From Polyangium spumosum (GTDB lineage Bacteria; Myxococcota_A; Polyangia; Polyangiales; Polyangiaceae): a stretch of DNA of 64,000 nt. A program made the translations under genes and the position numbers. The stretch lies in contig NZ_WJIE01000020.1 in assembly GCF_009649845.1 (NCBI RefSeq), forward strand, positions 1 to 64,000, in the 5' to 3' direction. Positions 1 through 64,000 of this stretch are shown here, in pieces; within the stretch, counting starts at the first letter, position 1, and each line of letters starts with the position of its first letter. A model generated the notes under the pieces. That model was given only the letters and a program-made list of their open reading frames with translations. It had not been told where the DNA came from and made no database searches.

Positions 1-2555
1 ACCGTCCGCCCCTCCACCACCCCGATCACCCTTGTCTCCCGCGACGGCCCCGTCGATCGAACCACCTCATCCAACGCCGCCCCCCAAGCCCGCGCCAACG
101 CCTCAAGCACCGCCCCTGCCAGCGTCCTGAGCACCGCTCTCCACGGCTCCCCGCTCGGCGCCTCCTCGCTTGGCCACAACGTCGGATCTCGCGCGTCCAA
201 AATCGCCGGCAGATGCATCCGCACCACCAGCACGTTCCGCGCGAGCGTGATCTTCGACCGCCACCACGGACCTCGCCCGCTCTGGTGATCCCGCACGAGC
301 AGCACCTCGTCCGGCACCTCGTCCCACGCTGCGATCGCTTGCTCCGACAGCCACCCCGACGCGCCCTCCGCGATCGGCAGCGGCCCCAGCCTCCCGCCGC
401 AGGCGCGTACGATCTGCGCGCACGCCATCTGCTCCGCGGGCTCCTTCACCAGCGCTGGGAGCAACGCTGCTTGCTCCGACGCCCACCGCGAGAGCTCCTG
501 CCGCTCCACCACCGGCACCGCCGTTGCTTGCCGCGTCGCGCCTGGCCGACCCACGAGCACCCCCGAGATCCCTCGCATCGAACAGGCGCGTAGACCTCCC
601 ACCGCCACCACGCCTGCGTAGGTCGGGTGAATGCAGGCGCGCCCCACCATGTCGCCCGACGACGTCACGAGGGGACGCAGGTTCAGCGCCATCTCCGGGA
701 TCTCGCGGGGCCACAGCCGCTCGAAGGGCTCTGGCTCCGGGCTCCACGTTCGACCGAGCAGCTCGTAGCCGTCGATCGTCATCCAGTCCGACGCTGGCAC
801 CACCCGCGTCCGCTTCCCGTGTGCGTCCTCCACGTCGAGGTGCACGTCGAGCGCTGGACAGAGCCACGCGCAGAGCTCCTCCAGCGTCCAGCAGCGATCG
901 TGCCCTCGCCGGTAGAAGATCCCGTCCGGCGCGTCCGGCGCCGCGCGTAGCCACACCCGCACGCGTGTCCCTGCGTCGCTCATCACCTCGCTGTCGTTCG
1001 ACGCGCGCAGAATCGGCCGCGTCGTCCCGCCTGCGTAGAGCTCGAGCACGCTCGTGTCCTTGCGCCCTCGCTCCGACGTGCGTGTCGTGATCCGGGCCCT
1101 TTGACCCCAAAGGAACACCGCGAACGGCCCGAGCCCTCCGCCTCCGCGGCGGAACCCCTTCGCCAAGAGCCCCGGCGGATCTCGGCGCAGGAGCAGCGAC
1201 GACCAGTACTCGCTCGACGTGTCGCGGAGCGGCGCCGACAGCACCTCTGCGGGCATCCCCGTGCCCGTGTCCTCCACCTCGAGCCAGTGCCCCTCCTCGT
1301 CCTCGCCGAGCCGCACCGTGATCGTGCCCCAGTCGCTCGGCCACTCCTCCTGCATGCGCCGCGCGCGCACCGCGCTCGCTGCGTTTTGCACGAGCTCTCG
1401 CAGCGGCGTCGACGCGTCGCTCTCGTCGAGCCGCGTCGCTCCCAGCCGCTCCACGAGGGACGGGATGTCCGTCACCGACACGCGCGTGTCCACCGGCGTC
1501 CACCCTTCGACCGGCAGGAAGTCTGCGAGCCGGCTCGGATCCTCCACGCCTGCCACGCCGCGGGCTTGAAGCCTCGGCCGACCGGCCTCCGCGAGCAACG
1601 TGTCGACGACCCTGAGCTCGCGGTCCACCGCGCAGAGCGTGTCCATCCCGAGCCAGAACGCGGGCGCCTCCTCCACCGTGAAGGGGCTGTCCGCGAGGAA
1701 GATCAGCCGGCTGTTCGCCACGTACGGCTCGCGCAACTTCTCTTGCAGGATCCAGTGCTCTCGCCGCGCCCCCGCGGGCCTACGCGCGGCGCGCCAGAAG
1801 TGCGGCGCGCGCGAGAAATCGATACGCGACACGTCTGCCACGCGCAGGAGACACGCGAGCTTGAACGCGTCCACCGTCCAGCTCGAGGGCATCCCGGCGA
1901 GCGGCGCGATCGTCTCGTGGAAGTGGTTCGGCAGCTCCGTCGCGAGCCAGAGGTGGCTCCGCGCGATGCGCCCGATCGTCGGCCCGTACGCTTGCCTGAG
2001 CTCCGAAGGCTCGACCAGGTGGTGCTCCTGCCCCTGCGCGTCTCCGTACGGCGCGAGCGCGAGCCGCTCGGCGTGCCTCGCGTAGAGCGTGCGCAACGTC
2101 TCTGCGATCGCGTCCTCTTCGATGTCCTCGGGCGGCTGCTGCAGCTCGGCTGCCGTCGGCGCGCGCCCGAGCTTCTGGACCAGCATGCCGACGACCTCGT
2201 CGAGCCACGTGCGCTCGCCCTTCAGCGCGTCCGTCCCGCCGTGCAGCGTCGCCAGCGCGAGGGACAGGTCGTGTACGACGAGCGCCGACGAGAGCACGAA
2301 GGCCTCGGGCGGCGTGAGCGGAAAGCTCTCGCCTGCGATCGTGTCCACGCTGATCCACAGATCGTCCGTGTGCAGGATGTCCGAGATGCTCGGATCGTCC
2401 GTCCGGGCCTCGACCATCTCGTTCGCGATCGCCGTGGCGCGCGCGCGGAGCCGCATCAGCGCGTCGCGCAGCGTCCTCCGCGGGGCAGCGGCCTCGTCGG
2501 CGTCGTGGGGCGCGAGCGTGCTTTTCCAGAGCGTGGTCGTCTCGAGATGCGCCAT
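1..2555 (-). CDS. HD-domain plus Hsp90-like (GHKL) ATPase protein, C-terminus cut by window edge
   Basis: An uninterrupted minus-strand frame runs from ATG at 2555 to the left edge, 851 codons without a stop, so the C-terminus lies outside. The N-terminal part is helical and carries an HD dyad at residues 95-96 in the context ALVVHDLSLAL, resembling the HD-type domains found fused to Hsp90-like ATPases. From about residue 380 a GHKL ATPase fold is visible: N box LRELVQNAASAVRARR, G1 box DTGTGM near residue 427, and Gly-rich G2 loop GGGGLGPFAVF near residue 468. The remaining roughly 350 residues fit an Hsp90-like middle region but are not individually recognisable. It lies 50 bases downstream of metH on the same strand; I see no functional link. 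Relatives of such HD-Hsp90 proteins are suspected to act in stress or conflict responses, which here is inference. The domain calls are fairly safe; the cellular role is unknown. Confidence 0.8.
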   Translation of the reverse strand, partial: MAHLETTTLWKSTLAPHDADEAAAPRRTLRDALMRLRARATAIANEMVEARTDDPSISDILHTDDLWISVDTIAGESFPLTPPEAFVLSSALVVHDLSLALATLHGGTDALKGERTWLDEVVGMLVQKLGRAPTAAELQQPPEDIEEDAIAETLRTLYARHAERLALAPYGDAQGQEHHLVEPSELRQAYGPTIGRIARSHLWLATELPNHFHETIAPLAGMPSSWTVDAFKLACLLRVADVSRIDFSRAPHFWRAARRPAGARREHWILQEKLREPYVANSRLIFLADSPFTVEEAPAFWLGMDTLCAVDRELRVVDTLLAEAGRPRLQARGVAGVEDPSRLADFLPVEGWTPVDTRVSVTDIPSLVERLGATRLDESDASTPLRELVQNAASAVRARRMQEEWPSDWGTITVRLGEDEEGHWLEVEDTGTGMPAEVLSAPLRDTSSEYWSSLLLRRDPPGLLAKGFRRGGGGLGPFAVFLWGQRARITTRTSERGRKDTSVLELYAGGTTRPILRASNDSEVMSDAGTRVRVWLRAAPDAPDGIFYRRGHDRCWTLEELCAWLCPALDVHLDVEDAHGKRTRVVPASDWMTIDGYELLGRTWSPEPEPFERLWPREIPEMALNLRPLVTSSGDMVGRACIHPTYAGVVAVGGLRACSMRGISGVLVGRPGATRQATAVPVVERQELSRWASEQAALLPALVKEPAEQMACAQIVRACGGRLGPLPIAEGASGWLSEQAIAAWDEVPDEVLLVRDHQSGRGPWWRSKITLARNVLVVRMHLPAILDARDPTLWPSEEAPSGEPWRAVLRTLAGAVLEALARAWGAALDEVVRSTGPSRETRVIGVVEGRT

Positions 2556-2605
2556 CGCTCCGAGGGTATTCCGACTCCGCCCGGGGCTCTACTGCGTTCG
2601 GCTCG

Positions 2606-5164
2606 TCACGCCGAAGGCGAAGGTGGCCCCTGCGTCGCGCCCTTCTCCGGCGCCTCCCGCGGGAACCGCTCCTTGTGCATCACGAGCATCCGCTCGGCGA
2701 TCGTCACCACGTCACCCACGTCCTTGCCGTACCCGTCTGCGCGGATCTCCTCGGCGAACGAGGGCGTCGTCACGGCGCCTCCGATCATCACCACGTGCGG
2801 CAAGCCTTGCCCGCGCACGGCGTCGATCACGTCCTTCATCCGCATCATCGTGGTCGTCATCAGCGCCGACAGACCGATGATCTGGGCCTTGTGCTCGCGC
2901 GCGGCGGCGAGGATGTCCTCGAGCGGCACGTTGCGCCCGAGGTCGTGCACGTCGAAGCCGAAGTTCCGGAGCATCAGGCCCACGATGTTCTTGCCGATGT
3001 CGTGGATGTCGCCCTTCACCGTCGCGAGGATGACCGTGCCCTTCTTCTCGATGTTGCCCGACGCCTCGAGCAGCGGCATCAGCACGGCGACGCCTGCCTT
3101 CATCGCGTCTGCGCTCGCGATGAGGTGCGGGATGAACTTCTTGCCCGAGCCGAACAGATCGCCGAGGTGCCGGATCGCCGGCGTCAGCACCTCGAGGAAG
3201 ATGACGAACGGATCCACCCCCTCCGCGAGCGCGCGCTTCACGAGCCCGGGCACGCCGTCCTTGTCGCCCTCGACGACCGCGTCCCAGAGGAGGTCCTTCG
3301 TCCCCTTCGCCCGGCTCCCGCCCGCCTCGCCCTTCGGCTCGTCGCCGCCCGGCGTCGCCACGTTGAGCAGTTGCCCCGCCTTCGCCGCGTTCAGCATCGC
3401 CTGATCACGCTTGCGCTCTGCCTCGAGCGGCACGGCCATGTCGATGTACCGCCGGCAGCCCGGGTCGCGGCCCGCGAAGAGGCTCGCCGCGGCCACGGTC
3501 TCCTTCAGCAGCGGGTCGACCGCGTTGCAGATCGCGCTGTCGAGGCCCGCCGCGATCGCCTGCGCGAGGAACGTGTTGTGCACGCTCTTCCGGAGCGGGA
3601 TCCCGAACGACACGTTGGACAAACCCAGCGTGGTCGCGCAGCCGAGCTCGCTCGTGATGATCCGGATCGTCTCGATCGTCTGCGCCGCCGCCGCGGGCGC
3701 CGCACTCACGGGGATCGAGATGCAGTCGAAGACCACCCACTCCTTCGGGATCCCGTGCTCCTCGCACATCCGCAGGATCTTCTCGGCGTTGCGCACCCGA
3801 TCGATCGCCCGCTCGGGGATCTCGCTCTCGGCGCACATGCCGATCACCGCGCAGCCGTAACGCTTGATGATCGGCAGCAAAAAGTCCGCCTTCTCCTTCA
3901 CCGGATCGACGCTGTTCACGAGCGGCCGCCCCGGGTACGCCCGGATCCCACGCTCGAGCGCCTGCACGTTCGCCGAGTCCACCACGAGCGGCAGATCCGT
4001 CACGTTTTGCACCGCGAGCACGGCCTTCTCCAGCATCGCCGCCTCGTCCACGAGTGGCACGCCGACGTTCACGTCGAGCGACATCGCGCCGCCTTCGGCC
4101 TGCGCCCGCGCGTCTTGCACGATGAGGTCCGTCCGGCCCTCGCGGATCGCCTGCGAGAACACCTTGCGCCCCGTCGGGTTGATCCGCTCGCCGATCGTCA
4201 CGAACGGCGCGCCCTTGCCGATACGCAGGCTCCGGCTCCGCGACGTGATCCACGTCCCGGGCAGGCGGCTCGTCGGCGCGTGGGGCTTGTGCCCGACCTC
4301 CGCGGCGATCATGCGGATGTAGTCGGGCGTCGTCCCGCAGCAGCCGCCCACGATCGCCGCGCCACGATCCACGAACTGCTTCGCGAACGGCGCCATCTGA
4401 TCGGCCGTCTGCGGGAAGACCGTCCGGCCGTGCCGCATCACGGGCAGCCCCGCGTTCGGCTGCACCGAGAGCGGCAGCGACGTCGCCCGCGCCATCCGCC
4501 CCACGACCTCCAGCATGTCCTCCGGGCCGACCGAGCAGTTCACGCCGATCACGTCCGCGCCGCAGGCCTCGAGCACGATCGCCGCCGTCTCCGGATCCGT
4601 GCCCGTGTCCGTCAGCCCGCGCTGCGTGTAGGTCATGTGCGCGATGATCGGCACCGAGCGCGACACGTCGCGCACGCCGATCAGCGCCGCCTTCATCTCG
4701 ACGAGGTCGAACATCGTCTCGATCGCGATCACGTCCACGCCCGCGTCCACGAGCGCGCGCGCCTGCTCGGCGAAGATCGCGACGGCCTCCTCGAACGCGA
4801 GCTCCCCGCCCGGCTGCAGCGTCGTCCCGCACGGGCCGATGTCGCCCGCCACGAGCGCGCGCCTGTCGCCGATCGCCCGCCGCGCGTTCTCCACGGCCGC
4901 TGCGTTGATCTCGCGCACCCGGTGGCCCGCGTCGTACTCGGCGAGGCGGAGGCGCGAGGCGCCGAACGTGTTCGTCAGGAGCAGGTCCGCCCCGGCGTTC
5001 ACGTACTCGCGGTGCACCGCGATGATCGCGTCCGGCTGCTCCACGTTCCAGAGGTCCGGCGCGTAGCCGTCGGGCAGCCCGCGCGCCTGCAGAAACGCGC
5101 CCATCGAGCCATCGAGGATCAGCACCTCGCTCCGCAGCCGCCTCGCGAATTCCTGACGATTCAC
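2606..5164 (-). CDS. metH: B12-dependent methionine synthase lacking the reactivation domain
   Basis: Transfers a methyl group from methyltetrahydrofolate through cobalamin to homocysteine, giving methionine; cytoplasmic. Three modules are present in the usual order: a homocysteine-binding barrel (about residues 1-300) with zinc-ligand cysteines in GVNCSVGP and GGCCGTTP, a pterin-binding barrel (about 320-600; ERINPTGRK, DVNVGVPLVDE), and a cobalamin cap and Rossmann domain (about 640-830) with the lower-ligand motif GDIHDIGKN. At 852 residues it is much shorter than the roughly 1200-residue E. coli enzyme because the C-terminal AdoMet-binding reactivation domain is absent; that domain is encoded by the gene just upstream. 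The start is GTG at 5164, preceded by AGGAGA at good spacing, nine bases after the stop of the upstream gene, so the two are almost certainly co-transcribed. Confidence 0.95.
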   Translation of the reverse strand: MNRQEFARRLRSEVLILDGSMGAFLQARGLPDGYAPDLWNVEQPDAIIAVHREYVNAGADLLLTNTFGASRLRLAEYDAGHRVREINAAAVENARRAIGDRRALVAGDIGPCGTTLQPGGELAFEEAVAIFAEQARALVDAGVDVIAIETMFDLVEMKAALIGVRDVSRSVPIIAHMTYTQRGLTDTGTDPETAAIVLEACGADVIGVNCSVGPEDMLEVVGRMARATSLPLSVQPNAGLPVMRHGRTVFPQTADQMAPFAKQFVDRGAAIVGGCCGTTPDYIRMIAAEVGHKPHAPTSRLPGTWITSRSRSLRIGKGAPFVTIGERINPTGRKVFSQAIREGRTDLIVQDARAQAEGGAMSLDVNVGVPLVDEAAMLEKAVLAVQNVTDLPLVVDSANVQALERGIRAYPGRPLVNSVDPVKEKADFLLPIIKRYGCAVIGMCAESEIPERAIDRVRNAEKILRMCEEHGIPKEWVVFDCISIPVSAAPAAAAQTIETIRIITSELGCATTLGLSNVSFGIPLRKSVHNTFLAQAIAAGLDSAICNAVDPLLKETVAAASLFAGRDPGCRRYIDMAVPLEAERKRDQAMLNAAKAGQLLNVATPGGDEPKGEAGGSRAKGTKDLLWDAVVEGDKDGVPGLVKRALAEGVDPFVIFLEVLTPAIRHLGDLFGSGKKFIPHLIASADAMKAGVAVLMPLLEASGNIEKKGTVILATVKGDIHDIGKNIVGLMLRNFGFDVHDLGRNVPLEDILAAAREHKAQIIGLSALMTTTMMRMKDVIDAVRGQGLPHVVMIGGAVTTPSFAEEIRADGYGKDVGDVVTIAERMLVMHKERFPREAPEKGATQGPPSPSA

Positions 5165-5173
5165 GCGCTCTCC

Positions 5174-5881
5174 TTAGCTCGATTTCGCCCCGGCGACGAC
5201 CGGATCGCCCTCGTCCTCCGGCGCTCGTCCGTCCTCCCGCGCCCCGAACCCCACCACCGTCGTCACGGATTTCCGTGGCCACAGGCTCATCGCCTCGTTC
5301 GCCGTCACGCCGATGCGCGAAGCCTCCACGACCTGGCAAAGCGCGCTTTGCGCCTCGAGCGGGAAGCCCTCGTACCCGGGCCGGTACCTCCCCGCCCGCG
5401 CGAGCCCTGCCCGCGCCAGATCCGCCTCGACACGCGCCTCCACCACCCGCGCCGCCCGGTCCACGAGGTACGTGCCCAGCATGTCGAGGAACCACGCCTC
5501 CGCCGGCTCTCCCCGGCGCGCGAGCTCGTCGAGCGCCTCGTCCCAGCGCTCCCCGAGCGTGACCGCGGTCAGCGCCACCTCGCGCGCCCGGGCGAACCGC
5601 CGCGCGAGCACGGGCGAACGCAAGAGGCCCGGCGGCGCCCCGCGCACGACCACCTCGTCCTCGTCGACACGCTCGACCTCGGCCGTTCGAAACACCCCCT
5701 CGAACGTGGCCATCACGAGCGCGCGGCGGCGCGCGAGCTCGATCGCCTCCCGCACCCCGCGCTCTTCGATGTCGGCGAGCCGCGCCGCGTGAGGCACCCG
5801 GAGCGCGCGCAGGACTTCGCGCTCGTCCGGCGCCGGAACGGCCCCCCGCACCACGATCACGCGCCGACCCAGCAGCCTCAT
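5174..5881 (-). CDS. Stand-alone methionine synthase reactivation (AdoMet-binding) domain protein
   Basis: Resembles the C-terminal activation domain of MetH, which binds S-adenosylmethionine and remethylates cobalamin after it is oxidised. The recognisable signature is in the last third: AEAWFLDMLGTYLVDRAA, the AdoMet-binding stretch RYRPGYEGFPLEAQ, then RIGVTANEAMSLWPRKSV, matching the RxxPGY and P-x-KS-V elements of the family. Length is about 235 residues, a complete activation domain without the catalytic modules. Immediately downstream lies a MetH that lacks exactly this domain, so the pair should rebuild a full enzyme in trans, as known for Thermotoga. I chose ATG at 5881; a TTG at 5920 would add 13 residues, and neither has a strong ribosome-binding site. 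It is the first gene of the metH operon and diverges from the Fe-S gene at 6040. Confidence 0.88.
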   Translation of the reverse strand: MRLLGRRVIVVRGAVPAPDEREVLRALRVPHAARLADIEERGVREAIELARRRALVMATFEGVFRTAEVERVDEDEVVVRGAPPGLLRSPVLARRFARAREVALTAVTLGERWDEALDELARRGEPAEAWFLDMLGTYLVDRAARVVEARVEADLARAGLARAGRYRPGYEGFPLEAQSALCQVVEASRIGVTANEAMSLWPRKSVTTVVGFGAREDGRAPEDEGDPVVAGAKSS

Positions 5882-6039
5882 ACGTAGGATTTGTTCCGTA
5901 GCGTCATCTACCACTGGCAAGTGGTTTCGAGGTTGCCTATCTTAGGGAGCGTCTGGGAGCCGCCGGCCTCAGCGCGGGCTCTGCGGGCGCACACGAACTC
6001 GCGTCCATGGCTCCTCCGGACGAGGCCACGAGGAGAACT

Positions 6040-6366
6040 ATGTCTATCAGCATCACGCAAAAAGCGGCCGAGAAGGTTGTCGAGATTGCGACGGCCGAGG
6101 ACCTCATGGGGCAGGGCCTGCGTCTGCGTGTCATCGGCGGCGGTTGCGCCGGCTTCTCCTACGATCTCTACTTCGAGGACAAGCCGACCGACCTCGACGA
6201 GACGTTCGAGGACAAGGGCATCAAGCTCTACATCGATCCCCTGAGCTACCAGTACCTCGAGGGGACGGAGATCGATTACGTCGAGGGCCTGCACGGCTCG
6301 GGCTTCAAGTTCTCGAACCCGAACGTGAAGAGCACCTGCGGCTGCGGCTCTTCGTTCTCTGCCTGA
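6040..6366 (+). CDS. HesB/IscA-family iron-sulfur cluster assembly protein (IscA/ErpA type)
   Basis: A 108-residue A-type carrier that receives Fe-S clusters and delivers them to apoproteins. The three conserved cysteines are present: one in the loop GGGCAGFSYDL (near residue 41) and two in the C-terminal STCGCGSSF. The start ATG at 6040 follows AGGAG (6031-6035); an earlier in-frame ATG at 6007 lacks a site and would add a tail not typical of the family. The gene stands alone, without iscS/iscU neighbours, and diverges from the methionine synthase operon. ErpA and IscA cannot be separated on sequence features alone, so no symbol is given. Confidence 0.92.
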   Translation: MSISITQKAAEKVVEIATAEDLMGQGLRLRVIGGGCAGFSYDLYFEDKPTDLDETFEDKGIKLYIDPLSYQYLEGTEIDYVEGLHGSGFKFSNPNVKSTCGCGSSFSA

Positions 6367-6735
6367 GCCGACGCCCGAGGCGGCCCGAGCGCTCGTCACG
6401 GGCGCTCCTTCGGCCCTCCGCGGGCTCCTGAAATCCCCTTCAAATCCCGGTTTTCTGCGTTCTTCGGCCTCGCCCGAAGCGCACTCTCGCGACCGTTCCG
6501 GTCGCACAGCGTGCAGCCATGCCGCACCCATGGTCCTTCCTTCCTGGGGCCATGTCACCCCGTGAGCCAGGGGCGTGCCACGCGCGGACCAGGTCCAGTC
6601 GAATTGCGGGCGGCGTGAGTCGTGCAGGGAGTTGGTCCGTCGGGGCCGACGTCCTCGAAGGCCCCCTCGAAACGGCGTCCACGGCGGGCAGGCCCGAGCG
6701 ACGGCGCGGTGCGCCCCACGGCAATCGCACCTTTC
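6367..6735 (+). other. Intergenic stretch between the Fe-S carrier gene and the sigma factor gene
   Basis: About 370 bases without a convincing gene. Just after the Fe-S gene there is a GC hairpin (GAGCGC paired with GCGCTC, near 6388-6409) that could end transcription but has no T-run. The rest is presumably leader and promoter for the sigma factor. The sigma-factor frame stays open back to 6622, but that upstream segment is Pro/Arg-rich and looks non-coding. No promoter can be named with confidence. Confidence 0.4.
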
Positions 6736-7605
6736 ATGAGAATGAGGGAAGACGTGCAGACCTCTCGAGACCAAAGCAGCGCGGTTTCTCGGTACATCGC
6801 GCACGTTCGGCAAATTCCGGAGCTCTCACGCGAGGAGGAGGTCGAGCTCGCCCGTGCATTCCGGGATCGGAACGACGAGCGCGCCGCCGCGAAGCTGGCG
6901 CTCGCCAACCTGCGGCATGTCGTGTCCATCGCGATCAGCTACCGGCGTTATGGCATTCCTCTCGCCGATCTCATCGCCGAGGGGAACTTCGGGATCGTGC
7001 ACGCGATCCGCAAGTACGACCCGGATCGAGGCAATCGGTTCGTCACGTACGCGGCATACTGGATCCGTGCGTACATCCTGAACCACGTCATTCATTCGTG
7101 GAGCCTCGTCGGCGTCGGATCCGGGCCGCTCCGGTCGAAGATGTTTTTCCGCCTTCGCCGGGAGCGCGCGCGTATCGCGGGGCTCGTGGGCGAGGGCGAG
7201 GCGGGCGACAAGATGCTCGCCGAGAAGTTCGGCGCGCCCGCGGAGAAGGTCGTCGAGATGGCCCGCCGGCTCGAAGCCCGGGACGTCTCGCTCGACACGA
7301 AGGTCTTCGAGGACGGCGCGCGCTCGCTCGTCGATACGCTCGTCGCCGAGGACCAGGATCAAGAGGAGCGATTCTCGCGCGCCGAGGAGGGGGCGCTCCT
7401 GCGCGAGCGGCTCGAGCAGGCCGTGCAGAACCTCGACCCACGCGAGCGGTACATCGTGGAGACGCGCATGATGGCCGATCCAGAGGAGGAGCTCTCGCTC
7501 GCCGAGATTGGCAGGCGCCTCGGCGTCTCGCGCGAGCGGGCCCGCCAGCTCGAGGCGCGCGCCAAGCGCAAGCTGCGCGATCGGCTGCTCCCCCTCGCGG
7601 CCTGA
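6736..7605 (+). CDS. RNA polymerase sigma factor, RpoH-like (sigma-70 family, group 3)
   Basis: A primary-like alternative sigma factor of about 289 residues. Region 2 is clear: VSRYIAHVRQIPELSREEEV, then region 2.3-2.4 elements including DLIAEGNFGIVHAIRKYDP and FVTYAAYWIRAYI; the sequence WSLVGVGSG follows, close to the RpoH region that begins region 3. Region 4 ends with the helix-turn-helix LSLAEIGRRLGVSRERARQLEARA. Region 1.1 is absent. This layout fits the heat-shock sigma family (RpoH, sigma-32), of which myxobacteria encode several, so the stress to which it responds is uncertain. Start: ATG at 6736 or 6742; both lack a strong ribosome-binding site. RNase P RNA begins 57 bases downstream on the same strand, probably from its own promoter. 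Confidence 0.88.
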   Translation: MRMREDVQTSRDQSSAVSRYIAHVRQIPELSREEEVELARAFRDRNDERAAAKLALANLRHVVSIAISYRRYGIPLADLIAEGNFGIVHAIRKYDPDRGNRFVTYAAYWIRAYILNHVIHSWSLVGVGSGPLRSKMFFRLRRERARIAGLVGEGEAGDKMLAEKFGAPAEKVVEMARRLEARDVSLDTKVFEDGARSLVDTLVAEDQDQEERFSRAEEGALLRERLEQAVQNLDPRERYIVETRMMADPEEELSLAEIGRRLGVSRERARQLEARAKRKLRDRLLPLAA

Positions 7606-7626
7606 TCTCGTCCCCACCTCACCACC

Positions 7627-7654
7627 TCGACTTTCGGATCGGGGGGCGTTATCT
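7627..7654 (+). promoter_or_regulatory. Candidate promoter for RNase P RNA
   Basis: TCGACT (7627-7632) and TTATCT (7649-7654) are separated by 16 bases, and the -10-like element ends eight bases before the first base of the RNase P P1 helix at 7663. The position is right for sigma-70 transcription, but both boxes deviate from consensus. Confidence 0.3.
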
Positions 7655-7662
7655 TCGCCCCT

Positions 7663-8073
7663 GTCGCAGCGGAGCAGGTGGTCGCCGGCGGGTCTTCCGC
7701 GGGAGGAAAGTCCGAGCTCCGCAGGGCAGGGTGCCGGGTAACGCCCGGTGAGAGTGATCTCGAGGAGAGTGCAACAGAGAAGAGACCGCCGGCTCGAAGG
7801 TGCCCTCGTGGTGCTCGTCCAGTCGGTAAGGGTGAAACGGTGGAGTAAGAGCCCACCGCGCCCCCGGTAACGGGGGTGGCATGGCAAACCCCACCCGGTG
7901 CAAGGCCGCATAGGGAGGCGATGGGACCGAGAGGTCCCGGGAGGATGGCCCGTCCGATGCCTCCGGGTTGGCTGCTCGAGGCACGCAGCAATGCGTGCCC
8001 TAGAGGAATGATCGCCGCCGCTCCGGGGGTGACCCTGGAGCGACACAGAACTCGGCTTATGAGCCGCTGCGAC
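7663..8073 (+). ncRNA. rnpB: RNase P RNA, bacterial class A
   Basis: The catalytic RNA that trims 5' leaders from pre-tRNAs. Recognised by its conserved cores: GAGGAAAGTCC near 7702, AGAGTGCAACAGAGAA near 7766, GTAAGAGCCCACCGC near 7846, a GGCAAACCCCACC element near 7879, and ACAGAACTCGGCTTA near 8044. The ends were set by the perfect P1 helix: GTCGCAGCGG at 7663-7672 pairs with CCGCTGCGAC at 8064-8073. Length of about 411 nt is normal for class A. It is followed at once by an intrinsic terminator. Confidence 0.96.
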
Positions 8074-8078
8074 CGAGG

Positions 8079-8114
8079 GGCTCCGATCGAAAGATCGGGG
8101 CCTTTCGTTTTTTT
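8079..8114 (+). terminator. Intrinsic terminator of RNase P RNA
   Basis: A 10-bp stem (GGCTCCGATC with GATCGGGGCC, one G-U pair) capped by a GAAA tetraloop at 8089-8092 is followed by TTTCGTTTTTTT (8103-8114). It is the clearest rho-independent terminator in the window and starts only five bases after the P1 helix. Confidence 0.93.
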
Positions 8115-8278
8115 GTGGTCTCGCGGCCGCCCACGCTCGAGCCCGCCCCGTGGCGATGCCGCCGGGCGACGTCGGCCATGAGAGGGTTTTACCGAAAGCG
8201 ACAGGGACGTCCCCGCCTCGCCTGGCGTGCCCCTCTCTGTATGTTACGTTCCGCGTCCCCGCTCGTTTTCGATTCCCA

Positions 8279-9919
8279 ATGCAGCAAATTGCCACCCCGG
8301 AAGTCCTCCGCGCGCATTCCAGGTTCGCCGCGATCGGACCATGGCTGCTCGCGGTCGCCGTCGCCGGGCTCTCGGTCGCCGTCGGCGCAATGATGATGCG
8401 GCCGCTCGGCGGCCTTTTCCTGATGGCGCCGATCGGGCTCGTCGCGCTGCTCAGCCTCGCGGTGGGCAGCCTCCCGAGCCTGTTTTCGCTCGGCCTGTGC
8501 ACGATCGGGTTCGCTTTCTGCTTCTGGTCCGAGGCGTCCGCCGACCACGTGCCGGGGTTCGGGTTCGCCGAAGTATTCAGGCTCGTCGCGTTCGTCGTGA
8601 CAGGCACGGTCGTCATCCTGGCGGCGGAGTCGGAGCGCCAGGCCCGGCGGCGCGCGCAGGCCGAGCGCGTGTTCGCCCAGCAATCGTTGCGGGAGGCCGA
8701 GCGCGCCGTCGCCGCGGCCCGCGCCTCGCTGGCGGCGCTGCACGAGAGCGAGGAGCGCCACCGCGCCCTCGTCGAGGCATTACGAGAGGCCGATCGGCGC
8801 AAAGACGAGTTTCTGGCCATGCTCTCGCACGAGCTCCGAAACCCCCTGGCCCCCGTCCGCAACAGCCTCTACGTCCTCGGCCGCGCCGCGCCCGGCAGCG
8901 AGCAGGCCAGGCGCGCCGAGCGCGTGATCGAGCGGCAGATCGTCCACATGACGCGGCTCATCGACGACCTGCTCGACGTGACGCGTATCTCACGCGGCAA
9001 GATCGAGCTCCAGCACGGGCCCCTCGACCTCTGCGAGCTCGTCCGTCGCGCCGCCGAGGATCACCGCTCGGTCTTCGAGCAGAACGGCGTCACGCTCTCC
9101 GTCAAGCGCGCCGAGCGGCCCGTCTGGGTGAACGGCGACGCGACGCGGCTCGCGCAGGTCGTGGGCAATTTGCTGCACAACGCGGCCAAGTTCACGGATC
9201 GCGGCGGGCGGGTGCGGGTGTCGGTGTCGCTCGACGGGCCGGAGCGCGCTTCGCTCTGCGTGAGCGATACGGGCATGGGGATCGCGAAGGAGATGCTGCC
9301 GAAGCTCTTCGATCCGTTCACGCAGGCCGACCGGACGATCGCGCGGAGCCGCGGCGGGCTCGGCCTCGGGCTCTCGCTGGTCAGGGGCCTGGTCGAGCTG
9401 CACGGCGGCGAGGTGCGCGCCGAGAGCGACGGCCCGGGCAAGGGCTCCTGCTTCACGATCACGCTGCCCGCGCGGGAGCCCGCGGCCGCGCGTGGCGCGT
9501 CGAGCGTGGAACGCGAAGAGCACCGCTGCGGCCGCATCCTGGTCATCGAGGACAACCACGACGCCGCTTCGAGCCTCGCCGAGGCGCTCGCGGTCGGGCG
9601 GCGTAACGTGCAAGTGGTGGTCGCCCACTCCGGCCCCGAGGGGATCGAGATGGCGCGCTCCTTCGATCCGGAGGTCATCCTGTGTGATCTCGGTCTGCCC
9701 GGGATGAACGGCTACGAGGTCGCGCGGGTGCTGCGCGCGGATCCGGCGCACCGGCGCAAGGTGCTGATCGCGCTCACGGGGTATGCCTCGCCCGAGGATC
9801 GGAGGCTCTCGCGCGCGGCGGGCTTCGACCGGCACCTGGCGAAACCGCTCGACGTCAAAATGCTGGAGCGGCTGCTCGCGGAGGTTTGTGATCCCGCCGG
9901 GCGCGTCTCCGCGGCGTAG
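8279..9919 (+). CDS. Membrane-bound hybrid sensor histidine kinase with C-terminal receiver domain
   Basis: The N-terminus (about residues 15-110) has several hydrophobic segments resembling the KdpD-type DUF4118 membrane module, with no large periplasmic sensor. A coiled coil of Arg/Ala/Glu-rich residues (115-170) leads to a HisKA domain with the phospho-acceptor His184 in SHELRNPLAP. The ATPase part shows N box NLLHNAAKF, G1 SDTGMGI, F box FDPF and G2 GGLGLGLSLV. A receiver domain follows (about 420-540) with acceptor Asp470 in VILCDLGLPGMNG. Phosphate should thus pass from His184 to Asp470 within the protein; no output domain or partner regulator is adjacent. Start ATG at 8279 was chosen because the membrane module begins right after it; the frame is open further up to 8150. 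Its end lies five bases from the convergent SBBP gene. The signal sensed cannot be read from sequence. Confidence 0.9.
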   Translation: MQQIATPEVLRAHSRFAAIGPWLLAVAVAGLSVAVGAMMMRPLGGLFLMAPIGLVALLSLAVGSLPSLFSLGLCTIGFAFCFWSEASADHVPGFGFAEVFRLVAFVVTGTVVILAAESERQARRRAQAERVFAQQSLREAERAVAAARASLAALHESEERHRALVEALREADRRKDEFLAMLSHELRNPLAPVRNSLYVLGRAAPGSEQARRAERVIERQIVHMTRLIDDLLDVTRISRGKIELQHGPLDLCELVRRAAEDHRSVFEQNGVTLSVKRAERPVWVNGDATRLAQVVGNLLHNAAKFTDRGGRVRVSVSLDGPERASLCVSDTGMGIAKEMLPKLFDPFTQADRTIARSRGGLGLGLSLVRGLVELHGGEVRAESDGPGKGSCFTITLPAREPAAARGASSVEREEHRCGRILVIEDNHDAASSLAEALAVGRRNVQVVVAHSGPEGIEMARSFDPEVILCDLGLPGMNGYEVARVLRADPAHRRKVLIALTGYASPEDRRLSRAAGFDRHLAKPLDVKMLERLLAEVCDPAGRVSAA

Positions 9920-9924
9920 GAGCG

Positions 9925-11445
9925 TCAGGGGCCCAGGATCTTCGTGACGAAGCCGGCCCCGCCGAAGTAGAGGGTCGACTGCGCGGCGTTGTGGATGGGG
10001 AAGTCCGCGGAGTTCGTCCAGCCGGTCACGATGGCGCTTCCATACCCATCGACGGCGAGGCCGTACACATAATCGGTGTTGGTTCCGCCCAGATACGTCG
10101 CGTACGCCGCCGCCGATCCCGAACCATTCAGCTCCATCAAGAATCCGTCGATCCAGCCGCCGCGGTAAGACGTCTGGAGCCCATTCACCGTCACCGGGAG
10201 GCTGGTCGAGTCCGTCATCCCCGCGACGTACGCCTTTCCGCTTTTGCTCACGGCGATGTAGGGCGGGTGGCCCCCCGGATTCAGGCCGCTCTCCACCCAG
10301 GTGGAGTACACAATGGCGCTGCCCGGCTCGTTGACCTTCGTCACGAATACGTCCCATTCACCGACGGGTCCGCTCTTCACGCTGCGGAACGCGCCCGGCG
10401 TCGTGGGGAAGTTGGGGGAGTCCGAGAGCCCGAGCACGTAGGCATTGTAAGCGCTGTCCACCGCGATCCCGTAACCGGCGTCGCCCGAGTCCCCTCCGAT
10501 CAGGGTCGAATAATAAGGCGCCGCCCCGCTCGGGATGAGCTCGGTGACGAAGACATCCGAACCATACCCGGGGTGACCGTAGACCCTCTGATAGGCGCCG
10601 GGCGTCGTCGGGAAGGGGACCCCGACGCCGTTCGGCGGAGGGGTCGTGCTCCCGACGACGTATGCATACCCGGCCGCATCGACGGCGATGTCCATGGCGT
10701 CCTCGGAGCCGCTCCCTCCGAGGTACGTCGAGTACACGAGGCTCGAGCCCGACGCATTCAGCTTCGTGACGAATGCATCCGTGTCCCCGCGGCGTGTATT
10801 CTGCATGGCCCCGGGCGTGACAGGGAAATCGCTCGAATACGTCCAGCCCGTCACGTAAGCGTTTCCAGCGGGATCCACGGCGATCCCCATCGGCTCATCG
10901 TCACCGCTACCGCCGAACCGGCTGTAGTAGACGAGCGCATTGCCCGCGGCATTGAGCTTCGCGACGAGGATCCGCTGCGTCGGGCCGTACGAGAAGGTCT
11001 TCGAGAGCACGTACACGCACCCCGCGCCGTCCACCGCCATATCCTGGACGAACTCCGTGCCGGTGCCGCCGAAGGCCGCCGTCCACAGGAGCACGCCGCT
11101 CGGGCTGTACTTGGCGACGAAGATATCCCCGTTGCGCTCGCCCGCCATGTACACGTTCCCCGCCGGGTCCACCCCCGTCCTGCCGTACCAGACGCCTTCC
11201 GTTCCTCCGACGAACGTCGAGAACCCCAGCGAGGTGAGCGCGTCCGTCGCCTCGGCGACGTTCTCCTCTTCGTTCACCACGTCGGAGCCGCCGCTCACCT
11301 CGACCTCCTCCCACGCCTCGACGTCCATCTCGTCCACGGGCGCGCAACCCAGCATCGCCGGCGCGAGGCAGGCCAAACAGAGCCCCGCAGCCGTCCATCG
11401 GCCCGTCGTCATCGTCGCTTTGCCCAAGGTATGCGCAGGATTCAT
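9925..11445 (-). CDS. SBBP-repeat beta-propeller lipoprotein
   Basis: A secreted lipoprotein of about 506 residues: signal peptide with lipobox AMLGC (Cys34), an acidic linker rich in Glu, then tandem SBBP (beta-propeller) repeats across the rest of the protein. Repeats carry the recurring pattern IAVDPAGNAYVTGWT / DAFVTKLNASGSSLVYSTYLGG, roughly every 60 residues. Start ATG at 11445 is supported by GGAGG six bases upstream (11452-11456). Such proteins are abundant in myxobacteria; their ligands are unknown, and a role in binding surface or extracellular material is only inference. An unusual set of TGACG palindromes lies upstream. Confidence 0.88.
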   Translation of the reverse strand: MNPAHTLGKATMTTGRWTAAGLCLACLAPAMLGCAPVDEMDVEAWEEVEVSGGSDVVNEEENVAEATDALTSLGFSTFVGGTEGVWYGRTGVDPAGNVYMAGERNGDIFVAKYSPSGVLLWTAAFGGTGTEFVQDMAVDGAGCVYVLSKTFSYGPTQRILVAKLNAAGNALVYYSRFGGSGDDEPMGIAVDPAGNAYVTGWTYSSDFPVTPGAMQNTRRGDTDAFVTKLNASGSSLVYSTYLGGSGSEDAMDIAVDAAGYAYVVGSTTPPPNGVGVPFPTTPGAYQRVYGHPGYGSDVFVTELIPSGAAPYYSTLIGGDSGDAGYGIAVDSAYNAYVLGLSDSPNFPTTPGAFRSVKSGPVGEWDVFVTKVNEPGSAIVYSTWVESGLNPGGHPPYIAVSKSGKAYVAGMTDSTSLPVTVNGLQTSYRGGWIDGFLMELNGSGSAAAYATYLGGTNTDYVYGLAVDGYGSAIVTGWTNSADFPIHNAAQSTLYFGGAGFVTKILGP

Positions 11446-11552
11446 CGTGTGCCTCCAGTTGTCGGAGGCAGCATGGGCAGGAACCGGGCCAGCGCTCGGG
11501 AAGCCAAAAATAGCGGGTAAAAGCTCGAGCGGGTGTGGCCGTGGAGGGCGGC

Positions 11553-11602
11553 TGACGCGTCCATCGCGCGCGGGTGACGTCAACGGGACCGCTGACGCGT
11601 CA
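11553..11602 (-). promoter_or_regulatory. Three TGACG-type palindromes upstream of the SBBP gene
   Basis: TGACGCGTCC (11553-11562, one half conserved), TGACGTCA (11575-11582, perfect) and GCTGACGCGTCAGC (11591-11604, a perfect 14-bp palindrome) lie with centres 21 and 19 bases apart, i.e. about two helical turns, 110-160 bases before the SBBP start codon. The regular spacing suggests binding sites for a dimeric regulator on one face of DNA. The regulator is unknown. Confidence 0.4.
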
Positions 11603-11607
11603 GCTCA

Positions 11608-11628
11608 CGCGAAGACTCTGTCTTCGCG
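11608..11628 (-). terminator. Hairpin downstream of the formate dehydrogenase gene
   Basis: CGCGAAGAC (11608-11616) pairs perfectly with GTCTTCGCG (11620-11628) across a three-base loop, 25 bases after the stop of the formate dehydrogenase gene. There is no clear T-run, so it may be a stabilising 3' hairpin or a weak terminator. Confidence 0.5.
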
Positions 11629-11652
11629 CCTCCGCGCGGACCCTGCCTGGAG

Positions 11653-14502
11653 TTACTCCGCCGCCTCCGCGGCGTGCCCGTCCCCGTCCGCGCGCGAGAG
11701 GCGCACCGCGCAGAACTTGAATTCGGGGATCTTCCCGAAGGGATCGATCGCGTCGATCGTGAGCACGTTGGCCGCGGCCTCGCGGAAATGGAACGCGATG
11801 AAGACGCTGCCGACGCCGACCTTCGTGGTCGGCTTCGCGACGAGCTCGATCGTGCCGCGGCGCGAGGTCACGCGGACGCGTTCGCCCGGACGAACCCCGA
11901 GCCGCTCGAGGTCTTCGGGGTGGACCTCGACAAACGCCTCGGGGGCGAGGGCGTCGAGGGCGTAGGAGCGGCGGGTCATCGTGCCCGTGTGCCAGTGTTC
12001 GAGCAGGCGGCCGGTGTTCAGGACGAACGGGTATTCGGCGTCGGGCGTCTCGCGGGCCGGGGTGTATTCGCAGGGTACGAGCTTCCCGCGGCCGTCGGGG
12101 GTGGGGAAGCCGTCGTCGAAGAGGATCTGGACGCCGTCCTCGGCCGCCCGATCCGGGGCCGGCCAGAGGCGGCCTTCCTTGCCGAGGATGTCGTAATCGA
12201 GGTTCTGGTAGGCGTCCGTGAGCGAGGTGAACTCGTCGAAGATCTCCTCCACCCGCTGGTAGGGCATCGGGTATCCCATGCGGCTCGAGATATCGCAGAC
12301 GATCTGCCAGTCGAGCCGCGCCTCGCCCGGCGGCGCGAGGGCGGGGCGGCCGATCTGCACGCGGCGGTCGGTGTTCGTGTAGGTGCCGAGTTTTTCGAGG
12401 TAACTCGTGGCCGGCAGGATGACGTCGGCGAACTCGGCGGTCTCGGTGAGGAAGATGTCCTGCACGACGAGGAAATCGAGCTTCCCGAGGGCCTTCTTCA
12501 CCTTGTTCACGTTCGGGTCCGAGAGGAACGGGTTCTCGCCCATGCAATAAAGGGCCTTGAGGTTGCCCTCGAGCGCGGCCGTCGTGATCTCGGTGACCGT
12601 GAGGCCGGGCTTCGGATCGAGCGGGACGCCCCAGGCTTTTTCGAATTTGGCGCGGATGGCCGGGTCGGAGACGCGCTGGTAATCGGGGTACATCATGGGG
12701 ATGAGGCCGGCGTCGCTCGCGCCCTGGACGTTGTTTTGCCCGCGAAGGGGGTGCAGGCCCGTGCCGGGGCGGCCGACGTTGCCCGTGACGAGGCAAAGCG
12801 AGATGAGGCAACGCGCGTTGTCCGTGCCGTGCGTGTGCTGGGAGATGCCCATGCCCCAGAAGGTGATCGCCGCCCGGGCGGAGCCATAAGCCCGCGCGAT
12901 CTCGCGGATGAGATCCGGCGCGACGCCGCAGATCTCGCTCGCGACCTCGGGGCTGTAGCGGGCCACGGTCTCCTTCAGGGCCTCGAAGCCGGTCGTGTGT
13001 TTCTCGACGTAATCGGCGCGGTAGAGGCCCTCGGCGAGGATGACGTGGAGGAGGCCATTGTAGAAGGCGACGTCCGTGCCGGGGCGGATGCGGGCATATC
13101 GCCAGGCGTACTGCGCGACGTCGGGGCGGCGCGGATCGACGACGATGAGCTTCGTGCCTCGAGACGCGGCCTGCTTGAAGAAGGACGAGGCGACGGGGTG
13201 GTTCGCCGTCGTATTGGTGCCGGCGAGCAGCGCGACGTCGGCCTCGGCGATGCCGGCGAACGTGTTCGTGACGGCGCCCGAGCCGATGGTCTCGAGCAGC
13301 GCGGCGACGCTCGAGGCGTGGCAGAGGCGCGTGCAATGGTCGACGTTGTTCGTGCCGAAGGCGGCGCGCACGAGCTTCTGGAAGACGTACGCCTCCTCGA
13401 TCGAGCATTTCGCCGAGCCGAAGCCGGCCAGCGCGGCGGGGCCGTGCGTGTCTCGTGTTTCGCGCAGGCGGCTCGCCACGAGGTCGAGCGCCTCCTCCCA
13501 GCTCGCCTCGCGGAACGCGGGCAGGACGTCCTCGTACCGGACGAGGTGGCCCTTCCGGCGCCCGCCGCGCGCCTCGGTTGCGCTCTGCGATGCATCGGAG
13601 AGCGAGCCCTTCGGATAACGCACGCGGATGAGCGGCTTCTGGAGCCGCTGCGGGTGCATGGCGTAATCGTAGCCATAACGACCCTTCACGCAGAGCCGCT
13701 CGTGGTTCGCCTCGCCGTCGCGGCCGTCGACGTACACGATGCGATTCGTCTCCTCGTCGACGTTGTACGTGAGCGCGCAGCCGACGCCGCAATAAGGACA
13801 AACGCTGTCGACCTGCTTCAAATGCACGCGCGGCGCGAGCGGGGCGCTCACGGGTTTGTTGACGAGCGCGCCGGTGGGACAGACGGCCATACATTCCCCG
13901 CACGAGACACACGTGCTCTCGCCCATCGGTCGATCGAGGTCGAAGCCGATCCGCGCGCCGTATCCCTTGCCCGTCCGGCCGATGACGTCGTTGTGCTGGA
14001 TCTCGTCGCAGCCGCGGACGCAACGATCGCAGAGGATGCAGGCGTCGTGGTGAACGGCGATGACCTTGGAGGACGGGTCCTCGCCGCGCGCGGGGCCACG
14101 CGGCAAGCGGCTGCCGTCGGCGTCGTACCGGCGGGCGAGGGCGAGGAGCTCGTTGCCGCCGGTGGTGCTCTCCTTGGGGCAGACCTCGGGCTGATCGCTC
14201 ATGAGCAGCTCGAGCAGGACCTTGCGCTGGCGCTCGACCTTGGGCGAGGCCGTCGCGACCTTCATGTTCGGCTCGCAAGGCCGCACGCACGAGGCCGCGA
14301 GGGTCCGGCCGCCGACGTCGACGACACAAAGGCGACAGACGCCGACGGGGCGGAGGCGCTCGTCGTGGCAGAGGACCGGGATGTTGATCCCGAGCGCCTT
14401 CGCGGCCTCCCAGATCGTGGTGCCCTCGGGGACGGTGACGCTCCGGCCGTCGATCGTGAGCGTGACTTGGCGCGGGGAGGTATCCTTTGCCGCGGGCGCT
14501 TG
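11653..14502 (-). CDS. Formate dehydrogenase alpha subunit, molybdopterin type with N-terminal NuoG-like Fe-S domains
   Basis: Oxidises formate to CO2 at a bis-molybdopterin (Mo or W) centre in the cytoplasm. Domain order in about 949 residues: a [2Fe-2S] domain (about 15-95; cysteines in VLCHDERLRPVGVCRLC and SCVRPC), a His-Cys/ferredoxin region with HDACILCDRCVRGC and TCVSCGECMAVCP, a further [4Fe-4S] site SVCPYCGVGC, the molybdopterin oxidoreductase core, and the dinucleotide-binding C-terminal barrel (PFVLNTGRLLEHWHTGTMT). The active-site residue, selenocysteine in E. coli FdhF, is Cys394 in CTRLCHASSV. ATG at 14502 was chosen; the frame continues to 14721 but that part is not conserved in type. 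The architecture is that of NAD-linked FdsA-type enzymes, yet no FdsB/FdsG-like genes are adjacent, so its electron acceptor is unknown. A hairpin follows the gene. Confidence 0.92.
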   Translation of the reverse strand, partial: QAPAAKDTSPRQVTLTIDGRSVTVPEGTTIWEAAKALGINIPVLCHDERLRPVGVCRLCVVDVGGRTLAASCVRPCEPNMKVATASPKVERQRKVLLELLMSDQPEVCPKESTTGGNELLALARRYDADGSRLPRGPARGEDPSSKVIAVHHDACILCDRCVRGCDEIQHNDVIGRTGKGYGARIGFDLDRPMGESTCVSCGECMAVCPTGALVNKPVSAPLAPRVHLKQVDSVCPYCGVGCALTYNVDEETNRIVYVDGRDGEANHERLCVKGRYGYDYAMHPQRLQKPLIRVRYPKGSLSDASQSATEARGGRRKGHLVRYEDVLPAFREASWEEALDLVASRLRETRDTHGPAALAGFGSAKCSIEEAYVFQKLVRAAFGTNNVDHCTRLCHASSVAALLETIGSGAVTNTFAGIAEADVALLAGTNTTANHPVASSFFKQAASRGTKLIVVDPRRPDVAQYAWRYARIRPGTDVAFYNGLLHVILAEGLYRADYVEKHTTGFEALKETVARYSPEVASEICGVAPDLIREIARAYGSARAAITFWGMGISQHTHGTDNARCLISLCLVTGNVGRPGTGLHPLRGQNNVQGASDAGLIPMMYPDYQRVSDPAIRAKFEKAWGVPLDPKPGLTVTEITTAALEGNLKALYCMGENPFLSDPNVNKVKKALGKLDFLVVQDIFLTETAEFADVILPATSYLEKLGTYTNTDRRVQIGRPALAPPGEARLDWQIVCDISSRMGYPMPYQRVEEIFDEFTSLTDAYQNLDYDILGKEGRLWPAPDRAAEDGVQILFDDGFPTPDGRGKLVPCEYTPARETPDAEYPFVLNTGRLLEHWHTGTMTRRSYALDALAPEAFVEVHPEDLERLGVRPGERVRVTSRRGTIELVAKPTTKVGVGSVFIAFHFREAAANVLTIDAIDPFGKIPEFKFCAVRLSRADGDGHAAEAAE

Positions 14503-14611
14503 CATGCGGCGGATTGTGGCACGAGCGGGCCTCGACCGAACCCGGGGAAATGCATCGGCTCGGCGCGTCATGAGCGCCCGAGCCGCGTCATGGGCGGCGG
14601 GCGAGCGTCCG

Positions 14612-15130
14612 TCATTCGCAGCCCATTCCGTCGGGAGCGGGCAGGCCGCAGGTGGTGAGCCAGTCGAGCAGGGTTTGCTTCTCCGCCTCGGGGAGCGTGG
14701 CCCCGAGGGGCATGAAGCCACTCTCGACGACCTCGGCCATACGCACGAAGCGAGGCTTCGTGGTCATGCCGTGCAGCGCGCGGGTGTCCTCGTAGGTGAG
14801 CAGCGAGTAAGGCGCGCCCGAGACCGGCGGGGATTGATGGCACGTGTGGCAGTGGGTCTGGAGGACGGCGAAGACATCGCAGGGGAAATCGCCGGTCTCG
14901 GGGGTGACGTCGCAGGTGGTCGGGCCAGCGTCGCCGGCATCGACGTCCCCGCCGCCGCCTCCGCCGCCGCCCGAGCCGGTCGTCGGGAGGGGAGGGATGG
15001 GGGGCTGGCCGGGCGGGACGCATTGACCGTCGAGGCACCCTTCCTCGAGCTCCGCGGTGCACGCGGGGCCGAGGGCGGCGAGGAAAAAGAGGAGGGCGAG
15101 CGGCGCGAGGCGAGGGGGAAGAAGGGGCAT
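14612..15130 (-). CDS. Small lipoprotein with a single c-type haem motif
   Basis: About 172 residues. A signal peptide (LALLFFLAALGPAC) ends in a lipobox cysteine near residue 24; a Pro/Gly linker with a run of eight glycines follows. The globular part has the haem-binding motif CHTCH (in THCHTCHQSPP) and the sequence ending EAEKQTLLDWLTTCG, which resembles the small cytochrome c-like domains of planctomycetes and myxobacteria, where a distal methionine (here perhaps FMPLGA) serves as ligand. Start: ATG at 15130; an ATG at 15148 is also in frame. It lies 109 bases upstream of formate dehydrogenase on the same strand; a role as an electron carrier is plausible but the link to that enzyme is unproven since they act on opposite sides of the membrane. 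Confidence 0.75.
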   Translation of the reverse strand: MPLLPPRLAPLALLFFLAALGPACTAELEEGCLDGQCVPPGQPPIPPLPTTGSGGGGGGGGDVDAGDAGPTTCDVTPETGDFPCDVFAVLQTHCHTCHQSPPVSGAPYSLLTYEDTRALHGMTTKPRFVRMAEVVESGFMPLGATLPEAEKQTLLDWLTTCGLPAPDGMGCE

Positions 15131-15171
15131 TGCGGGAGAATAGCGCAACCGGGCGGGCGTGGCGTCGCCTG

Positions 15172-15206
15172 AAAAGACGAAGCCCCGCGGACGGCGCGGG
15201 GCTTCG
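15172..15206 (-). terminator. Intrinsic terminator after the Cys-rich lipoprotein gene
   Basis: A perfect 12-bp stem (CGAAGCCCCGCG at 15178-15189 with CGCGGGGCTTCG at 15195-15206) with loop GACGG. On the minus strand it is followed by TCTTTTC, and it lies 36 bases beyond the stop codon at 15242. Confidence 0.85.
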
Positions 15207-15241
15207 AAAGGAGCGGCCTCGCTTCCGCGAGGGCGCGTCGA

Positions 15242-15910
15242 TTACTGGCAGGTGTCCGACATCGCGATCGTGTGCGGGCAATGCGTCGCCGCCTGCGTCG
15301 CGTCGGTCGCCGCCACCGTGAGGTGGTAGAGGCGGCACTCGGTCGTATTGCCGGCGGTGAAGTTCGTCGCGTTGTACTTCATGCCCGCGGCCGTCCAGGC
15401 CATGCACGACTCCATGCATTCGCCCTCCTGCGGCCACTGGGTCGGGCAAGCCTCCACCGCGAGGGAGCAGAACGCCTGGCAGAGCGAGCCACACGTGCTG
15501 TCACCGCTCGGCCCGGCGTGCGGGCAGTGCAGCGCCGGATCGGTCGCCGCCACGCTCGCGTGGTAGATGCGGCACTGCATCGTGTTGCCGACCGCGTCGG
15601 CGTCCTTGCCGGTGTCCGGGAGGCCCGCGCACGTGCCCATGCAGCTCGCCTTGTCGGCATACTGCTGAAATTCGCCCGTACAGTCCGCGGCGATGTCCGT
15701 GCAATACTTGTCGCAGTCGACGGCCGCCGCGCCGCCGCCGGAGCCGCCCATGCCGCCCGCGCCGCCGCCGCTGCCGCCCATGCCGCCCGCCGCGCCGGAG
15801 CCGCCCGAACCGCCGTTGCCGCCGGTGTTCTCGTCCCCGCAGCCCGTCGTCGTGAGGAGGGACGTCGAAGCGAGCAAAGCACCCAGGAAAAGAAGTCCAC
15901 GCTTGGTCAT
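15242..15910 (-). CDS. Cys-rich lipoprotein with two copies of a CRxYHxxVAATD module
   Basis: About 222 residues. Signal peptide with lipobox LTTTGC, then a flexible Gly/Ser/Ala linker (roughly residues 27-63) of GGSGG and GGMGG units. The rest is a duplication: each roughly 75-residue half has four to six cysteines at the start, including C-x3-C, followed by NTxxCRxYHxxVAATD and ending HCPH. The cysteines probably form disulfides outside the cell; the fixed His residues could bind metal or haem, but CxxCH is absent. I do not recognise a characterised family. The start ATG at 15910 sits at the head of the signal peptide; an ATG at 15928 is also in frame. The gene ends at a strong terminator, so it appears to be a single-gene unit. 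Confidence 0.75.
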   Translation of the reverse strand: MTKRGLLFLGALLASTSLLTTTGCGDENTGGNGGSGGSGAAGGMGGSGGGAGGMGGSGGGAAAVDCDKYCTDIAADCTGEFQQYADKASCMGTCAGLPDTGKDADAVGNTMQCRIYHASVAATDPALHCPHAGPSGDSTCGSLCQAFCSLAVEACPTQWPQEGECMESCMAWTAAGMKYNATNFTAGNTTECRLYHLTVAATDATQAATHCPHTIAMSDTCQ

Positions 15911-16475
15911 GTAAAGCACTCTCTCCATCTCCGACCAGGACGTCGAGGCTCGGGCGCTCGCCGCGAAAACGCTCGCGAAGAGGCGCTCGCCCGAGACGAA
16001 AGGAGGTCGGAGTCGACATTTACGCGCGGCGAGGACGGACGGTTCCATGGCGCGATATCCACGATCCACGCGGAGATCTGGGTGGTTGTGTTTTTGCTAA
16101 CGATGCCCGCCGGGCGCGATTTCCGGGCCATCCATGCGCCATCCCCCCGAGGCGCCGAGGGTCCGATTCTCGGGTCACGTGTTTCCTACGAATGGAGGAC
16201 GGTCGGTACGATCTGTAGAGAATGGAGATCGCCCCTAGGGAGGGTCAATTGCAGGAAAACGACGTCGACCCTGGAACGACCGTACCCGCGCCGCACACCG
16301 GCGCCGGTCGAGACACCGTCGGAATGCAATCGTTGCCGAGCCGCATGGCAATAGCTGCTCGCCCGCACCCCCTCCCCCCGCCGCGCAGGGCCCCCGGCGT
16401 TCAGCCTGGGCATCCGCCGTGCGACGACAGCGGAGCCCCGACGGCTGGTCCAGCGCTTGCTCGTGTTTTTGCGCC
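15911..16475. other. Long intergenic region between divergent genes
   Basis: About 565 bases between the lipoprotein gene (minus) and the zinc-ribbon gene (plus). It must contain two divergent promoters. The frames open here are low-complexity Arg/Pro/Ala and I judge them non-coding. There is no RNA gene, repeat or terminator that I can recognise. Confidence 0.4.
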
Positions 16476-17141
16476 ATGTCGACGAGGCCCTCGCCCAGGA
16501 ACGTTCTCGGCACCACGAAGAGCGCAGACACGAGCGACCCGGGGCCCGTTTCGTCGAACCGGGGCAGCGGCGTCCGTCGCATCACGAGCCCCAGCCCGCT
16601 GTCCCCGCCGAGCGACACGCTCGCCGCGGCCCTGACCTTCCTCGAGGGCGTCGCCTCGCGCCGGATGTGCCGGGAAGAGCTGCGCTCGTGGATCGACCGC
16701 AACCTCGTGCATCCCGGCTACATGGCCCGCCCCTGGCGGATCCAGGAGCCGCTCTTCGGCGCCTTGCCGAACGACAAGCATTGCAGCGCGTTTTTGCCCG
16801 AGGTGCCGCCGACGGACGAGACGGCCGCCATCCTGGTCCGCACCCGCGCGCGCGTGGTCGGCCACCTGCGCGGGCTGATCCAGAGCCCGGTCGACGACCG
16901 CTTCCTCTCGGCCGCCATCTTCGCCGGCCGGGTGCGCAGGGTCGTCGTGGGCGAAGAAATGCAGTGGGTCCCGCGCCCGCGCAGCCACGACATCCTGAGC
17001 GACATCGTGACGAGCCTCTTCGTCTCCGACATCCTCGGCCGTCGAGAGTTTTACGCGCAAAACCTGTGCGTTTGTGACACATGTGGCCGCGTGCGGTTCG
17101 AAATCGAGCCGCCCCAGCGGAACAAGTGCTTCTTCTGCTAG
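16476..17141 (+). CDS. Unrecognised protein with C-terminal zinc ribbon
   Basis: About 221 residues, no signal peptide. The first 45 residues are Ser/Pro-rich and probably disordered; the middle (residues 50-190) is a compact mixed helical domain. The C-terminus has two cysteine pairs, CDTC and CFFC, in NLCVCDTCGRVRFE and RNKCFFC, typical of a zinc ribbon. I do not recognise the family and cannot assign a function. The start ATG at 16476 is tentative: the frame is open to 16419 and the conserved-looking part begins only near residue 47. It ends 81 bases before the threonine aldolase gene on the same strand. Confidence 0.65.
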   Translation: MSTRPSPRNVLGTTKSADTSDPGPVSSNRGSGVRRITSPSPLSPPSDTLAAALTFLEGVASRRMCREELRSWIDRNLVHPGYMARPWRIQEPLFGALPNDKHCSAFLPEVPPTDETAAILVRTRARVVGHLRGLIQSPVDDRFLSAAIFAGRVRRVVVGEEMQWVPRPRSHDILSDIVTSLFVSDILGRREFYAQNLCVCDTCGRVRFEIEPPQRNKCFFC

Positions 17142-17222
17142 AACGCCCGCGTCCGTCCGTGACGCCCGCTTTCCCGCAAACAAGGCGTTGCCAAGCGCGC
17201 TCCTTCCGGGCGAAGTAGGGGC

Positions 17223-18260
17223 ATGATCGATCTGCGGTCGGATACCGTGACGCGGCCCACTGCCGCGATGCGGGAGGCCATGGCCCGCGCCGAGGTGGGC
17301 GACGACGTGTACGGGGAGGACCCGACGGCCGAGCGGCTGGAGAGGCTCATCGCCGAGATCACCGGCAAGGCCGCGGCGCTCTTCGTCCCGAGCGGGACGA
17401 TGGGCAACCAGATCGCCCTGCTCTGCCACACGCAGCGCGGCGACGAGGTGATCATCGGCGAAGGCGCGCACTGCGCGTTCTACGAGTCGGGCGCAGGCGC
17501 CGCGTGGTCGGGTGTGCAGTTCGAGATCGCCGGCCGCGGCGGGCTGTTCGGGCCGGACGAGCTGCAAGAGGTCATCAAGCCGCCGTACGACTACCACCCG
17601 CGGCCGCGCGTCGTCGCCCTGGAGAACACGCACAACCGAGCGGGAGGGCGGGTCTTCCCGCAGCGCGACGTGCGGGCGATCGCCGAGGTCGCGCGGGCCC
17701 ACGGGCTCGTGATGCACCTCGACGGGGCGCGCCTGTGGAACGCGTCCGTCGCGACAGGGCTCTCGGTCGCGCAGCTCTGCGAGCCCTTCGACACGGTGAG
17801 CATTTGCTTCTCGAAGGGCCTCGGCGCGCCGGTGGGCTCCGCGCTCTGCGGAGACGCGGAGACGATCGTACGCGCCCGTAGGTTCCGGAAGATGCTCGGC
17901 GGCGGCATGCGGCAGATCGGCGTGCTCGCCGCGGGCGCTCTCTACGCGCTCGAGCATCACCGCGCGCGCCTCGCCGAAGATCACGCCGCGGCCCGCGCGA
18001 TCGCTGAGGCGATCCGCGAGGTGCCCGGCGCGTCCGTGCCCGAGGTCGAGACGAACATCGTGCAGGTGGATCTGCCCGTGGCGGCAGGCGAGCTCGTCGC
18101 GGCGGCGCGTTCGCGCGGCGTGCTCGTGGGCGCGTCGGGCGCGCGGCGCGTCCGCGTGGTGACGCACCTCGATCTGCCGGCCGCGCGTGTCGCCGAGGCC
18201 GCCGCCGCGCTCGCCGCCGCGACGCGCGAGGTGCTCACGCGAGGGGCGACGCCCGCGTGA
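17223..18260 (+). CDS. ltaE: Low-specificity L-threonine aldolase
   Basis: A 345-residue PLP enzyme that splits L-threonine or allo-threonine into glycine and acetaldehyde. Family marks are the N-terminal IDLRSDTVTRPT and VGDDVYGEDPT, the PLP-contacting FVPSGTMGNQ, the Asp-containing LVMHLDGARLWNA, and the Schiff-base lysine in SICFSKGLGAPVGS. Length and start (ATG at 17223) agree with the family. Its stop overlaps the start of the following TPR lipoprotein gene by four bases (GTGA), so the two are translationally coupled, although no metabolic link is evident. Confidence 0.94.
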   Translation: MIDLRSDTVTRPTAAMREAMARAEVGDDVYGEDPTAERLERLIAEITGKAAALFVPSGTMGNQIALLCHTQRGDEVIIGEGAHCAFYESGAGAAWSGVQFEIAGRGGLFGPDELQEVIKPPYDYHPRPRVVALENTHNRAGGRVFPQRDVRAIAEVARAHGLVMHLDGARLWNASVATGLSVAQLCEPFDTVSICFSKGLGAPVGSALCGDAETIVRARRFRKMLGGGMRQIGVLAAGALYALEHHRARLAEDHAAARAIAEAIREVPGASVPEVETNIVQVDLPVAAGELVAAARSRGVLVGASGARRVRVVTHLDLPAARVAEAAAALAAATREVLTRGATPA

Positions 18261-19363
18261 GCACGAGGCGCCTCGCCGGCATCGTCCTCGCGTCCTGGCT
18301 CGCGGGCTGCGGGCCGAGCCTCGGCGACGCGTACGAGCGCTCGTTCGCCGCAGGGCAGAGGGCCTACCACGCGGGGCGCTACGAGGAGGCCGCGAAGAGC
18401 TACGAGGAGGCCGCGCGCGCGGCCGAGCGCGTGAAGGACCGCGACGAGGCCCTCTTCCTCGTGGCGCGTATGCACGAGCGGCGCGGGGCGCACGCCGAGG
18501 CGAAGGCGACCTTGCGGCGGCTCGCCGAGACCTCGCCCGACGGACCTCGCGCGGGGCGCGCCGCGTTCGAGCTCGCCGACCTCGAGATCGAGCACGGCGA
18601 CGTGGAGCGCGGCTACACGATGCTCTTCGACGCGACCGCGAAGCACACGAAACACGGCCTCGCGCGCAGGGCCGTGAAGCGGCTCGTCGAGCATGAACAC
18701 GAGCGAGGCGGCGACGAGGCGGTGCTCGCGTGGGCGAAGGGGCCCGCGCGGGCCCTGCGGAACACGGACCTCGAAGAGAACGTCGACTACGAGGTGGCGC
18801 ACGCGCTCGACCGCCTTGGCCGGCACGCGGAGGCCCGCGACGCGTTCATCTCGATCGCGCGCGCGCATCCGTACCCGTTCGGGACGCTGACGGACGACGC
18901 GCTCTGGCACGCCTCGCTGATGGAGGAGAAGCTCGGTCGGCACGAGGCGGCGATCACGCACCTGCGCGCGCTGCTCGCCGCGCGCGAGTCCGCGCACCTC
19001 ACGGGCAGCTACGAGCGGCCGCGCTACTCGCCGGCGCAGATGCGGATCGCGGAGCTCTACCGGGACAAGCTGCACGATCACGCGGCCGCGCGCCGCGAGC
19101 TGCGCAAGCTCTCCACGGATCACCCGACGTCGACCTTGCGCGACGACGCGCTCTGGGCAGAGGCGCGCCTCGCGCGCGACGACGGCGACGAGGACGAGGC
19201 CTGCGACCTCGCCGAGCGTTTACGCAAGGACTTTTTCGACTCGCGATACGCGCGCTGCGCGCACCTCGTCTGCGACGAGATCAGGCCCGCGCCGAACGAG
19301 AAGCCGTGCGCGGGCTACATCGAGCGAGAGATCGAGCGAGGGGCGAGCGGCGACGGGGATTGA
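18257..19363 (+). CDS. TPR-repeat lipoprotein
   Basis: About 368 residues. The N-terminus is a short lipoprotein signal ending LASWLAGC, then a solenoid of helical tetratricopeptide-like repeats: AGRYEEAAKSYEEAARAAE and later segments with the same Ala/Leu spacing, interrupted by the longer AKHTKHGLARRAVKRLV region. The GTG start at 18257 overlaps the ltaE stop. TPR proteins act as protein-binding scaffolds; myxobacterial genomes carry many such lipoproteins. The C-terminal part has three cysteines (ARCAHLVCDE, PCAGY). The partner is unknown. Confidence 0.8.
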   Translation: MSTRRLAGIVLASWLAGCGPSLGDAYERSFAAGQRAYHAGRYEEAAKSYEEAARAAERVKDRDEALFLVARMHERRGAHAEAKATLRRLAETSPDGPRAGRAAFELADLEIEHGDVERGYTMLFDATAKHTKHGLARRAVKRLVEHEHERGGDEAVLAWAKGPARALRNTDLEENVDYEVAHALDRLGRHAEARDAFISIARAHPYPFGTLTDDALWHASLMEEKLGRHEAAITHLRALLAARESAHLTGSYERPRYSPAQMRIAELYRDKLHDHAAARRELRKLSTDHPTSTLRDDALWAEARLARDDGDEDEACDLAERLRKDFFDSRYARCAHLVCDEIRPAPNEKPCAGYIEREIERGASGDGD

Positions 19364-19372
19364 CGGCGGACG

Positions 19373-19756
19373 TCAGTCTGCCTCGTCGTCCTCTTCCTCG
19401 AGCTCCTCGTCGTCGTCGTCGAGGTCGTCGTCGTCGTCGTCGAGATCGTCATCGACCTCTTCCTCGTCCTCTTCTTCGCGCTGCTCGTACTTGAGATCGA
19501 TGCCCATCTCTCCGAGCTGCGTCTCGAGGAGTTCGAAGAGCTCGTCGACGTCGTCGCCGCTCCACTCGTCGAGGACGTCGGTCAAGAACTCGAAAAAATC
19601 TCCGCTATCGAGCCGGCGCTCGATCTCTTCGACCTGCTCTTCGCTGAACGCCTCGAGGACGTCTTCGCGCAGGGCCTCGGTGTCGCCTTCGTCGATCGCG
19701 TCCGCAGCGGAGAGGCGGATCTGCTTAACCGCACGCTTGTCGAGGTGGATCTCCAT
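19373..19756 (-). CDS. Small protein with extreme Asp/Glu tail
   Basis: About 127 residues. Residues 1-80 form an acidic helical region (ALREDVLEAFSEEQVEEIE, DFFEFLTDVLDEW); the last 45 are almost entirely Asp and Glu, encoded by GAC/GAG-type triplet repeats. The start ATG at 19756 has GGAG eight bases upstream; longer in-frame starts exist up to 19819. No signal peptide or membrane segment. Such acidic tails may bind basic proteins, metal ions or mimic nucleic acid, but I do not recognise a family. It is convergent with the TPR lipoprotein gene, ten bases away. Confidence 0.65.
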   Translation of the reverse strand: MEIHLDKRAVKQIRLSAADAIDEGDTEALREDVLEAFSEEQVEEIERRLDSGDFFEFLTDVLDEWSGDDVDELFELLETQLGEMGIDLKYEQREEEDEEEVDDDLDDDDDDLDDDDEELEEEDDEAD

Positions 19757-20048
19757 GAGCGTGGCTCCGTTTAGGCGACCAACCATGGCGACGTCAAGCG
19801 CGCCGATGATCGGCATCAAGGTTTCCGAGACGATGGCGCGAGCGCGCGCCGCGTCAAGGCGAGAGCGGCGGAGAGCCGCGTGACCAGGACCCGCCCGCCC
19901 CTCACGTCGGGCCGGACCTTCCGGGGCCGCGCCCCGAGCGGAAAGGGCAGGGGAGCACGCGATGCCGGCCCGCCTGCGTCACGCCGGTCCGCGACGCCGC
20001 TCCGCGCGTGGTTGCGGGGCCCCGGCCAGGGGCGTAGCGTGAGCGCCG

Positions 20049-20732
20049 GTGAGCGCGCGACGGCCCTTCGGTCTGCTCCTCTGCGTCTCTCTGCTCGCCG
20101 CCTCCGGCCCGGCGCGCGGGGAGCCGAGCGCCTCGCTGCCTCCTGCCAACGAGCCTCTGCGTGGCCTCGGAGGCGTCCGTCCACCGCCGCTCCACGTCGA
20201 GTATTTTCAGTACGGCGTGGCGATCGTGGCCGAGACGAACCTCGACCCGGGCGCGGTCTGCGCGCCGCAAGGTGGGAAGGCCGCGCCATGTATCCTGGGC
20301 GGAGCCGGGGGCCTCGCGATCCGCGGCGGGTACCGCTCCGCAGGTCCCTGGTACATCGGCGGCGCGTACCAGTTCGCCAAGATGGACTCGAGCAACCTCT
20401 ACCGGCTCGGGATCTTCCAGCAGCTCCGCTTCGAGATGCGGTACCTGCCGGACCTCGGGACCCGCGCCGCGCCCTACGCTTCCTGGGGGATCGGCGCGCT
20501 CGCTTATGGGAACGAGTGGGGCGTCGAGACGGGCGGCGGGCTGCTCTTCGGTGGCCTCGGCGTCGAAATCGAGCTCTCCCGGGTCGCCCTCCTCGGCTTT
20601 GGCCTCGTCTACCGGCCCATGCTCATCGCCGGCTGGACCGACACGGCGGGCGCCGTCCGGGCCACGGGGGTCGCGCATTTCCTGGGCGCCGAGTTCCAGT
20701 TCGAGCTCCGCAGCGAGATCGGGAGGCGGTAA
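20049..20732 (+). CDS. Predicted outer membrane beta-barrel protein
   Basis: About 227 residues with a signal peptide (LLLCVSLLAASGPARGEP). The mature part has alternating hydrophobic strands with Gly/Tyr-rich ends such as WYIGGAYQFAKM, GLLFGGLGVEIELS, ending FQFELRSEIG, consistent with a small eight-stranded barrel. Two cysteines (VCAPQ, PCILGG) may form a disulfide. The GTG start at 20049 is near several other GTG codons and is uncertain. I do not recognise a named family. It lies 85 bases upstream of the FHA operon on the same strand. Confidence 0.65.
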   Translation: MSARRPFGLLLCVSLLAASGPARGEPSASLPPANEPLRGLGGVRPPPLHVEYFQYGVAIVAETNLDPGAVCAPQGGKAAPCILGGAGGLAIRGGYRSAGPWYIGGAYQFAKMDSSNLYRLGIFQQLRFEMRYLPDLGTRAAPYASWGIGALAYGNEWGVETGGGLLFGGLGVEIELSRVALLGFGLVYRPMLIAGWTDTAGAVRATGVAHFLGAEFQFELRSEIGRR

Positions 20733-20817
20733 GCAGGGGCCATGCCGCCCCCCTTTTCGTGACGATCTTGCGCTCGGGCACTTGACTCGAAAGCGCCTCC
20801 GCGGTCCTCTCGCGGCT

Positions 20818-22416
20818 GTGATCTGCGACGTCTGCGGTCGTGAAAACGCCGACAACCTGACGTTTTGCCTCGATTGTGGAAGGCGCCTCCGGCAAGGGCG
20901 CGGCGTGCCGCCCACGCCGCCCCACGGCATGGAGCGCGTCGAGCGCGCTGCCGTCGCCGAGCCCCGCGCCTCGGACGACGAGCCGAGCTCCGCTCCCGCG
21001 ATCGCTTCGAACCCCGCTCCCTCGGCGAACCCGACGTCCGCGAACCCGACGTCCGCGAACCCGACGTCCGCGAACCCGACGTCGGGGAGCCCCGCGTCTG
21101 GCAGCCCCACGTCCGGCGGCTCGTCTTCGTCCCCGAGGCCCTCCCAGCCGCGCTCCCGCCCCGAAGCCCCCGCGCTTCAGTTCACCGTCTCCTTCGGCGC
21201 CGACGCGATCACGACGTGCCCGAGCTGCCGCTCGTCGAACCCGCCTGGGTATCGCTTCTGCGTGACGTGTGGCGCCTCGCTCGGTCGCCCCGCGGCGGCG
21301 CCGACCGAGGCCGCGGTGGTCCGTCGCGCGTCCGAGCCCGAGCCCGACTCGGTCGCCGCGCCGCCCGCGCGCCTCTCCCCCGTGCCTGCCGCGCCGGCCC
21401 CTGCGCCTCGGCCCGTCCTTCCTCGTTCGATGCCCGCGCCGACCCCGGAGAGCGCTCCGGTCGCGAACCCCGACGACACGGGTGACAAGATCATCGGCGC
21501 GCCCGTCGTGGGCATCGCGACGGCCCGGACCGGCCCTCCGCGCCTCGTCCGTTGCGCTCGGTGCCATGGCCACTCCGCCGAGGGCATGCGCTTCTGCAAG
21601 TACTGCGGCGCGCCGCTCGACGAGGGGGAGAAGGCCGTCCGCGTCGAAGCCGAGCCCTCGTTCGCCGAGCCCGTGTCGGCGACCCCCACCCGCCGGGACG
21701 AGCGCCTGGTGTCGGCCTTCGTGGCGCCTTCGCCCGCGAGCCCTTCGGTCACCCCGGGCCGCCTCCAGACGGGCCGGCTCGTCGTGATCGTGGAGGATGG
21801 CAGCGAAGGCAAGTCGTTTCCGCTCGTGGACCGGCAGGTCGACGTGGGCCGGACCGAGGGGGACATCCTCCTCTCGGACGATCTGTACGTCTCCCCGCGG
21901 CATGCGCGCCTGCTGCCCCAGGGTGGTCACTGGATCCTCCGGAACCTTCACTCCACGAACGGGGTCTACCGGCGTATCCGGGAACCGCACGCGCTGAAGG
22001 ACGGCGACTTGCTCCTCCTGGGCCTCGAAGTGTTACAGTTCGAAACCGTGAACGACGCGGAGCGAGGGCTCGGGCATGCAACCCAGCACGGGACCCTTTT
22101 GTTCGGGTCTCCCTCGACGCCGCGGCGCGCGCGGCTCTGTCAGCGGACGGTCGAGGGCGTGACCCGCGACGTTTACCACTTGTTCCGGGATGAAACGGTG
22201 ATCGGTCGAGAGGTGGGAGACATCGTTTTCACGGCCGACCCGTTCCTGTCGAGGCGGCACGCCGTGCTCCGCAGGAGCCCGATGAGCGGCGAGTTCACGG
22301 TCATGGATCTGGACTCGTCGAACGGCACCTACGTCGCGATCCGATCCGACGTGACCCTCGACAACGGCGATTTCCTCCGCATCGGCCAGCACCTGTTCCG
22401 GGTGGACCTCTCGTAG
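20818..22416 (+). CDS. Protein with three zinc ribbons and two FHA domains
   Basis: About 532 residues, cytoplasmic. A zinc ribbon begins at residue 3 (CDVCGRENADNLTFCLDC); a second is near 132 (CPSCRSSNPPGYRFCVTC) and a third near 244 (CARCHGHSAEGMRFCKYC). Pro/Ala/Ser-rich disordered linkers separate them, including a fourfold NPTSA repeat. The C-terminus holds two forkhead-associated domains, about 318-407 (VGRTEGDILLSDDLYVSPRHA, STNG) and 444-531 (IGREVGDIVF, SRRHAVL, SSNGTYV), which bind phosphothreonine peptides. The GTG start at 20818 directly precedes the first ribbon; the upstream open frame is out of character. It starts a tight operon with a PP2C phosphatase and two protease-fold proteins, so it probably reads Ser/Thr phosphorylation that PP2C removes. 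No kinase is adjacent. Confidence 0.88.
   Translation: MICDVCGRENADNLTFCLDCGRRLRQGRGVPPTPPHGMERVERAAVAEPRASDDEPSSAPAIASNPAPSANPTSANPTSANPTSANPTSGSPASGSPTSGGSSSSPRPSQPRSRPEAPALQFTVSFGADAITTCPSCRSSNPPGYRFCVTCGASLGRPAAAPTEAAVVRRASEPEPDSVAAPPARLSPVPAAPAPAPRPVLPRSMPAPTPESAPVANPDDTGDKIIGAPVVGIATARTGPPRLVRCARCHGHSAEGMRFCKYCGAPLDEGEKAVRVEAEPSFAEPVSATPTRRDERLVSAFVAPSPASPSVTPGRLQTGRLVVIVEDGSEGKSFPLVDRQVDVGRTEGDILLSDDLYVSPRHARLLPQGGHWILRNLHSTNGVYRRIREPHALKDGDLLLLGLEVLQFETVNDAERGLGHATQHGTLLFGSPSTPRRARLCQRTVEGVTRDVYHLFRDETVIGREVGDIVFTADPFLSRRHAVLRRSPMSGEFTVMDLDSSNGTYVAIRSDVTLDNGDFLRIGQHLFRVDLS
21025..21084 (+). repeat. Four 15-bp in-frame tandem repeats
   Basis: The unit GCGAACCCGACGTCC occurs four times head to tail (last base differs in copy four), encoding the repeated ANPTS linker of the zinc-ribbon/FHA protein. 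Copy number changes would keep the frame, so linker length may vary between strains. Confidence 0.85.
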
Positions 22417-22423
22417 TGAGCCC

Positions 22424-23698
22424 ATGAGCGAACAAGCCTCCCGAGAGACGCAGCCCGACTCGAACCGCTCCGCGGACAGCGCCCAGGGTGTACCCAGCGA
22501 GCGCAAGGTGGAGAAGCCCACGCCGATCAAGCTCCGCTTGTTCGGTCGCACGGACGTCGGTCAGGTGCGCGAGCACAACGAGGACAACTTCATCGTCGCG
22601 GACCTGACGAAGGCGAGCCGCGGCTTGATGGAGACGGACCGAAACCAGCTCGTCGGCGAGCGCGGCGTGTTGCTCGGCGTCTGCGACGGCATGGGCGGCG
22701 CGGCGGCGGGCGAGGTCGCCAGCCAGCTCGCGGTCGACATCATCTTCCAGAAGATGATCTCGGGCGAGCCGCCGAAGGATCACGACGAGATCGCCGCGCG
22801 CCTCGTACACGCGATCGAGTCGGCGGGCCTGCGCATCTTCAGCGAGGCGAAGCTCGATCGCACGCGGCGCGGCATGGGCACGACGTCCACCGTGGCGGCG
22901 CTCGTCGACGATCACCTCTTCATCGGCCAGGTCGGCGACAGCCGCGCGTACATCCTGCGCGGCGACAGGCTCGTGCAGGTCACGCGTGATCAGTCGCTCG
23001 TGAACCAGCTCATCGAGGCCGGTCAGCTCACCGAGGAGGAGGCCGAGACCTTCGAGCACAACAACATCATCCTGCAGGCGCTCGGCACCTCGGACAGCGT
23101 GCAGGTGGACCTCACGTTCGTGGAGCTCAAGCGCGGCGACACGCTCCTGCTCTGCTCCGACGGGCTCTCGGGCATGGTGCGCAACGAGGAGATCCGCGAG
23201 GTCCTGCGCACGGTCGATGACCCGCTCGAGATCTGCAAGACGCTGACCGATCGGGCGAACCAGGCCGGCGGCCACGACAACATCACCGTCGTCGTGTCGA
23301 AGTTCGAGGGCGAGGCGCTGCCCGAGCCGACGGAAGAGGACATCACGGGGCTGCGCTACCGCAAGTACCAGCTCCCCGAGCCCATGCCGCCGAGCTCGCT
23401 CTCGGCCCCCGATCCGAGCCGCCGTGTCAAGGAGCTCGATCAGCCGAAGATCTCGGTGCCGCTCACGCCGCTGCCGTCCTCGTCCTCCGAGGGGCACCGC
23501 CGCGAGAGCGACTCCGAGCGGCGGGAAGACGCCTCGAAGGACGGAGAGGGTCCATCTTCGTACGGGCCGCGCTCGCACGGCTCCGACGATCCGATCCACA
23601 TCCCGACCGACGGCGCGCCGCAGTGGCTCATCGTGATGATGATCGTGAGCGCGCTCGCGTGCATCACGATCGCCGGGTACTACCTGCTCAAACCCTAG
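22424..23698 (+). CDS. PP2C-family Ser/Thr protein phosphatase with C-terminal membrane anchor
   Basis: Removes phosphate from Ser/Thr in proteins using two metal ions. The catalytic domain (about residues 35-300) contains REHNEDNF, GVCDGMGGAAAGEVAS, GTTSTVAAL, GDSRAY, SDGLSGM and GGHDNITVVV, i.e. all metal-binding aspartates are present. A Ser/Pro-rich, charged linker (300-400) leads to one hydrophobic segment at the very C-terminus (WLIVMMIVSALACITIAGYY), so the catalytic domain faces the cytoplasm from the inner membrane. It begins seven bases after the FHA gene and ends 16 bases before the protease gene. Confidence 0.93.
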   Translation: MSEQASRETQPDSNRSADSAQGVPSERKVEKPTPIKLRLFGRTDVGQVREHNEDNFIVADLTKASRGLMETDRNQLVGERGVLLGVCDGMGGAAAGEVASQLAVDIIFQKMISGEPPKDHDEIAARLVHAIESAGLRIFSEAKLDRTRRGMGTTSTVAALVDDHLFIGQVGDSRAYILRGDRLVQVTRDQSLVNQLIEAGQLTEEEAETFEHNNIILQALGTSDSVQVDLTFVELKRGDTLLLCSDGLSGMVRNEEIREVLRTVDDPLEICKTLTDRANQAGGHDNITVVVSKFEGEALPEPTEEDITGLRYRKYQLPEPMPPSSLSAPDPSRRVKELDQPKISVPLTPLPSSSSEGHRRESDSERREDASKDGEGPSSYGPRSHGSDDPIHIPTDGAPQWLIVMMIVSALACITIAGYYLLKP

Positions 23699-23714
23699 AG
23701 CGTATACTCGCCGG

Positions 23715-24743
23715 ATGCCGAGCGAGCTGCCGCGCGAGGCGATGGACGCGGACGGACGGGTCGACGTCGCGACCGCGCAACGCATCGTCGAGAACGCGGT
23801 AGCGCACGCGACGAGGGGCCACGATAAGAGCGCGCAGATCGTCGACGCGAAGGTCGCGGAGGCGACGCGGCGAGGCGCGCGGCTGAACGCGCTGCTCACG
23901 TTCGGCGTGGTGATGACGCTCGTCGCGCTCGTGGTGGCGGCGATCGTCGTCTACCGCTCGCAGCGCGCCGCGGCGATCCTCACGGCCGAGGCGGGGCTCG
24001 ACCAGGGCCCGGTGCAGGCGCCCGTGGGGACGTTGCCGACGAAGGTGCTCTCGGGGCGCGAGATCTACGAACAGAACAAGGGCGCGCTCTTCGTCCTCGC
24101 CTACACGCAGAACCGGCGCATCAGCGGCTGCTGCAGCGCCTTCGCGATCGGCAAGAGCCTGCTCGTGACCAACGCCCACTGCGTCACGTCGTGCGGGACC
24201 CGCGGCGGAAAGCCCGTGGTCGTGCAGAACGAGTCGGGCGGGAAGGTCGAGCTCGAGGTCATCGCGCAGCGCGCGCACCCGACGTACAACACGAAGTCGA
24301 AGCGCGCCGACACGCCCGACGTGGCGCTGCTCCGCGTGAAGGGCACGTTGCCCGTGGCCGTCACGCTGGCGAGCGACACGGAGCTGCGCGCGCTCGGGCC
24401 TGGCGACGACGTGTACGTGCTCGGATTCCCAGGGCGGGTGATGGATCCGGTGAGCCCGTCGGCGACGTTCTTGAGCGGGCACCTCGGCCGGCTGATGGGC
24501 TTCGACGAGCAGGCCACGTCGGCCGACAAGGCCACGGTGATCCTGCACGACGCGATCACGCGCGGCGGCAACAGCGGCAGCCCCATCTTCAACCAGTACG
24601 GGCACGTCATCGGCGTCCACGCGGCCCACGTGGACGACGAGGAAGACATCTCCATCGCCGGGCAGAAGACGAAGATCGTGCAAGCGTCTCCTTACCGCAT
24701 CGGCATGCGGATCGACCTCGTGCGCGGGGTACCCACGCCGTGA
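23715..24743 (+). CDS. Membrane-anchored trypsin-like serine protease
   Basis: About 342 residues. After 60 charged residues a single membrane helix (LLTFGVVMTLVALVVAAIVV) places the C-terminal protease domain outside the cytoplasm. The domain has the S1 fold triad: His155 in VTNAHCV, Asp202 in TPDVALLRV, Ser287 in GGNSGSPIF. Cysteines around the His (SGCCSAF, HCVTSC) may form disulfides. The gene is followed, with a GTGA overlap, by a homologue in which the serine is lost; the C-termini (ASPYRIGMRIDLV vs ASPYKFGMRIDLV) show close paralogy. The cytoplasmic N-terminus has no recognised domain. Probably acts with the neighbouring phosphatase and FHA proteins in one membrane-linked pathway. Confidence 0.9.
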   Translation: MPSELPREAMDADGRVDVATAQRIVENAVAHATRGHDKSAQIVDAKVAEATRRGARLNALLTFGVVMTLVALVVAAIVVYRSQRAAAILTAEAGLDQGPVQAPVGTLPTKVLSGREIYEQNKGALFVLAYTQNRRISGCCSAFAIGKSLLVTNAHCVTSCGTRGGKPVVVQNESGGKVELEVIAQRAHPTYNTKSKRADTPDVALLRVKGTLPVAVTLASDTELRALGPGDDVYVLGFPGRVMDPVSPSATFLSGHLGRLMGFDEQATSADKATVILHDAITRGGNSGSPIFNQYGHVIGVHAAHVDDEEDISIAGQKTKIVQASPYRIGMRIDLVRGVPTP

Positions 24744-26110
24744 ACCTGCGCATCGTGCACGTCGCCGGGGCCAGGGCAGGTGCGGCGCAGACCTTCGAGC
24801 GTGACCTCGTGCGGCTCGGCCGCGCGCCGGACAACGACGTCGTCTTCGACGCGAACCACGACCGAGAGGCGAGCGGCTACCACGCGGAGCTGCGCCGCGA
24901 GGGCGGCGCGTGGTTCGTCGTGGATCTCGGCAGCCGCAACGGCACGTTCGCGAACGGGCAGCGGATCCAGAGGCACGCGCTCGCGGCGGGGACCGAGGTG
25001 AGCTTCGGCGCGAAAGGCCCGCGCATCCGGATCGAGCTCGTGCCCGTCGCGCAGCGGCTCGCGCCGCAGCCGATGCCGCAGCCTGCGCCTCCTGCGGGCG
25101 CGCGCGTCGGGCAGCGGACGATCGCGATGATGATCTCGCAGGCCGTGGCCGTGGCGAGCGGGCGGAACAAGCAGCTCGGGCAGACGGCGCAGCTCAACGC
25201 GATCGTCGAGCAGAAGGTCACGGCGGCGACCGCGTCGCAGCGGAGGACCGCGTACGCGCTCGGCGGGCTGCTCGTCGTCGCGCTCGGCGCGCTCGGCGGG
25301 CTCATCTTCTGGAGCACCCGCTCGCAGGACGAGATCCAGCACCTGCGCGAGGAGCTCGCGCAGATGCCGCCCGAGGATCCGCGCCGCAAGGAGATCGAGG
25401 GGCGGCTCGGCAACCTGCACCCGGCGAACGCGAGCTTCGGCAGAAACCTCTACGAACGGTCGAAGAAGGGCATCTTCATGCTCGCCTCGAAGGGGGAGGG
25501 CTTCTGCACCGCGTTCGCCGTCCGGCCCTCGATCCTCGCGACGAGCGCGCACTGCATCCGGGAGGCGAAGGCGAAGGGCTCGGTGGTCGCGCTGGAGAAC
25601 GAGGGGCGCGGGCAAGCGCGCTTCGACGTGATCGAGATGCGCACGCACCCCGGCTATCGCCCGGCCGATCAGGACAGCATCACGCCCGACGTCGGGGTCG
25701 TGACCATCCGCGGCCGCTCGGCCGTCGTGCTGGAGCTCGCGTCGAAGCAGGAGCTCTCGGCGATGGGCGCGGGGGATGACGTCTACCTCATCGGCTTCCC
25801 CGGTCGCTTGATGGACACGACGAACCCCGCCGCGACCTTCCTCGCCGCGCACATCGGCCGCGTCACGGGCGCGTCCGGCCGGCCCGCGCCATACCAGGAG
25901 AGCTGGCTCGTGCAGCACGACGCCGCGACCACGCGCGGCTCGAACGGCAGCCCCGTGTGGAGCGGCCAGGGCAAGGTGATCGCGGTGAACTCGGGCGGCT
26001 ACCTCGAAGAGGGCGAGGAGAAGATCGCGGGTCGAAAGACGGAGGTCGTGAAGGCCTCGCCGTACAAGTTCGGCATGCGGATCGATCTCGTCGAGGCGCT
26101 GCTCAAGTAG
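24740..26110 (+). CDS. FHA domain - membrane helix - trypsin-like pseudoprotease
   Basis: About 456 residues. An N-terminal FHA domain (residues 1-95: LVRLGRAPDNDVVFD, SGYHAEL, SRNGTFANG) is cytoplasmic; a membrane helix (about 175-195, LGGLLVVALGALGGLIF) leads to an S1-type domain. His271 (ATSAHCI) and Asp317 (TPDVGVVTI) are kept, but where the preceding protease has GGNSGSP this protein has RGSNGSP: the residue aligned with the catalytic serine is Asn402. It is therefore predicted inactive or altered, perhaps a binding module for the same substrates. GTG at 24740 overlaps the upstream stop by GTGA; the open frame further up is in a different-looking composition. The FHA domain would connect cytoplasmic phosphothreonine signals to the outer domain. 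Confidence 0.87.
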   Translation: MNLRIVHVAGARAGAAQTFERDLVRLGRAPDNDVVFDANHDREASGYHAELRREGGAWFVVDLGSRNGTFANGQRIQRHALAAGTEVSFGAKGPRIRIELVPVAQRLAPQPMPQPAPPAGARVGQRTIAMMISQAVAVASGRNKQLGQTAQLNAIVEQKVTAATASQRRTAYALGGLLVVALGALGGLIFWSTRSQDEIQHLREELAQMPPEDPRRKEIEGRLGNLHPANASFGRNLYERSKKGIFMLASKGEGFCTAFAVRPSILATSAHCIREAKAKGSVVALENEGRGQARFDVIEMRTHPGYRPADQDSITPDVGVVTIRGRSAVVLELASKQELSAMGAGDDVYLIGFPGRLMDTTNPAATFLAAHIGRVTGASGRPAPYQESWLVQHDAATTRGSNGSPVWSGQGKVIAVNSGGYLEEGEEKIAGRKTEVVKASPYKFGMRIDLVEALLK

Positions 26111-26115
26111 TCACG

Positions 26116-27639
26116 ATGCTCAGGCTCGCGCTCCGACGGTTGCTGCTCATCCTGCCCACGTTGATCGGGGTCTCGCTCGTCACGTTCCTGTTCCTCTCGT
26201 ACGTCCCCGATCCGACGGACGATCCGTCGCTCCCCGTCACGCCGTCCGAGCGCGCGCGCCTCCGCCGCGAGCGCTTCCTCGATCTGCCGACGTTCATCAA
26301 CTTCGGGACGCGCGACGTGCGCGCGCGGGCAGGCGACGCGATGCACGCGATCGTCGAGGGTGACGCCGAGCAGAAGGCCCGAGGGCGCGCCGAGCTCGCG
26401 CGGCTCGGCGGCGCGGCGTTGCCTCACGTCCTGCCCGCGCTCGACACGCTCGCGGTCGGGCCACGCGCCGAGGTCGCGCTCGCGCTCGCGCCGGTCGGCG
26501 AGCGTATGGGTTTGTCGGGCGAGAGGCTCTCGGATCCGGCGCGCGCGGTGGCCTTCTGGACCCGCTTCTGGGACGACCGCGGCATCGAGTTCCGGCGCGC
26601 CTCCGTGCGCAGCGCTGTCCGCAGGCTCGCGCGGTACGGCAGCGCCTCGCGCGCGGCCGAGCTCCGCGATCTCGACACCTTCGTGTTGGAGGACGTCCTC
26701 GGCGCGCTCGAGCGCCCGAGCGACGCCGCCTCGTTCGAGCGCGCCCGGGCCCTCGTCGACATCGCCGCCCACGTCACGGGCCGCGAAGATCGCATCTCGC
26801 CTGGCGACGACTACGAGACGGCGCTCGCCTGTGTCGAGCGATGGGCCTCGTTCTGGATGGTCTACAAGAACGACTTCGTGACGCTCGACGGCCCCTCGCG
26901 GTTCGCGGCCATCGTGCTCGAGACGCGGTACGGCAAGTGGGCGCTCGGCGCCGTCACGCGTCGGCTCGGCGTGGGCATCGACGGCGTGCCCGTCCTCGAC
27001 GGCATCTTCCGGCGCGCGCCGGTCACGCTCACGCTCGTGTTCGGCGCGATCGCCCTGGCCTACGCGGCGGCCGTGCCGATCGGGCTCCTCGGAGCCGCGT
27101 CGCGCGGGCGACGTCGTGACGGGATCACGGCCGCCATCGTGCTCGTGCTGTACGCGATCCCCACCGCCTTCTTCGCGATCCTGGCCGCGCGCGCCTCCGT
27201 CGGAGGCGGCCTCTTCTTGCCCACGGTCGTCCTCGCCCTCGGCCTCGTCGCCGCGCCGGCGCGCCAGGCTCGCGTGGGCCTCGCGTCGGCGTTCGAGCAG
27301 GATCACGTGCGTGCTTCGCTCGCGCGGGGGGCGAGCCGCGCGCGCGCCCTCTTCGTGCATGCGCTCCCGAGCGCGCTCCTCCCGGTCGTCACGCTCGCCA
27401 CGCTCGAGGCGCCGATGGCCCTCGGCGGCGCCTTCGTCGTCGAGCGCGTCTTCGCCCTAGAGGGCCTCGGCGCGGCCACGATCGTCGCCGTGCAATCGCG
27501 CGACACGAGCTGGCTCATGGCCGTCTCGATCTTCACGGCCGCGACGGCGACGCTCGGGGTCATCCTGACGGATCTCGTGTACACCCGGCTCGATCCTCGG
27601 CTCGCGCAGAGCATCCTGCGTCAGAGGTCGCGCGCATGA
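26116..27639 (+). CDS. DppB-type ABC transporter permease with large insertion
   Basis: Inner-membrane permease of the peptide/nickel (Dpp/Opp) family. The first membrane helix (LLLILPTLIGVSLVTFLFLS) and the permease core from residue about 302 (VTLTLVFGAIALAYAAAVPIG, EAA-type loop DHVRASLARGASRARALFVHALPSA) are typical. Between them lies about 270 residues instead of the usual 60-90; this insertion is Ala/Arg/Leu-rich and helical with HEAT-like stretches (RGRAELARLGGAALPHVLPAL, RSAVRRLARYG), and should be outside the cytoplasm. Total length is 507 against roughly 310-340 normally. It starts five bases after the pseudoprotease gene and overlaps the next permease gene by four bases. No ATPase or binding protein is nearby. 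Confidence 0.85.
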   Translation: MLRLALRRLLLILPTLIGVSLVTFLFLSYVPDPTDDPSLPVTPSERARLRRERFLDLPTFINFGTRDVRARAGDAMHAIVEGDAEQKARGRAELARLGGAALPHVLPALDTLAVGPRAEVALALAPVGERMGLSGERLSDPARAVAFWTRFWDDRGIEFRRASVRSAVRRLARYGSASRAAELRDLDTFVLEDVLGALERPSDAASFERARALVDIAAHVTGREDRISPGDDYETALACVERWASFWMVYKNDFVTLDGPSRFAAIVLETRYGKWALGAVTRRLGVGIDGVPVLDGIFRRAPVTLTLVFGAIALAYAAAVPIGLLGAASRGRRRDGITAAIVLVLYAIPTAFFAILAARASVGGGLFLPTVVLALGLVAAPARQARVGLASAFEQDHVRASLARGASRARALFVHALPSALLPVVTLATLEAPMALGGAFVVERVFALEGLGAATIVAVQSRDTSWLMAVSIFTAATATLGVILTDLVYTRLDPRLAQSILRQRSRA

Positions 27640-28679
27640 GCCACCGCTCGAACGTGATCCGGCGCGTCGCGCAGAGCCGCCGCGCGGGCCTCGGCGCCGC
27701 GCTGCTCGGATTGCTCGTGCTCGTCGGTGTCTTCGCCGAGATCCTCGCGGCGCCCGCGCCGCTCCTCGCCGTCGGGCCACGTGGCGTCGAGATCCTCCCT
27801 GCGATCGTGCACGTCGATCGGTACGAGCACCTCTCCGCGGACGAGGTCGCGCGCTCGTACGACGGCGCCTTCACCGTCTGGCCGCTCGTGCGATCCGGCC
27901 CCGCGGCGCCGAGCGCGGCCGGCCCCTTCGCGCCCTCGTCCCGCGCGCATCCGCTCGGCACCGACGAGAAGGGCCGCGACCTCTTCGCGCGCCTCGTCTA
28001 CGGCGCTCGCACCGCGCTCGGCCTCTCGCTCGTCGCGGTCCTCGTGAGCGCCTTCCTCGGCGTGCTCCTCGGCGGCCTCTCGGGCATCCGCGGCGGCACC
28101 TCGCGGGACATCCTCGTGCGGCTCGTCGAGACTGTCGATACGTTCCCGGCGATCCTCGTCGTCGCGCTCGTGCGTGCGATCGAGCGTGAGCCCTCGGCCC
28201 TCTCGCTCGTGCTCGCGGTGGCCTTCGTGCGCTGGGCGGAGGTCGCGCGCCTCGTGCATGCCGAGACCTTGCGTGGCGCGTCGGAGGACTACGCGCTCGC
28301 GGCGCGCGCGCTCGGCGCCTCGCGGGCGCGGATCTTCTTGCGTCACGTGCTCCCGAACGCGCTCGGCCCCGTCACCGTGAGCTCGGTGTTCGGCGTGGCC
28401 TCCATCGTGCTCCTCGAGGCGGCGATCTCGTTCCTCGAGATGGGCGCGCCGACGTCGGCGGCGTCGTGGGGCGAGACGCTCGCCGAAGGCGCGCGCAACC
28501 CTGCGGCGCTCCGCTTGCTGGTCCTGCCAGCCTTCCTGCTCCTCGTGACCGTGGGCGGCTCGTACCTCGTCGCCGATGCCTTGCGTGACGCGATGGATCC
28601 GCGCGCGGTCGGGAGGCGACGGAACGAAACGTATCGTTCGTTCGGGCCTCCCGCGGACGAGCCACGCGCCTCCGGATGA
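27636..28679 (+). CDS. DppC-type ABC transporter permease
   Basis: Second permease subunit of the same peptide-type transporter, 347 residues. A first membrane helix (GLGAALLGLLVLVGVFAEIL) is followed by a loop of about 75 residues and the family signature HPLGTDEKGRDLFARLVYGAR, then five further helices with the EAA loop EDYALAARALGASRARIFLRHVLPNALGP that contacts the ATPase. Its start overlaps the DppB-type gene (ATGA). The ATP-binding and substrate-binding subunits must be encoded elsewhere, so the substrate is unknown. A terminator-like hairpin follows about 90 bases downstream. Confidence 0.9.
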   Translation: MSHRSNVIRRVAQSRRAGLGAALLGLLVLVGVFAEILAAPAPLLAVGPRGVEILPAIVHVDRYEHLSADEVARSYDGAFTVWPLVRSGPAAPSAAGPFAPSSRAHPLGTDEKGRDLFARLVYGARTALGLSLVAVLVSAFLGVLLGGLSGIRGGTSRDILVRLVETVDTFPAILVVALVRAIEREPSALSLVLAVAFVRWAEVARLVHAETLRGASEDYALAARALGASRARIFLRHVLPNALGPVTVSSVFGVASIVLLEAAISFLEMGAPTSAASWGETLAEGARNPAALRLLVLPAFLLLVTVGGSYLVADALRDAMDPRAVGRRRNETYRSFGPPADEPRASG

Positions 28680-28769
28680 CGATACGTCACCACCCGTGAT
28701 GGGCTTGCAACACGTCGCGCTCCCGACGTACGTTGAAAAAAGCCCGGTCTCCTTGGAAGGCTTGGGCGC

Positions 28770-28811
28770 GGCCCGGCGTGCTGACCAACCTCGCCGGGCC
28801 TCTTTCATTTG
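28770..28811 (+). terminator. Probable terminator of the FHA/protease/permease operon
   Basis: GGCCCGGCG (28770-28778) pairs with CGCCGGGCC (28792-28800) across a 13-base loop, followed by TCTTTCATTT. It lies between the permease gene and the convergent STAS gene. Confidence 0.6.
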
Positions 28812-28833
28812 AGCCCCAACGATCGCGTCGGCG

Positions 28834-29214
28834 TCACGGCTCGATGGTGATGAGATCGACCGCGAAGCACCGCAGCGCGTGCAGGCTCCGTCGTTGCCAG
28901 TGCATCTCGGGGTTCGAGGCGAGCCGGATCTTGTACTGCTTGCTCGGGTCGAGATCGACGACCTCGCTGATCCACGACACGAAGCTCTTGAAGCAGGACG
29001 AGTTCATGAACTCGAGCTTCTGGAAATCCACGCGCACCTCGGCCGCGCCGAGCCGCAGCGCCTCGCCGTGCAGGCGCGGCAGCAGCGCGTCCAGGCTGTC
29101 CTTCGCGGCCATGTCCGCGTTGCCCGAGAGGGTGAGGACGAGCGATTGTCCCTCGGCGTCGGCGTTCGCGGCGAAGTCGCGCAGCGAGACCGAGAGATCC
29201 CCGAGCGCGCTCAC
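28834..29214 (-). CDS. STAS-like anti-sigma-factor-antagonist-type protein
   Basis: About 126 residues, cytoplasmic. Alternating strands and helices fit a STAS-like fold: QSLVLTLSGNADMAAK, AAEVRVDFQKLEFMNSSCFKSF; the central FMNSS serines sit where the phospho-acceptor lies in SpoIIAA/RsbV proteins. The C-terminal half (YKIRLASNPEMHWQRRSL) differs from classical RsbV, so it belongs to a diverged STAS group. Start: GTG at 29214, which overlaps the stop of the upstream ATPase gene (GTGA). With the ATPase and SpoIIE-type phosphatase genes upstream it completes a partner-switching trio: kinase phosphorylates, phosphatase restores. Its final target is not encoded nearby. Confidence 0.72.
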   Translation of the reverse strand: MSALGDLSVSLRDFAANADAEGQSLVLTLSGNADMAAKDSLDALLPRLHGEALRLGAAEVRVDFQKLEFMNSSCFKSFVSWISEVVDLDPSKQYKIRLASNPEMHWQRRSLHALRCFAVDLITIEP

Positions 29215-29702
29215 GAGCTCCTCCGCGCCCTGACGGTCGTCTGCGCCAGGATCGTGACCCTGTCGTCCTCGATGGTGTGGCTCATCGTCATCTCCCCTTC
29301 GGCACGTACACGCACGAGACCGAGCCCCGAGCCCACCTTCCGCTTGGCGCTGCGCGCCATCGCGACCTGGTAGTGGCTGAAGGGATCGTCGTGCCGGCTC
29401 ATCTCTTCGAAGATAGCGGCGACCGCGGCGATGTGTTCGGCGTCCGCCCGGTTCACGAGCCGGATGGAGACGGTGCTCGTCGTCTCTCCGGGCTCGAACG
29501 TGATCGACAAAAACGTCGCGCCGTCGCTCGCGTATTTGACGGCGTTCTCCAGCAGCTCGTGGGTCGCGAGCGCCATCCGCGACACGGTGTCTCGGTCCTC
29601 GATCATCCGATCGTAGAAGTCGGACACGAACCTCCGGACGATCGAGATGAGCTCGACGTTGGGCTGGAACGAAAGCTCGAACGCGGTTGGGGTCAGGGTC
29701 AT
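29211..29702 (-). CDS. RsbW-like histidine-kinase-type ATPase (partner-switch kinase)
   Basis: About 163 residues, a single GHKL ATPase-like domain as in anti-sigma kinases. The N box is clear (LATHELLENAVKYASDGA) and a G2-like region GSGLGLVRVRAEGEM is present; the G1 DxGxG is not canonical (the aligned stretch reads RLVNRADAEH), so activity could be weak or the protein may belong to the SiaB-like group. It should phosphorylate or hold the STAS protein encoded by the next, overlapping gene. Start ATG at 29702, preceded by three tandem repeats each carrying an AGGA-like site. Lies 65 bases downstream of the phosphatase gene. Confidence 0.75.
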   Translation of the reverse strand: MTLTPTAFELSFQPNVELISIVRRFVSDFYDRMIEDRDTVSRMALATHELLENAVKYASDGATFLSITFEPGETTSTVSIRLVNRADAEHIAAVAAIFEEMSRHDDPFSHYQVAMARSAKRKVGSGLGLVRVRAEGEMTMSHTIEDDRVTILAQTTVRARRSS

Positions 29703-29729
29703 CGGTCCTCGCGGTCCTCGCGGTCCTCA
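29703..29729 (-). repeat. Three 9-bp tandem repeats before the ATPase start codon
   Basis: CGGTCCTCG is repeated three times (third copy ends in A). On the coding strand each unit reads CGAGGACCG, so three Shine-Dalgarno-like GAGGA elements precede the ATG. Only the last is at usable distance; slippage could alter translation. Confidence 0.55.
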
Positions 29730-29767
29730 CGAACAGGCGCGGCCGTGGATCTGCCGCAGAATCTAGC

Positions 29768-31561
29768 CTAACCCGCCCCGGCCGTCTCGATCGCTCGGTA
29801 ACGCAACACGAGCAGCGTCACGTCGTCGTCCTGGGCCTCCGCGAAGGCCGCCACGTCGTCGAGGATCACGTCGCGGATCTTCTCCACCGGCTCGGCCCCG
29901 AGCGCTTCGATCCGCTCCGTGAGCCGCTTCATCCCGTACATCTCGCCCGACGCGCTCCGCGCCTCCGTCACGCCGTCCGTATAGAGCACCATCACGTCGC
30001 CGTCTTCCAGGACGAGCTCGTCATCTTGCACGGTCCGCGTGATGTCACGCATCGCGCCGACCCAGGGCCCGAGCGTGGGGATCATCTCGGCCTTCCCGGT
30101 CCTCGCCCGCAGGATCACGATGTCCTCGTGCGCGCCGGCGAACACCACGCGGCCGCTCCGATGATACCGCATCACCGTCAGCGTCACGTGCTCGTCGTTG
30201 CGCAACCGGTTCCGGATGTTGTCGTAAAGCACGAGGTTCAGGACCCGCACGATGTCCTTCGGCGCCGCGTTCGGGTCTTCCCGGCCGAGCGCCGCGATCG
30301 CGCTCTGCACCATGAGCATCACGAGCCCCGATTGCAGCCCGTGCCCCGCCACGTCGCCGATCGCGAGCACGCCGCCTCCCTCCACCGGGAAGACGTCGTA
30401 GTAGTCGCCGCCGACCTCGCTCGCCGGGATCATCCGCGCCGCCACCTCGAGCCCCGGCACGTCGAGGCGCCGCGGCAGGATCGACGTCTGGATGCGCGCG
30501 CTGATCTCGAGCTCCTTCTCGAGCCGCTCCTTCGCGGCCATCTGCTTGCGCGACTCCGCGAGCTCACGCGCCATCCGGTTCATCGCCTCTCCGAGCGCGC
30601 GGAGCTCCGTCGGCCCGGACGTCGCCGCCTGCGTGTCGAGGTTTCCCTTCGACACGTCGGACACGAGCGCCATCAGCCCGTCGACCGGCCGCGACAGCCT
30701 GCGCGAGAGCACGAGCGCCACCGCCGCCGCCGCCACGAGCGCCAGGAGCGCGATGAGCGCCACGCGTGCTTCGAGCTCGCGCGACGTCGCGAGCGCTCGA
30801 TCGAGCGAGCGCGCGAGGTGGACCGTTCGCGCCGCGCCCGTGCCCGCGCCGAGCGCCCGCGACGTCGTGATGTACGGCCCGCCCTCGCCCGCGGCCGGCG
30901 CCGTGAACATGCGGAGCACCTCCTCCGGCGCGTCCGTTCCATCTTCGAGCTTCGAGTGCGCCACCACCGCGGGGCCGTCCGTCACTGCCACCACGCTCCC
31001 CGTCTGCAGACGCACCTCTTCTGCGAGCGCGTCTCCGAGCGCGAAGCCCAGCACGAGCACGCCGACCGTCTCGGTCCCGAACGAGAGCCGCCGCGCGACC
31101 ACCTCGTAGAGCTTGCCCTCGTTCGTCCAGAGCCCCGACGCCTCGCCTTCGCGCAGCGCGCCCGAGACGATCGGATCCTTCGACATGTCGAAGCCCGACG
31201 CCTTCGGATCGGCCACGTCCGCGAGCAGGCTCCCCGCTCCGTCCGTCATCAGGAACAGATCACTCTGCACCGCTTTGCGCAGCTCGACGGCCACGCCGTA
31301 CACCGTCTCCGGCGACACGTCCTCCGTCGCCACCACGGCCTTGACCCGCGGCTCCTCCGCCACGACGTGCGCCTTGTCCGCGTGCGCGCGCAGCCGCGCT
31401 CCGCGGTGCGCCTCGAAGACCCGCGCGCTTCGCTCGAGCGCCTCGCCGAGCTCCTCCCGCGCGCGCCGCTCCAGCACGATCGCCGCGCTCCCCGCCGTGG
31501 CGACCGTGATCGCCGCGATGAGGAGCACGATCCAGAGGAGCAACGTGCTCCTGAGCTTCAT
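29768..31561 (-). CDS. Membrane sensor with HAMP and SpoIIE/PP2C-type phosphatase domain (RsbU-like)
   Basis: About 597 residues. One membrane helix near the N-terminus (LLLWIVLLIAAITVATAGSAA), an extracytoplasmic sensor of roughly 240 residues with CACHE-like features, a second helix (ALIALLALVAAAAVALVLS), a HAMP domain (RRLSRPVDGLMALV), a coiled coil, then the phosphatase domain with ILPRRLDVPGLEVAARMIPA, VGGDYYDVF, IGDVAGHGLQSG, LYTDGVTEA and DDDVTLLVLR. The metal-binding aspartates are present, so it should dephosphorylate the STAS protein encoded two genes downstream in response to an external cue. ATG at 31561 overlaps the stop of the cytochrome gene (ATGA), tying phosphatase synthesis to that of the redox proteins. 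Confidence 0.9.
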   Translation of the reverse strand: MKLRSTLLLWIVLLIAAITVATAGSAAIVLERRAREELGEALERSARVFEAHRGARLRAHADKAHVVAEEPRVKAVVATEDVSPETVYGVAVELRKAVQSDLFLMTDGAGSLLADVADPKASGFDMSKDPIVSGALREGEASGLWTNEGKLYEVVARRLSFGTETVGVLVLGFALGDALAEEVRLQTGSVVAVTDGPAVVAHSKLEDGTDAPEEVLRMFTAPAAGEGGPYITTSRALGAGTGAARTVHLARSLDRALATSRELEARVALIALLALVAAAAVALVLSRRLSRPVDGLMALVSDVSKGNLDTQAATSGPTELRALGEAMNRMARELAESRKQMAAKERLEKELEISARIQTSILPRRLDVPGLEVAARMIPASEVGGDYYDVFPVEGGGVLAIGDVAGHGLQSGLVMLMVQSAIAALGREDPNAAPKDIVRVLNLVLYDNIRNRLRNDEHVTLTVMRYHRSGRVVFAGAHEDIVILRARTGKAEMIPTLGPWVGAMRDITRTVQDDELVLEDGDVMVLYTDGVTEARSASGEMYGMKRLTERIEALGAEPVEKIRDVILDDVAAFAEAQDDDVTLLVLRYRAIETAGAG

Positions 31562-32772
31562 GGCCTGATCACCACCGTCTTCGGCAGGTGCTCGCGCCCC
31601 TTGCCGGCTCGTTTCTCGCCGAACGGGATCTCGATCCTCCCCATCGATCGCTCCTCGGCCGGCACGCCGAGCGCCGCCGTGATCGCGGGCGACGCGCTCC
31701 TCCACGCGACCTCGATCACGAGCGAGCCTGCTCGCGGCGCGTCGAGCTCGAACGTGAACGTCCGCGCCCCGCCCGCCGCGATCCGCTCGTCGCTCTTCTC
31801 GGCCCGCGCCGCGTAAAACGGCACCTCGCGCCCTGCGTCGTCCACGAGCACCCGCCCGAGCACGCGCTCCTCGCGCGCTTGCGAAGGGCCCGCGTCGTCG
31901 CGCGCCTCGACGCGCACCACGACCTGCCTCCCTGGCATCCCGGACGGCACCGCGTGTCCTGCGCCTTCGTTCTTCAGCACCACGGAGACCTCGAGTTTAC
32001 CCGCTCGTTCGGCCGCCGACGCCACGATCCCGAGCGCCTTGCGGATGATCTCGCCTCCCTGGCCCATGAACCCGTGGTGCCCCACGCGCACCTTCCGCTC
32101 CGCGCCCGTCGCCGCGTGGGTCAGCTCCGCCGGCATGTGGCACTCCTGGCAGGCCGTGCCGGAGATCGAGAAGCTCGACGCGCGCCACTCGGCGTACTCG
32201 GTGAAGATCGGCAGGCTCTTGCCGCTGCCGAGTGGCATCGAGAACGCGTGACAACCGCCGCAGATGCGCGCCTCGCGGAACGACGGCGCGCAGCCCATCT
32301 TGTGGAAGTAGTTGTCTTTCGCGTCGCAGTACGGGCCGAATTTGCGATTTGCTTCGAGGTCGAACGAAAGCTGCGGCCTGTCCCCCTTCTCCGTGACCTC
32401 GCGGATCGCGTGGCAGGCCTCGCACGTCACGCCCTCGTCCACCGCCATCTCCGCGGGATCCGTCAGCGCCGCGAGCGGCGCGTGGCACGCCTCGCAGCCG
32501 GGGTCCTTCGCGCGCTCCCGCATCGCCACGTACAGCGGCGATCGACGCGCCGCCGCGTGCGCCGACGTCTTCCACTCCGCGTGGAGCGTGTCGTGGCACT
32601 CGCCGCATCGATCGGCTGGAAACGCGCGGGCGCGCGGGGGCGGGGGCGTCGGTTTGTCCGAGGAGGGCGAGGCGGCGGCGGCGGATGAGGCCGCTCGGTT
32701 CGAGGGCGCGGCGCCCTCACGCGGCGCGGAGGGCTCGCAGGCGCAGGCGACGCAGGCGACGAGCGCCGTCAC
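31558..32772 (-). CDS. Five-haem c-type cytochrome, probable lipoprotein
   Basis: About 404 residues. Five CxxCH motifs are visible: CGECH (56-60), CEACH (93-97), CEACH (117-121), CGGCH (171-175) and CQECH (208-212), all in the N-terminal half, spaced as in the cytochrome c554/NrfB-like multihaem fold. The C-terminal half (about 230-404) is a beta-rich domain with EAGHAVPSG-like haem-ligand histidines, reminiscent of multihaem cytochromes with an Ig-like tail. The N-terminus (VACVACACEPS) contains a lipobox-like cysteine but is short and lacks basic residues, which is odd for a signal. GTG at 32772 overlaps the stop of the cupredoxin gene (GTGA); no better start exists. With cupredoxin and porin upstream it may form an electron path across the outer membrane. 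Confidence 0.88.
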   Translation of the reverse strand: MTALVACVACACEPSAPREGAAPSNRAASSAAAASPSSDKPTPPPPRARAFPADRCGECHDTLHAEWKTSAHAAARRSPLYVAMRERAKDPGCEACHAPLAALTDPAEMAVDEGVTCEACHAIREVTEKGDRPQLSFDLEANRKFGPYCDAKDNYFHKMGCAPSFREARICGGCHAFSMPLGSGKSLPIFTEYAEWRASSFSISGTACQECHMPAELTHAATGAERKVRVGHHGFMGQGGEIIRKALGIVASAAERAGKLEVSVVLKNEGAGHAVPSGMPGRQVVVRVEARDDAGPSQAREERVLGRVLVDDAGREVPFYAARAEKSDERIAAGGARTFTFELDAPRAGSLVIEVAWRSASPAITAALGVPAEERSMGRIEIPFGEKRAGKGREHLPKTVVIRP

Positions 32773-33458
32773 TTGTAGCGGCCGTATGGCGTCCCGTCCT
32801 TTCTCAGGTGCCGCTTCGGCGCCGCGCCTTCCTTCACCGTCGGCCGGAACGACGCCGCGCCGCCCGCCGCGATCGTCACCTCGCCGCGCGCCTCCTGCCC
32901 GTGGGCGTGCCACGCGACGATGGGATACGTCCCCGCGGGGACGTTCTTGATCTGGAACGATCCATCCTTGCCCGTCACGGCGTAGAAGCCGTTGTCGAGC
33001 ACCTTGATCTTCGTGACCATCTGCGGGTGGATGTTGCAGTAGACGTCCACCACGCCCGCCTCGCGGAACGTGACGGATTTGCTCTCGCCGCTCTTGTACA
33101 GCCCGAGATCGAAGCGCGCGGCCTTCGAGACCGAAAAGACGTTGTGGAAGACCTTGTCGTCGTTGGGGAACTCGACGGTCGTGCCCTTCACGATGACCAT
33201 CAAGCCCGGCGAAAACGTGAGGTTCTTCTGCCGGATCTGCCGCTTGCCGGCCGGGGCGGGCGCGCCGGGCGCGTTCTCCAGGTAGACCACCACGCCCGAC
33301 CGATCAGCCTTCGGCGCGTCGTCCACGAGGACCGTCACCACGCCCGCGACGTTGCCCGCGGCGGGCGCTTCGGCGTGGCTCTCCCGCGAGGCGACGAGCG
33401 GCGCCGTCACCGCGCCGAGGGTGATCACGAAAGCCAGGAGCCGAGAGCAACCACGCAT
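32769..33458 (-). CDS. Periplasmic cupredoxin-like protein (plastocyanin/MauL type)
   Basis: About 229 residues. A signal peptide (LLAFVITLGAVTAPLVASRESHA) precedes a cupredoxin fold in which a type-1 copper site is apparent: His in KVFHNVFSV, Cys and His in VDVYCNIHPQM, with the Met as fourth ligand. A carboxypeptidase-regulatory-like beta-sandwich follows (DGSFQIKNVPAGTYPIVAWHAHG). This combination occurs in methylamine-utilisation-type electron carriers. ATG at 33458 has GAGGAG at eight bases. It is the second gene of the porin-cytochrome operon; it is expected to pass electrons in the periplasm, though the donor and acceptor are not known. Confidence 0.85.
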   Translation of the reverse strand: MRGCSRLLAFVITLGAVTAPLVASRESHAEAPAAGNVAGVVTVLVDDAPKADRSGVVVYLENAPGAPAPAGKRQIRQKNLTFSPGLMVIVKGTTVEFPNDDKVFHNVFSVSKAARFDLGLYKSGESKSVTFREAGVVDVYCNIHPQMVTKIKVLDNGFYAVTGKDGSFQIKNVPAGTYPIVAWHAHGQEARGEVTIAAGGAASFRPTVKEGAAPKRHLRKDGTPYGRYK

Positions 33459-33479
33459 GCGCCATTCTCCTCGGGGTCG

Positions 33480-34928
33480 TCAGTATTTCAGGAGCATCGA
33501 GCTCGTGAACACGTCGTTCGGAAACTGGGGGGCGCGGCCCAGCTCGCGGTTGAGATTGTACTCGGCCTTGAGGAGGAGATGGGGACCGAGCTCCATCCGC
33601 ACCCCGGCCGTCGCGCGAAGGGCCTGGGATACATAGACGAAGCTCCGGCCGCTTCGATGCAGCGCGTCGCGCACGTCGACCCGCGCATACGGCGTGAGCC
33701 AGTTCAAGACCCGGTAGCCCGCCTGCACGTAACCGCCGCGGTACCGCAGGCAAGGAGCGAGGCTGCAAGGCGCCTCTCCAGGCGCGGCCTTGCCGTCGAC
33801 GACGCCCTGCATGAGCTCGGCCGTCACGTCGAAATCGCGCCAATCGAGGTGCAGGTCCACGCCGACGTGCGTGTGCAGCGCGTCCTCGGCGCTCTGCAGG
33901 TCCTGCGCCCCGATCGAGCCCGAGAGCCCGACCTCGAGCCCGGCGCCGAGCGGCGCGCGGGCGGCGATCCGGCCTGCCGCGGTCTTCCAGTCGTTCCGGT
34001 CGATCTCGCCGTGAAATGGGAACGTCTCGGCCCCGTGGCTCCCGTTCGTCACGGCCACGTTCAGGATCATCGCCCCGTCCCAGAACTTCCCGCGCGCCTT
34101 CACGCCGAGCGGCGAGCCGCAGGTGTATCGGCAGAGCAAGGACGGCGTCACCCCGAGCCGGTCGGGCGCCTCGCGGCTCCGGTACTCCCAGCCGAGCACC
34201 GAATCGAACTTCCCCGCATAGAGGCTGAGCTCGAAGCGCTCGATCGGCACGAGGTACTCCGCGTAGGCGAGCTTCACGTCGATGAAATCGCCGAGCGCCC
34301 GGTCCCCCGGCGCCGAGACGTCCCTCGCCCGCGGCACGAAGTCGATCGAGGCCGTCAGCGTGAGATCCTCGCGCGGGGCCGCGAAGAGCTGCATGTTGAG
34401 CGCGTTCACGGCGAACGACGATTTGCCGCCGCTATCGACGGAGTCGAACGTGAGCGCCCGCGACTCGCCGGTGTCCGCGGGCTCGCCGCGCGCGTTCACC
34501 ATCGTCGAGAGCGGGTCGCCGTAAAACACCCACGATTGCGGGACCTCCCCCCGCCACTCGGGGAAATGGCGGTGCCCGATGTCGCTCCGTATCCCCGCCC
34601 CCGTGCCCGTCGCCCGGAAAAAACCGAAGTCGAGGTAGCCCCCGAGCTTGCTCGCGATCGGCAGGAGCTTCTGGATCTGCTGGTCGAAGAAGCTCGCGTC
34701 GTCCTCGAGCTTCGCCACCTTCTCGCGCGCCGCCTCGTTCTGCTTCGCCGCGCGCTCGAGCTCCGCGACGCGCTCGCGCATGCGCCGGTTCTCCTCCTCG
34801 AGCGCGCGGAGCCGGTCGTCGACCGTTCGTCCCGGCCCCTCGGCCTTTGCCTCCCCCTCCGCCGCGCGCGCCGCGGGAGGCACGATTCCGACGGCCATGA
34901 AGAGCACGATCGAGAACGGCTTCCTCAT
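33480..34928 (-). CDS. Outer membrane porin with N-terminal coiled coil
   Basis: About 482 residues: signal peptide (IVLFMAVGIVPPAARA), a coiled coil (residues 35-90, rich in Glu/Arg, LRALEEENRRMRERVAELE), then a large beta barrel with alternating strands such as FELSLYAGKFDS and a C-terminal end SSMLLKY. The layout is that of OprO/OprP-like or related porins with a periplasmic trimer-forming helix. First gene of the operon, 21 bases ahead of the cupredoxin gene. A porin next to a multihaem lipocytochrome is also the arrangement of porin-cytochrome conduits; whether it binds the cytochrome is inference. Confidence 0.82.
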   Translation of the reverse strand: MRKPFSIVLFMAVGIVPPAARAAEGEAKAEGPGRTVDDRLRALEEENRRMRERVAELERAAKQNEAAREKVAKLEDDASFFDQQIQKLLPIASKLGGYLDFGFFRATGTGAGIRSDIGHRHFPEWRGEVPQSWVFYGDPLSTMVNARGEPADTGESRALTFDSVDSGGKSSFAVNALNMQLFAAPREDLTLTASIDFVPRARDVSAPGDRALGDFIDVKLAYAEYLVPIERFELSLYAGKFDSVLGWEYRSREAPDRLGVTPSLLCRYTCGSPLGVKARGKFWDGAMILNVAVTNGSHGAETFPFHGEIDRNDWKTAAGRIAARAPLGAGLEVGLSGSIGAQDLQSAEDALHTHVGVDLHLDWRDFDVTAELMQGVVDGKAAPGEAPCSLAPCLRYRGGYVQAGYRVLNWLTPYARVDVRDALHRSGRSFVYVSQALRATAGVRMELGPHLLLKAEYNLNRELGRAPQFPNDVFTSSMLLKY

Positions 34929-35085
34929 GCGCTGGGCTCCGACGCGACCCTACAGGGCCGCGCCGTCCTCGTCGAGCGTTGATTGCGCTCACGCTCCGCC
35001 TTCGGATTCGGTAGGATGCCTCCCGGCAAGGGGGCCCGTTGTTGTTCGAACCCGTGTGCGATCCTGCCGTGTCGCGAGGGCAGCC

Positions 35086-36585
35086 TTGAGCTCGGCCGCG
35101 CTCCCCAGCGAGCTCGTCGTGCGCTTCCGCGGCGTCGCGCTCACGCGGCTCGATCGCGTCGAGGGCCATTGGGGCAACTTCATGCACGGCGAGGGCGGGC
35201 TCGAGCTCGCGGCCGAGATGCAGCAGGAGCTGCACACGCTGAAGGGCGAGGCCCGGATGATGCACTTCGGCGGGCTCGCCACGCTCTGCCACGCGCTCGA
35301 GGGCCTCGTCGCGGCCGTCGCGCGGCGCGGCCGGCGCGTGCCCGAGGACGTCGACCCCGTCGTCACCATGGCCATCCGCTTCATGGTCGTGATCCTGCGG
35401 CGCAAGGACGCGGCCCCCGCCGCGGGCATGGACGTCGACGGCTTCGTCCGGCAGATCGAGGAGGTCCTCGCCGAGATCTCGGCCGACGCCGAGCCCGAGG
35501 CGCCCGTGCCCGTCCCGGAGCCACGCTCGGCCGCCTTCGACCTGCCCGATCGAGTCTCGATGGTCACGCAGCAGCGCCTCGCGGCCCTCGCGGCGCGGGT
35601 CTTCGTCGAGCACGTCGCGGCGGGGCGCGCGCGCGGCCGGCTCGGCGACGTCTTCCGCGCGCTCGCCGAGGAGGTCGGCTCGCTCTCGGCCATCCCCCTC
35701 GCGCCGCGCCTCTCGCCTCACGAGGAGGCGGCGCGGGCCCTCGCGGAGAGCCTCGGCAAGGACGTCCGCGTGGCCTTCGACGTGGGCGACGTGCGCGTGC
35801 GCGCCGAGGTCGCCGAGGCGGTGGAGGTCGTCCTCTTGCACGCGCTCCGCAACGCGGTGGATCACGGCGTCGAGCGGCCCGAGGTGCGGCGCGCCGCGGG
35901 CAAGCCCGAGCGCGCGTCGATCGTCGTCTCGGCGCGGCAGAAGGGCGCCGAGGTCGAGATGTCCGTCGAGGACGACGGCGCGGGCGTGAACTTCGACGCC
36001 GTGCGGGAGCGCGTGGTGGATCTCGGCCTCTCCACGGCGGAGGGGGCCGCGCGCGCGCGGGACGACGACCTGACGGAGCTGCTCTTCCGCCCTGGGATGA
36101 GCACGCGCACCGAGGTGACGGACGTCTCGGGCCGCGGGATCGGCCTCGACGCGGCGCGGGCCGCCATCCAGCGGGTCGGCGGCCGCGTCGCCCTCAGCAC
36201 GCGGCGCGGCCAGGGCGCGACGCTCCGGATCCGCGTCCCTCAGGCGAGCCACCTCCTGCCTGTTGTCTGTTTCCCGGCGCGGGGGGCGGATCTCGTGCTC
36301 GCGGTGGCGACGAGCGGCGGCGTCCGCGTCGTGCCGGCCGAGGGGGGGATGCCGGCCGTCGATCCGGTGGAATATTTCGATATGGCGCCCCCGGGCGGGG
36401 CGCGGAGCGGCGAGGGCGTGCGGATCGAGGTGCGGCGCGGCGAGGCCCGCTTCACCTTGCGTGGCGGCGGCGAGCCCTGGGCGGCCCTGGCCACGCGGCT
36501 TTGTCCCACGGCTGACGAATGCCCTGCGGAGATCGTGTGTGTCGACGGGATGGACGTGCTGCTCGTGCGGCCCGAGGTATTCTGA
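35086..36585 (+). CDS. CheA-like histidine kinase
   Basis: About 499 residues, cytoplasmic. An HPt domain at the start has the phospho-acceptor His50 in LHTLKGEARMMHF. After a Pro-rich linker and a short dimerisation-like helix pair comes the CheA ATPase: LLHALRNAVDHGVE, VEDDGAGVNFDAV, LLFRPGMST, GRGIGLDAAR and a G-rich TRRGQGATL. The final 115 residues are a diverged CheW-like domain. TTG at 35086 is chosen because GAGGG lies five bases upstream and the HPt domain starts there; a GTG about 40 bases earlier is possible. No MCP or CheW gene is nearby; the next gene encodes a response regulator, its likely partner. Diverges from the porin operon. Confidence 0.87.
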   Translation: MSSAALPSELVVRFRGVALTRLDRVEGHWGNFMHGEGGLELAAEMQQELHTLKGEARMMHFGGLATLCHALEGLVAAVARRGRRVPEDVDPVVTMAIRFMVVILRRKDAAPAAGMDVDGFVRQIEEVLAEISADAEPEAPVPVPEPRSAAFDLPDRVSMVTQQRLAALAARVFVEHVAAGRARGRLGDVFRALAEEVGSLSAIPLAPRLSPHEEAARALAESLGKDVRVAFDVGDVRVRAEVAEAVEVVLLHALRNAVDHGVERPEVRRAAGKPERASIVVSARQKGAEVEMSVEDDGAGVNFDAVRERVVDLGLSTAEGAARARDDDLTELLFRPGMSTRTEVTDVSGRGIGLDAARAAIQRVGGRVALSTRRGQGATLRIRVPQASHLLPVVCFPARGADLVLAVATSGGVRVVPAEGGMPAVDPVEYFDMAPPGGARSGEGVRIEVRRGEARFTLRGGGEPWAALATRLCPTADECPAEIVCVDGMDVLLVRPEVF

Positions 36586-36739
36586 GTCCGTCCATACCCC
36601 CGGTTTTTCCGCCGCGCGCGTGAATCGTGCCCTATGGTTACGTCCTTCTTGCCGTGGCTCGGGCGAGTCGGATACGATGACCGTCAATGGCCCCGTGCAT
36701 GTCGCCCGGGACCCCACCCTCGTCCGACGAGAGGCATCG

Positions 36740-37414
36740 ATGAGCGCGACGAAGCGACGGATTCTCGTGGTCGACGACAGCGAGATTTGCCGCGAGCTCG
36801 TCAAGCTGCTCCTGCAATCCCGTGGATTCGAGGTCGTCACGCTCGACTCGCCCTTCGGGTTCGGGGCGGCGGTCGCGCGCGAGCAGCCCGATCTCGTGCT
36901 CGTCGACGTGAACATGCCGGCGCTGCCCGGGGGTAAGCTGGTCGAGGTGGCGATCCAGAAGGGCATCCTCACGTGCCCCATCGTGTTTCACTCCGACCGG
37001 CCGGCGCGTGAGCTGCAGAGCCTGGTTTTGAGCACGGGCGCCTCGGGGTTCATCCCGAAGACCAACGACGCCGACGAGCTCGCGTCGCGGGTGGAAGAGT
37101 ACCTGAATGGCACGTGGCAGAAGCGGGATCGCGCCCCGGAGAGCATCCGGCCGAGCACGGCGCCGCCCGGCCCGCGCACCGACGTCCCGCCGCGGGTCCC
37201 GCGCTCCTCCGAGCTGCCGGCCCTCTCGGGCACCTCGTCCCAGTCCTTGCCTCCCCTGACCGCGGCGTCGATCTCGTCCCGCAACACGGACGCCCCGCCC
37301 ATGTCGCAGCGCAGCTTCGACGCGGCGCCCCTCTCGCAACGCTCGCCCGACGCGGCGCCGCACTCGCAGCGGACGGTGACGTCCTCGACCGGCTGGGTGC
37401 GCGGCAAGTTCTAG
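36740..37414 (+). CDS. Response regulator with disordered Ser/Pro-rich tail
   Basis: About 224 residues. The receiver domain (1-120) has ILVVDDSE, acceptor Asp56 in VLVDVNMPALPG, Ser in HSDRPARE and Lys in GFIPKTND. No DNA-binding or enzymatic output follows; instead a low-complexity tail with recurring SQRSFDAAP/SQRSPDAAP units. ATG at 36740 has GAGAGG upstream; the frame opens further 5'. It lies 154 bases after the CheA-like kinase and probably receives its phosphate, acting by protein contact as CheY does. Confidence 0.85.
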   Translation: MSATKRRILVVDDSEICRELVKLLLQSRGFEVVTLDSPFGFGAAVAREQPDLVLVDVNMPALPGGKLVEVAIQKGILTCPIVFHSDRPARELQSLVLSTGASGFIPKTNDADELASRVEEYLNGTWQKRDRAPESIRPSTAPPGPRTDVPPRVPRSSELPALSGTSSQSLPPLTAASISSRNTDAPPMSQRSFDAAPLSQRSPDAAPHSQRTVTSSTGWVRGKF

Positions 37415-37425
37415 AATCGCCGCGA

Positions 37426-37809
37426 CTACGGCAGGTTGCAGGTCGTATTGACGTAGGTGCGCCAGACGTCCTGCGCGCGGCCGATGGTCCTGCCGGACGC
37501 GTTCGTCACCCGGATGTTGCGCCGGATGAGGTTGCTGCACGTCCGGAACCGCCGGAGATACTGGGCCATTGCGTTCTTGCACTCGACGACCTGCTGCCAC
37601 GTACAGGTCTGCTCCGGCTCCGCGCCCATGTGGCGGCGATAGCCCCGGTCCGTGGGCATGGGCAGGTACCCCTGCGCGATGTCCGTACACGCCTGGTTCG
37701 CGGCGTCCCAGCCCATCTGGAATGCATTGTTCGTGCAGTAGGCGCTGGCCGTCCCGCTCGTGAGCAGGCCCGAAAGGAGCGCCGCGGCGATGGTCAACTG
37801 GATCTTCAT
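37426..37809 (-). CDS. Small secreted protein of unknown function
   Basis: About 127 residues with a cleavable signal peptide (IQLTIAAALLSGLLTSGTASAY). The mature part has five cysteines (YCTNN, ACTDI, TCTWQQVVEC, TCSNL, TCNLP) and is basic; disulfide-bonded and exported. ATG at 37809 has GGAGGGG at good spacing. I do not recognise a family. Convergent with the response regulator gene, 11 bases away. Confidence 0.7.
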   Translation of the reverse strand: MKIQLTIAAALLSGLLTSGTASAYCTNNAFQMGWDAANQACTDIAQGYLPMPTDRGYRRHMGAEPEQTCTWQQVVECKNAMAQYLRRFRTCSNLIRRNIRVTNASGRTIGRAQDVWRTYVNTTCNLP

Positions 37810-37900
37810 GGTATGCCCCTCCGAGGGAATGCCTCGCCCGACCAACAGGGTCGGGCGGACAGCCCCATCTGCAGAGGACATGGCGCCCGTCCGTCCGGCG

Positions 37901-38680
37901 TCAATCGCCGCGGCCGAACACGCGCGCGCCCATCTCCGGGAAATCCGTCATGATCCCGTCCACGCCCATCGCGAGGAGCGCGCGCATCTCGGCCTCGTCG
38001 TTGATCACCCACGCGTGCACCTCCAGCCCGCACGCGTGCGCGACGGCCACGAAATGTGGCGTCACGATCGGGATCCCCGCGTGGTCCGTCGGCACCTGGA
38101 GCGCGAACCCCCGCGCCACGTAGCCCGGGTTTCCGCCATTGCAGAGAAACTCCAGCGACTCGGGCAGACACATCCCCGTCAAGACCGCCGGCATCCGCCG
38201 CCGGATCTTCGCCATCAAGGACCCCGGCTCCGCCGTCAAGAGCACCCGCTCCCGCGCGTCGTGCCGATCGAGCAGCCATTTCACCGCCGAGACCAGCGCC
38301 TCGTCGTCCACCTTGAGCTCGATGTTGAGCGGCACGTCCGGCAGCGACGTCAGGAGCTCCGCGAGCGTCGGCACCCGGATGCCGCGGCCCCGGAACGGCA
38401 GCTCGCCGTCCGGATCCCTGAAATGGTGACCCGCGTCGAGCTCCTTGATCTCGCCGAGCCGCATCTTCGAGGCCGGCCCCGCCCCGTCCGTCGTGCGCGC
38501 CACGTCCTCGTCGTGCAGCACGATCACCTCCTCGTCGGCCGTGAGGTGCACGTCGAGCTCGAGGCGGTCCGCCCCCGCCGCGAGCGCGGCGGCGAAGGCG
38601 GGCAGCGTGTTCTCGGGCGCCACGCCGGAGGCGCCGCGGTGCGCGAACAGGCGGGGGCGGGGGCCGTCCTTGTAATGCAT
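37901..38680 (-). CDS. Glycerophosphodiester phosphodiesterase
   Basis: About 259 residues, TIM-barrel GDPD that hydrolyses glycerophosphodiesters to glycerol-3-phosphate and an alcohol. Marks: FAHRGASGVAPENTL with the catalytic His, LELDVHLTADEEVIVLHDE with Glu/Asp metal ligands and second His, RVPTLAELL and NIELKV, and the C-terminal HAWVINDEAEMRALLAMGVDGIMTD. No signal peptide, so cytoplasmic. It starts five bases after the stop of the lysyl oxidase gene and is probably in one transcript with it; the functional link is unclear. Confidence 0.93.
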   Translation of the reverse strand: MHYKDGPRPRLFAHRGASGVAPENTLPAFAAALAAGADRLELDVHLTADEEVIVLHDEDVARTTDGAGPASKMRLGEIKELDAGHHFRDPDGELPFRGRGIRVPTLAELLTSLPDVPLNIELKVDDEALVSAVKWLLDRHDARERVLLTAEPGSLMAKIRRRMPAVLTGMCLPESLEFLCNGGNPGYVARGFALQVPTDHAGIPIVTPHFVAVAHACGLEVHAWVINDEAEMRALLAMGVDGIMTDFPEMGARVFGRGD

Positions 38681-38685
38681 GGTGA

Positions 38686-40698
38686 TTACTGGATGGTCAC
38701 CGGCACCGTGGCCGTGTTGTTGTCGAGGCTCACCTCCTCGAACTCGCGGCTCGGGTTCAGCTTCACCTGGATGAAGTACTCCCCCGGCGCCACGTCCGTG
38801 ATGTCGAGCCACTGGCAATCGAGCGTGTTGCCGTAGAGGTCCGACCAGCCGCGCTGGATGCCCTGATCCTCGCAGGAGTAGATCTTGTTGCAGCCCACGT
38901 TCGGGCCCTGTGCGATCTGCTGCGTGTCCTCCATGCAATACGCCTGCTTGCGCCCGGCCACGATCTCCTTGCCGTCCTTGTCGAGCAGCGCGTACGTCGC
39001 GAAGCCATTGAAGTGGTAATGGCCGTGGCAGGGCGAGAAGAGGAAGAGGTCCGGCCGCTCCGCCGGCGGCGGCACCGTCAAGGTCGCCATGCCCTGGTTC
39101 TTCGCCTCCACGCTGAAGCGCAGGAGCTTGCGCTTGCCCGTCCCGCCCACGCACTCTTCGATGAACGCGCACGAGTTCTCGCTCACGTCGAGCTCGTCGA
39201 AGAGGATCTCCTCGAGGAGGCGCTTCTCGTCGATCACGAGGTCCGGCATCGCCTCGTTCGCCGCGTGGCAGCCGCAGTCCGTCCCGCAGAACTCGCCCGC
39301 GCCGCAGGGCGGATCGCAGACCGGGGCCTCGTTGTCGCAGTCCGCGAAGACCTGGCATTTCGACGTCGCCGGCACGCAGAGCGAGCCCTCCGCGCAGGTG
39401 CCGCACGTCCCGCCGCAGCCGTCGTCGCCGCATTGCTTGCCCCCGCAGTCGGGCACGCACGGGTCGGGCCGGCAGCGGCCCTCGGCCGTGCACGCCTCGC
39501 CCGCGGGGCAGGTCCCGCAGTCGCCGCCGCAGCCGTCGTCCGTGCCGCAGAACAGGCCGTCGCAATGCGGGACGCAGCCGTCCACCGTGAACTTCACCTG
39601 CAGATCGAACGGGCCGTATTGCGAGGCGTCGAACCCGTCGACGATGAGGTAATACGTCCCCGGATCGAGCGCCGCGTCCACGCGCGAGCCGTAATCGCCG
39701 GGCGGCGAGGCGTCGTCGCTGCAGCCCGCGTTCGCGGCGGTGTTGTAGCCGATGCATTCGTTCCCGGGCGTCGCCGTGTCGTCCTTCCGGAGGTGGATCA
39801 CCGTGTCGTAGCCGGAGACGCGCGCCTCGATGCCCATCTTCTCCGTCAGCGTGAACGTGTAGACCGTCTCCGCCGCGGTGCTCGTCGAATTACACGTCGG
39901 CACGGACTCGTGCAGGCCGCCGGTCGTGTCCCCCTGGATCTGGTGGACCCCGAGCAGCGCCGTGCCCGCCGGGAGCAGCTCGAGCGGCGCCGCGCAGGAT
40001 CCGGGCTGGTTCGCGGGTTTGCACTCGTTCGTCGCGTTCACGCACGCCTCGCCCGCGGGGCAGGTCGCGCAGACCCCGCCGCAGCCGTCGTCGCCGCAGG
40101 CCTTGCCCGTGCAATCGGGCGTGCAATCCGACGTGCACGCCGCGCAGCTCGGGCCGAGCTCGTGCGCGCAGGTGTCCTTCGCCTCGTCGCAGGTGTCCGT
40201 CGTGCATTCGGCGCCGTCGTCGCACGGGTTCGTCCCGCTCACGCACTGGCCCGCGACGAGCCGCTCCGCGCCGTTGCAGTAGACGCCGTCGCTGCAGGTG
40301 AGCTCCGTGGCGGGCGTCGTGATCGTGTCGCCGAACCGCGCGCCCTCGTAGTTGGCGTCGAGGTTCAGCTTGAAGAGGCCCGTGCGCACGGGGGACGTCA
40401 ACTTGCCCGTGAACGTGCCCCTCGCGCCCGGCTCGACCTCACCCGCGAGCGCGAGCGACGCGCTCGGGAACGCCTGTCCTTCGCCGAGCGCGAGCGTCAC
40501 CTCGCCGGGCACCCACGTCGCTTGCCCGCTGTTTCGCGCGTCGACCTGCACGTTCACCACGTCGCCGGGCCTGGCCCGCGTGTCGATCGTGGCGACGGCG
40601 TCCGCGATGTCGAACTCGGCGACGTCGACCGAGCAGCCGGGGACGAAGAGGTGGAGCGCGGGGAGGAAGCAGAGCGGGAGCAGCCGACGAAAACGCAT
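38686..40698 (-). CDS. Secreted lysyl oxidase-like lipoprotein with Cys-rich modules
   Basis: About 670 residues. A lipobox signal (LHLFVPGC) is followed by a CARDB-like beta domain (NVQVDARNSGQATWVPG), several Cys-rich CGDDGCGG modules (in three blocks), a PPC-like beta-sandwich (GTYYLIVDGFDASQYGPFDL), and at the C-terminus a complete lysyl oxidase domain: copper site HGHYHF, then GRKQAYCMED and DLYGNTLDCQWLDITDVAPG. In human LOX the cofactor LTQ forms from a Lys and Tyr; the equivalents Lys584 and Tyr622 are present. It should oxidise peptidyl lysine or other amines to aldehydes outside the cell with Cu. Five bases upstream of the GDPD gene; an inverted/direct repeat set lies before the start. 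Confidence 0.9.
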   Translation of the reverse strand: MRFRRLLPLCFLPALHLFVPGCSVDVAEFDIADAVATIDTRARPGDVVNVQVDARNSGQATWVPGEVTLALGEGQAFPSASLALAGEVEPGARGTFTGKLTSPVRTGLFKLNLDANYEGARFGDTITTPATELTCSDGVYCNGAERLVAGQCVSGTNPCDDGAECTTDTCDEAKDTCAHELGPSCAACTSDCTPDCTGKACGDDGCGGVCATCPAGEACVNATNECKPANQPGSCAAPLELLPAGTALLGVHQIQGDTTGGLHESVPTCNSTSTAAETVYTFTLTEKMGIEARVSGYDTVIHLRKDDTATPGNECIGYNTAANAGCSDDASPPGDYGSRVDAALDPGTYYLIVDGFDASQYGPFDLQVKFTVDGCVPHCDGLFCGTDDGCGGDCGTCPAGEACTAEGRCRPDPCVPDCGGKQCGDDGCGGTCGTCAEGSLCVPATSKCQVFADCDNEAPVCDPPCGAGEFCGTDCGCHAANEAMPDLVIDEKRLLEEILFDELDVSENSCAFIEECVGGTGKRKLLRFSVEAKNQGMATLTVPPPAERPDLFLFSPCHGHYHFNGFATYALLDKDGKEIVAGRKQAYCMEDTQQIAQGPNVGCNKIYSCEDQGIQRGWSDLYGNTLDCQWLDITDVAPGEYFIQVKLNPSREFEEVSLDNNTATVPVTIQ

Positions 40699-40717
40699 AC
40701 GGTCGATGATAAGCGAG

Positions 40718-40791
40718 CCACGACGTCTTCCACGCGGGAAATGTGTTGCTTCTTTGCCAGGAAGACGTCGTGGTCCGGCAGGAAGACGTCG
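40718..40791 (-). promoter_or_regulatory. Inverted and direct repeat upstream of the lysyl oxidase gene
   Basis: CCACGACGTCTTCC (40718-40731) is the exact inverse complement of GGAAGACGTCGTGG (40760-40773). The core CAGGAAGACGTCG is repeated directly at 40758-40770 and 40779-40791, exactly 21 bases apart. The set lies 20-93 bases before the lysyl oxidase start and behind the NTF2-like gene. Arms suggest an operator; a stem-loop role is possible but lacks a T-run. Confidence 0.5.
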
Positions 40792-40836
40792 ACGGACGGA
40801 AGGTCGACGAAATCTCTAACGCGTCGCGTCGAAGTC

Positions 40837-41313
40837 TCAGCCCTCGGGGTGCGTCGCCATGTACTCGGCGAGCCCCTTCTTTGCCATGGTGCGGACCTTG
40901 TTCTGCAGGAACGGCGTCCACCCGAGGACGAGCCCCGCGGGGCCGAGCGCCATCCGGCTCCAGCGCCAGAAACTGAATCGGTCCGTGTGGCGCGTGATCT
41001 TGCCGTCCCTGCATTCGAAGGAGGCGTCGATCACGTTGTGCACCTTCCGGCCCGACGCCGAGAACGTGTACCTCGCCTCCCAGTGCGCGCTTCCCGTGGA
41101 ATCATCGGCGCGCACGTCGCTGAATTCGAGCTCGAGGTCTTTCCCTCGCTCGCAGAGCATGCGCCACATCCCGCGCGCCTCGGCCCCGCGGAGCTCGCCG
41201 AAGGCCGGGTCCGTGAAGACGACGTCCGGGTGATAACAGGCGACCATTCCTTCGGCGTCGCGCTTCTGGAAGGACCGATAAAATTGTTCGATCAAGGCTT
41301 GATTCGGGTGCAT
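40837..41313 (-). CDS. NTF2-like (SnoaL-type) protein
   Basis: About 158 residues. The N-terminus (LIEQFYRSFQKRDAEGMVACYHPDVVFTDPAFGELRG) is the classic start of the SnoaL/NTF2-like cone fold, followed by strands such as AHWEARYTFSASGRKVHN and a conserved DRFSFWRW. These proteins bind small molecules or act as isomerases; substrate unknown here. No signal peptide. Divergent from thiC, with the TPP riboswitch between. Confidence 0.83.
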   Translation of the reverse strand: MHPNQALIEQFYRSFQKRDAEGMVACYHPDVVFTDPAFGELRGAEARGMWRMLCERGKDLELEFSDVRADDSTGSAHWEARYTFSASGRKVHNVIDASFECRDGKITRHTDRFSFWRWSRMALGPAGLVLGWTPFLQNKVRTMAKKGLAEYMATHPEG

Positions 41314-41424
41314 GGCAGGCGGGCGAGCGGACCACGGCCCGGCCGGGCCGTCAAGCCGCCGCGCTCGGGCGTGTCGTTCGGCCGTTGACGCCGCGTCACA
41401 TTTCGATCAGACCGTCGGCTCGAC

Positions 41425-43966
<2,542 letters not shown>

Positions 43967-44057
43967 CTGCGCTCTCCTCGCGGAACGCGGGGACAGTAGC
44001 CCGCTCCTCGCCGTCCGGCACGCTTTCCGAACGCTTCGCCGCGTACGCGTCACCTCC

Positions 44058-44096
44058 TAGCCGATCGGCTTGCGATGCACTAGCCGATCGGCTAGT
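44058..44096. promoter_or_regulatory. Two palindromic operator sites between TetR and P450 genes
   Basis: A perfect 18-bp palindrome ACTAGCCGATCGGCTAGT at 44079-44096, and a near-copy of its core, TAGCCGATCGGCTT, at 44058-44071. Centres are 23 bases apart. They sit 92-105 bases before the repressor start and 28-66 before the P450 start, typical of a TetR-type operator at a divergent promoter. Confidence 0.85.
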
Positions 44097-44123
44097 TTCG
44101 GGATCCCACAGGAGGTGGCATTC

Positions 44124-45323
44124 ATGTCAGCCGATCCCGTTCCGCCGCTCGCCATTGCCAGGACCTGCCCTTACGCGCCGCCTGCGCAACACCAGGCGCT
44201 CCGAAAAGAGGCACCCATCTCCAAGGTCAAGTTGCCCTCGGGCGCGACGGCCTGGGCGGTCACCCGGTACGAGGACATCCGGACGCTCCTGTCCGATCCG
44301 CGGTTCAGCTCGAGCCGGCGCCACCCCGGCTTTCCGCACCTGACGCCGTTCGTGCTGCCGCCGCTGAATCCGAGGCCGTTTCTGATCGACATGGACGGGC
44401 AGGAGCACGCGGCCGCGCGCCGGGCCGTGGTGGGTGAATTCACCGTGAAGCGCAGCGCGGCGCTCGCGACGCGTATCCAGCAAATCGTGGACGAGCACAT
44501 CGGCGTGATGCTGGCCGGGCCGCGCCCGGTCGATCTGGTGCAGGCGCTCTCCCTGCCCGTGCCGTCCCTCGTGATCTGCGAGCTGCTCGGCGTGCCTTAT
44601 GCCGACCACGCGTTTTTCCAGACGCGCTCCACGAATCTCGTGAATCGCAACACGCCGATGGAAGAGAAGGCGAGCGCCTTCTTCGAGCTCCTCGGGTATC
44701 TGAACAAGCTCGTGACCGACAAGGAGGAGAAGCCAACCGACGACCTCATCGGCCGGCAGATCCAGAAGTTACGCGAGGAGGGCACGTACGATCACGACGC
44801 CATGCTCAACCTCGCCTTCATCCTCCTCATCGCCGGGCACGAGACGACGGCGAACATGATCTCGCTGAGCACGCTCGTGCTCCTGAAGCACCCCGAGAAG
44901 CTCGCGGCCCTCCGGAAGGACCCCGAAAAGACGCCGGCCGCCGTCGAGGAGCTCCTGCGTTATTTCACCATCGCGGAGAGCGGCATCGGTCGCGTCACGA
45001 CCGAGGAGGTGGAGCTCGGCGGCGTGCGTATCCCGGCCGGGGAGGGCGTCATCGTGCTGGCCAACGTCGGAAACCGCGATCCCGAGGTCTTCGAGGACGC
45101 GGATACGCTCGACCTCGCGCGTGGCGCCCGCAATCACCTGGCCTTCGGCTTCGGCCCGCACCAGTGCCTCGGCCAGAACCTGGCCCGGCTGGAGCTGCAG
45201 ATCGTCATCGACACGTTGTTCCGGCGTATCCCCGAGCTGCGCCCCGCCGTGCCCGAGTCGGAGCTCTCCTTCAAGGAAGACGCGCTGGTGTACGGCATGC
45301 ACGAGTTCCCCGTGACCTGGTGA
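44124..45323 (+). CDS. Cytochrome P450 (first of a tandem pair)
   Basis: A soluble bacterial P450 of 399 residues. Features: the I-helix oxygen-activating AGHETTAN near residue 237-244, the K-helix EELLRYFTI region with ExxR-like EELLR, the haem loop FGFGPHQCLGQNLARLE with the proximal Cys348, and PVTW at the end. It needs an electron donor (ferredoxin/reductase) that is not encoded nearby. ATG at 44124 follows AGGAGGT; a longer frame to 44070 is unlikely. Its neighbour is a close paralogue with the same length and C-terminus; together with the flavin monooxygenase downstream they may form a tailoring set for a secondary metabolite. The substrate is unknown. Confidence 0.93.
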   Translation: MSADPVPPLAIARTCPYAPPAQHQALRKEAPISKVKLPSGATAWAVTRYEDIRTLLSDPRFSSSRRHPGFPHLTPFVLPPLNPRPFLIDMDGQEHAAARRAVVGEFTVKRSAALATRIQQIVDEHIGVMLAGPRPVDLVQALSLPVPSLVICELLGVPYADHAFFQTRSTNLVNRNTPMEEKASAFFELLGYLNKLVTDKEEKPTDDLIGRQIQKLREEGTYDHDAMLNLAFILLIAGHETTANMISLSTLVLLKHPEKLAALRKDPEKTPAAVEELLRYFTIAESGIGRVTTEEVELGGVRIPAGEGVIVLANVGNRDPEVFEDADTLDLARGARNHLAFGFGPHQCLGQNLARLELQIVIDTLFRRIPELRPAVPESELSFKEDALVYGMHEFPVTW

Positions 45324-45361
45324 GCCCCGCACGAGCCGATCCCCGCATCGAGGAGAAAACC

Positions 45362-46567
45362 ATGACAGCCGCTGCCGTTCCGACGCTTCCCATGACCCGG
45401 ACCTGCCCGTTCGCGCCGCCTGCGGAGCACCAAAAGCTCCGCGAGGAGGCGCCCATCGCCAAGGTCGAGCTGCCCAACGGGTCGACGGTGTGGGCCGTCT
45501 CGAGCCACAAGCTCATCCGGGAGATCCTCCAGGATCCCCGGTTCAGCTCGAACCGCCGCCACCCCGGCTTCCCCCGGCTGACCCGCGAGGAGCAGCCCAA
45601 TGACAGCGGGCTCAAGCCGCTCCTGCTCGAGCTCGATCCGCCCGAGCACGGGCATGCACGAAGGGCCGTGATCGGCGAGTTCACGGTCCACCGGGCCGCC
45701 GCGCTCGGGCCGCGCATCCAGGAGATCGTGGACGAGCATATCGACGCCATGCTCGCCGGGCCGCGCCCGGTCGACCTCGTGCAAGCGCTCTCGCTGCCGG
45801 TGCCTTCGCTCGTCATCTGCGAGCTGCTCGGCGTGCCTTACGCCGATCACGATTTCTTCCAGGCGCGCTCCGGGCACCTGGTCAATCAAAATTCGCCGGT
45901 CGAGGTGGTCCGGCAATCGGTCATCGAGCTCATGCAGTACCTGGGCAAGCTCATCGGCGCCAAAGCGCAGAGCCCCGCCGACGATCTCCTGAGCCGCCAG
46001 ATCCAGAAGCAGCTCCACGAGACCGGCCGCATCGATTTCGAGGACATGGTCGGCCTGGCGTTCCTGCTCCTCCTCGCCGGGCACGAGACCACCGCGAACA
46101 TGATCTCGCTGAGCACGCTCGTGCTCTTGCAACATCCGGAGAAGATCGCCGCCCTCCAGGAGGACCCCTCGAAGACCCCGGGCGCCGTCGAGGAGCTCTT
46201 GCGGTATTTTACCATTGCGGAGTCGGCGCTCGGCCGCGTCGCCGTGGCGGACGTGGAAATCGGCGGCGCGACCGTCCGGGTCGGGGAGGGGGTCCTCCTC
46301 CTCGCCAATACGGGCAACCGGGATCCGGAGGTCTTCGAGAAGGCAGACGAGCTCGACCTCTCGCGCGGCACGCGGAGACACCTCGCGTTCGGCTTCGGTC
46401 CGCACCAGTGCCTCGGCCAGAACCTGGCCCGGCTGGAGCTCGAGATCGTCATCAACACACTCTTCCGGCGCATCCCCGGCCTCAAGCCCGCCGTGCCTTT
46501 CGAGGAGCTCTCGTTCAAGGACGACGCCACGGTCTACGGGATGCGGTCATTCCCCGTCACCTGGTGA
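45362..46567 (+). CDS. Cytochrome P450 (second of a tandem pair)
   Basis: 401 residues, closely similar to the preceding P450 throughout (PVDLVQALSLPVPSLVICEL and AGHETTANMISLSTLVLL are shared), so the pair arose by duplication. Haem Cys350 in FGFGPHQCLGQN, ExxR-type region EELLRYFTIAES, closing PVTW. The N-terminus, PRLTREEQPNDSG and the region after residue 180 differ most, i.e. the parts that shape substrate access. ATG at 45362, 38 bases after the first gene. Expected to use the same redox partners on a related substrate. Confidence 0.93.
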   Translation: MTAAAVPTLPMTRTCPFAPPAEHQKLREEAPIAKVELPNGSTVWAVSSHKLIREILQDPRFSSNRRHPGFPRLTREEQPNDSGLKPLLLELDPPEHGHARRAVIGEFTVHRAAALGPRIQEIVDEHIDAMLAGPRPVDLVQALSLPVPSLVICELLGVPYADHDFFQARSGHLVNQNSPVEVVRQSVIELMQYLGKLIGAKAQSPADDLLSRQIQKQLHETGRIDFEDMVGLAFLLLLAGHETTANMISLSTLVLLQHPEKIAALQEDPSKTPGAVEELLRYFTIAESALGRVAVADVEIGGATVRVGEGVLLLANTGNRDPEVFEKADELDLSRGTRRHLAFGFGPHQCLGQNLARLELEIVINTLFRRIPGLKPAVPFEELSFKDDATVYGMRSFPVTW

Positions 46568-46630
46568 GGTGACGCGGCGCCGCCTTTGCCGTACCCTCCC
46601 GATCCTTCCTTGCACCACCACGGAGGGCGC

Positions 46631-48172
46631 ATGGTCTCGGTCGGCATCATCGGGGGCGGGTTGAGCGGGCTCGTCTCTGCGAAGACGTTCTCGCGCAGCG
46701 GGTTCGACGTCACGGTGTTCGAGAAGGAGGACGAGGTCGGCGGCGTGTGGGCGCGCTCGCGCCGCTACCCCGGCCTCCAGACCCAGAACGCCCGCGATAC
46801 CTACGCATTCTCCGATTTCCCCATGCCGAGCCACTACCCCGAGTGGCCCGAGGGCGCGCAGGTCCAGGCATATCTCTCGAGCTACGCCGACCATTTCGGC
46901 GTCACGCCGCGCGTCCGCCTCCGCACCCAGGTGGACGAGATCCGCCGCCGCGAAGGGGGCGGGTTCTCCGTGGACACCCGGCCCGTGGGCGCCCCCGCGT
47001 CCGAGAAGAAGACCCACACGTTCGACCACGTGATCATCTCGAGCGGGCTCTTCAGCCAGCCGTTCATCCCCGAGGCCCCCGGGCGCGAGGCCTTCGAGGC
47101 GAAGGGCGGCGTCGTCCTGCACACGACCGCGCTGCACGACCTCGACGTCCTTCGGGGCAAGCGGGTCGTCGTCGTGGGTTTCTCGAAATCGGCCTGCGAC
47201 GTGGCCGCGACCGCGGTGGCGCACGCGCGCGAGGTGACGCTCGTCCACAGGAGCGTCGGCTGGAAGGCGCCGCGGTTCCTCTTCGGGCTCGTGAACACGA
47301 AGTTCTTGCTCCTGAACCGCTTCTCCGAGCTGTTTTTCCGCTACCCGCAGGCCGAGGGCTTCGAGCGCGCGCTGCACGAGAAGGCCAGCAAGTTCGTCGC
47401 CTTTTACTGGAACGGGGTCATGGACGCCCTCGACAAGGACCTCGGGCTCACGAAGACCGGCCTGCGGCCCGAGCTGCCGCTCTCCGGCGTCGGCTGCACC
47501 CTCAACATGGCGCCCGTCGGCTTCTACGAGGCCGCGCAGCGCGGGACGTTGAAGCTCTCGCGTGGCGAGATCACGCGTTTTCACGAGGGAGGCGTCGAGG
47601 TCTCGAACGGGGCGCGGATCGAGGCGGACGTCGTGATCTTCGGCACGGGCTTCAAGCAGGAGATCCCCTTCCTCGAGCCGTCGCTGAAGCGCGCCGTGCA
47701 GGACGAGCAGGGCACGTTCCGCCTCTACCGCGGCCTCTACCACCCCGACGCGCCGGGCCTCGGCTTCTGCGGCTTCGTGAACAGCCTCTACAGCCAGCTC
47801 ACCTCGGAGGTCGGCGCGCGCTGGCTCTGCGAGCTCTTCCTCGGCCGGATGCAGCTCCCGCCGCGGGACGAGATGATCGCCCGCGTCGACGAGCAGATCG
47901 CCTATCGAAGGCGCGAGCGGCCGGACGGGTTCGTGGGCGTCTGCGTCGTGCCCCATAACTTCCAGTACATCGACGATCTTTGCCGGGACATGGGGGCGCG
48001 GGTCCGCAGGCTCCCCGAAAATCCCTTCCGCGAGTTCATGCTTCCAGTGGATCCTTCGCTCTACGCGGACCTCGCCGAGGAGCTCGAAACACGCGCCCGC
48101 GAGGCGCGTGATCGCGACAGCGCATGCAAAACCCCCGAGATTTCAAGAAGCTCTTCAAGCGCCTTCTCCTGA
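46631..48172 (+). CDS. Flavin-containing monooxygenase (FMO/Baeyer-Villiger-like)
   Basis: About 513 residues, FAD and NADPH dependent. First dinucleotide motif GIIGGGLSGL at the N-terminus, then FEKEDEVGGVWARSRRYPGLQTQN; second motif VVVVGFSKSACDVAA near residue 185; ATG-like FGTGFK at about 340. These match class B flavoprotein monooxygenases that oxygenate nitrogen, sulfur or carbonyl groups. ATG at 46631 follows GGAGG and starts the Rossmann fold immediately. Third gene of the P450 cluster, 63 bases after it. The 3' end overlaps the next gene by 49 bases in another frame. Confidence 0.9.
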   Translation: MVSVGIIGGGLSGLVSAKTFSRSGFDVTVFEKEDEVGGVWARSRRYPGLQTQNARDTYAFSDFPMPSHYPEWPEGAQVQAYLSSYADHFGVTPRVRLRTQVDEIRRREGGGFSVDTRPVGAPASEKKTHTFDHVIISSGLFSQPFIPEAPGREAFEAKGGVVLHTTALHDLDVLRGKRVVVVGFSKSACDVAATAVAHAREVTLVHRSVGWKAPRFLFGLVNTKFLLLNRFSELFFRYPQAEGFERALHEKASKFVAFYWNGVMDALDKDLGLTKTGLRPELPLSGVGCTLNMAPVGFYEAAQRGTLKLSRGEITRFHEGGVEVSNGARIEADVVIFGTGFKQEIPFLEPSLKRAVQDEQGTFRLYRGLYHPDAPGLGFCGFVNSLYSQLTSEVGARWLCELFLGRMQLPPRDEMIARVDEQIAYRRRERPDGFVGVCVVPHNFQYIDDLCRDMGARVRRLPENPFREFMLPVDPSLYADLAEELETRAREARDRDSACKTPEISRSSSSAFS

Positions 48173-50327
48173 GCCCCGTCGCGGGCATGTCCTGGGAGGA
48201 CAAGCTCGCGTTCGTGCGCGCGTACATGCGCGAGCTCGAGTCTCGCAAGGACCCGATGGAGGAGTCCGCCGAGCTCGAGCCGGCGATCGAGATCATCCCG
48301 TTCGAGGCCGGGCGCAGGCCCATCGACGAGGCGCTCGGCCCCGGGCTCGGCGCGAGTGAACACGCAGGGCTCGTGTCGACGCTCACGCGCAACCCGCCCG
48401 CCGACGACCTCGTCCTGCTCTACCAGGTGAAGGATCTCTACGCGTACGTCGCGCCGTTCCAGCGGACGTTCGAGGTGCGCATGTCGGTCGCGTTCCTGCC
48501 ACACGTCGAGGGCCACGGCGCGCCTTGCCCCGTCCCGGGGCTCACGGACGTGGCGCTCAAGCCGCAGGTCGTCTCGGCCGCCGGTTACCCGTTCCCCGCG
48601 ATCGCGGAGGCGTCGTGGGGCGAGTTCTACAAGACCGTCTACGCGGCGACGTTGAACCCGCAGGGCCTCGTCCCGCGCCGCGAGGACGACCCGGACGCGC
48701 GCGGCTTCACCTGGTCCGAGGTCGGCGAGCCCCTGCGCGCGCGTACGCCCGACGGCGCCGATCCGTTCACCTTCGCGAACCTCTTCCACCAGAAGATCCG
48801 CGTCACGCTGGCCCTGCACACGGACGGCAAGCACCTCGCCGAGGACACGATCGACGCCGAGATCTACGACACGGGCCGCTTCGGCTCGCTCTACGCGCGG
48901 CTGCTCGAGCGGCTCATCCCGGCCGACACGACGATGCAGGCCGACGCGCTGGGGATCGGGGACCTGCACGTCGGGTATCACCCGTGGTTCCCGGTCCTCA
49001 CGATCGGCATGGACAAGGCGATGCTCTACCTGCACGCCATCCGTCAGGACCTCGGCGAGCAGCGCCGGAACCTGCCCGATCCGGCGTGGTTGCTCCGGGT
49101 CGGCCTCTACCTCGAGCTGCTCACGTGCCTCGGCATCTTCGAGGCCGTGCGCGACGTGCACCCGGATTTGCTCTCGCCGGCCGAGCGCGCCGTGTTCGAG
49201 GAGAGCCCCGTCTTCGAGAAGATCCGCGAGCGGCTCGACGTCGCGGCGTGGAAGAAGGTCTGGGCGATGCGCGACATCGTGCCGAGCTCGTCGGACCTGC
49301 TCGCGGCCGGGCCCGTGAGCTTCACGAACCTCCTGCGCAAGCAGAAGGCGACGCTCGCGTTCCTCCACGCGCACCACGAGGATCTCAAGCACGCGATCGC
49401 GCTCGCCGGGCCAAACGTCGACAACGCGCAGGAGACCTGGCACCGCGTCTTCCGCGACGCCGAGCGCGCGGTCCTGAAGAACGGGCTCGCCGCGTTCCCC
49501 GAGCTCGGCTGGCTCGACAAGCGCACGCGCGACTTCGCCATGTGGCACCAGCGCGGCGTCTTCGGCAGCTACGCGCTGCCCGAGTCGCTCACGGGCGCCT
49601 TCGGCGATCAGGACGGGCTCTTCCCCTCGGCGTGCCGGCAGTACCGGCAATCGATGAACGAGGTCGCGCGGTTCGCCCGCGAGCGTCAGCTCATGGATCA
49701 CACGGGCGACGAGTGCATCCCGCGCACCGCGAGCCTCTTCGAGGCCTACATGCGCGGCGACAGCGCCCTCGTCGACGCGCTCCAGCGGCGCGACGGTTAC
49801 GGCGGCGGGCTCGACGCGGCCGAGCCGGTCTCGCTCGGCGCCGAGCCCACGCACGCGGAGATCGCCGCGTTGCTCCGGCGCGTGCCCGTCTTCAAGCCGC
49901 TCACCGATCGCGAGGTCGAGAGGCTCGCGCAGAAGACGCGCCCCGTCGTCTACGGCCCGCACGATCGGGTGGTGCGCGAGGGCGAGCGGGGCTCGTCGCT
50001 CTTCGTGCTCGCCTCGGGTTCGGTCGAGGTCCTCGTGCGCCAGCAGAGCGGCCAGGACGTGCCCGTCGCGACGCTCGAGCGCGGCGCGGTCTTCGGCGAG
50101 GTCGCCTTGTTGCTCGGCGGCGAGCGCACCGCGACCGTGCGCACGACGTGCGAGTCGACGCTCTACGAGATCAGCAAGCAGGCGCTCTCGCCGATCATCG
50201 AGTCGCGCCCGCAGCTCGTGGTCGAGCTCGGCCTGCTCATCGCGGCGCGTCAGCGGGGCCGCGAGGACCGCACGAAGCAGGCGAGCCCGGAGGGGCTCGC
50301 GGGGCGGATCCGGAAGTTTTTGCTCGG

Positions 50328-50331
<4 letters not shown>
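48124..50331 (+). CDS. Large protein of unknown fold with C-terminal cNMP-binding domain
   Basis: About 735 residues, no signal peptide. Residues about 590-715 are a cyclic-nucleotide-binding domain: VPVFKPLTDREVERLAQ, VVREGERGSSLFVLASGSVEV, GAVFGEVALLLGGERTATV, with the phosphate-cassette-like FGEVALL and ERTATV. The first 580 residues are mostly helical, with conserved-looking WEDKLAFVRAYMREL, GYHPWFPVLTIGMDKAM and a His-rich LHAHHEDLKH; I do not recognise a family. ATG at 48124 overlaps the FMO gene by 49 bases; an ATG at 48187 would avoid the overlap. It shares the TetR-controlled P450 operon, so a role linked to those enzymes is likely. Convergent with the kinase gene, overlapping by four bases at stops. 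Confidence 0.75.
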
Positions 50332-51815
<1,484 letters not shown>

Positions 51816-51866
51816 GGGTCGAGCCTAGAGGGAGACAAACGGCGATTCAAGCGACGCCGAGGGCGC

Positions 51867-52751
51867 CTATACGTCGTCGTCAGGCAGCTCCGCGGGTCGA
51901 CCGAGCGCCGCGCAGAGCTCGGCCCACGCCTCTTGCATCGACGGGTACCGGTTCGCCGGCTGGCTCGCGAGCACCCGCGCGACCCAGGGGTCCACGGCCT
52001 CGGGCAGATCGGGGCGGAGCGCGCGCAGGCTCGGGCGCGGGTCGGTCGAGACGGCGCGGAGCAGCTCGACCATCCTGCGCGCGGGGAAGGGCAGCCGGCT
52101 GCCGAGCATGCGGAAGACGACGGCGCCGAACGAGTAGACGTCGGCGCGGTGATCGAGGTCCTTGGGTTTGCCGGCCCAGATCTCGGGGGCCATGTACGTC
52201 GGCGAGCCGGCGATGGTGCCGTCGCGCGTGACCGTGAAGCCTCCGACCTCCTTGGCGAGGCCAAAGTCGAGCAGCCGCACGCGGCCTCGCGCGCGGGTCC
52301 GGAGCACGAAGATGTTCGCGGGCTTGACGTCGCGGTGGACGATGCCGCGCGCGTGCGCGGCGGAGAGCGTCTCGGCGACGGGCCGCATGATCGAGAGGGC
52401 GCTGTCGATGGACATGGGCGCGCCTTTGGCCTCGACGCCGCGCACGTAGGCCTCGAGGTCCTTGCCTTCGAGCAGCTCCATCACGATGTAGAGCGTGCCG
52501 TTGTCGGAGCGGTTGAAGGCGAGGATCTGCGTCGCGGCCGTGCCGCTGAGCAGGCCCATGGCGCGGGCCTCGCGCGCGATGCGGGTCGTGAAGACGGGCT
52601 CGCTCGTGATGTTCGGCAAGAGGCACTTCACGGCCACGGGCGCGCTGAGGTCCATGTCCTCGGCGCGGAACACGTACCCGTGCCCGCCGCTGCCGATGAG
52701 GTCGAGGAGCTTGTACCGACCGTCGACGACATCACCCGCTCGATACGACAT
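51867..52751 (-). CDS. Ser/Thr protein kinase
   Basis: 294 residues, essentially a bare kinase domain: GSGGHGYVFRAED, VAVKCLLP, HRDVKPANIF, DFGLAKEVGG, GSPTYMAPEIW, DVYSFGAVVF and RMVELLRAVSTDPRPS. No membrane segment and no extra domain besides a short acidic C-terminus. It is divergent from the oligopeptidase gene and upstream of the kinase-STAS gene. Substrates unknown; kinases of this type in myxobacteria often work in cascades. Confidence 0.93.
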   Translation of the reverse strand: MSYRAGDVVDGRYKLLDLIGSGGHGYVFRAEDMDLSAPVAVKCLLPNITSEPVFTTRIAREARAMGLLSGTAATQILAFNRSDNGTLYIVMELLEGKDLEAYVRGVEAKGAPMSIDSALSIMRPVAETLSAAHARGIVHRDVKPANIFVLRTRARGRVRLLDFGLAKEVGGFTVTRDGTIAGSPTYMAPEIWAGKPKDLDHRADVYSFGAVVFRMLGSRLPFPARRMVELLRAVSTDPRPSLRALRPDLPEAVDPWVARVLASQPANRYPSMQEAWAELCAALGRPAELPDDDV

Positions 52752-52889
52752 GGTGTTCCTCGTGCTGCCGCGTCGCTGGGCCGCGGCAGGCGCCTACGAT
52801 ACCGAGGGGGGCCCGATCTCCGCAACCAGGCGCCGAACGGTTCGGTGCTCCCGGCTGCTCGACCCGCCGCGCGTGGTATCGTCGGGGCG

Positions 52890-55130
52890 ATGATCCGACG
52901 CACCTCGTTCGTCCTCGCGCTCCTGGTCCTCGGCTGCTCGGGCGAGAGCCTCCACCCGGCGCCCGCGCCGGGCCCGAGCCTGCCGCCGGAGGCGCCCTCG
53001 GCGCAGGCCAGCGCCGCCGCCGCGGAGAAGCCCGCCCCGAAGGGCCCGGCGGCGCCCGTCGCGCGGAAGGAGCCGAAGGTCACCGAGCTGCACGGCCTGA
53101 AGCTCGTCGACGATTATGCGTGGCTGCGCAAGAAGGACGCGCCCGAGGTGCTCGCGCACCTGCGCGCCGAGAACGCCTACAGCGAGGCCATGACCGCCTC
53201 GCTCGCGCCGATGAAGGAGCGCATTTACGGCGAGATGCTCGGCCGGCTCCAGGAGTCCGACGTGGAGGTGCCGTTCCGGGAGGGCGCGTATCTTTATTAC
53301 ACGCGCACCGAAAAAGGGAAGCAGTACCCCATTTACGCGCGCAAATCGGTCAAGGGCGGGGACAAGGCGCCCGAGGAGATCGTGATCGATCCGAACGAGA
53401 TCGCGAAGACCGAGAAATACGTGGGCCTCGGGCCGATGGCCCTCTCCGCGGACGGCCATCTCCTCGCGTACGGCCTCGACACCACGGGGTTCCGGCAATT
53501 CGTGCTCCACGTGCGTGACCTCCGGACGGGCAAGGATCTCACGGATCGGGCCGAGCGGGTCACGTCGATCGTGTTCGCGAAGGACGGCAAGACGCTCTTT
53601 TATACGGTCGAGGATCCGACCACGAAGCGCTCGTACAGGTTCTACCGCCACACCCTCGGCGAGGACGCGGCGAAGGACGCGCTGCTCTACGAGGAGAAGG
53701 ACGAGCGGTTCCGCCTGTATGCGTCGCGATCGAGCAGCAAGCAGCTCCTCTTCCTCCAATCGAGCAGCCACACGACGAGCGAGGTCCGGTTCCTCCCTGC
53801 GGACAAACCCAAGGCGGAGCTCACGCTCGTCGAGCCGCGGGCGCAGGATCACGAGTACGACGTGGATCATCGGGGCGACGAGCTCGTGATCCGCACGAAC
53901 AGCCCCGCGGCGCCGGGCGGGCCGAAATCGACGAACTACCGGCTCGTCGTGACGAAGGTCGCGTCCCCGGGGCGGTCGTCGTGGAAGGAGACGATCCCGC
54001 ACCGGCAGGGCGTGATGATCGAGTCGGTCGAGCTCTTCTCGACGTTCGCCGTGGCCTTCGAGCGCGAGGACGGCCTGCGCCAGATCCGGGTGCTCGACCC
54101 GAAGAAGCTCACGCTCGGCGGTTCGCACCGGATCAGCCTGCCCGAGCCGATCTTCACGTTGCGGCAGGGGGAGAACCGCGAATTCGACGCGACGACCTAC
54201 AGGTTCCGCTTCGAATCACCGACGACGCCCTCCACGGTCTACGATTACGAACCGAAGAAGCGCGCGCTCGTGCTGAAGAAGCGACAGGAGGTCCCGAACT
54301 ACGATCCCAGCCGGTACGCGTCGAAGCGCGTGCACGCGACGGCGAAGGACGGCACGAAGATCCCGGTCTCGTTGCTTTACAAGAAGGGCACGAGCCCGGA
54401 CGGGAAGAGCCCGCTCTTCCTTTATGCGTACGGGTCCTACGGGTTCCCCATCTTCCCGCTGTTCTCGGCCCCGGCGTTCTCGCTCGTGGATCGCGGCGTC
54501 GTCTGCGCGATCGCCCATATCCGCGGCGGCGGGGAGCTCGGCGAGACGTGGCACGAGGCCGGGCGCATGAAGACGAAGATGAACACGTTCACCGATTTCG
54601 TGGACGTGACCGAGGGGCTCGCGCAGATGGGCTGGGCCGCGAAGGATCGAATCGCGATCCAGGGCGGGAGCGCGGGCGGGCTGCTCGTGGGCGCGGTGCT
54701 CAACATGCGCCCCGATCTTTATCGAGCGGCGATCGCCGACGTCCCGTTCGTCGACGTGATCAACACGATGCTCGACGAGTCCCTCCCGCTCACGGTGCAG
54801 GAGTTCGAGGAGTGGGGGAACCCCAAGAAGAAGGACGAATTCGAGTACATCGCGCGCTACAGCCCCTACGAGAACGTGGCGCGGAAGGCCTACCCGTCGA
54901 TCCTCGTGAACACGTCGTACAACGACAGCCAGGTGATGTACTGGGAGCCCGCGAAATGGGTGGCCAAGCTGCGCGAGATGAAGACGGACGCAAACCCGCT
55001 GCTCCTGCGGACCCACCTCGAGCCGGCCGGGCACGGAGGCAAATCGGGCCGTTACGAGAAAATGCAGGAGATGGCGTTCAAGTATGCGTGGCTGCTCGAC
55101 AGGCTCGGGGTGACCGACGCAAAAAAGTGA
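52890..55130 (+). CDS. Oligopeptidase B-like prolyl oligopeptidase family lipoprotein
   Basis: 746 residues. A lipobox signal (LALLVLGCSG) is followed by an Ala/Pro-rich linker, a seven-bladed propeller domain (about 80-450; KDAPEVLAHLRAENAYSEAMT, DDYAWLRKK is the family start), and the alpha/beta-hydrolase domain. The S9A triad is complete: Ser594 in QGGSAGGLLVGA, Asp679 in SYNDSQVMYWEP, His715 in EPAGHGGKSGR. Cleaves peptides after basic residues or proline; export makes it periplasmic. ATG at 52890 divergent from the kinase gene, 138 bases apart. Ends one base from the convergent PAS-STAS gene. Confidence 0.93.
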   Translation: MIRRTSFVLALLVLGCSGESLHPAPAPGPSLPPEAPSAQASAAAAEKPAPKGPAAPVARKEPKVTELHGLKLVDDYAWLRKKDAPEVLAHLRAENAYSEAMTASLAPMKERIYGEMLGRLQESDVEVPFREGAYLYYTRTEKGKQYPIYARKSVKGGDKAPEEIVIDPNEIAKTEKYVGLGPMALSADGHLLAYGLDTTGFRQFVLHVRDLRTGKDLTDRAERVTSIVFAKDGKTLFYTVEDPTTKRSYRFYRHTLGEDAAKDALLYEEKDERFRLYASRSSSKQLLFLQSSSHTTSEVRFLPADKPKAELTLVEPRAQDHEYDVDHRGDELVIRTNSPAAPGGPKSTNYRLVVTKVASPGRSSWKETIPHRQGVMIESVELFSTFAVAFEREDGLRQIRVLDPKKLTLGGSHRISLPEPIFTLRQGENREFDATTYRFRFESPTTPSTVYDYEPKKRALVLKKRQEVPNYDPSRYASKRVHATAKDGTKIPVSLLYKKGTSPDGKSPLFLYAYGSYGFPIFPLFSAPAFSLVDRGVVCAIAHIRGGGELGETWHEAGRMKTKMNTFTDFVDVTEGLAQMGWAAKDRIAIQGGSAGGLLVGAVLNMRPDLYRAAIADVPFVDVINTMLDESLPLTVQEFEEWGNPKKKDEFEYIARYSPYENVARKAYPSILVNTSYNDSQVMYWEPAKWVAKLREMKTDANPLLLRTHLEPAGHGGKSGRYEKMQEMAFKYAWLLDRLGVTDAKK

Positions 55131-55131
55131 A

Positions 55132-56037
55132 TCAGATGGGGCGGGAAGGCGCGCGCTTCTTGCCCTTGCCGCGCTCCTTCATCGCCCACGCGATCCCGTC
55201 TTTCAGGCTGCGCACCGTGATCATGCCGTGGACCTCGATGCCCATCGTCACGAGGGTCTGCGCCACGTGCGGCTGAATGCCGGTCAGGACGGCGCGGGCG
55301 CCGAGGAGGTTGACGGCCCGCGCCGTGCGCACGAGCGCCTCGGCGACCTGGGTGTCAATCGTCGTGATGCCCGTCACGTCGAGCAGCACCGTCTCCGCGG
55401 CCGCGTTCACGACCCCCTCGAGCAACGTCTCCAGCACGAGCTGCGCGCGCTTCTCGTCGATGCGACCCACGAGCGGCATGGCGAGGACGTCGTCGGCGAT
55501 GGGGATGAGCGGCGCCGCGAGCTCCCGCAGCGCCTGCTCCTGCGCCGCGATGAGCTCCGCGCGTAACACCTCGTTCCGCAAGGCGTGATCCTCCGCGAGG
55601 CGGCGATCGGTGACGTCGATTCCGACGGCCTGAAACCCCGCGACGTTGCCCGCGTCGTCGAAGAGCGTGCGATCGATCCAGTTGATCCAGCGCACCTCGC
55701 CGCCGGGCGTCAGCACCCGGTGCTCGCAGGTGAGGACGGGCTCCTTCGGCCCGAGCCGGGCGAGCACGTCGTCGATGATGGGTTTGTCCTCGTCCGGGAT
55801 CAGCGGCGCGAAATGGCGGCCGACCAGCTCGTCGCGCGTCTTGCCGAAGAAACGGCAATAAGCGTCGTTGACGAATTCGAGCCTGCCGTCCTTGTGAAAC
55901 CGGCAGATGAGCTCGCGCTGGTCCTCCACCAGCGTGGCGTACATCTGCGTGGTGTAGTGCAGCTCCGCCGCGAGCTCTGCATTCTGGCGCTGGAGCTCCG
56001 CCACCTGCGCCGCGAGCGCGTCCCTATCGAAACTCAT
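55132..56037 (-). CDS. PAS-STAS protein (RsbR-like)
   Basis: About 301 residues, cytoplasmic. A short coiled coil, a PAS domain (about 45-160: RELICRFHKDGRLEFVNDAY, PAC-type GIDVTDRR), a helical linker, and a C-terminal STAS domain (about 190-290: AMPLVGRIDEKRAQLVLETLL, TVLLDVTGITTIDTQVAEAL, GIQPHVAQTLVTMGI) typical of RsbR stressosome proteins, with Thr in the phospho-acceptor loop. Start: ATG at 56037 has GAGGGG at proper spacing; longer ATG codons at 56043 and 56103 exist. No RsbS/RsbT genes are adjacent, so if it forms a stressosome its partners are elsewhere. Confidence 0.9.
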   Translation of the reverse strand: MSFDRDALAAQVAELQRQNAELAAELHYTTQMYATLVEDQRELICRFHKDGRLEFVNDAYCRFFGKTRDELVGRHFAPLIPDEDKPIIDDVLARLGPKEPVLTCEHRVLTPGGEVRWINWIDRTLFDDAGNVAGFQAVGIDVTDRRLAEDHALRNEVLRAELIAAQEQALRELAAPLIPIADDVLAMPLVGRIDEKRAQLVLETLLEGVVNAAAETVLLDVTGITTIDTQVAEALVRTARAVNLLGARAVLTGIQPHVAQTLVTMGIEVHGMITVRSLKDGIAWAMKERGKGKKRAPSRPI

Positions 56038-56178
56038 CCCCATCCCCTCGTCGTGGGGAACGACACTAGGGCAAAGGGGCCGTAAGAGCAACACCGAGGA
56101 CATATCGGAATGTCCTCCGTGCTGGCGCGGGCGCTCATGTGTGGGTTGAGGTACTCGGGGCGGCGTTGCGCAGGAGGG

Positions 56179-58914
56179 CTACGCCGTGACGAGCCGCTCG
56201 ACCTCGCCGTAGGTCGCCGCGATCGCCTCGTCGAGCTTGCCGACCTCGGGGCCGCCGGCTTGCGCCATGTCGGGCCGGCCGCCGCCGCGACCGCCCACGA
56301 TCGCGGCCACGTTCTTGATCACGTCGCCGGCCTTCACCCGGCCCGTCGCGGCCTTCGACACCATCACGGTGAGCTGCGCCTTGCCCGCGTCCACGGCGCC
56401 GACGAGCACGAGGCTCGTCTCACCGAGTTTGTCCCGGAGCTTCTCGGCGATCTCGCGCAGCGCCGCCGCTTGCGTGCCGTCGGGCATACGCCGCGCGAGG
56501 ACCTTGATGCCCGAGACGTCGCGCGCCTCGGCGAGCATCGCGTCGATCCCGCCGCCGCCGCCGCCGCCGCCGGGCCCGCCGCCCTCGATGAGCCTGCGCT
56601 CGAGCTCGGCGAGCTTCTTCTCGAGCTCCCGCTCGTGCGCGACGATCTTGCCGATCTTCTCCGCGAGATCACCGCCCTGCGCCTTGGCGACCTGGCGCGC
56701 CTTCTGGATGTCGTCCTCGAGGCCACGCACGTAACCGAGCGCGTTCTTGCCCGTCGCCGCGAAGACACGCCGCACGCCCGCCGCGACGCCGCCCTCGCCC
56801 GTGATCTTGAACAGGCCGATGTCGCCGAGCGCCCGCGCGTGTGTGCCGCCGCAGAGCTCGATCGAGTCCTGGGTCATCGTCAGCATACGAACGACGTCGC
56901 CGTACTTCTCCTCGAAGATCGCGACGGCGCCGCGCTTGCGCGCCTCGTCGACGGGCAGGACCTCCGTGAGGACGGGCGCGTTCTCCAGGACCTTGTTGTT
57001 CACGAGGTCCTCGATGCGCTCGATCTCCTCGCGCGTGAGCGGCTTGTTGTGCGCGAAGTCGAAGCGGAGCATGTCGGGCCCCACGCGCGAGCCCTTCTGC
57101 TGGGCGTGCTCGCCGAGCACCTTGCGCAGGGCCCAGTGGAGCAGGTGCGTCGCGGAGTGGTTGCGCCGCGTGGCCGAGCGCGCGGCGTGATCAACCACGA
57201 GCGAGACCTTCTCCCCCACCTTCACCTCGCCCGATTCGATCTCGCCCTCGTGCACCACGAGCCCTGTGAGCGGGCGCTGCGTGTCGCCGACGTGGAACTT
57301 CAGATCGCCCGCCGTGATCACGCCGATGTCGCCGACCTGACCGCCGCTCTCGGCGTAGAAGGGCGTCTCCTTCACGACGAGCTCGACGCGCGCGCCACTC
57401 GGCGCACGATCGACGAGTGTACGCGTGGGTTTGTCCGAGCCGTCCTTCTTCTCGACGAGGATGATCGCGACGATCTCGCTCTCACCAGCCTCGCGCTCGT
57501 AGCCGGTGAAGGCCACGGGCGACGCGAGTTTTTCCCGCGCGAGGCGGTAGGACGGATCCACGGCCGCGTTCGGATCGATCGGCCCGTCGGCCTCGTCCGC
57601 GCCCTTGATGATCTTTTCAGCCCCGTCCACATCGACGCCGTAGCCGTGCTCGGCGCAGATGACCTGCGTGAGGTCGAGCGGGAACCCATAGGTCGTGTAG
57701 AGATCCGCCGCCGCGGGCGCAGACAACGTGCCCTCGCTGCTCGCACGCATCTCGACGAAACGCTCGTCGAGGATCTTGATGCCGCGCTTGAGCGTGGCGC
57801 GGAACCGGACCTCCTCGTCCTCGGTGACGCGCGCGATGAGCTCGCGCCGCTCGCGGAGCTCGGGGTACACGTCGCCCATCCGATCCACGACGAGCAGCGC
57901 GACCTCGTGCAGGAAAGGCTTCTCGATGCCGAGGCGGTAGCCGTGCCGGATCGCGCGGCGCATGACGCGGCGGAGCACGTACTCGCGCCGCTGCTTCTCG
58001 GGCATCACGCCCTCGGCCACGAGGAAGGCCGTGGTGCGGGCGTGGTCGGCGATGACGCGCATGGAGACGTCGTCGGGCGCCTGGCTCGCGCCGTACTTCT
58101 TGCCCGCGATCTCGGCCGCGCGCTCGACGAGCGGGCGGAGCAGGTCGGTGTCGTAGTTCGACGTGACCCCTTGGAGCACGAACGAAATGCGCTCGAGGCC
58201 CATGCCCGTGTCGATGCTCGGCGCAGGCAGCGGCGCGACGGGCGCGTCCTTCTCCGCGCGGTCGTACTGCATGAAGACGAGGTTCCAGATCTCGGTCCAG
58301 CCAGAGCCGTCGAGCCGGGGCTCCTCGCCGAACCGCGAGAGGTCAACCTCGTCACCCGTGAAGAAGTGGATCTCCGAGCAGGGGCCGCAGGGGCCGGTGT
58401 CGCCCATGCTCCAGAAGTTGTCGGCCATGCCGAGCCGGAGGATGCGATCGTCGCCGAAGCCCGTGACCTTGCGCCAGAGCGAGGCCGCCTCCTCGTCCGC
58501 GGGGAAGCCGCCCTCGCCCTTGAACACGGTGACGACGAGCCGCTCCTTCGGGACGCCGTAGACCTTCGTGAGCAGCTCCCAGGCGCTCGTGATGGCCTCT
58601 TCCTTGAAGTAGTCGCCGAAGCTGAAGTTGCCGAGCATCTCGAAGAACGTGTGGTGGCGCGCGGTGACGCCGACGTTCTCGAGGTCGTTGTGCTTGCCGC
58701 TGATGCGGATGCACTTCTGGCTGCTGGCGGCGCGCGTGTAGGGGCGACGCTCCTTGCCCGTGAAGACGTCCTTGAACGGGACCATCCCGGCGTTGACGAA
58801 CATCAACGTGGGATCGTTCTGCGGGACGATCGGCGCGCTCGGGACGACCTCGTGGCCGCGAGAGGCGAAGAAATCGAGGAAGGTGCGGCGGATCTGATGG
58901 CTCGAGGCGGACAT
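56179..58914 (-). CDS. alaS: Alanyl-tRNA synthetase
   Basis: 911 residues, complete: the N-terminal class II catalytic core (RTFLDFFASRGHEVVPSAP, MFVNAGMVPFKDVFTG), tRNA-binding and editing domain with zinc ligands HSATHLLHWAL and CGGTHARALGD, and the C-terminal DHHA1 region (GGRPDMAQAGG). One oddity is a run of glycines (GGGPGGGGGGGG, near residues 778-789) encoded by a GCC/GGC triplet repeat at the hinge before the C-terminal domain. Lies 30 bases downstream of the TIGR04551 gene on the same strand. Confidence 0.97.
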   Translation of the reverse strand: MSASSHQIRRTFLDFFASRGHEVVPSAPIVPQNDPTLMFVNAGMVPFKDVFTGKERRPYTRAASSQKCIRISGKHNDLENVGVTARHHTFFEMLGNFSFGDYFKEEAITSAWELLTKVYGVPKERLVVTVFKGEGGFPADEEAASLWRKVTGFGDDRILRLGMADNFWSMGDTGPCGPCSEIHFFTGDEVDLSRFGEEPRLDGSGWTEIWNLVFMQYDRAEKDAPVAPLPAPSIDTGMGLERISFVLQGVTSNYDTDLLRPLVERAAEIAGKKYGASQAPDDVSMRVIADHARTTAFLVAEGVMPEKQRREYVLRRVMRRAIRHGYRLGIEKPFLHEVALLVVDRMGDVYPELRERRELIARVTEDEEVRFRATLKRGIKILDERFVEMRASSEGTLSAPAAADLYTTYGFPLDLTQVICAEHGYGVDVDGAEKIIKGADEADGPIDPNAAVDPSYRLAREKLASPVAFTGYEREAGESEIVAIILVEKKDGSDKPTRTLVDRAPSGARVELVVKETPFYAESGGQVGDIGVITAGDLKFHVGDTQRPLTGLVVHEGEIESGEVKVGEKVSLVVDHAARSATRRNHSATHLLHWALRKVLGEHAQQKGSRVGPDMLRFDFAHNKPLTREEIERIEDLVNNKVLENAPVLTEVLPVDEARKRGAVAIFEEKYGDVVRMLTMTQDSIELCGGTHARALGDIGLFKITGEGGVAAGVRRVFAATGKNALGYVRGLEDDIQKARQVAKAQGGDLAEKIGKIVAHERELEKKLAELERRLIEGGGPGGGGGGGGIDAMLAEARDVSGIKVLARRMPDGTQAAALREIAEKLRDKLGETSLVLVGAVDAGKAQLTVMVSKAATGRVKAGDVIKNVAAIVGGRGGGRPDMAQAGGPEVGKLDEAIAATYGEVERLVTA

Positions 58915-58944
58915 GGCGCCCGCCCATCTACCATGTTTCAGGCG

Positions 58945-61056
58945 TCAGAACATGATCCCGAGGTACCAGCGGAGCGTCTGCGCCGTCTCGCTGTCGAGCG
59001 CCGGCGCGTTGCGGTTCTCGGGCGCGCTGCCGTAACGGCTGACCTCGCCGGGCAAGTAGTCGAGGCCGCCGAGGGGGAAGAGCACGCCGTACTGGAGCAT
59101 CGTGTAGAAGCCGCCCATCTGATCGGGCTTGTCGTTGAGCGTGCCGTCTTTGGCCTGGAAATACAGCGAGAAGTCGAGCTCGACCCCGAGGTCGCGTTTG
59201 TTGCCGGGCGCCTGGATGAACTCACTCGCGCGGCTCCAGATGACCGCCGCGCTGCCGCCGAGGCGCTGTCCGTTCGGGTCGCGCGCGAAGTCGTACTGCA
59301 CAGAGGGACGCAAGTAATACGCGCCCTGCACGCGGCTCATGATGTTGCGCCAGAGGATGAGGTCGACGCGGTAGTCCTGGTGGAACCGGCCCGTCGAGAA
59401 CGTCCGGTCCGCCGTGAGCTGCCGCTCGACGCCGTTGCGAGGCGGCGCGAGGCCCTCGACGTCGGGATCACCCGAGGCCCAGCCGAAGCCGAGGTCGAGG
59501 CGGAGCTTGTCGTCGAGGGCGCGGAACTCGCTCTGCGCCGCGACGATGAAGCTCTGCACGGTCCATCCCTTGTCCTCGGTGTCGAGCGGGTTGCGCTCGA
59601 CGGTGGTGCCGCCCGCCGTCTGGAGGTTGTCGATGGTGCCGTAGGTCATCGAGGCCTCGGCCTCGAAGCGGAACTTCTTGTAGAGGAACTGGAACCAGAT
59701 GTCGGGCGTGAAGAACTGCGCGCCCCGCCGGGCGTAACCCACGCGGACGTTGTTCGACGGCTGGCCGAACGTGGCGCTCGTCGTGGGATCGGTGGTGTCG
59801 TTCGCGAGGACCTGGTTGCGGTAGGCGAAGTAGAGGCCGCCGTTGATGACCGGCAGCCCCTTGGCGAGGTCGAGCCGCGCGAGCTCGGGATCACGCCGGC
59901 GCGCGGCCATGAAGACGTACTGGCTCACGTCGTCGAGCTGGCCGAGATCGTAGGGCTGGCCCTGCTGCTCGCGGAGCGCCGCGCTGGTCGGGCCCTCGCT
60001 GATGAAGTCCCACGCGCCGGCGAAGTAGAGGTCGTACTTCTTGATGCCGGTCACGAACATGATCCGATCGACCGTGCTTTGCCAGTCGGAGTCGTAGCCG
60101 TTGCCCTCGTTGTTGAGGATGCCGAGGCCCCACTGGTTCGGCATGCGGCCGAAGCGGAGCAGGCCGACGGGCGTGACGTACTCGCCCCACGCGCGCTTGA
60201 CGATGATGCTGTCGACCGTGCTCGTTTGTCCGGCCACGGGCGCCCACGAGGTGGTCGCGAGCGAGCCGAGCGGCGCGTAGCCGCCGCGCGCGCCGACGGT
60301 GTAGCCGCCGCCCGCCGCAGGGGTGTTCCAGTAGCCCTCGGGCGTGGAGCCGAGGACGAAGTTGTCGAGGATGTCGATCTGCGAGAGGACCCGGAGGTTG
60401 TCGCTGATGTGCAGCTCCGGCGTGAGGCGGAAGCGCATGTTGGCGCCCGCCTGGGTGTTGTTCTCGCAAGGCGTGGTCGCCGCGGGATCGTCGCCGCAGA
60501 GGCGGACGGTCTGCACCTCGCCCGTCATCGGGTTGTAGGCGTTGTCGGGCGGCTGCGGCCAGAGCGCGCGATCGGCGGCGTCGCGGCGGCCGAGCGCGAA
60601 GTGGTGGAAGAGCTCGGCGCGGACGCGGAAGAGGCCGTGAATCTCGAGGCTCGGTCGGGCCTGCGACCACCAGTCTTCGGCGAAGACGTCGCTCGGCCGC
60701 ACGCCGACGTCGCCCGTGGGCGGCGGCCTGTCCGCGCCCTGGCGCGTGAGCGCGCGCGTGTCGCGATCCGGATCCGGCGTCGCAGCGACCGGCGCCGCGG
60801 GCTTCTGCGCGGGCTTCGGCGTGGTCTCGGGCGCAGGCTCGGGCGTAGCCTCGGGCGCGGCCTCGGGCGTCGTGCCGTTCGGGGGCACGAGCGGCTCGTC
60901 CGCAGGGCGCGCGGCGTCCGCCGGCGGGGTCGTGGGGGCATCCGTGGGCGGGGGCGGAGGCGGCGCCGGCGCCGCAGGCTGGGCCAGGGCAGAGGCCGGA
61001 GCGCAGAGGCTCATGAGGAGCCCCACGAGGGATAGGTACCGCGACGAAGTTCGCAT
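58945..61056 (-). CDS. TIGR04551-family outer membrane protein
   Basis: About 703 residues, a family known mostly from myxobacteria. Signal peptide (LVGLLMSLCAPASALAQP), then a long Pro/Ala/Thr-rich linker (50-140), then an outer-membrane barrel with repeating strands (RFRLTPELHISDNLRVLSQ, GLLRFGRMPNQWGLGI, YVTPVG) and C-terminal TAQTLRWYLGIMF with the terminal Phe recognised by the assembly machinery. Substrate unknown. First gene of a unit with alaS, divergent from the OmpA/TSP3 gene. Confidence 0.88.
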   Translation of the reverse strand: MRTSSRYLSLVGLLMSLCAPASALAQPAAPAPPPPPPTDAPTTPPADAARPADEPLVPPNGTTPEAAPEATPEPAPETTPKPAQKPAAPVAATPDPDRDTRALTRQGADRPPPTGDVGVRPSDVFAEDWWSQARPSLEIHGLFRVRAELFHHFALGRRDAADRALWPQPPDNAYNPMTGEVQTVRLCGDDPAATTPCENNTQAGANMRFRLTPELHISDNLRVLSQIDILDNFVLGSTPEGYWNTPAAGGGYTVGARGGYAPLGSLATTSWAPVAGQTSTVDSIIVKRAWGEYVTPVGLLRFGRMPNQWGLGILNNEGNGYDSDWQSTVDRIMFVTGIKKYDLYFAGAWDFISEGPTSAALREQQGQPYDLGQLDDVSQYVFMAARRRDPELARLDLAKGLPVINGGLYFAYRNQVLANDTTDPTTSATFGQPSNNVRVGYARRGAQFFTPDIWFQFLYKKFRFEAEASMTYGTIDNLQTAGGTTVERNPLDTEDKGWTVQSFIVAAQSEFRALDDKLRLDLGFGWASGDPDVEGLAPPRNGVERQLTADRTFSTGRFHQDYRVDLILWRNIMSRVQGAYYLRPSVQYDFARDPNGQRLGGSAAVIWSRASEFIQAPGNKRDLGVELDFSLYFQAKDGTLNDKPDQMGGFYTMLQYGVLFPLGGLDYLPGEVSRYGSAPENRNAPALDSETAQTLRWYLGIMF

Positions 61057-61443
61057 CGGCTTTGCTGCGTGGGTCGTAACGAGGTCCGTCTCACCATGCC
61101 CGCGCCGGTTTTGCCGGGCGCTCGGGCAGGGGCGATGTCTCACGCCGGGCGGGTGTGGTCAACGTGGATCGATGTTGGCTAGAGGGCCATGGGGTTTGGA
61201 GCGACGTGCCTCGGGGAAAACCCGGCCCTGCCCGGCGTCGCGGACGGGGCGCGCCCGTGCCTCCGCACCAAGCTTCCGCAACGTCAGCCGGCCGCCGATC
61301 CCCGTCCAGTACGGCCAGAACGGCCCGAATTGTCACCCGAATCCAGGATCCCCGTTGCCACGCTCGGGACGGTCTTCTATTCCTGCAATTCTCGTGTACC
61401 GCCGTTCCCAGCGTGCCGGTTTGCGGTCCGCGCAAGAGGGTTG
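61057..61443. other. Intergenic region between divergent outer membrane protein genes
   Basis: About 387 bases between the TIGR04551 and OmpA/TSP3 genes, presumably holding two divergent promoters. The open frames that extend into it are Arg/Pro-rich and not conserved in type. I recognise no promoter, terminator or RNA gene with confidence. Confidence 0.4.
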
Positions 61444-63429
61444 ATGAGAACGCGACTATCGCCAAGGCTGCTCACACTTCTGGGACTTGCCTCCGTCTCG
61501 CTCGTACCGACCGCGGCGCTGGCCCAACAGTCCGCTGCGGATGGCGCGAAGGAGGGAGAGTTCTCCGTCCAGCGGTTCGAAGCCGCGCCGGGCTCGAAGA
61601 ACTACCTCACGGTCGAGGGCGCCCGCATGGACGCCGCGATGGGCTTCACCGCGGGCGTGATGGTGAACTACGCGAACAAGCCGTTCGTGGTGAAGAGCTG
61701 CAGGGCCCAGACGGACTGCAGCGCGCCGAACGCGACGACCGAGGACGTCCCCGTGATCAACGACATGTTCACGGCCGACGTGCTGGCGTCGCTCACGCCG
61801 GTGCCGATGGTGCAGATCGGTCTGCGCCTGCCCGTGACGTACGTGAGCGGATCGGGCATCGACCTGGCAGACGGCGGCCCGGCCGACGGCGGGCTGAAGG
61901 CGTTCGGCGTGGGTGACGCGACGCTCGAAGGCAAGTTCCGCTTCTTCGGTGATCCGAAGACGAGCGCCGTGGTGCTCGGCGGCGCCGTCGACGTGTCCGC
62001 GCCGCTCGGGACGATCACGGCGAAGGACAAGTACATCGGCAACAGCATGCCGATCACGGCCGGCGGCCGGCTGATCTTCGACGGCTCGTTCGGCCCGGTC
62101 TCGTTCGGCTTGAACCTGCGCGGCGTCTACCGCCCGGAGGCGCGGCTCGGCTCGACGGTCGTGGGTCCCTTCGAGTTCCGCTACGGCGCTGCGGTCGGCT
62201 ACCGCGTGAGCCCGACGGTCCGGGTGCTCGCCGAAGGGTTCGGCGGGACGAAGTTCAGCTCGCAGAACGGGACGAACTCGCTCGAGGTCGACGGCGCCAT
62301 CCAGATCACGCCGCTCTCGTTGCCTGTCGCGTTCACGCTGGGCGGCGGCGGCGGCGTGCTGCAAGGCGTGGGCGTGCCGCTCTTCCGCGCGCTCGGCGGC
62401 GTGGCCTTCGTGGCCGAGGTCGGCGACGAGGACGGCGACGGCATCAACGACAAGGACGACAAGTGTCCGTCGATCGCCGAGGACAAGGACGGCTTCGAAG
62501 ACGACGACGGCTGCCTCGAGGACGACAACGATCAGGACAAGGTCCCGGACCTCCAGGACAAGTGTCCGCTGAAGCCGGAGACGATCAACGGCCTGCAAGA
62601 CGACGACGGCTGTCCCGACGAGCTGCCGGACAAGGACAAGGACGGCATCGGCGACGCCGACGACAAGTGCCCGGACGACTTCGGCAAGATGCGCGTGAAG
62701 GAGTTCTACGGCTGTCCGGACAAGGACCAGGACGGCATCGCCGACAAGGCCGACGGCTGCCCCGATCAACCGGAAGACACGGACGGCTTCGCCGACACCG
62801 ATGGCTGCCCGGATCCGGACAACGACGGCGACAAGATCAACGACGAGCTCGACGAGTGCATCGAGCAGCCCGAGGTCTACAACGGCTTCAAGGACACGGA
62901 CGGCTGCCCCGACGAGTCGCCGGACTCGGACAAGGACGGCATCCCGGACGAGAAGGACAAGTGCCCGCAGAAGCCGGAGAACCTCAACGGCTTCGAGGAC
63001 ATGGACGGCTGCCCGGACAAGGGCCCGTCGCTCGTCCAGATCACGGAGGACGACGTCAAGATCCTCCAGCGCGTCGACTTCGCGACCAACAGCGACAAGA
63101 TCCAGGGCGCGACGAGCTTCGCCGTGCTCAACGCGGTGGCGAGCGTGCTCGAGATCCACAAGGAGATCTTCCTCGTGGAGATCGCAGGCCACACGGACAA
63201 CGTGGGCAAGGTCGAGGAGAACCGCGCTCTGTCGCAGAAGCGCGCCGAGGCCGTGGTCAAGTACCTGGTCGACAAGGGCATCGACAAGGCGAGGCTCGTG
63301 GCGAAGGGCTACGGGCCCGACAAGCCGATCGGCGACAACAAGTTCGCTGCCGGCCGCCAGAAGAACCGCCGCGTCGAGTTCAACATCCTGAAGTCGGCGA
63401 AGAAGACCCAGGCGGCCCCGCCTCCGTGA
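61444..63429 (+). CDS. OmpA-family protein with TSP3-type calcium-binding repeats
   Basis: About 661 residues. Signal peptide (LLTLLGLASVSLVPTAALAQ), a beta-barrel-like region (about 30-325), seven or so thrombospondin type 3 repeats (330-545: DEDGDGINDKDDKCP, DKDKDGIGDADDKCP and similar, Asp-rich with Cys pairs, binding calcium), and a C-terminal OmpA peptidoglycan-binding domain (545-650; FATNSDKIQGA, IAGHTDNVGKVEENRALSQKRA). It should anchor the outer membrane to peptidoglycan. ATG at 61444. A terminator-like hairpin follows. Confidence 0.92.
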   Translation: MRTRLSPRLLTLLGLASVSLVPTAALAQQSAADGAKEGEFSVQRFEAAPGSKNYLTVEGARMDAAMGFTAGVMVNYANKPFVVKSCRAQTDCSAPNATTEDVPVINDMFTADVLASLTPVPMVQIGLRLPVTYVSGSGIDLADGGPADGGLKAFGVGDATLEGKFRFFGDPKTSAVVLGGAVDVSAPLGTITAKDKYIGNSMPITAGGRLIFDGSFGPVSFGLNLRGVYRPEARLGSTVVGPFEFRYGAAVGYRVSPTVRVLAEGFGGTKFSSQNGTNSLEVDGAIQITPLSLPVAFTLGGGGGVLQGVGVPLFRALGGVAFVAEVGDEDGDGINDKDDKCPSIAEDKDGFEDDDGCLEDDNDQDKVPDLQDKCPLKPETINGLQDDDGCPDELPDKDKDGIGDADDKCPDDFGKMRVKEFYGCPDKDQDGIADKADGCPDQPEDTDGFADTDGCPDPDNDGDKINDELDECIEQPEVYNGFKDTDGCPDESPDSDKDGIPDEKDKCPQKPENLNGFEDMDGCPDKGPSLVQITEDDVKILQRVDFATNSDKIQGATSFAVLNAVASVLEIHKEIFLVEIAGHTDNVGKVEENRALSQKRAEAVVKYLVDKGIDKARLVAKGYGPDKPIGDNKFAAGRQKNRRVEFNILKSAKKTQAAPPP

Positions 63430-63448
63430 CGGTGAGGGGGCTCCGGTC

Positions 63449-63470
63449 GGACTGCGTTGCAGTCCTTCCT
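63449..63470 (+). terminator. Hairpin after the OmpA/TSP3 gene
   Basis: GGACTGC (63449-63455) pairs with GCAGTCC (63459-63465), loop GTT, followed by TTCCT. It lies 20 bases beyond the stop codon. Stem is short and the T-run weak. Confidence 0.45.
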
Positions 63471-63627
63471 CTGCCCCCCCCCACCCCCCGCGCTTTCGGT
63501 CCGAGAGCGATCCCTGATTCGATCCAAAAGGAACCAAATCCCGCGCCGGGTGTCCTGGTAGAGTCTTCTCGACAGGATCGGGGGCTTCCTGTGCCTCCGT
63601 CTTTCGTCGATGCGGAGGCACCCCAGG

Positions 63628-64000
63628 ATGTCCTCGAACCTCGCCCGTCCGCGCTTGGCCGTCGTCGTGCTGGCGCTCCTCACCCTGGTTTGTCCAGGGC
63701 TCCTCACCGCATGTCGTGAGCCGGAGCGACCGCTCCACCCACGATCCCAGACCTGGGCCGAGCTACGGACGGTCCGGCGCGACGTGACGGTCGCGCCACC
63801 CGGCGAGCCGGAGCGGCCTCCATACCCGCGCGAACGGCTCGTGGACGGAGAGGTGGTGCGGGTGCAAGAGGACGGGCTCGCGTGGCTGCGTCGGGACGGG
63901 GGCGCGACGCTGCTCGTCCGAGGGCCCGCCGAGCTCGCCCTGCACGCCGACGTGATCACCATCAAGCACGGGCGCGTCTTCGTGGATACGCCCGCGACCA
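63628..64000 (+). CDS. FecR-like lipoprotein, C-terminus cut by window edge
   Basis: An open frame from ATG at 63628 to the right edge (124 codons, no stop). The signal peptide ends with a lipobox (LLTACREP). The following part (RTVRRDVTVAPPGEPE, LVDGEVVRVQEDGLAWLRR, ITIKHGRVFVDTPA) matches the repeated-strand pattern of FecR-type domains, which lie outside the cytoplasm. GGAGG nine bases upstream supports this start; another ATG 18 bases earlier is in frame. Confidence 0.65.
   Translation, partial: MSSNLARPRLAVVVLALLTLVCPGLLTACREPERPLHPRSQTWAELRTVRRDVTVAPPGEPERPPYPRERLVDGEVVRVQEDGLAWLRRDGGATLLVRGPAELALHADVITIKHGRVFVDTPAT

Follow-up and report, generated by a model that had tools for sequence, protein, structure and literature searches.

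The window, a stretch of 64,000 nucleotides (64 kb) of Polyangium spumosum DNA, carries a six-gene operon on its minus strand between positions 34928 and 28834, whose presence, place and strand in the genus Polyangium were confirmed. The operon runs from a BBP2-like porin through a type-1 copper cupredoxin, a pentahaem c-type cytochrome and a membrane phosphatase with Cache-like, HAMP and SpoIIE domains to an ATPase and a STAS protein. These genes and a divergent neighbour are as follows.

33480..34928, minus strand: outer-membrane β-barrel (BBP2/OmpL-like porin, by a weak model match), 482 aa
32769..33458, minus strand: exported type-1 copper cupredoxin with a carboxypeptidase-regulatory-like C-terminal part, 229 aa (Pfam Copper-bind)
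31558..32772, minus strand: c-type cytochrome with five haems (PHC family), probably a lipoprotein; start codon uncertain
29768..31561, minus strand: transmembrane sensor phosphatase with a Cache-like periplasmic domain, HAMP and SpoIIE/PP2C, 597 aa (HAMP and SpoIIE by Pfam)
29211..29702, minus strand: GHKL ATPase, 163 aa, presumed to act as the Ser/Thr kinase in a partner switch (slr1658 superfamily model, below its cut-off)
28834..29214, minus strand: STAS protein with an NSS phosphoacceptor-like motif, 126 aa (slr1659 superfamily model, below its cut-off)
35086..36585, plus strand: CheA-like protein (Pfam Hpt and HATPase_c); start approximate

Porin and cupredoxin are separated by a 21-bp gap, and the SpoIIE phosphatase and the ATPase by one of 65 bp. 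The other junctions are the three four-base overlaps reported by the first-pass annotation: GTGA between cupredoxin and cytochrome, ATGA between cytochrome and phosphatase, and GTGA between ATPase and STAS protein. The first of these depends on a doubtful start codon. Candidate starts for the cytochrome are a GTG at 32772 and an ATA five codons upstream, and the GTG is doubtful because this codon reads GTA in all five other Polyangium loci. The 4-bp overlap between cytochrome and sensor is retained in 9 of 11 loci examined, and that between ATPase and STAS protein in all eight loci with the ATPase directly before STAS (six from Polyangium, L019 and L093). No terminator-like site was found in the intergenic gaps of the operon; the minus strand has two, both weak and both within the porin gene (four on both strands together, with 2.4 expected).

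The porin begins with a signal-like N-terminus, as judged by eye, and a coiled-coil-like stretch (approximately residues 38–90) precedes the barrel. Its match to the BBP2/OmpL-like models is weak (17.6 bits, cut-off 26.2), and 7 of 16 porin homologues match at E ≤ 0.01. Neither the window porin (E ≤ 0.1) nor the 16 homologues (E ≤ 0.01) matched a Pfam barrel of the MtrB/PioB or OmbB type, and a PDB profile search returned no useful match. Structure prediction from five close Polyangium sequences gave a mean pLDDT of 30.9, too poor for use, and a strand count by hydrophobic alternation, which is too permissive a method, gave 29 peaks. The proteobacterial barrel DUF3034 was considered as a relative of the porin and rejected, since no homology was detectable. 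It had zero matches in the genome of the window, an uninformative result as 14 control genomes were equally empty, and no mention of it was found in the open-licence PubMed Central literature among the matches listed.

The neighbouring cupredoxin scores 31.3 bits against Pfam Copper-bind (cut-off 21.2). Its His-Cys-His-Met ligand set (H105, C141, H144 and M147), invariant in all 20 sequences, identifies it as a type-1 copper protein. By homology and by five CxxCH motifs, invariant in nine of nine homologues, the cytochrome is a member of the pentahaem (PHC/ExtKL/c552) family. Profile searches matched it to 5ze8 (E = 4.6e-32) and to MccSep (9wt8; E = 1.1e-18), and it reaches 66.3 bits with the NCBIfam ExtKL model, below the cut-off of 250. 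In M. xanthus, lipoproteins are sorted to the inner membrane by Lys at +2 and to the matrix by Ala at +7 (PMC3222651); applied to the cytochrome, these rules assign no location. No match to porin, cupredoxin or sensor lies near two weak paralogues in the same genome (L024, L025) or near a weaker cytochrome match in G058 (L023).

The sensor phosphatase contains clear SpoIIE (129.2 bits) and HAMP (43.2 bits) domains, and the SpoIIE catalytic Asp motifs are retained in all seven sequences. Its periplasmic part falls below the cut-off of 25.7 bits for dCache_3 (PF14827), with 14.3 bits. Among related sensors, those of L022 (36.7 bits), L104 (56.3) and L105 (44.8) exceed this value and those of L106 (24.3) and L097 (20.3) do not; a search of the window's own genome with this model at 1e-3 gave no matches. 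A PDB profile search with the sensor was not useful, and a prediction of the ectodomain from five close Polyangium sequences (mean pLDDT 42.6) was again too poor for use. Across nine sensor sequences no Cys or His is invariant and the only invariant Met is M1, and the protein therefore probably needs a partner or ligand.

Downstream, the ATPase and the STAS protein score 39.6 and 32.3 bits against the NCBIfam slr1658 and slr1659 superfamily models, respectively, each short of a cut-off of 100. The ATPase has an ELLEN box in 7/7 aligned sequences, and the STAS protein an NSS/NSA motif in all seven. With an intact phosphatase and these GHKL and STAS motifs, the three genes have the sequence features of a SpoIIE/HATPase/STAS partner switch. 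The CheA-like protein is probably also associated with this cassette; its gene is divergent from the adjoining porin in all six Polyangium loci and in L019, and the protein shares 28% identity (E = 1e-28) with the kinase part of the sensor-fused kinase of L022.

The six-gene order is unchanged in the five other Polyangium genomes, and the order porin, cupredoxin, cytochrome and sensor recurs in six further genera (G036, G011, G014, G256, G045 and G393). An arrangement kept in 5/5 of these congeneric genomes, and beyond the genus and the family as well, reflects more than chance; the order is not found only here, which the first-pass annotation had named as a possible refutation. Its claim that a membrane sensor phosphatase is made together with redox proteins is also supported. 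Our survey covered plasmids and Myxococcota, the latter yielding 21 porin loci from 18 genomes, 16 found by the porin alone and five more through the cytochrome. A cupredoxin lies at most 4.3 kb from the porin in all of them (16/16 porin-found and the five cytochrome-found). A pentahaem or dihaem c-type protein is encoded in 20 of the 21 (pentahaem in 14, MauG-like dihaem in 12), and the pentahaem cytochrome is absent from the stretch seen in seven.

The sensors of these loci differ in output: 12 carry SpoIIE, one a CheA-type kinase and two a fused Ser/Thr kinase, and one stands alone beside a Ser/Thr kinase. Matches to the sensor profile are weak for both Ser/Thr-kinase fusions (E = 3.9e-7 and 8.8e-6); the profile was built from 11 sensors, which match it by construction. 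In the remaining five loci, one sensor is cut off by the contig end and four have no sensor that we could find; two of these four (L095, L096) end beside the cupredoxin and two (L101, L102) do not. A relative of the STAS protein and/or the ATPase lies within approximately 4 kb in 11 of the 12 SpoIIE loci.

Related loci occur on proteobacterial plasmids. Counted over 15 of 46 records, the cupredoxin adjoins a related sensor that is intact and carries EAL or GGDEF-EAL in 11, the sensor is truncated in one more, and three records have no sensor (two Sinorhizobium, one Phyllobacterium). These loci, with a GGDEF-EAL sensor and the same kind of cupredoxin, mostly include a truncated globin that looks exported, with N-termini that appear signal-like by eye in four loci; at L105, globin and DUF3034 are both absent. 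Cable bacteria have PHC cytochromes fused to truncated globins (PMC11976967), which ties the two haem partners, cytochrome and globin, together. As a control, 12 regions around distant cupredoxins (L111–L122, 15 copies; L116 and L120 are short) were inspected, and none contained a porin or a sensor-domain match (0/12 each). A PHC-profile match lies about 3.5 kb away in L118, and in L112 there is similarity to the L022 kinase over its HAMP region.

Established for these loci are the genes present and their co-occurrence, the conservation of metal and haem ligands and of catalytic motifs, and the swapping of outputs. The conserved gene set, with related sensors wired to different switches, looks like an undescribed way of sensing chemistry outside the cell. 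The reading we favour, with confidence that is evenly balanced, is that the genes form an envelope cassette providing haem/copper input to a transmembrane sensor that can be interchanged. The porin would admit a small solute or oxidant to the periplasm, where the pentahaem cytochrome (at other loci a dihaem protein of MauG type, and a truncated globin in Proteobacteria) may react with the cue or with the redox pool. The cupredoxin, which constantly accompanies the sensor, could then signal this state of redox or copper to the Cache-like domain that the inner-membrane HAMP protein exposes to the periplasm. In Polyangium the sensor would control its SpoIIE phosphatase, and the STAS protein would be dephosphorylated against the co-encoded ATPase/kinase, by homology with SiaA, which acts in this way on SiaC against SiaB; in related loci, sensors of this kind would act instead through a kinase (CheA-type or Ser/Thr) or through GGDEF-EAL.

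More tentatively, the loci may represent one widespread class of modular sensors that work by a haem-copper relay in the periplasm, a proposal we would sooner expect to fail than to hold. Here an exchangeable haem protein (pentahaem cytochrome, MauG-like dihaem protein or exported truncated globin) would oxidize or reduce a dedicated cupredoxin, and the cupredoxin, as a messenger protein, would signal to a transmembrane receptor of Cache type whose output is swapped (c-di-GMP enzymes, SpoIIE partner switch, or a kinase of CheA or Ser/Thr type). If true, this would provide a concrete, testable case of a transmembrane receptor relaying the redox state of a periplasmic metalloprotein to the cytoplasm, and would account for cupredoxins labelled ‘methylamine utilization protein’ that adjoin EAL proteins. 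With outputs swapped among related sensors, the input could be rebuilt on a c-di-GMP reporter in laboratory strains.

The sensor and its regulator could, however, simply autoregulate a metabolic operon, which counts against the sensing-cassette reading. In a periplasmic oxidoreductase operon of this type, the porin would import a substrate (an oxyanion, or a source of NO or peroxide), the pentahaem or dihaem protein would convert it with electrons from the cupredoxin, and the sensor would merely adjust the pathway. In its favour, potential catalytic activity has been proposed for PHC relatives with five-coordinate haems (PMC11976967), the reduction of selenite and tellurite falls when the ExtI porin, encoded next to ExtKL, is lost (PMC5877670), and MauG-like dihaem genes lie beside 12 of the 21 loci. 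Yet cupredoxin and sensor recur although the haem enzyme can be exchanged or absent, SpoIIE switches, c-di-GMP enzymes and kinases are atypical outputs for autoregulators, and the translational overlap of cytochrome and sensor in 9/11 loci also speaks against this explanation, which we regard as rather unlikely. A copper-sensing or copper-handling operon, in which the sensor reads periplasmic copper through the cupredoxin and the haem proteins have an accessory role, would suit the most constant partner and its invariant ligands, but no copper transporter or chaperone was seen among the adjacent genes and the multihaem protein in 20/21 loci points to redox chemistry; we consider it very improbable.

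The first-pass annotation had seen in porin and cytochrome the logic of an outer-membrane electron conduit, with the barrel wrapping a multihaem cytochrome that passes electrons outside and the phosphatase made from the same message. A pentahaem lipocytochrome does adjoin the porin in 14/21 loci, and its ExtKL family has a proposed role in extracellular electron transport (PMC11976967). The logic is nevertheless unsupported, and a conduit very improbable: the porin matches no MtrB-type barrel, only one ORF in the 64-kb window has two or more CxxCH motifs, leaving no pair of periplasmic and surface multihaem proteins, and porin and cupredoxin are kept in the seven loci whose visible stretch lacks the pentahaem cytochrome. 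A milder link remains: Geobacter ExtKL, a member of the cytochrome's family, adjoins the porin ExtI (PMC5877670, PMC11976967).

No equivalent of this gene set is described in the open-licence PubMed Central literature that was searched, and within that literature the annotation's statement that no such system was known is borne out. Several described systems share parts of it. SiaABC(D) of Pseudomonas aeruginosa likewise combines a PP2C phosphatase, a kinase and a STAS-like target (PMC7647112), but in Polyangium porin, cupredoxin and cytochrome are coupled to the periplasmic input, the operon has no diguanylate cyclase, and the phosphatase is far under the cut-off of the NCBIfam SiaA model NF038263 (66.4 versus 700 bits) and is not classed as SiaA. 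The Geobacter ExtHIJKL cluster also places a porin (ExtI) beside a same-family pentahaem cytochrome (PMC5877670, PMC11976967); the Polyangium operon lacks its rhodanese and 10- and 12-haem partners and has a cupredoxin and a sensor instead. In MtrCAB and OmbB-OmaB-OmcB conduits a single operon likewise encodes a barrel together with a multihaem lipocytochrome (PMC5585712); the Polyangium operon differs in having only one multihaem protein and a barrel without an MtrB-type match. Finally, sCache_heme sensors, described in a preprint (PMC12889525), resemble the cassette in Cache-type periplasmic sensing, c-type haem and diverse outputs. Their haem lies within the Cache domain, whereas in Polyangium it is carried by separate proteins beside a sensor that has no invariant Cys or His.

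All six genes that the first-pass annotation had assigned to one coupled set were found in the window, together with the three four-base overlaps it had described at their junctions.

34928-28834, minus strand: six-gene set, in the order porin, cupredoxin, pentahaem cytochrome, HAMP/SpoIIE phosphatase, ATPase, STAS protein

The operon is flanked at one end by a divergent CheA-like gene and at its far end by a convergent permease gene, and neither a sigma factor nor a cyclase is encoded among the six genes. The nearest loci that bear a name belong to Polyangium, the genus assigned to the window. Matches to the cytochrome at E ≤ 1e-20 occur in 11 of the 59 nearest genomes (its own counted), and in 10 of these 11 the porin, cupredoxin and sensor are neighbours; the match in G058 (locus L023) has none of the three beside it. 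When 377 Myxococcota genomes were searched for the porin, with no more than four candidates scored in each, at least 16 places in at least 13 genomes came up. Our sample of 21 porin loci (18 genomes, seven families) combines 16 from this search with five reached through the cytochrome (G001, G002, G036, G011 and G014), which were picked by that gene and are no unbiased sample. The order porin-cupredoxin-cytochrome-sensor is not found only here, but is common to six further genera (G036, G011, G014, G256, G045 and G393), and in G123 and G376 a dihaem gene sits between porin and cupredoxin.

A cupredoxin lies within 4.3 kb of the porin in all 21 loci, including each of the 16 that the porin search contributed. 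The pentahaem cytochrome is present in 14 and a MauG-like dihaem protein in 12, none of the latter in Polyangium; one or the other occurs in 20, L103 being the sole locus with neither. In L095 and L096 the sequence stops beside the cupredoxin, and genes further on lie outside the view. One genome, G388, carries at least four porin-cupredoxin-dihaem loci (L095, L096, L097 and L098), two of them with Ser/Thr kinases.

A profile built from the periplasmic part of 11 cassette sensors matched, beyond its own members, proteins of L015, L017, L094, L097, L098 and L103 and the plasmid proteins. Of 13 test proteins, none matched when reversed, and six did not match in forward form either. The output is SpoIIE in 12 of the 21 loci and CheA-type in one (L022, Cache-HAMP-Hpt-HATPase). 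In two loci a weakly matching sensor is fused to a Ser/Thr kinase (L098, E 3.9e-7; L103, E 8.8e-6), and a stand-alone sensor adjoins a Ser/Thr kinase in L097. The sensor is cut off in L094 and was not found in four loci (L101, L102, and L095 and L096, which both end beside the cupredoxin). The sensor tree places the CheA-type sensor among the SpoIIE-type sensors with moderate support (82/89), and no Cys or His is invariant in the sensor.

A tblastn search of plasmids with the cupredoxin gave 46 records, 32 of them from Sinorhizobium. In 11 of the 15 examined, an intact related sensor is the next gene to the cupredoxin; it is truncated in one (L125) and no related sensor was seen in three (L107, L110 and L130). 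The L125 gene (4539-4955; Caballeronia sp. SBC1 plasmid pSBC1_4) is a mere Cache fragment. EAL or GGDEF-EAL outputs were assigned by Pfam in L104, L105 and L106, by annotation in L109, L124, L127, L128 and L129, and from motifs alone in L108, L123 and L126 (just the EAL motif in L126); H2 and H3 encode the same proteins and do not count as independent. DUF3034 and a group 1 truncated haemoglobin are annotated beside the cupredoxin in eight of the 12 sensor-bearing records; both are missing from L105, and no annotation exists for L108, L123 and L126. Signal-like N-termini, identified by eye without a predictor, on the globins of L106 (4309-4872), L109 (5537-5977), L124 (3492-3923) and L129 (3395-3844) suggest that these haemoglobins are periplasmic. 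Comparison of DUF3034 with the porin by hhalign showed no relatedness.

In 12 regions surrounding 15 copies of more distant cupredoxins, neither a porin nor a sensor-domain match was seen, so the link to porin and sensor goes with this cupredoxin subgroup. Among these regions, L112 has a match to the HAMP region of the L022 kinase, and L118 encodes a long protein (1758-3953, a 732-codon frame) with a PHC-profile match about 3.5 kb from the cupredoxin, without porin or sensor.

Two elements of the set stay constant, the dedicated cupredoxin and the Cache-type receptor; haem protein, barrel and output vary. The first-pass annotation had read porin and multihaem cytochrome as an outer-membrane electron conduit; this pattern of constant and variable parts fits an input cassette better. 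In such a cassette electrons would pass from the haem protein to the cupredoxin, which would in turn touch the sensor.

The likely consequence in Polyangium is altered STAS phosphorylation. Catalytic or phosphoacceptor-like motifs of SpoIIE, ATPase and STAS are kept in seven of seven aligned sequences each, and an ATPase and/or STAS relative lies within about 4 kb in 11 of the 12 SpoIIE loci, in differing orders; in G123 none was seen up to the contig end, and a Ser/Thr kinase is present. The window proteins did not reach the NCBIfam cut-offs for SiaA or for the slr1658 and slr1659 superfamilies. The CheA-like gene is divergent beside the porin in all six Polyangium loci and in L019. Its product shares 28% identity (E 1e-28) with the kinase portion of the L022 sensor fusion, a likeness that may be general CheA homology because both are CheA-like. 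A receiver-domain-like protein, recognized by eye, is encoded after the CheA-like gene (window about 36700-37414, plus strand).

Profile matches of the cytochrome were to 5ze8 (E 4.6e-32), which we take to be the T. tepidum pentahaem c552, MccSep (1.1e-18) and cytochrome c554 (2.7e-5). The pentahaem cytochrome (PHC) family unites ExtKL, Gsu2801 and T. tepidum c552, and in cable bacteria PHC is reported to be fused to truncated haemoglobin domains (PMC11976967). Such fusions link the haem partners of the myxobacterial and proteobacterial cassettes.

The cytochrome start codon is odd (window 32769-32790, minus strand; L014-L018; L020, 6840-6890). The window's GTG is GTA in all five other Polyangium, and L016 has no in-frame ATG, GTG, TTG or CTG from the upstream stop to the signal sequence. 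Five codons upstream, all six Polyangium share an ATA that is preceded at a distance of 9 nt by an AGGA-type ribosome-binding sequence, and a start there would yield a better lipoprotein signal. In L020 (6840-6890) the junction reads ATAG. An AUA start or reinitiation is possible on these sequences; the conserved cupredoxin tail overlaps the cytochrome start and also constrains these bases.
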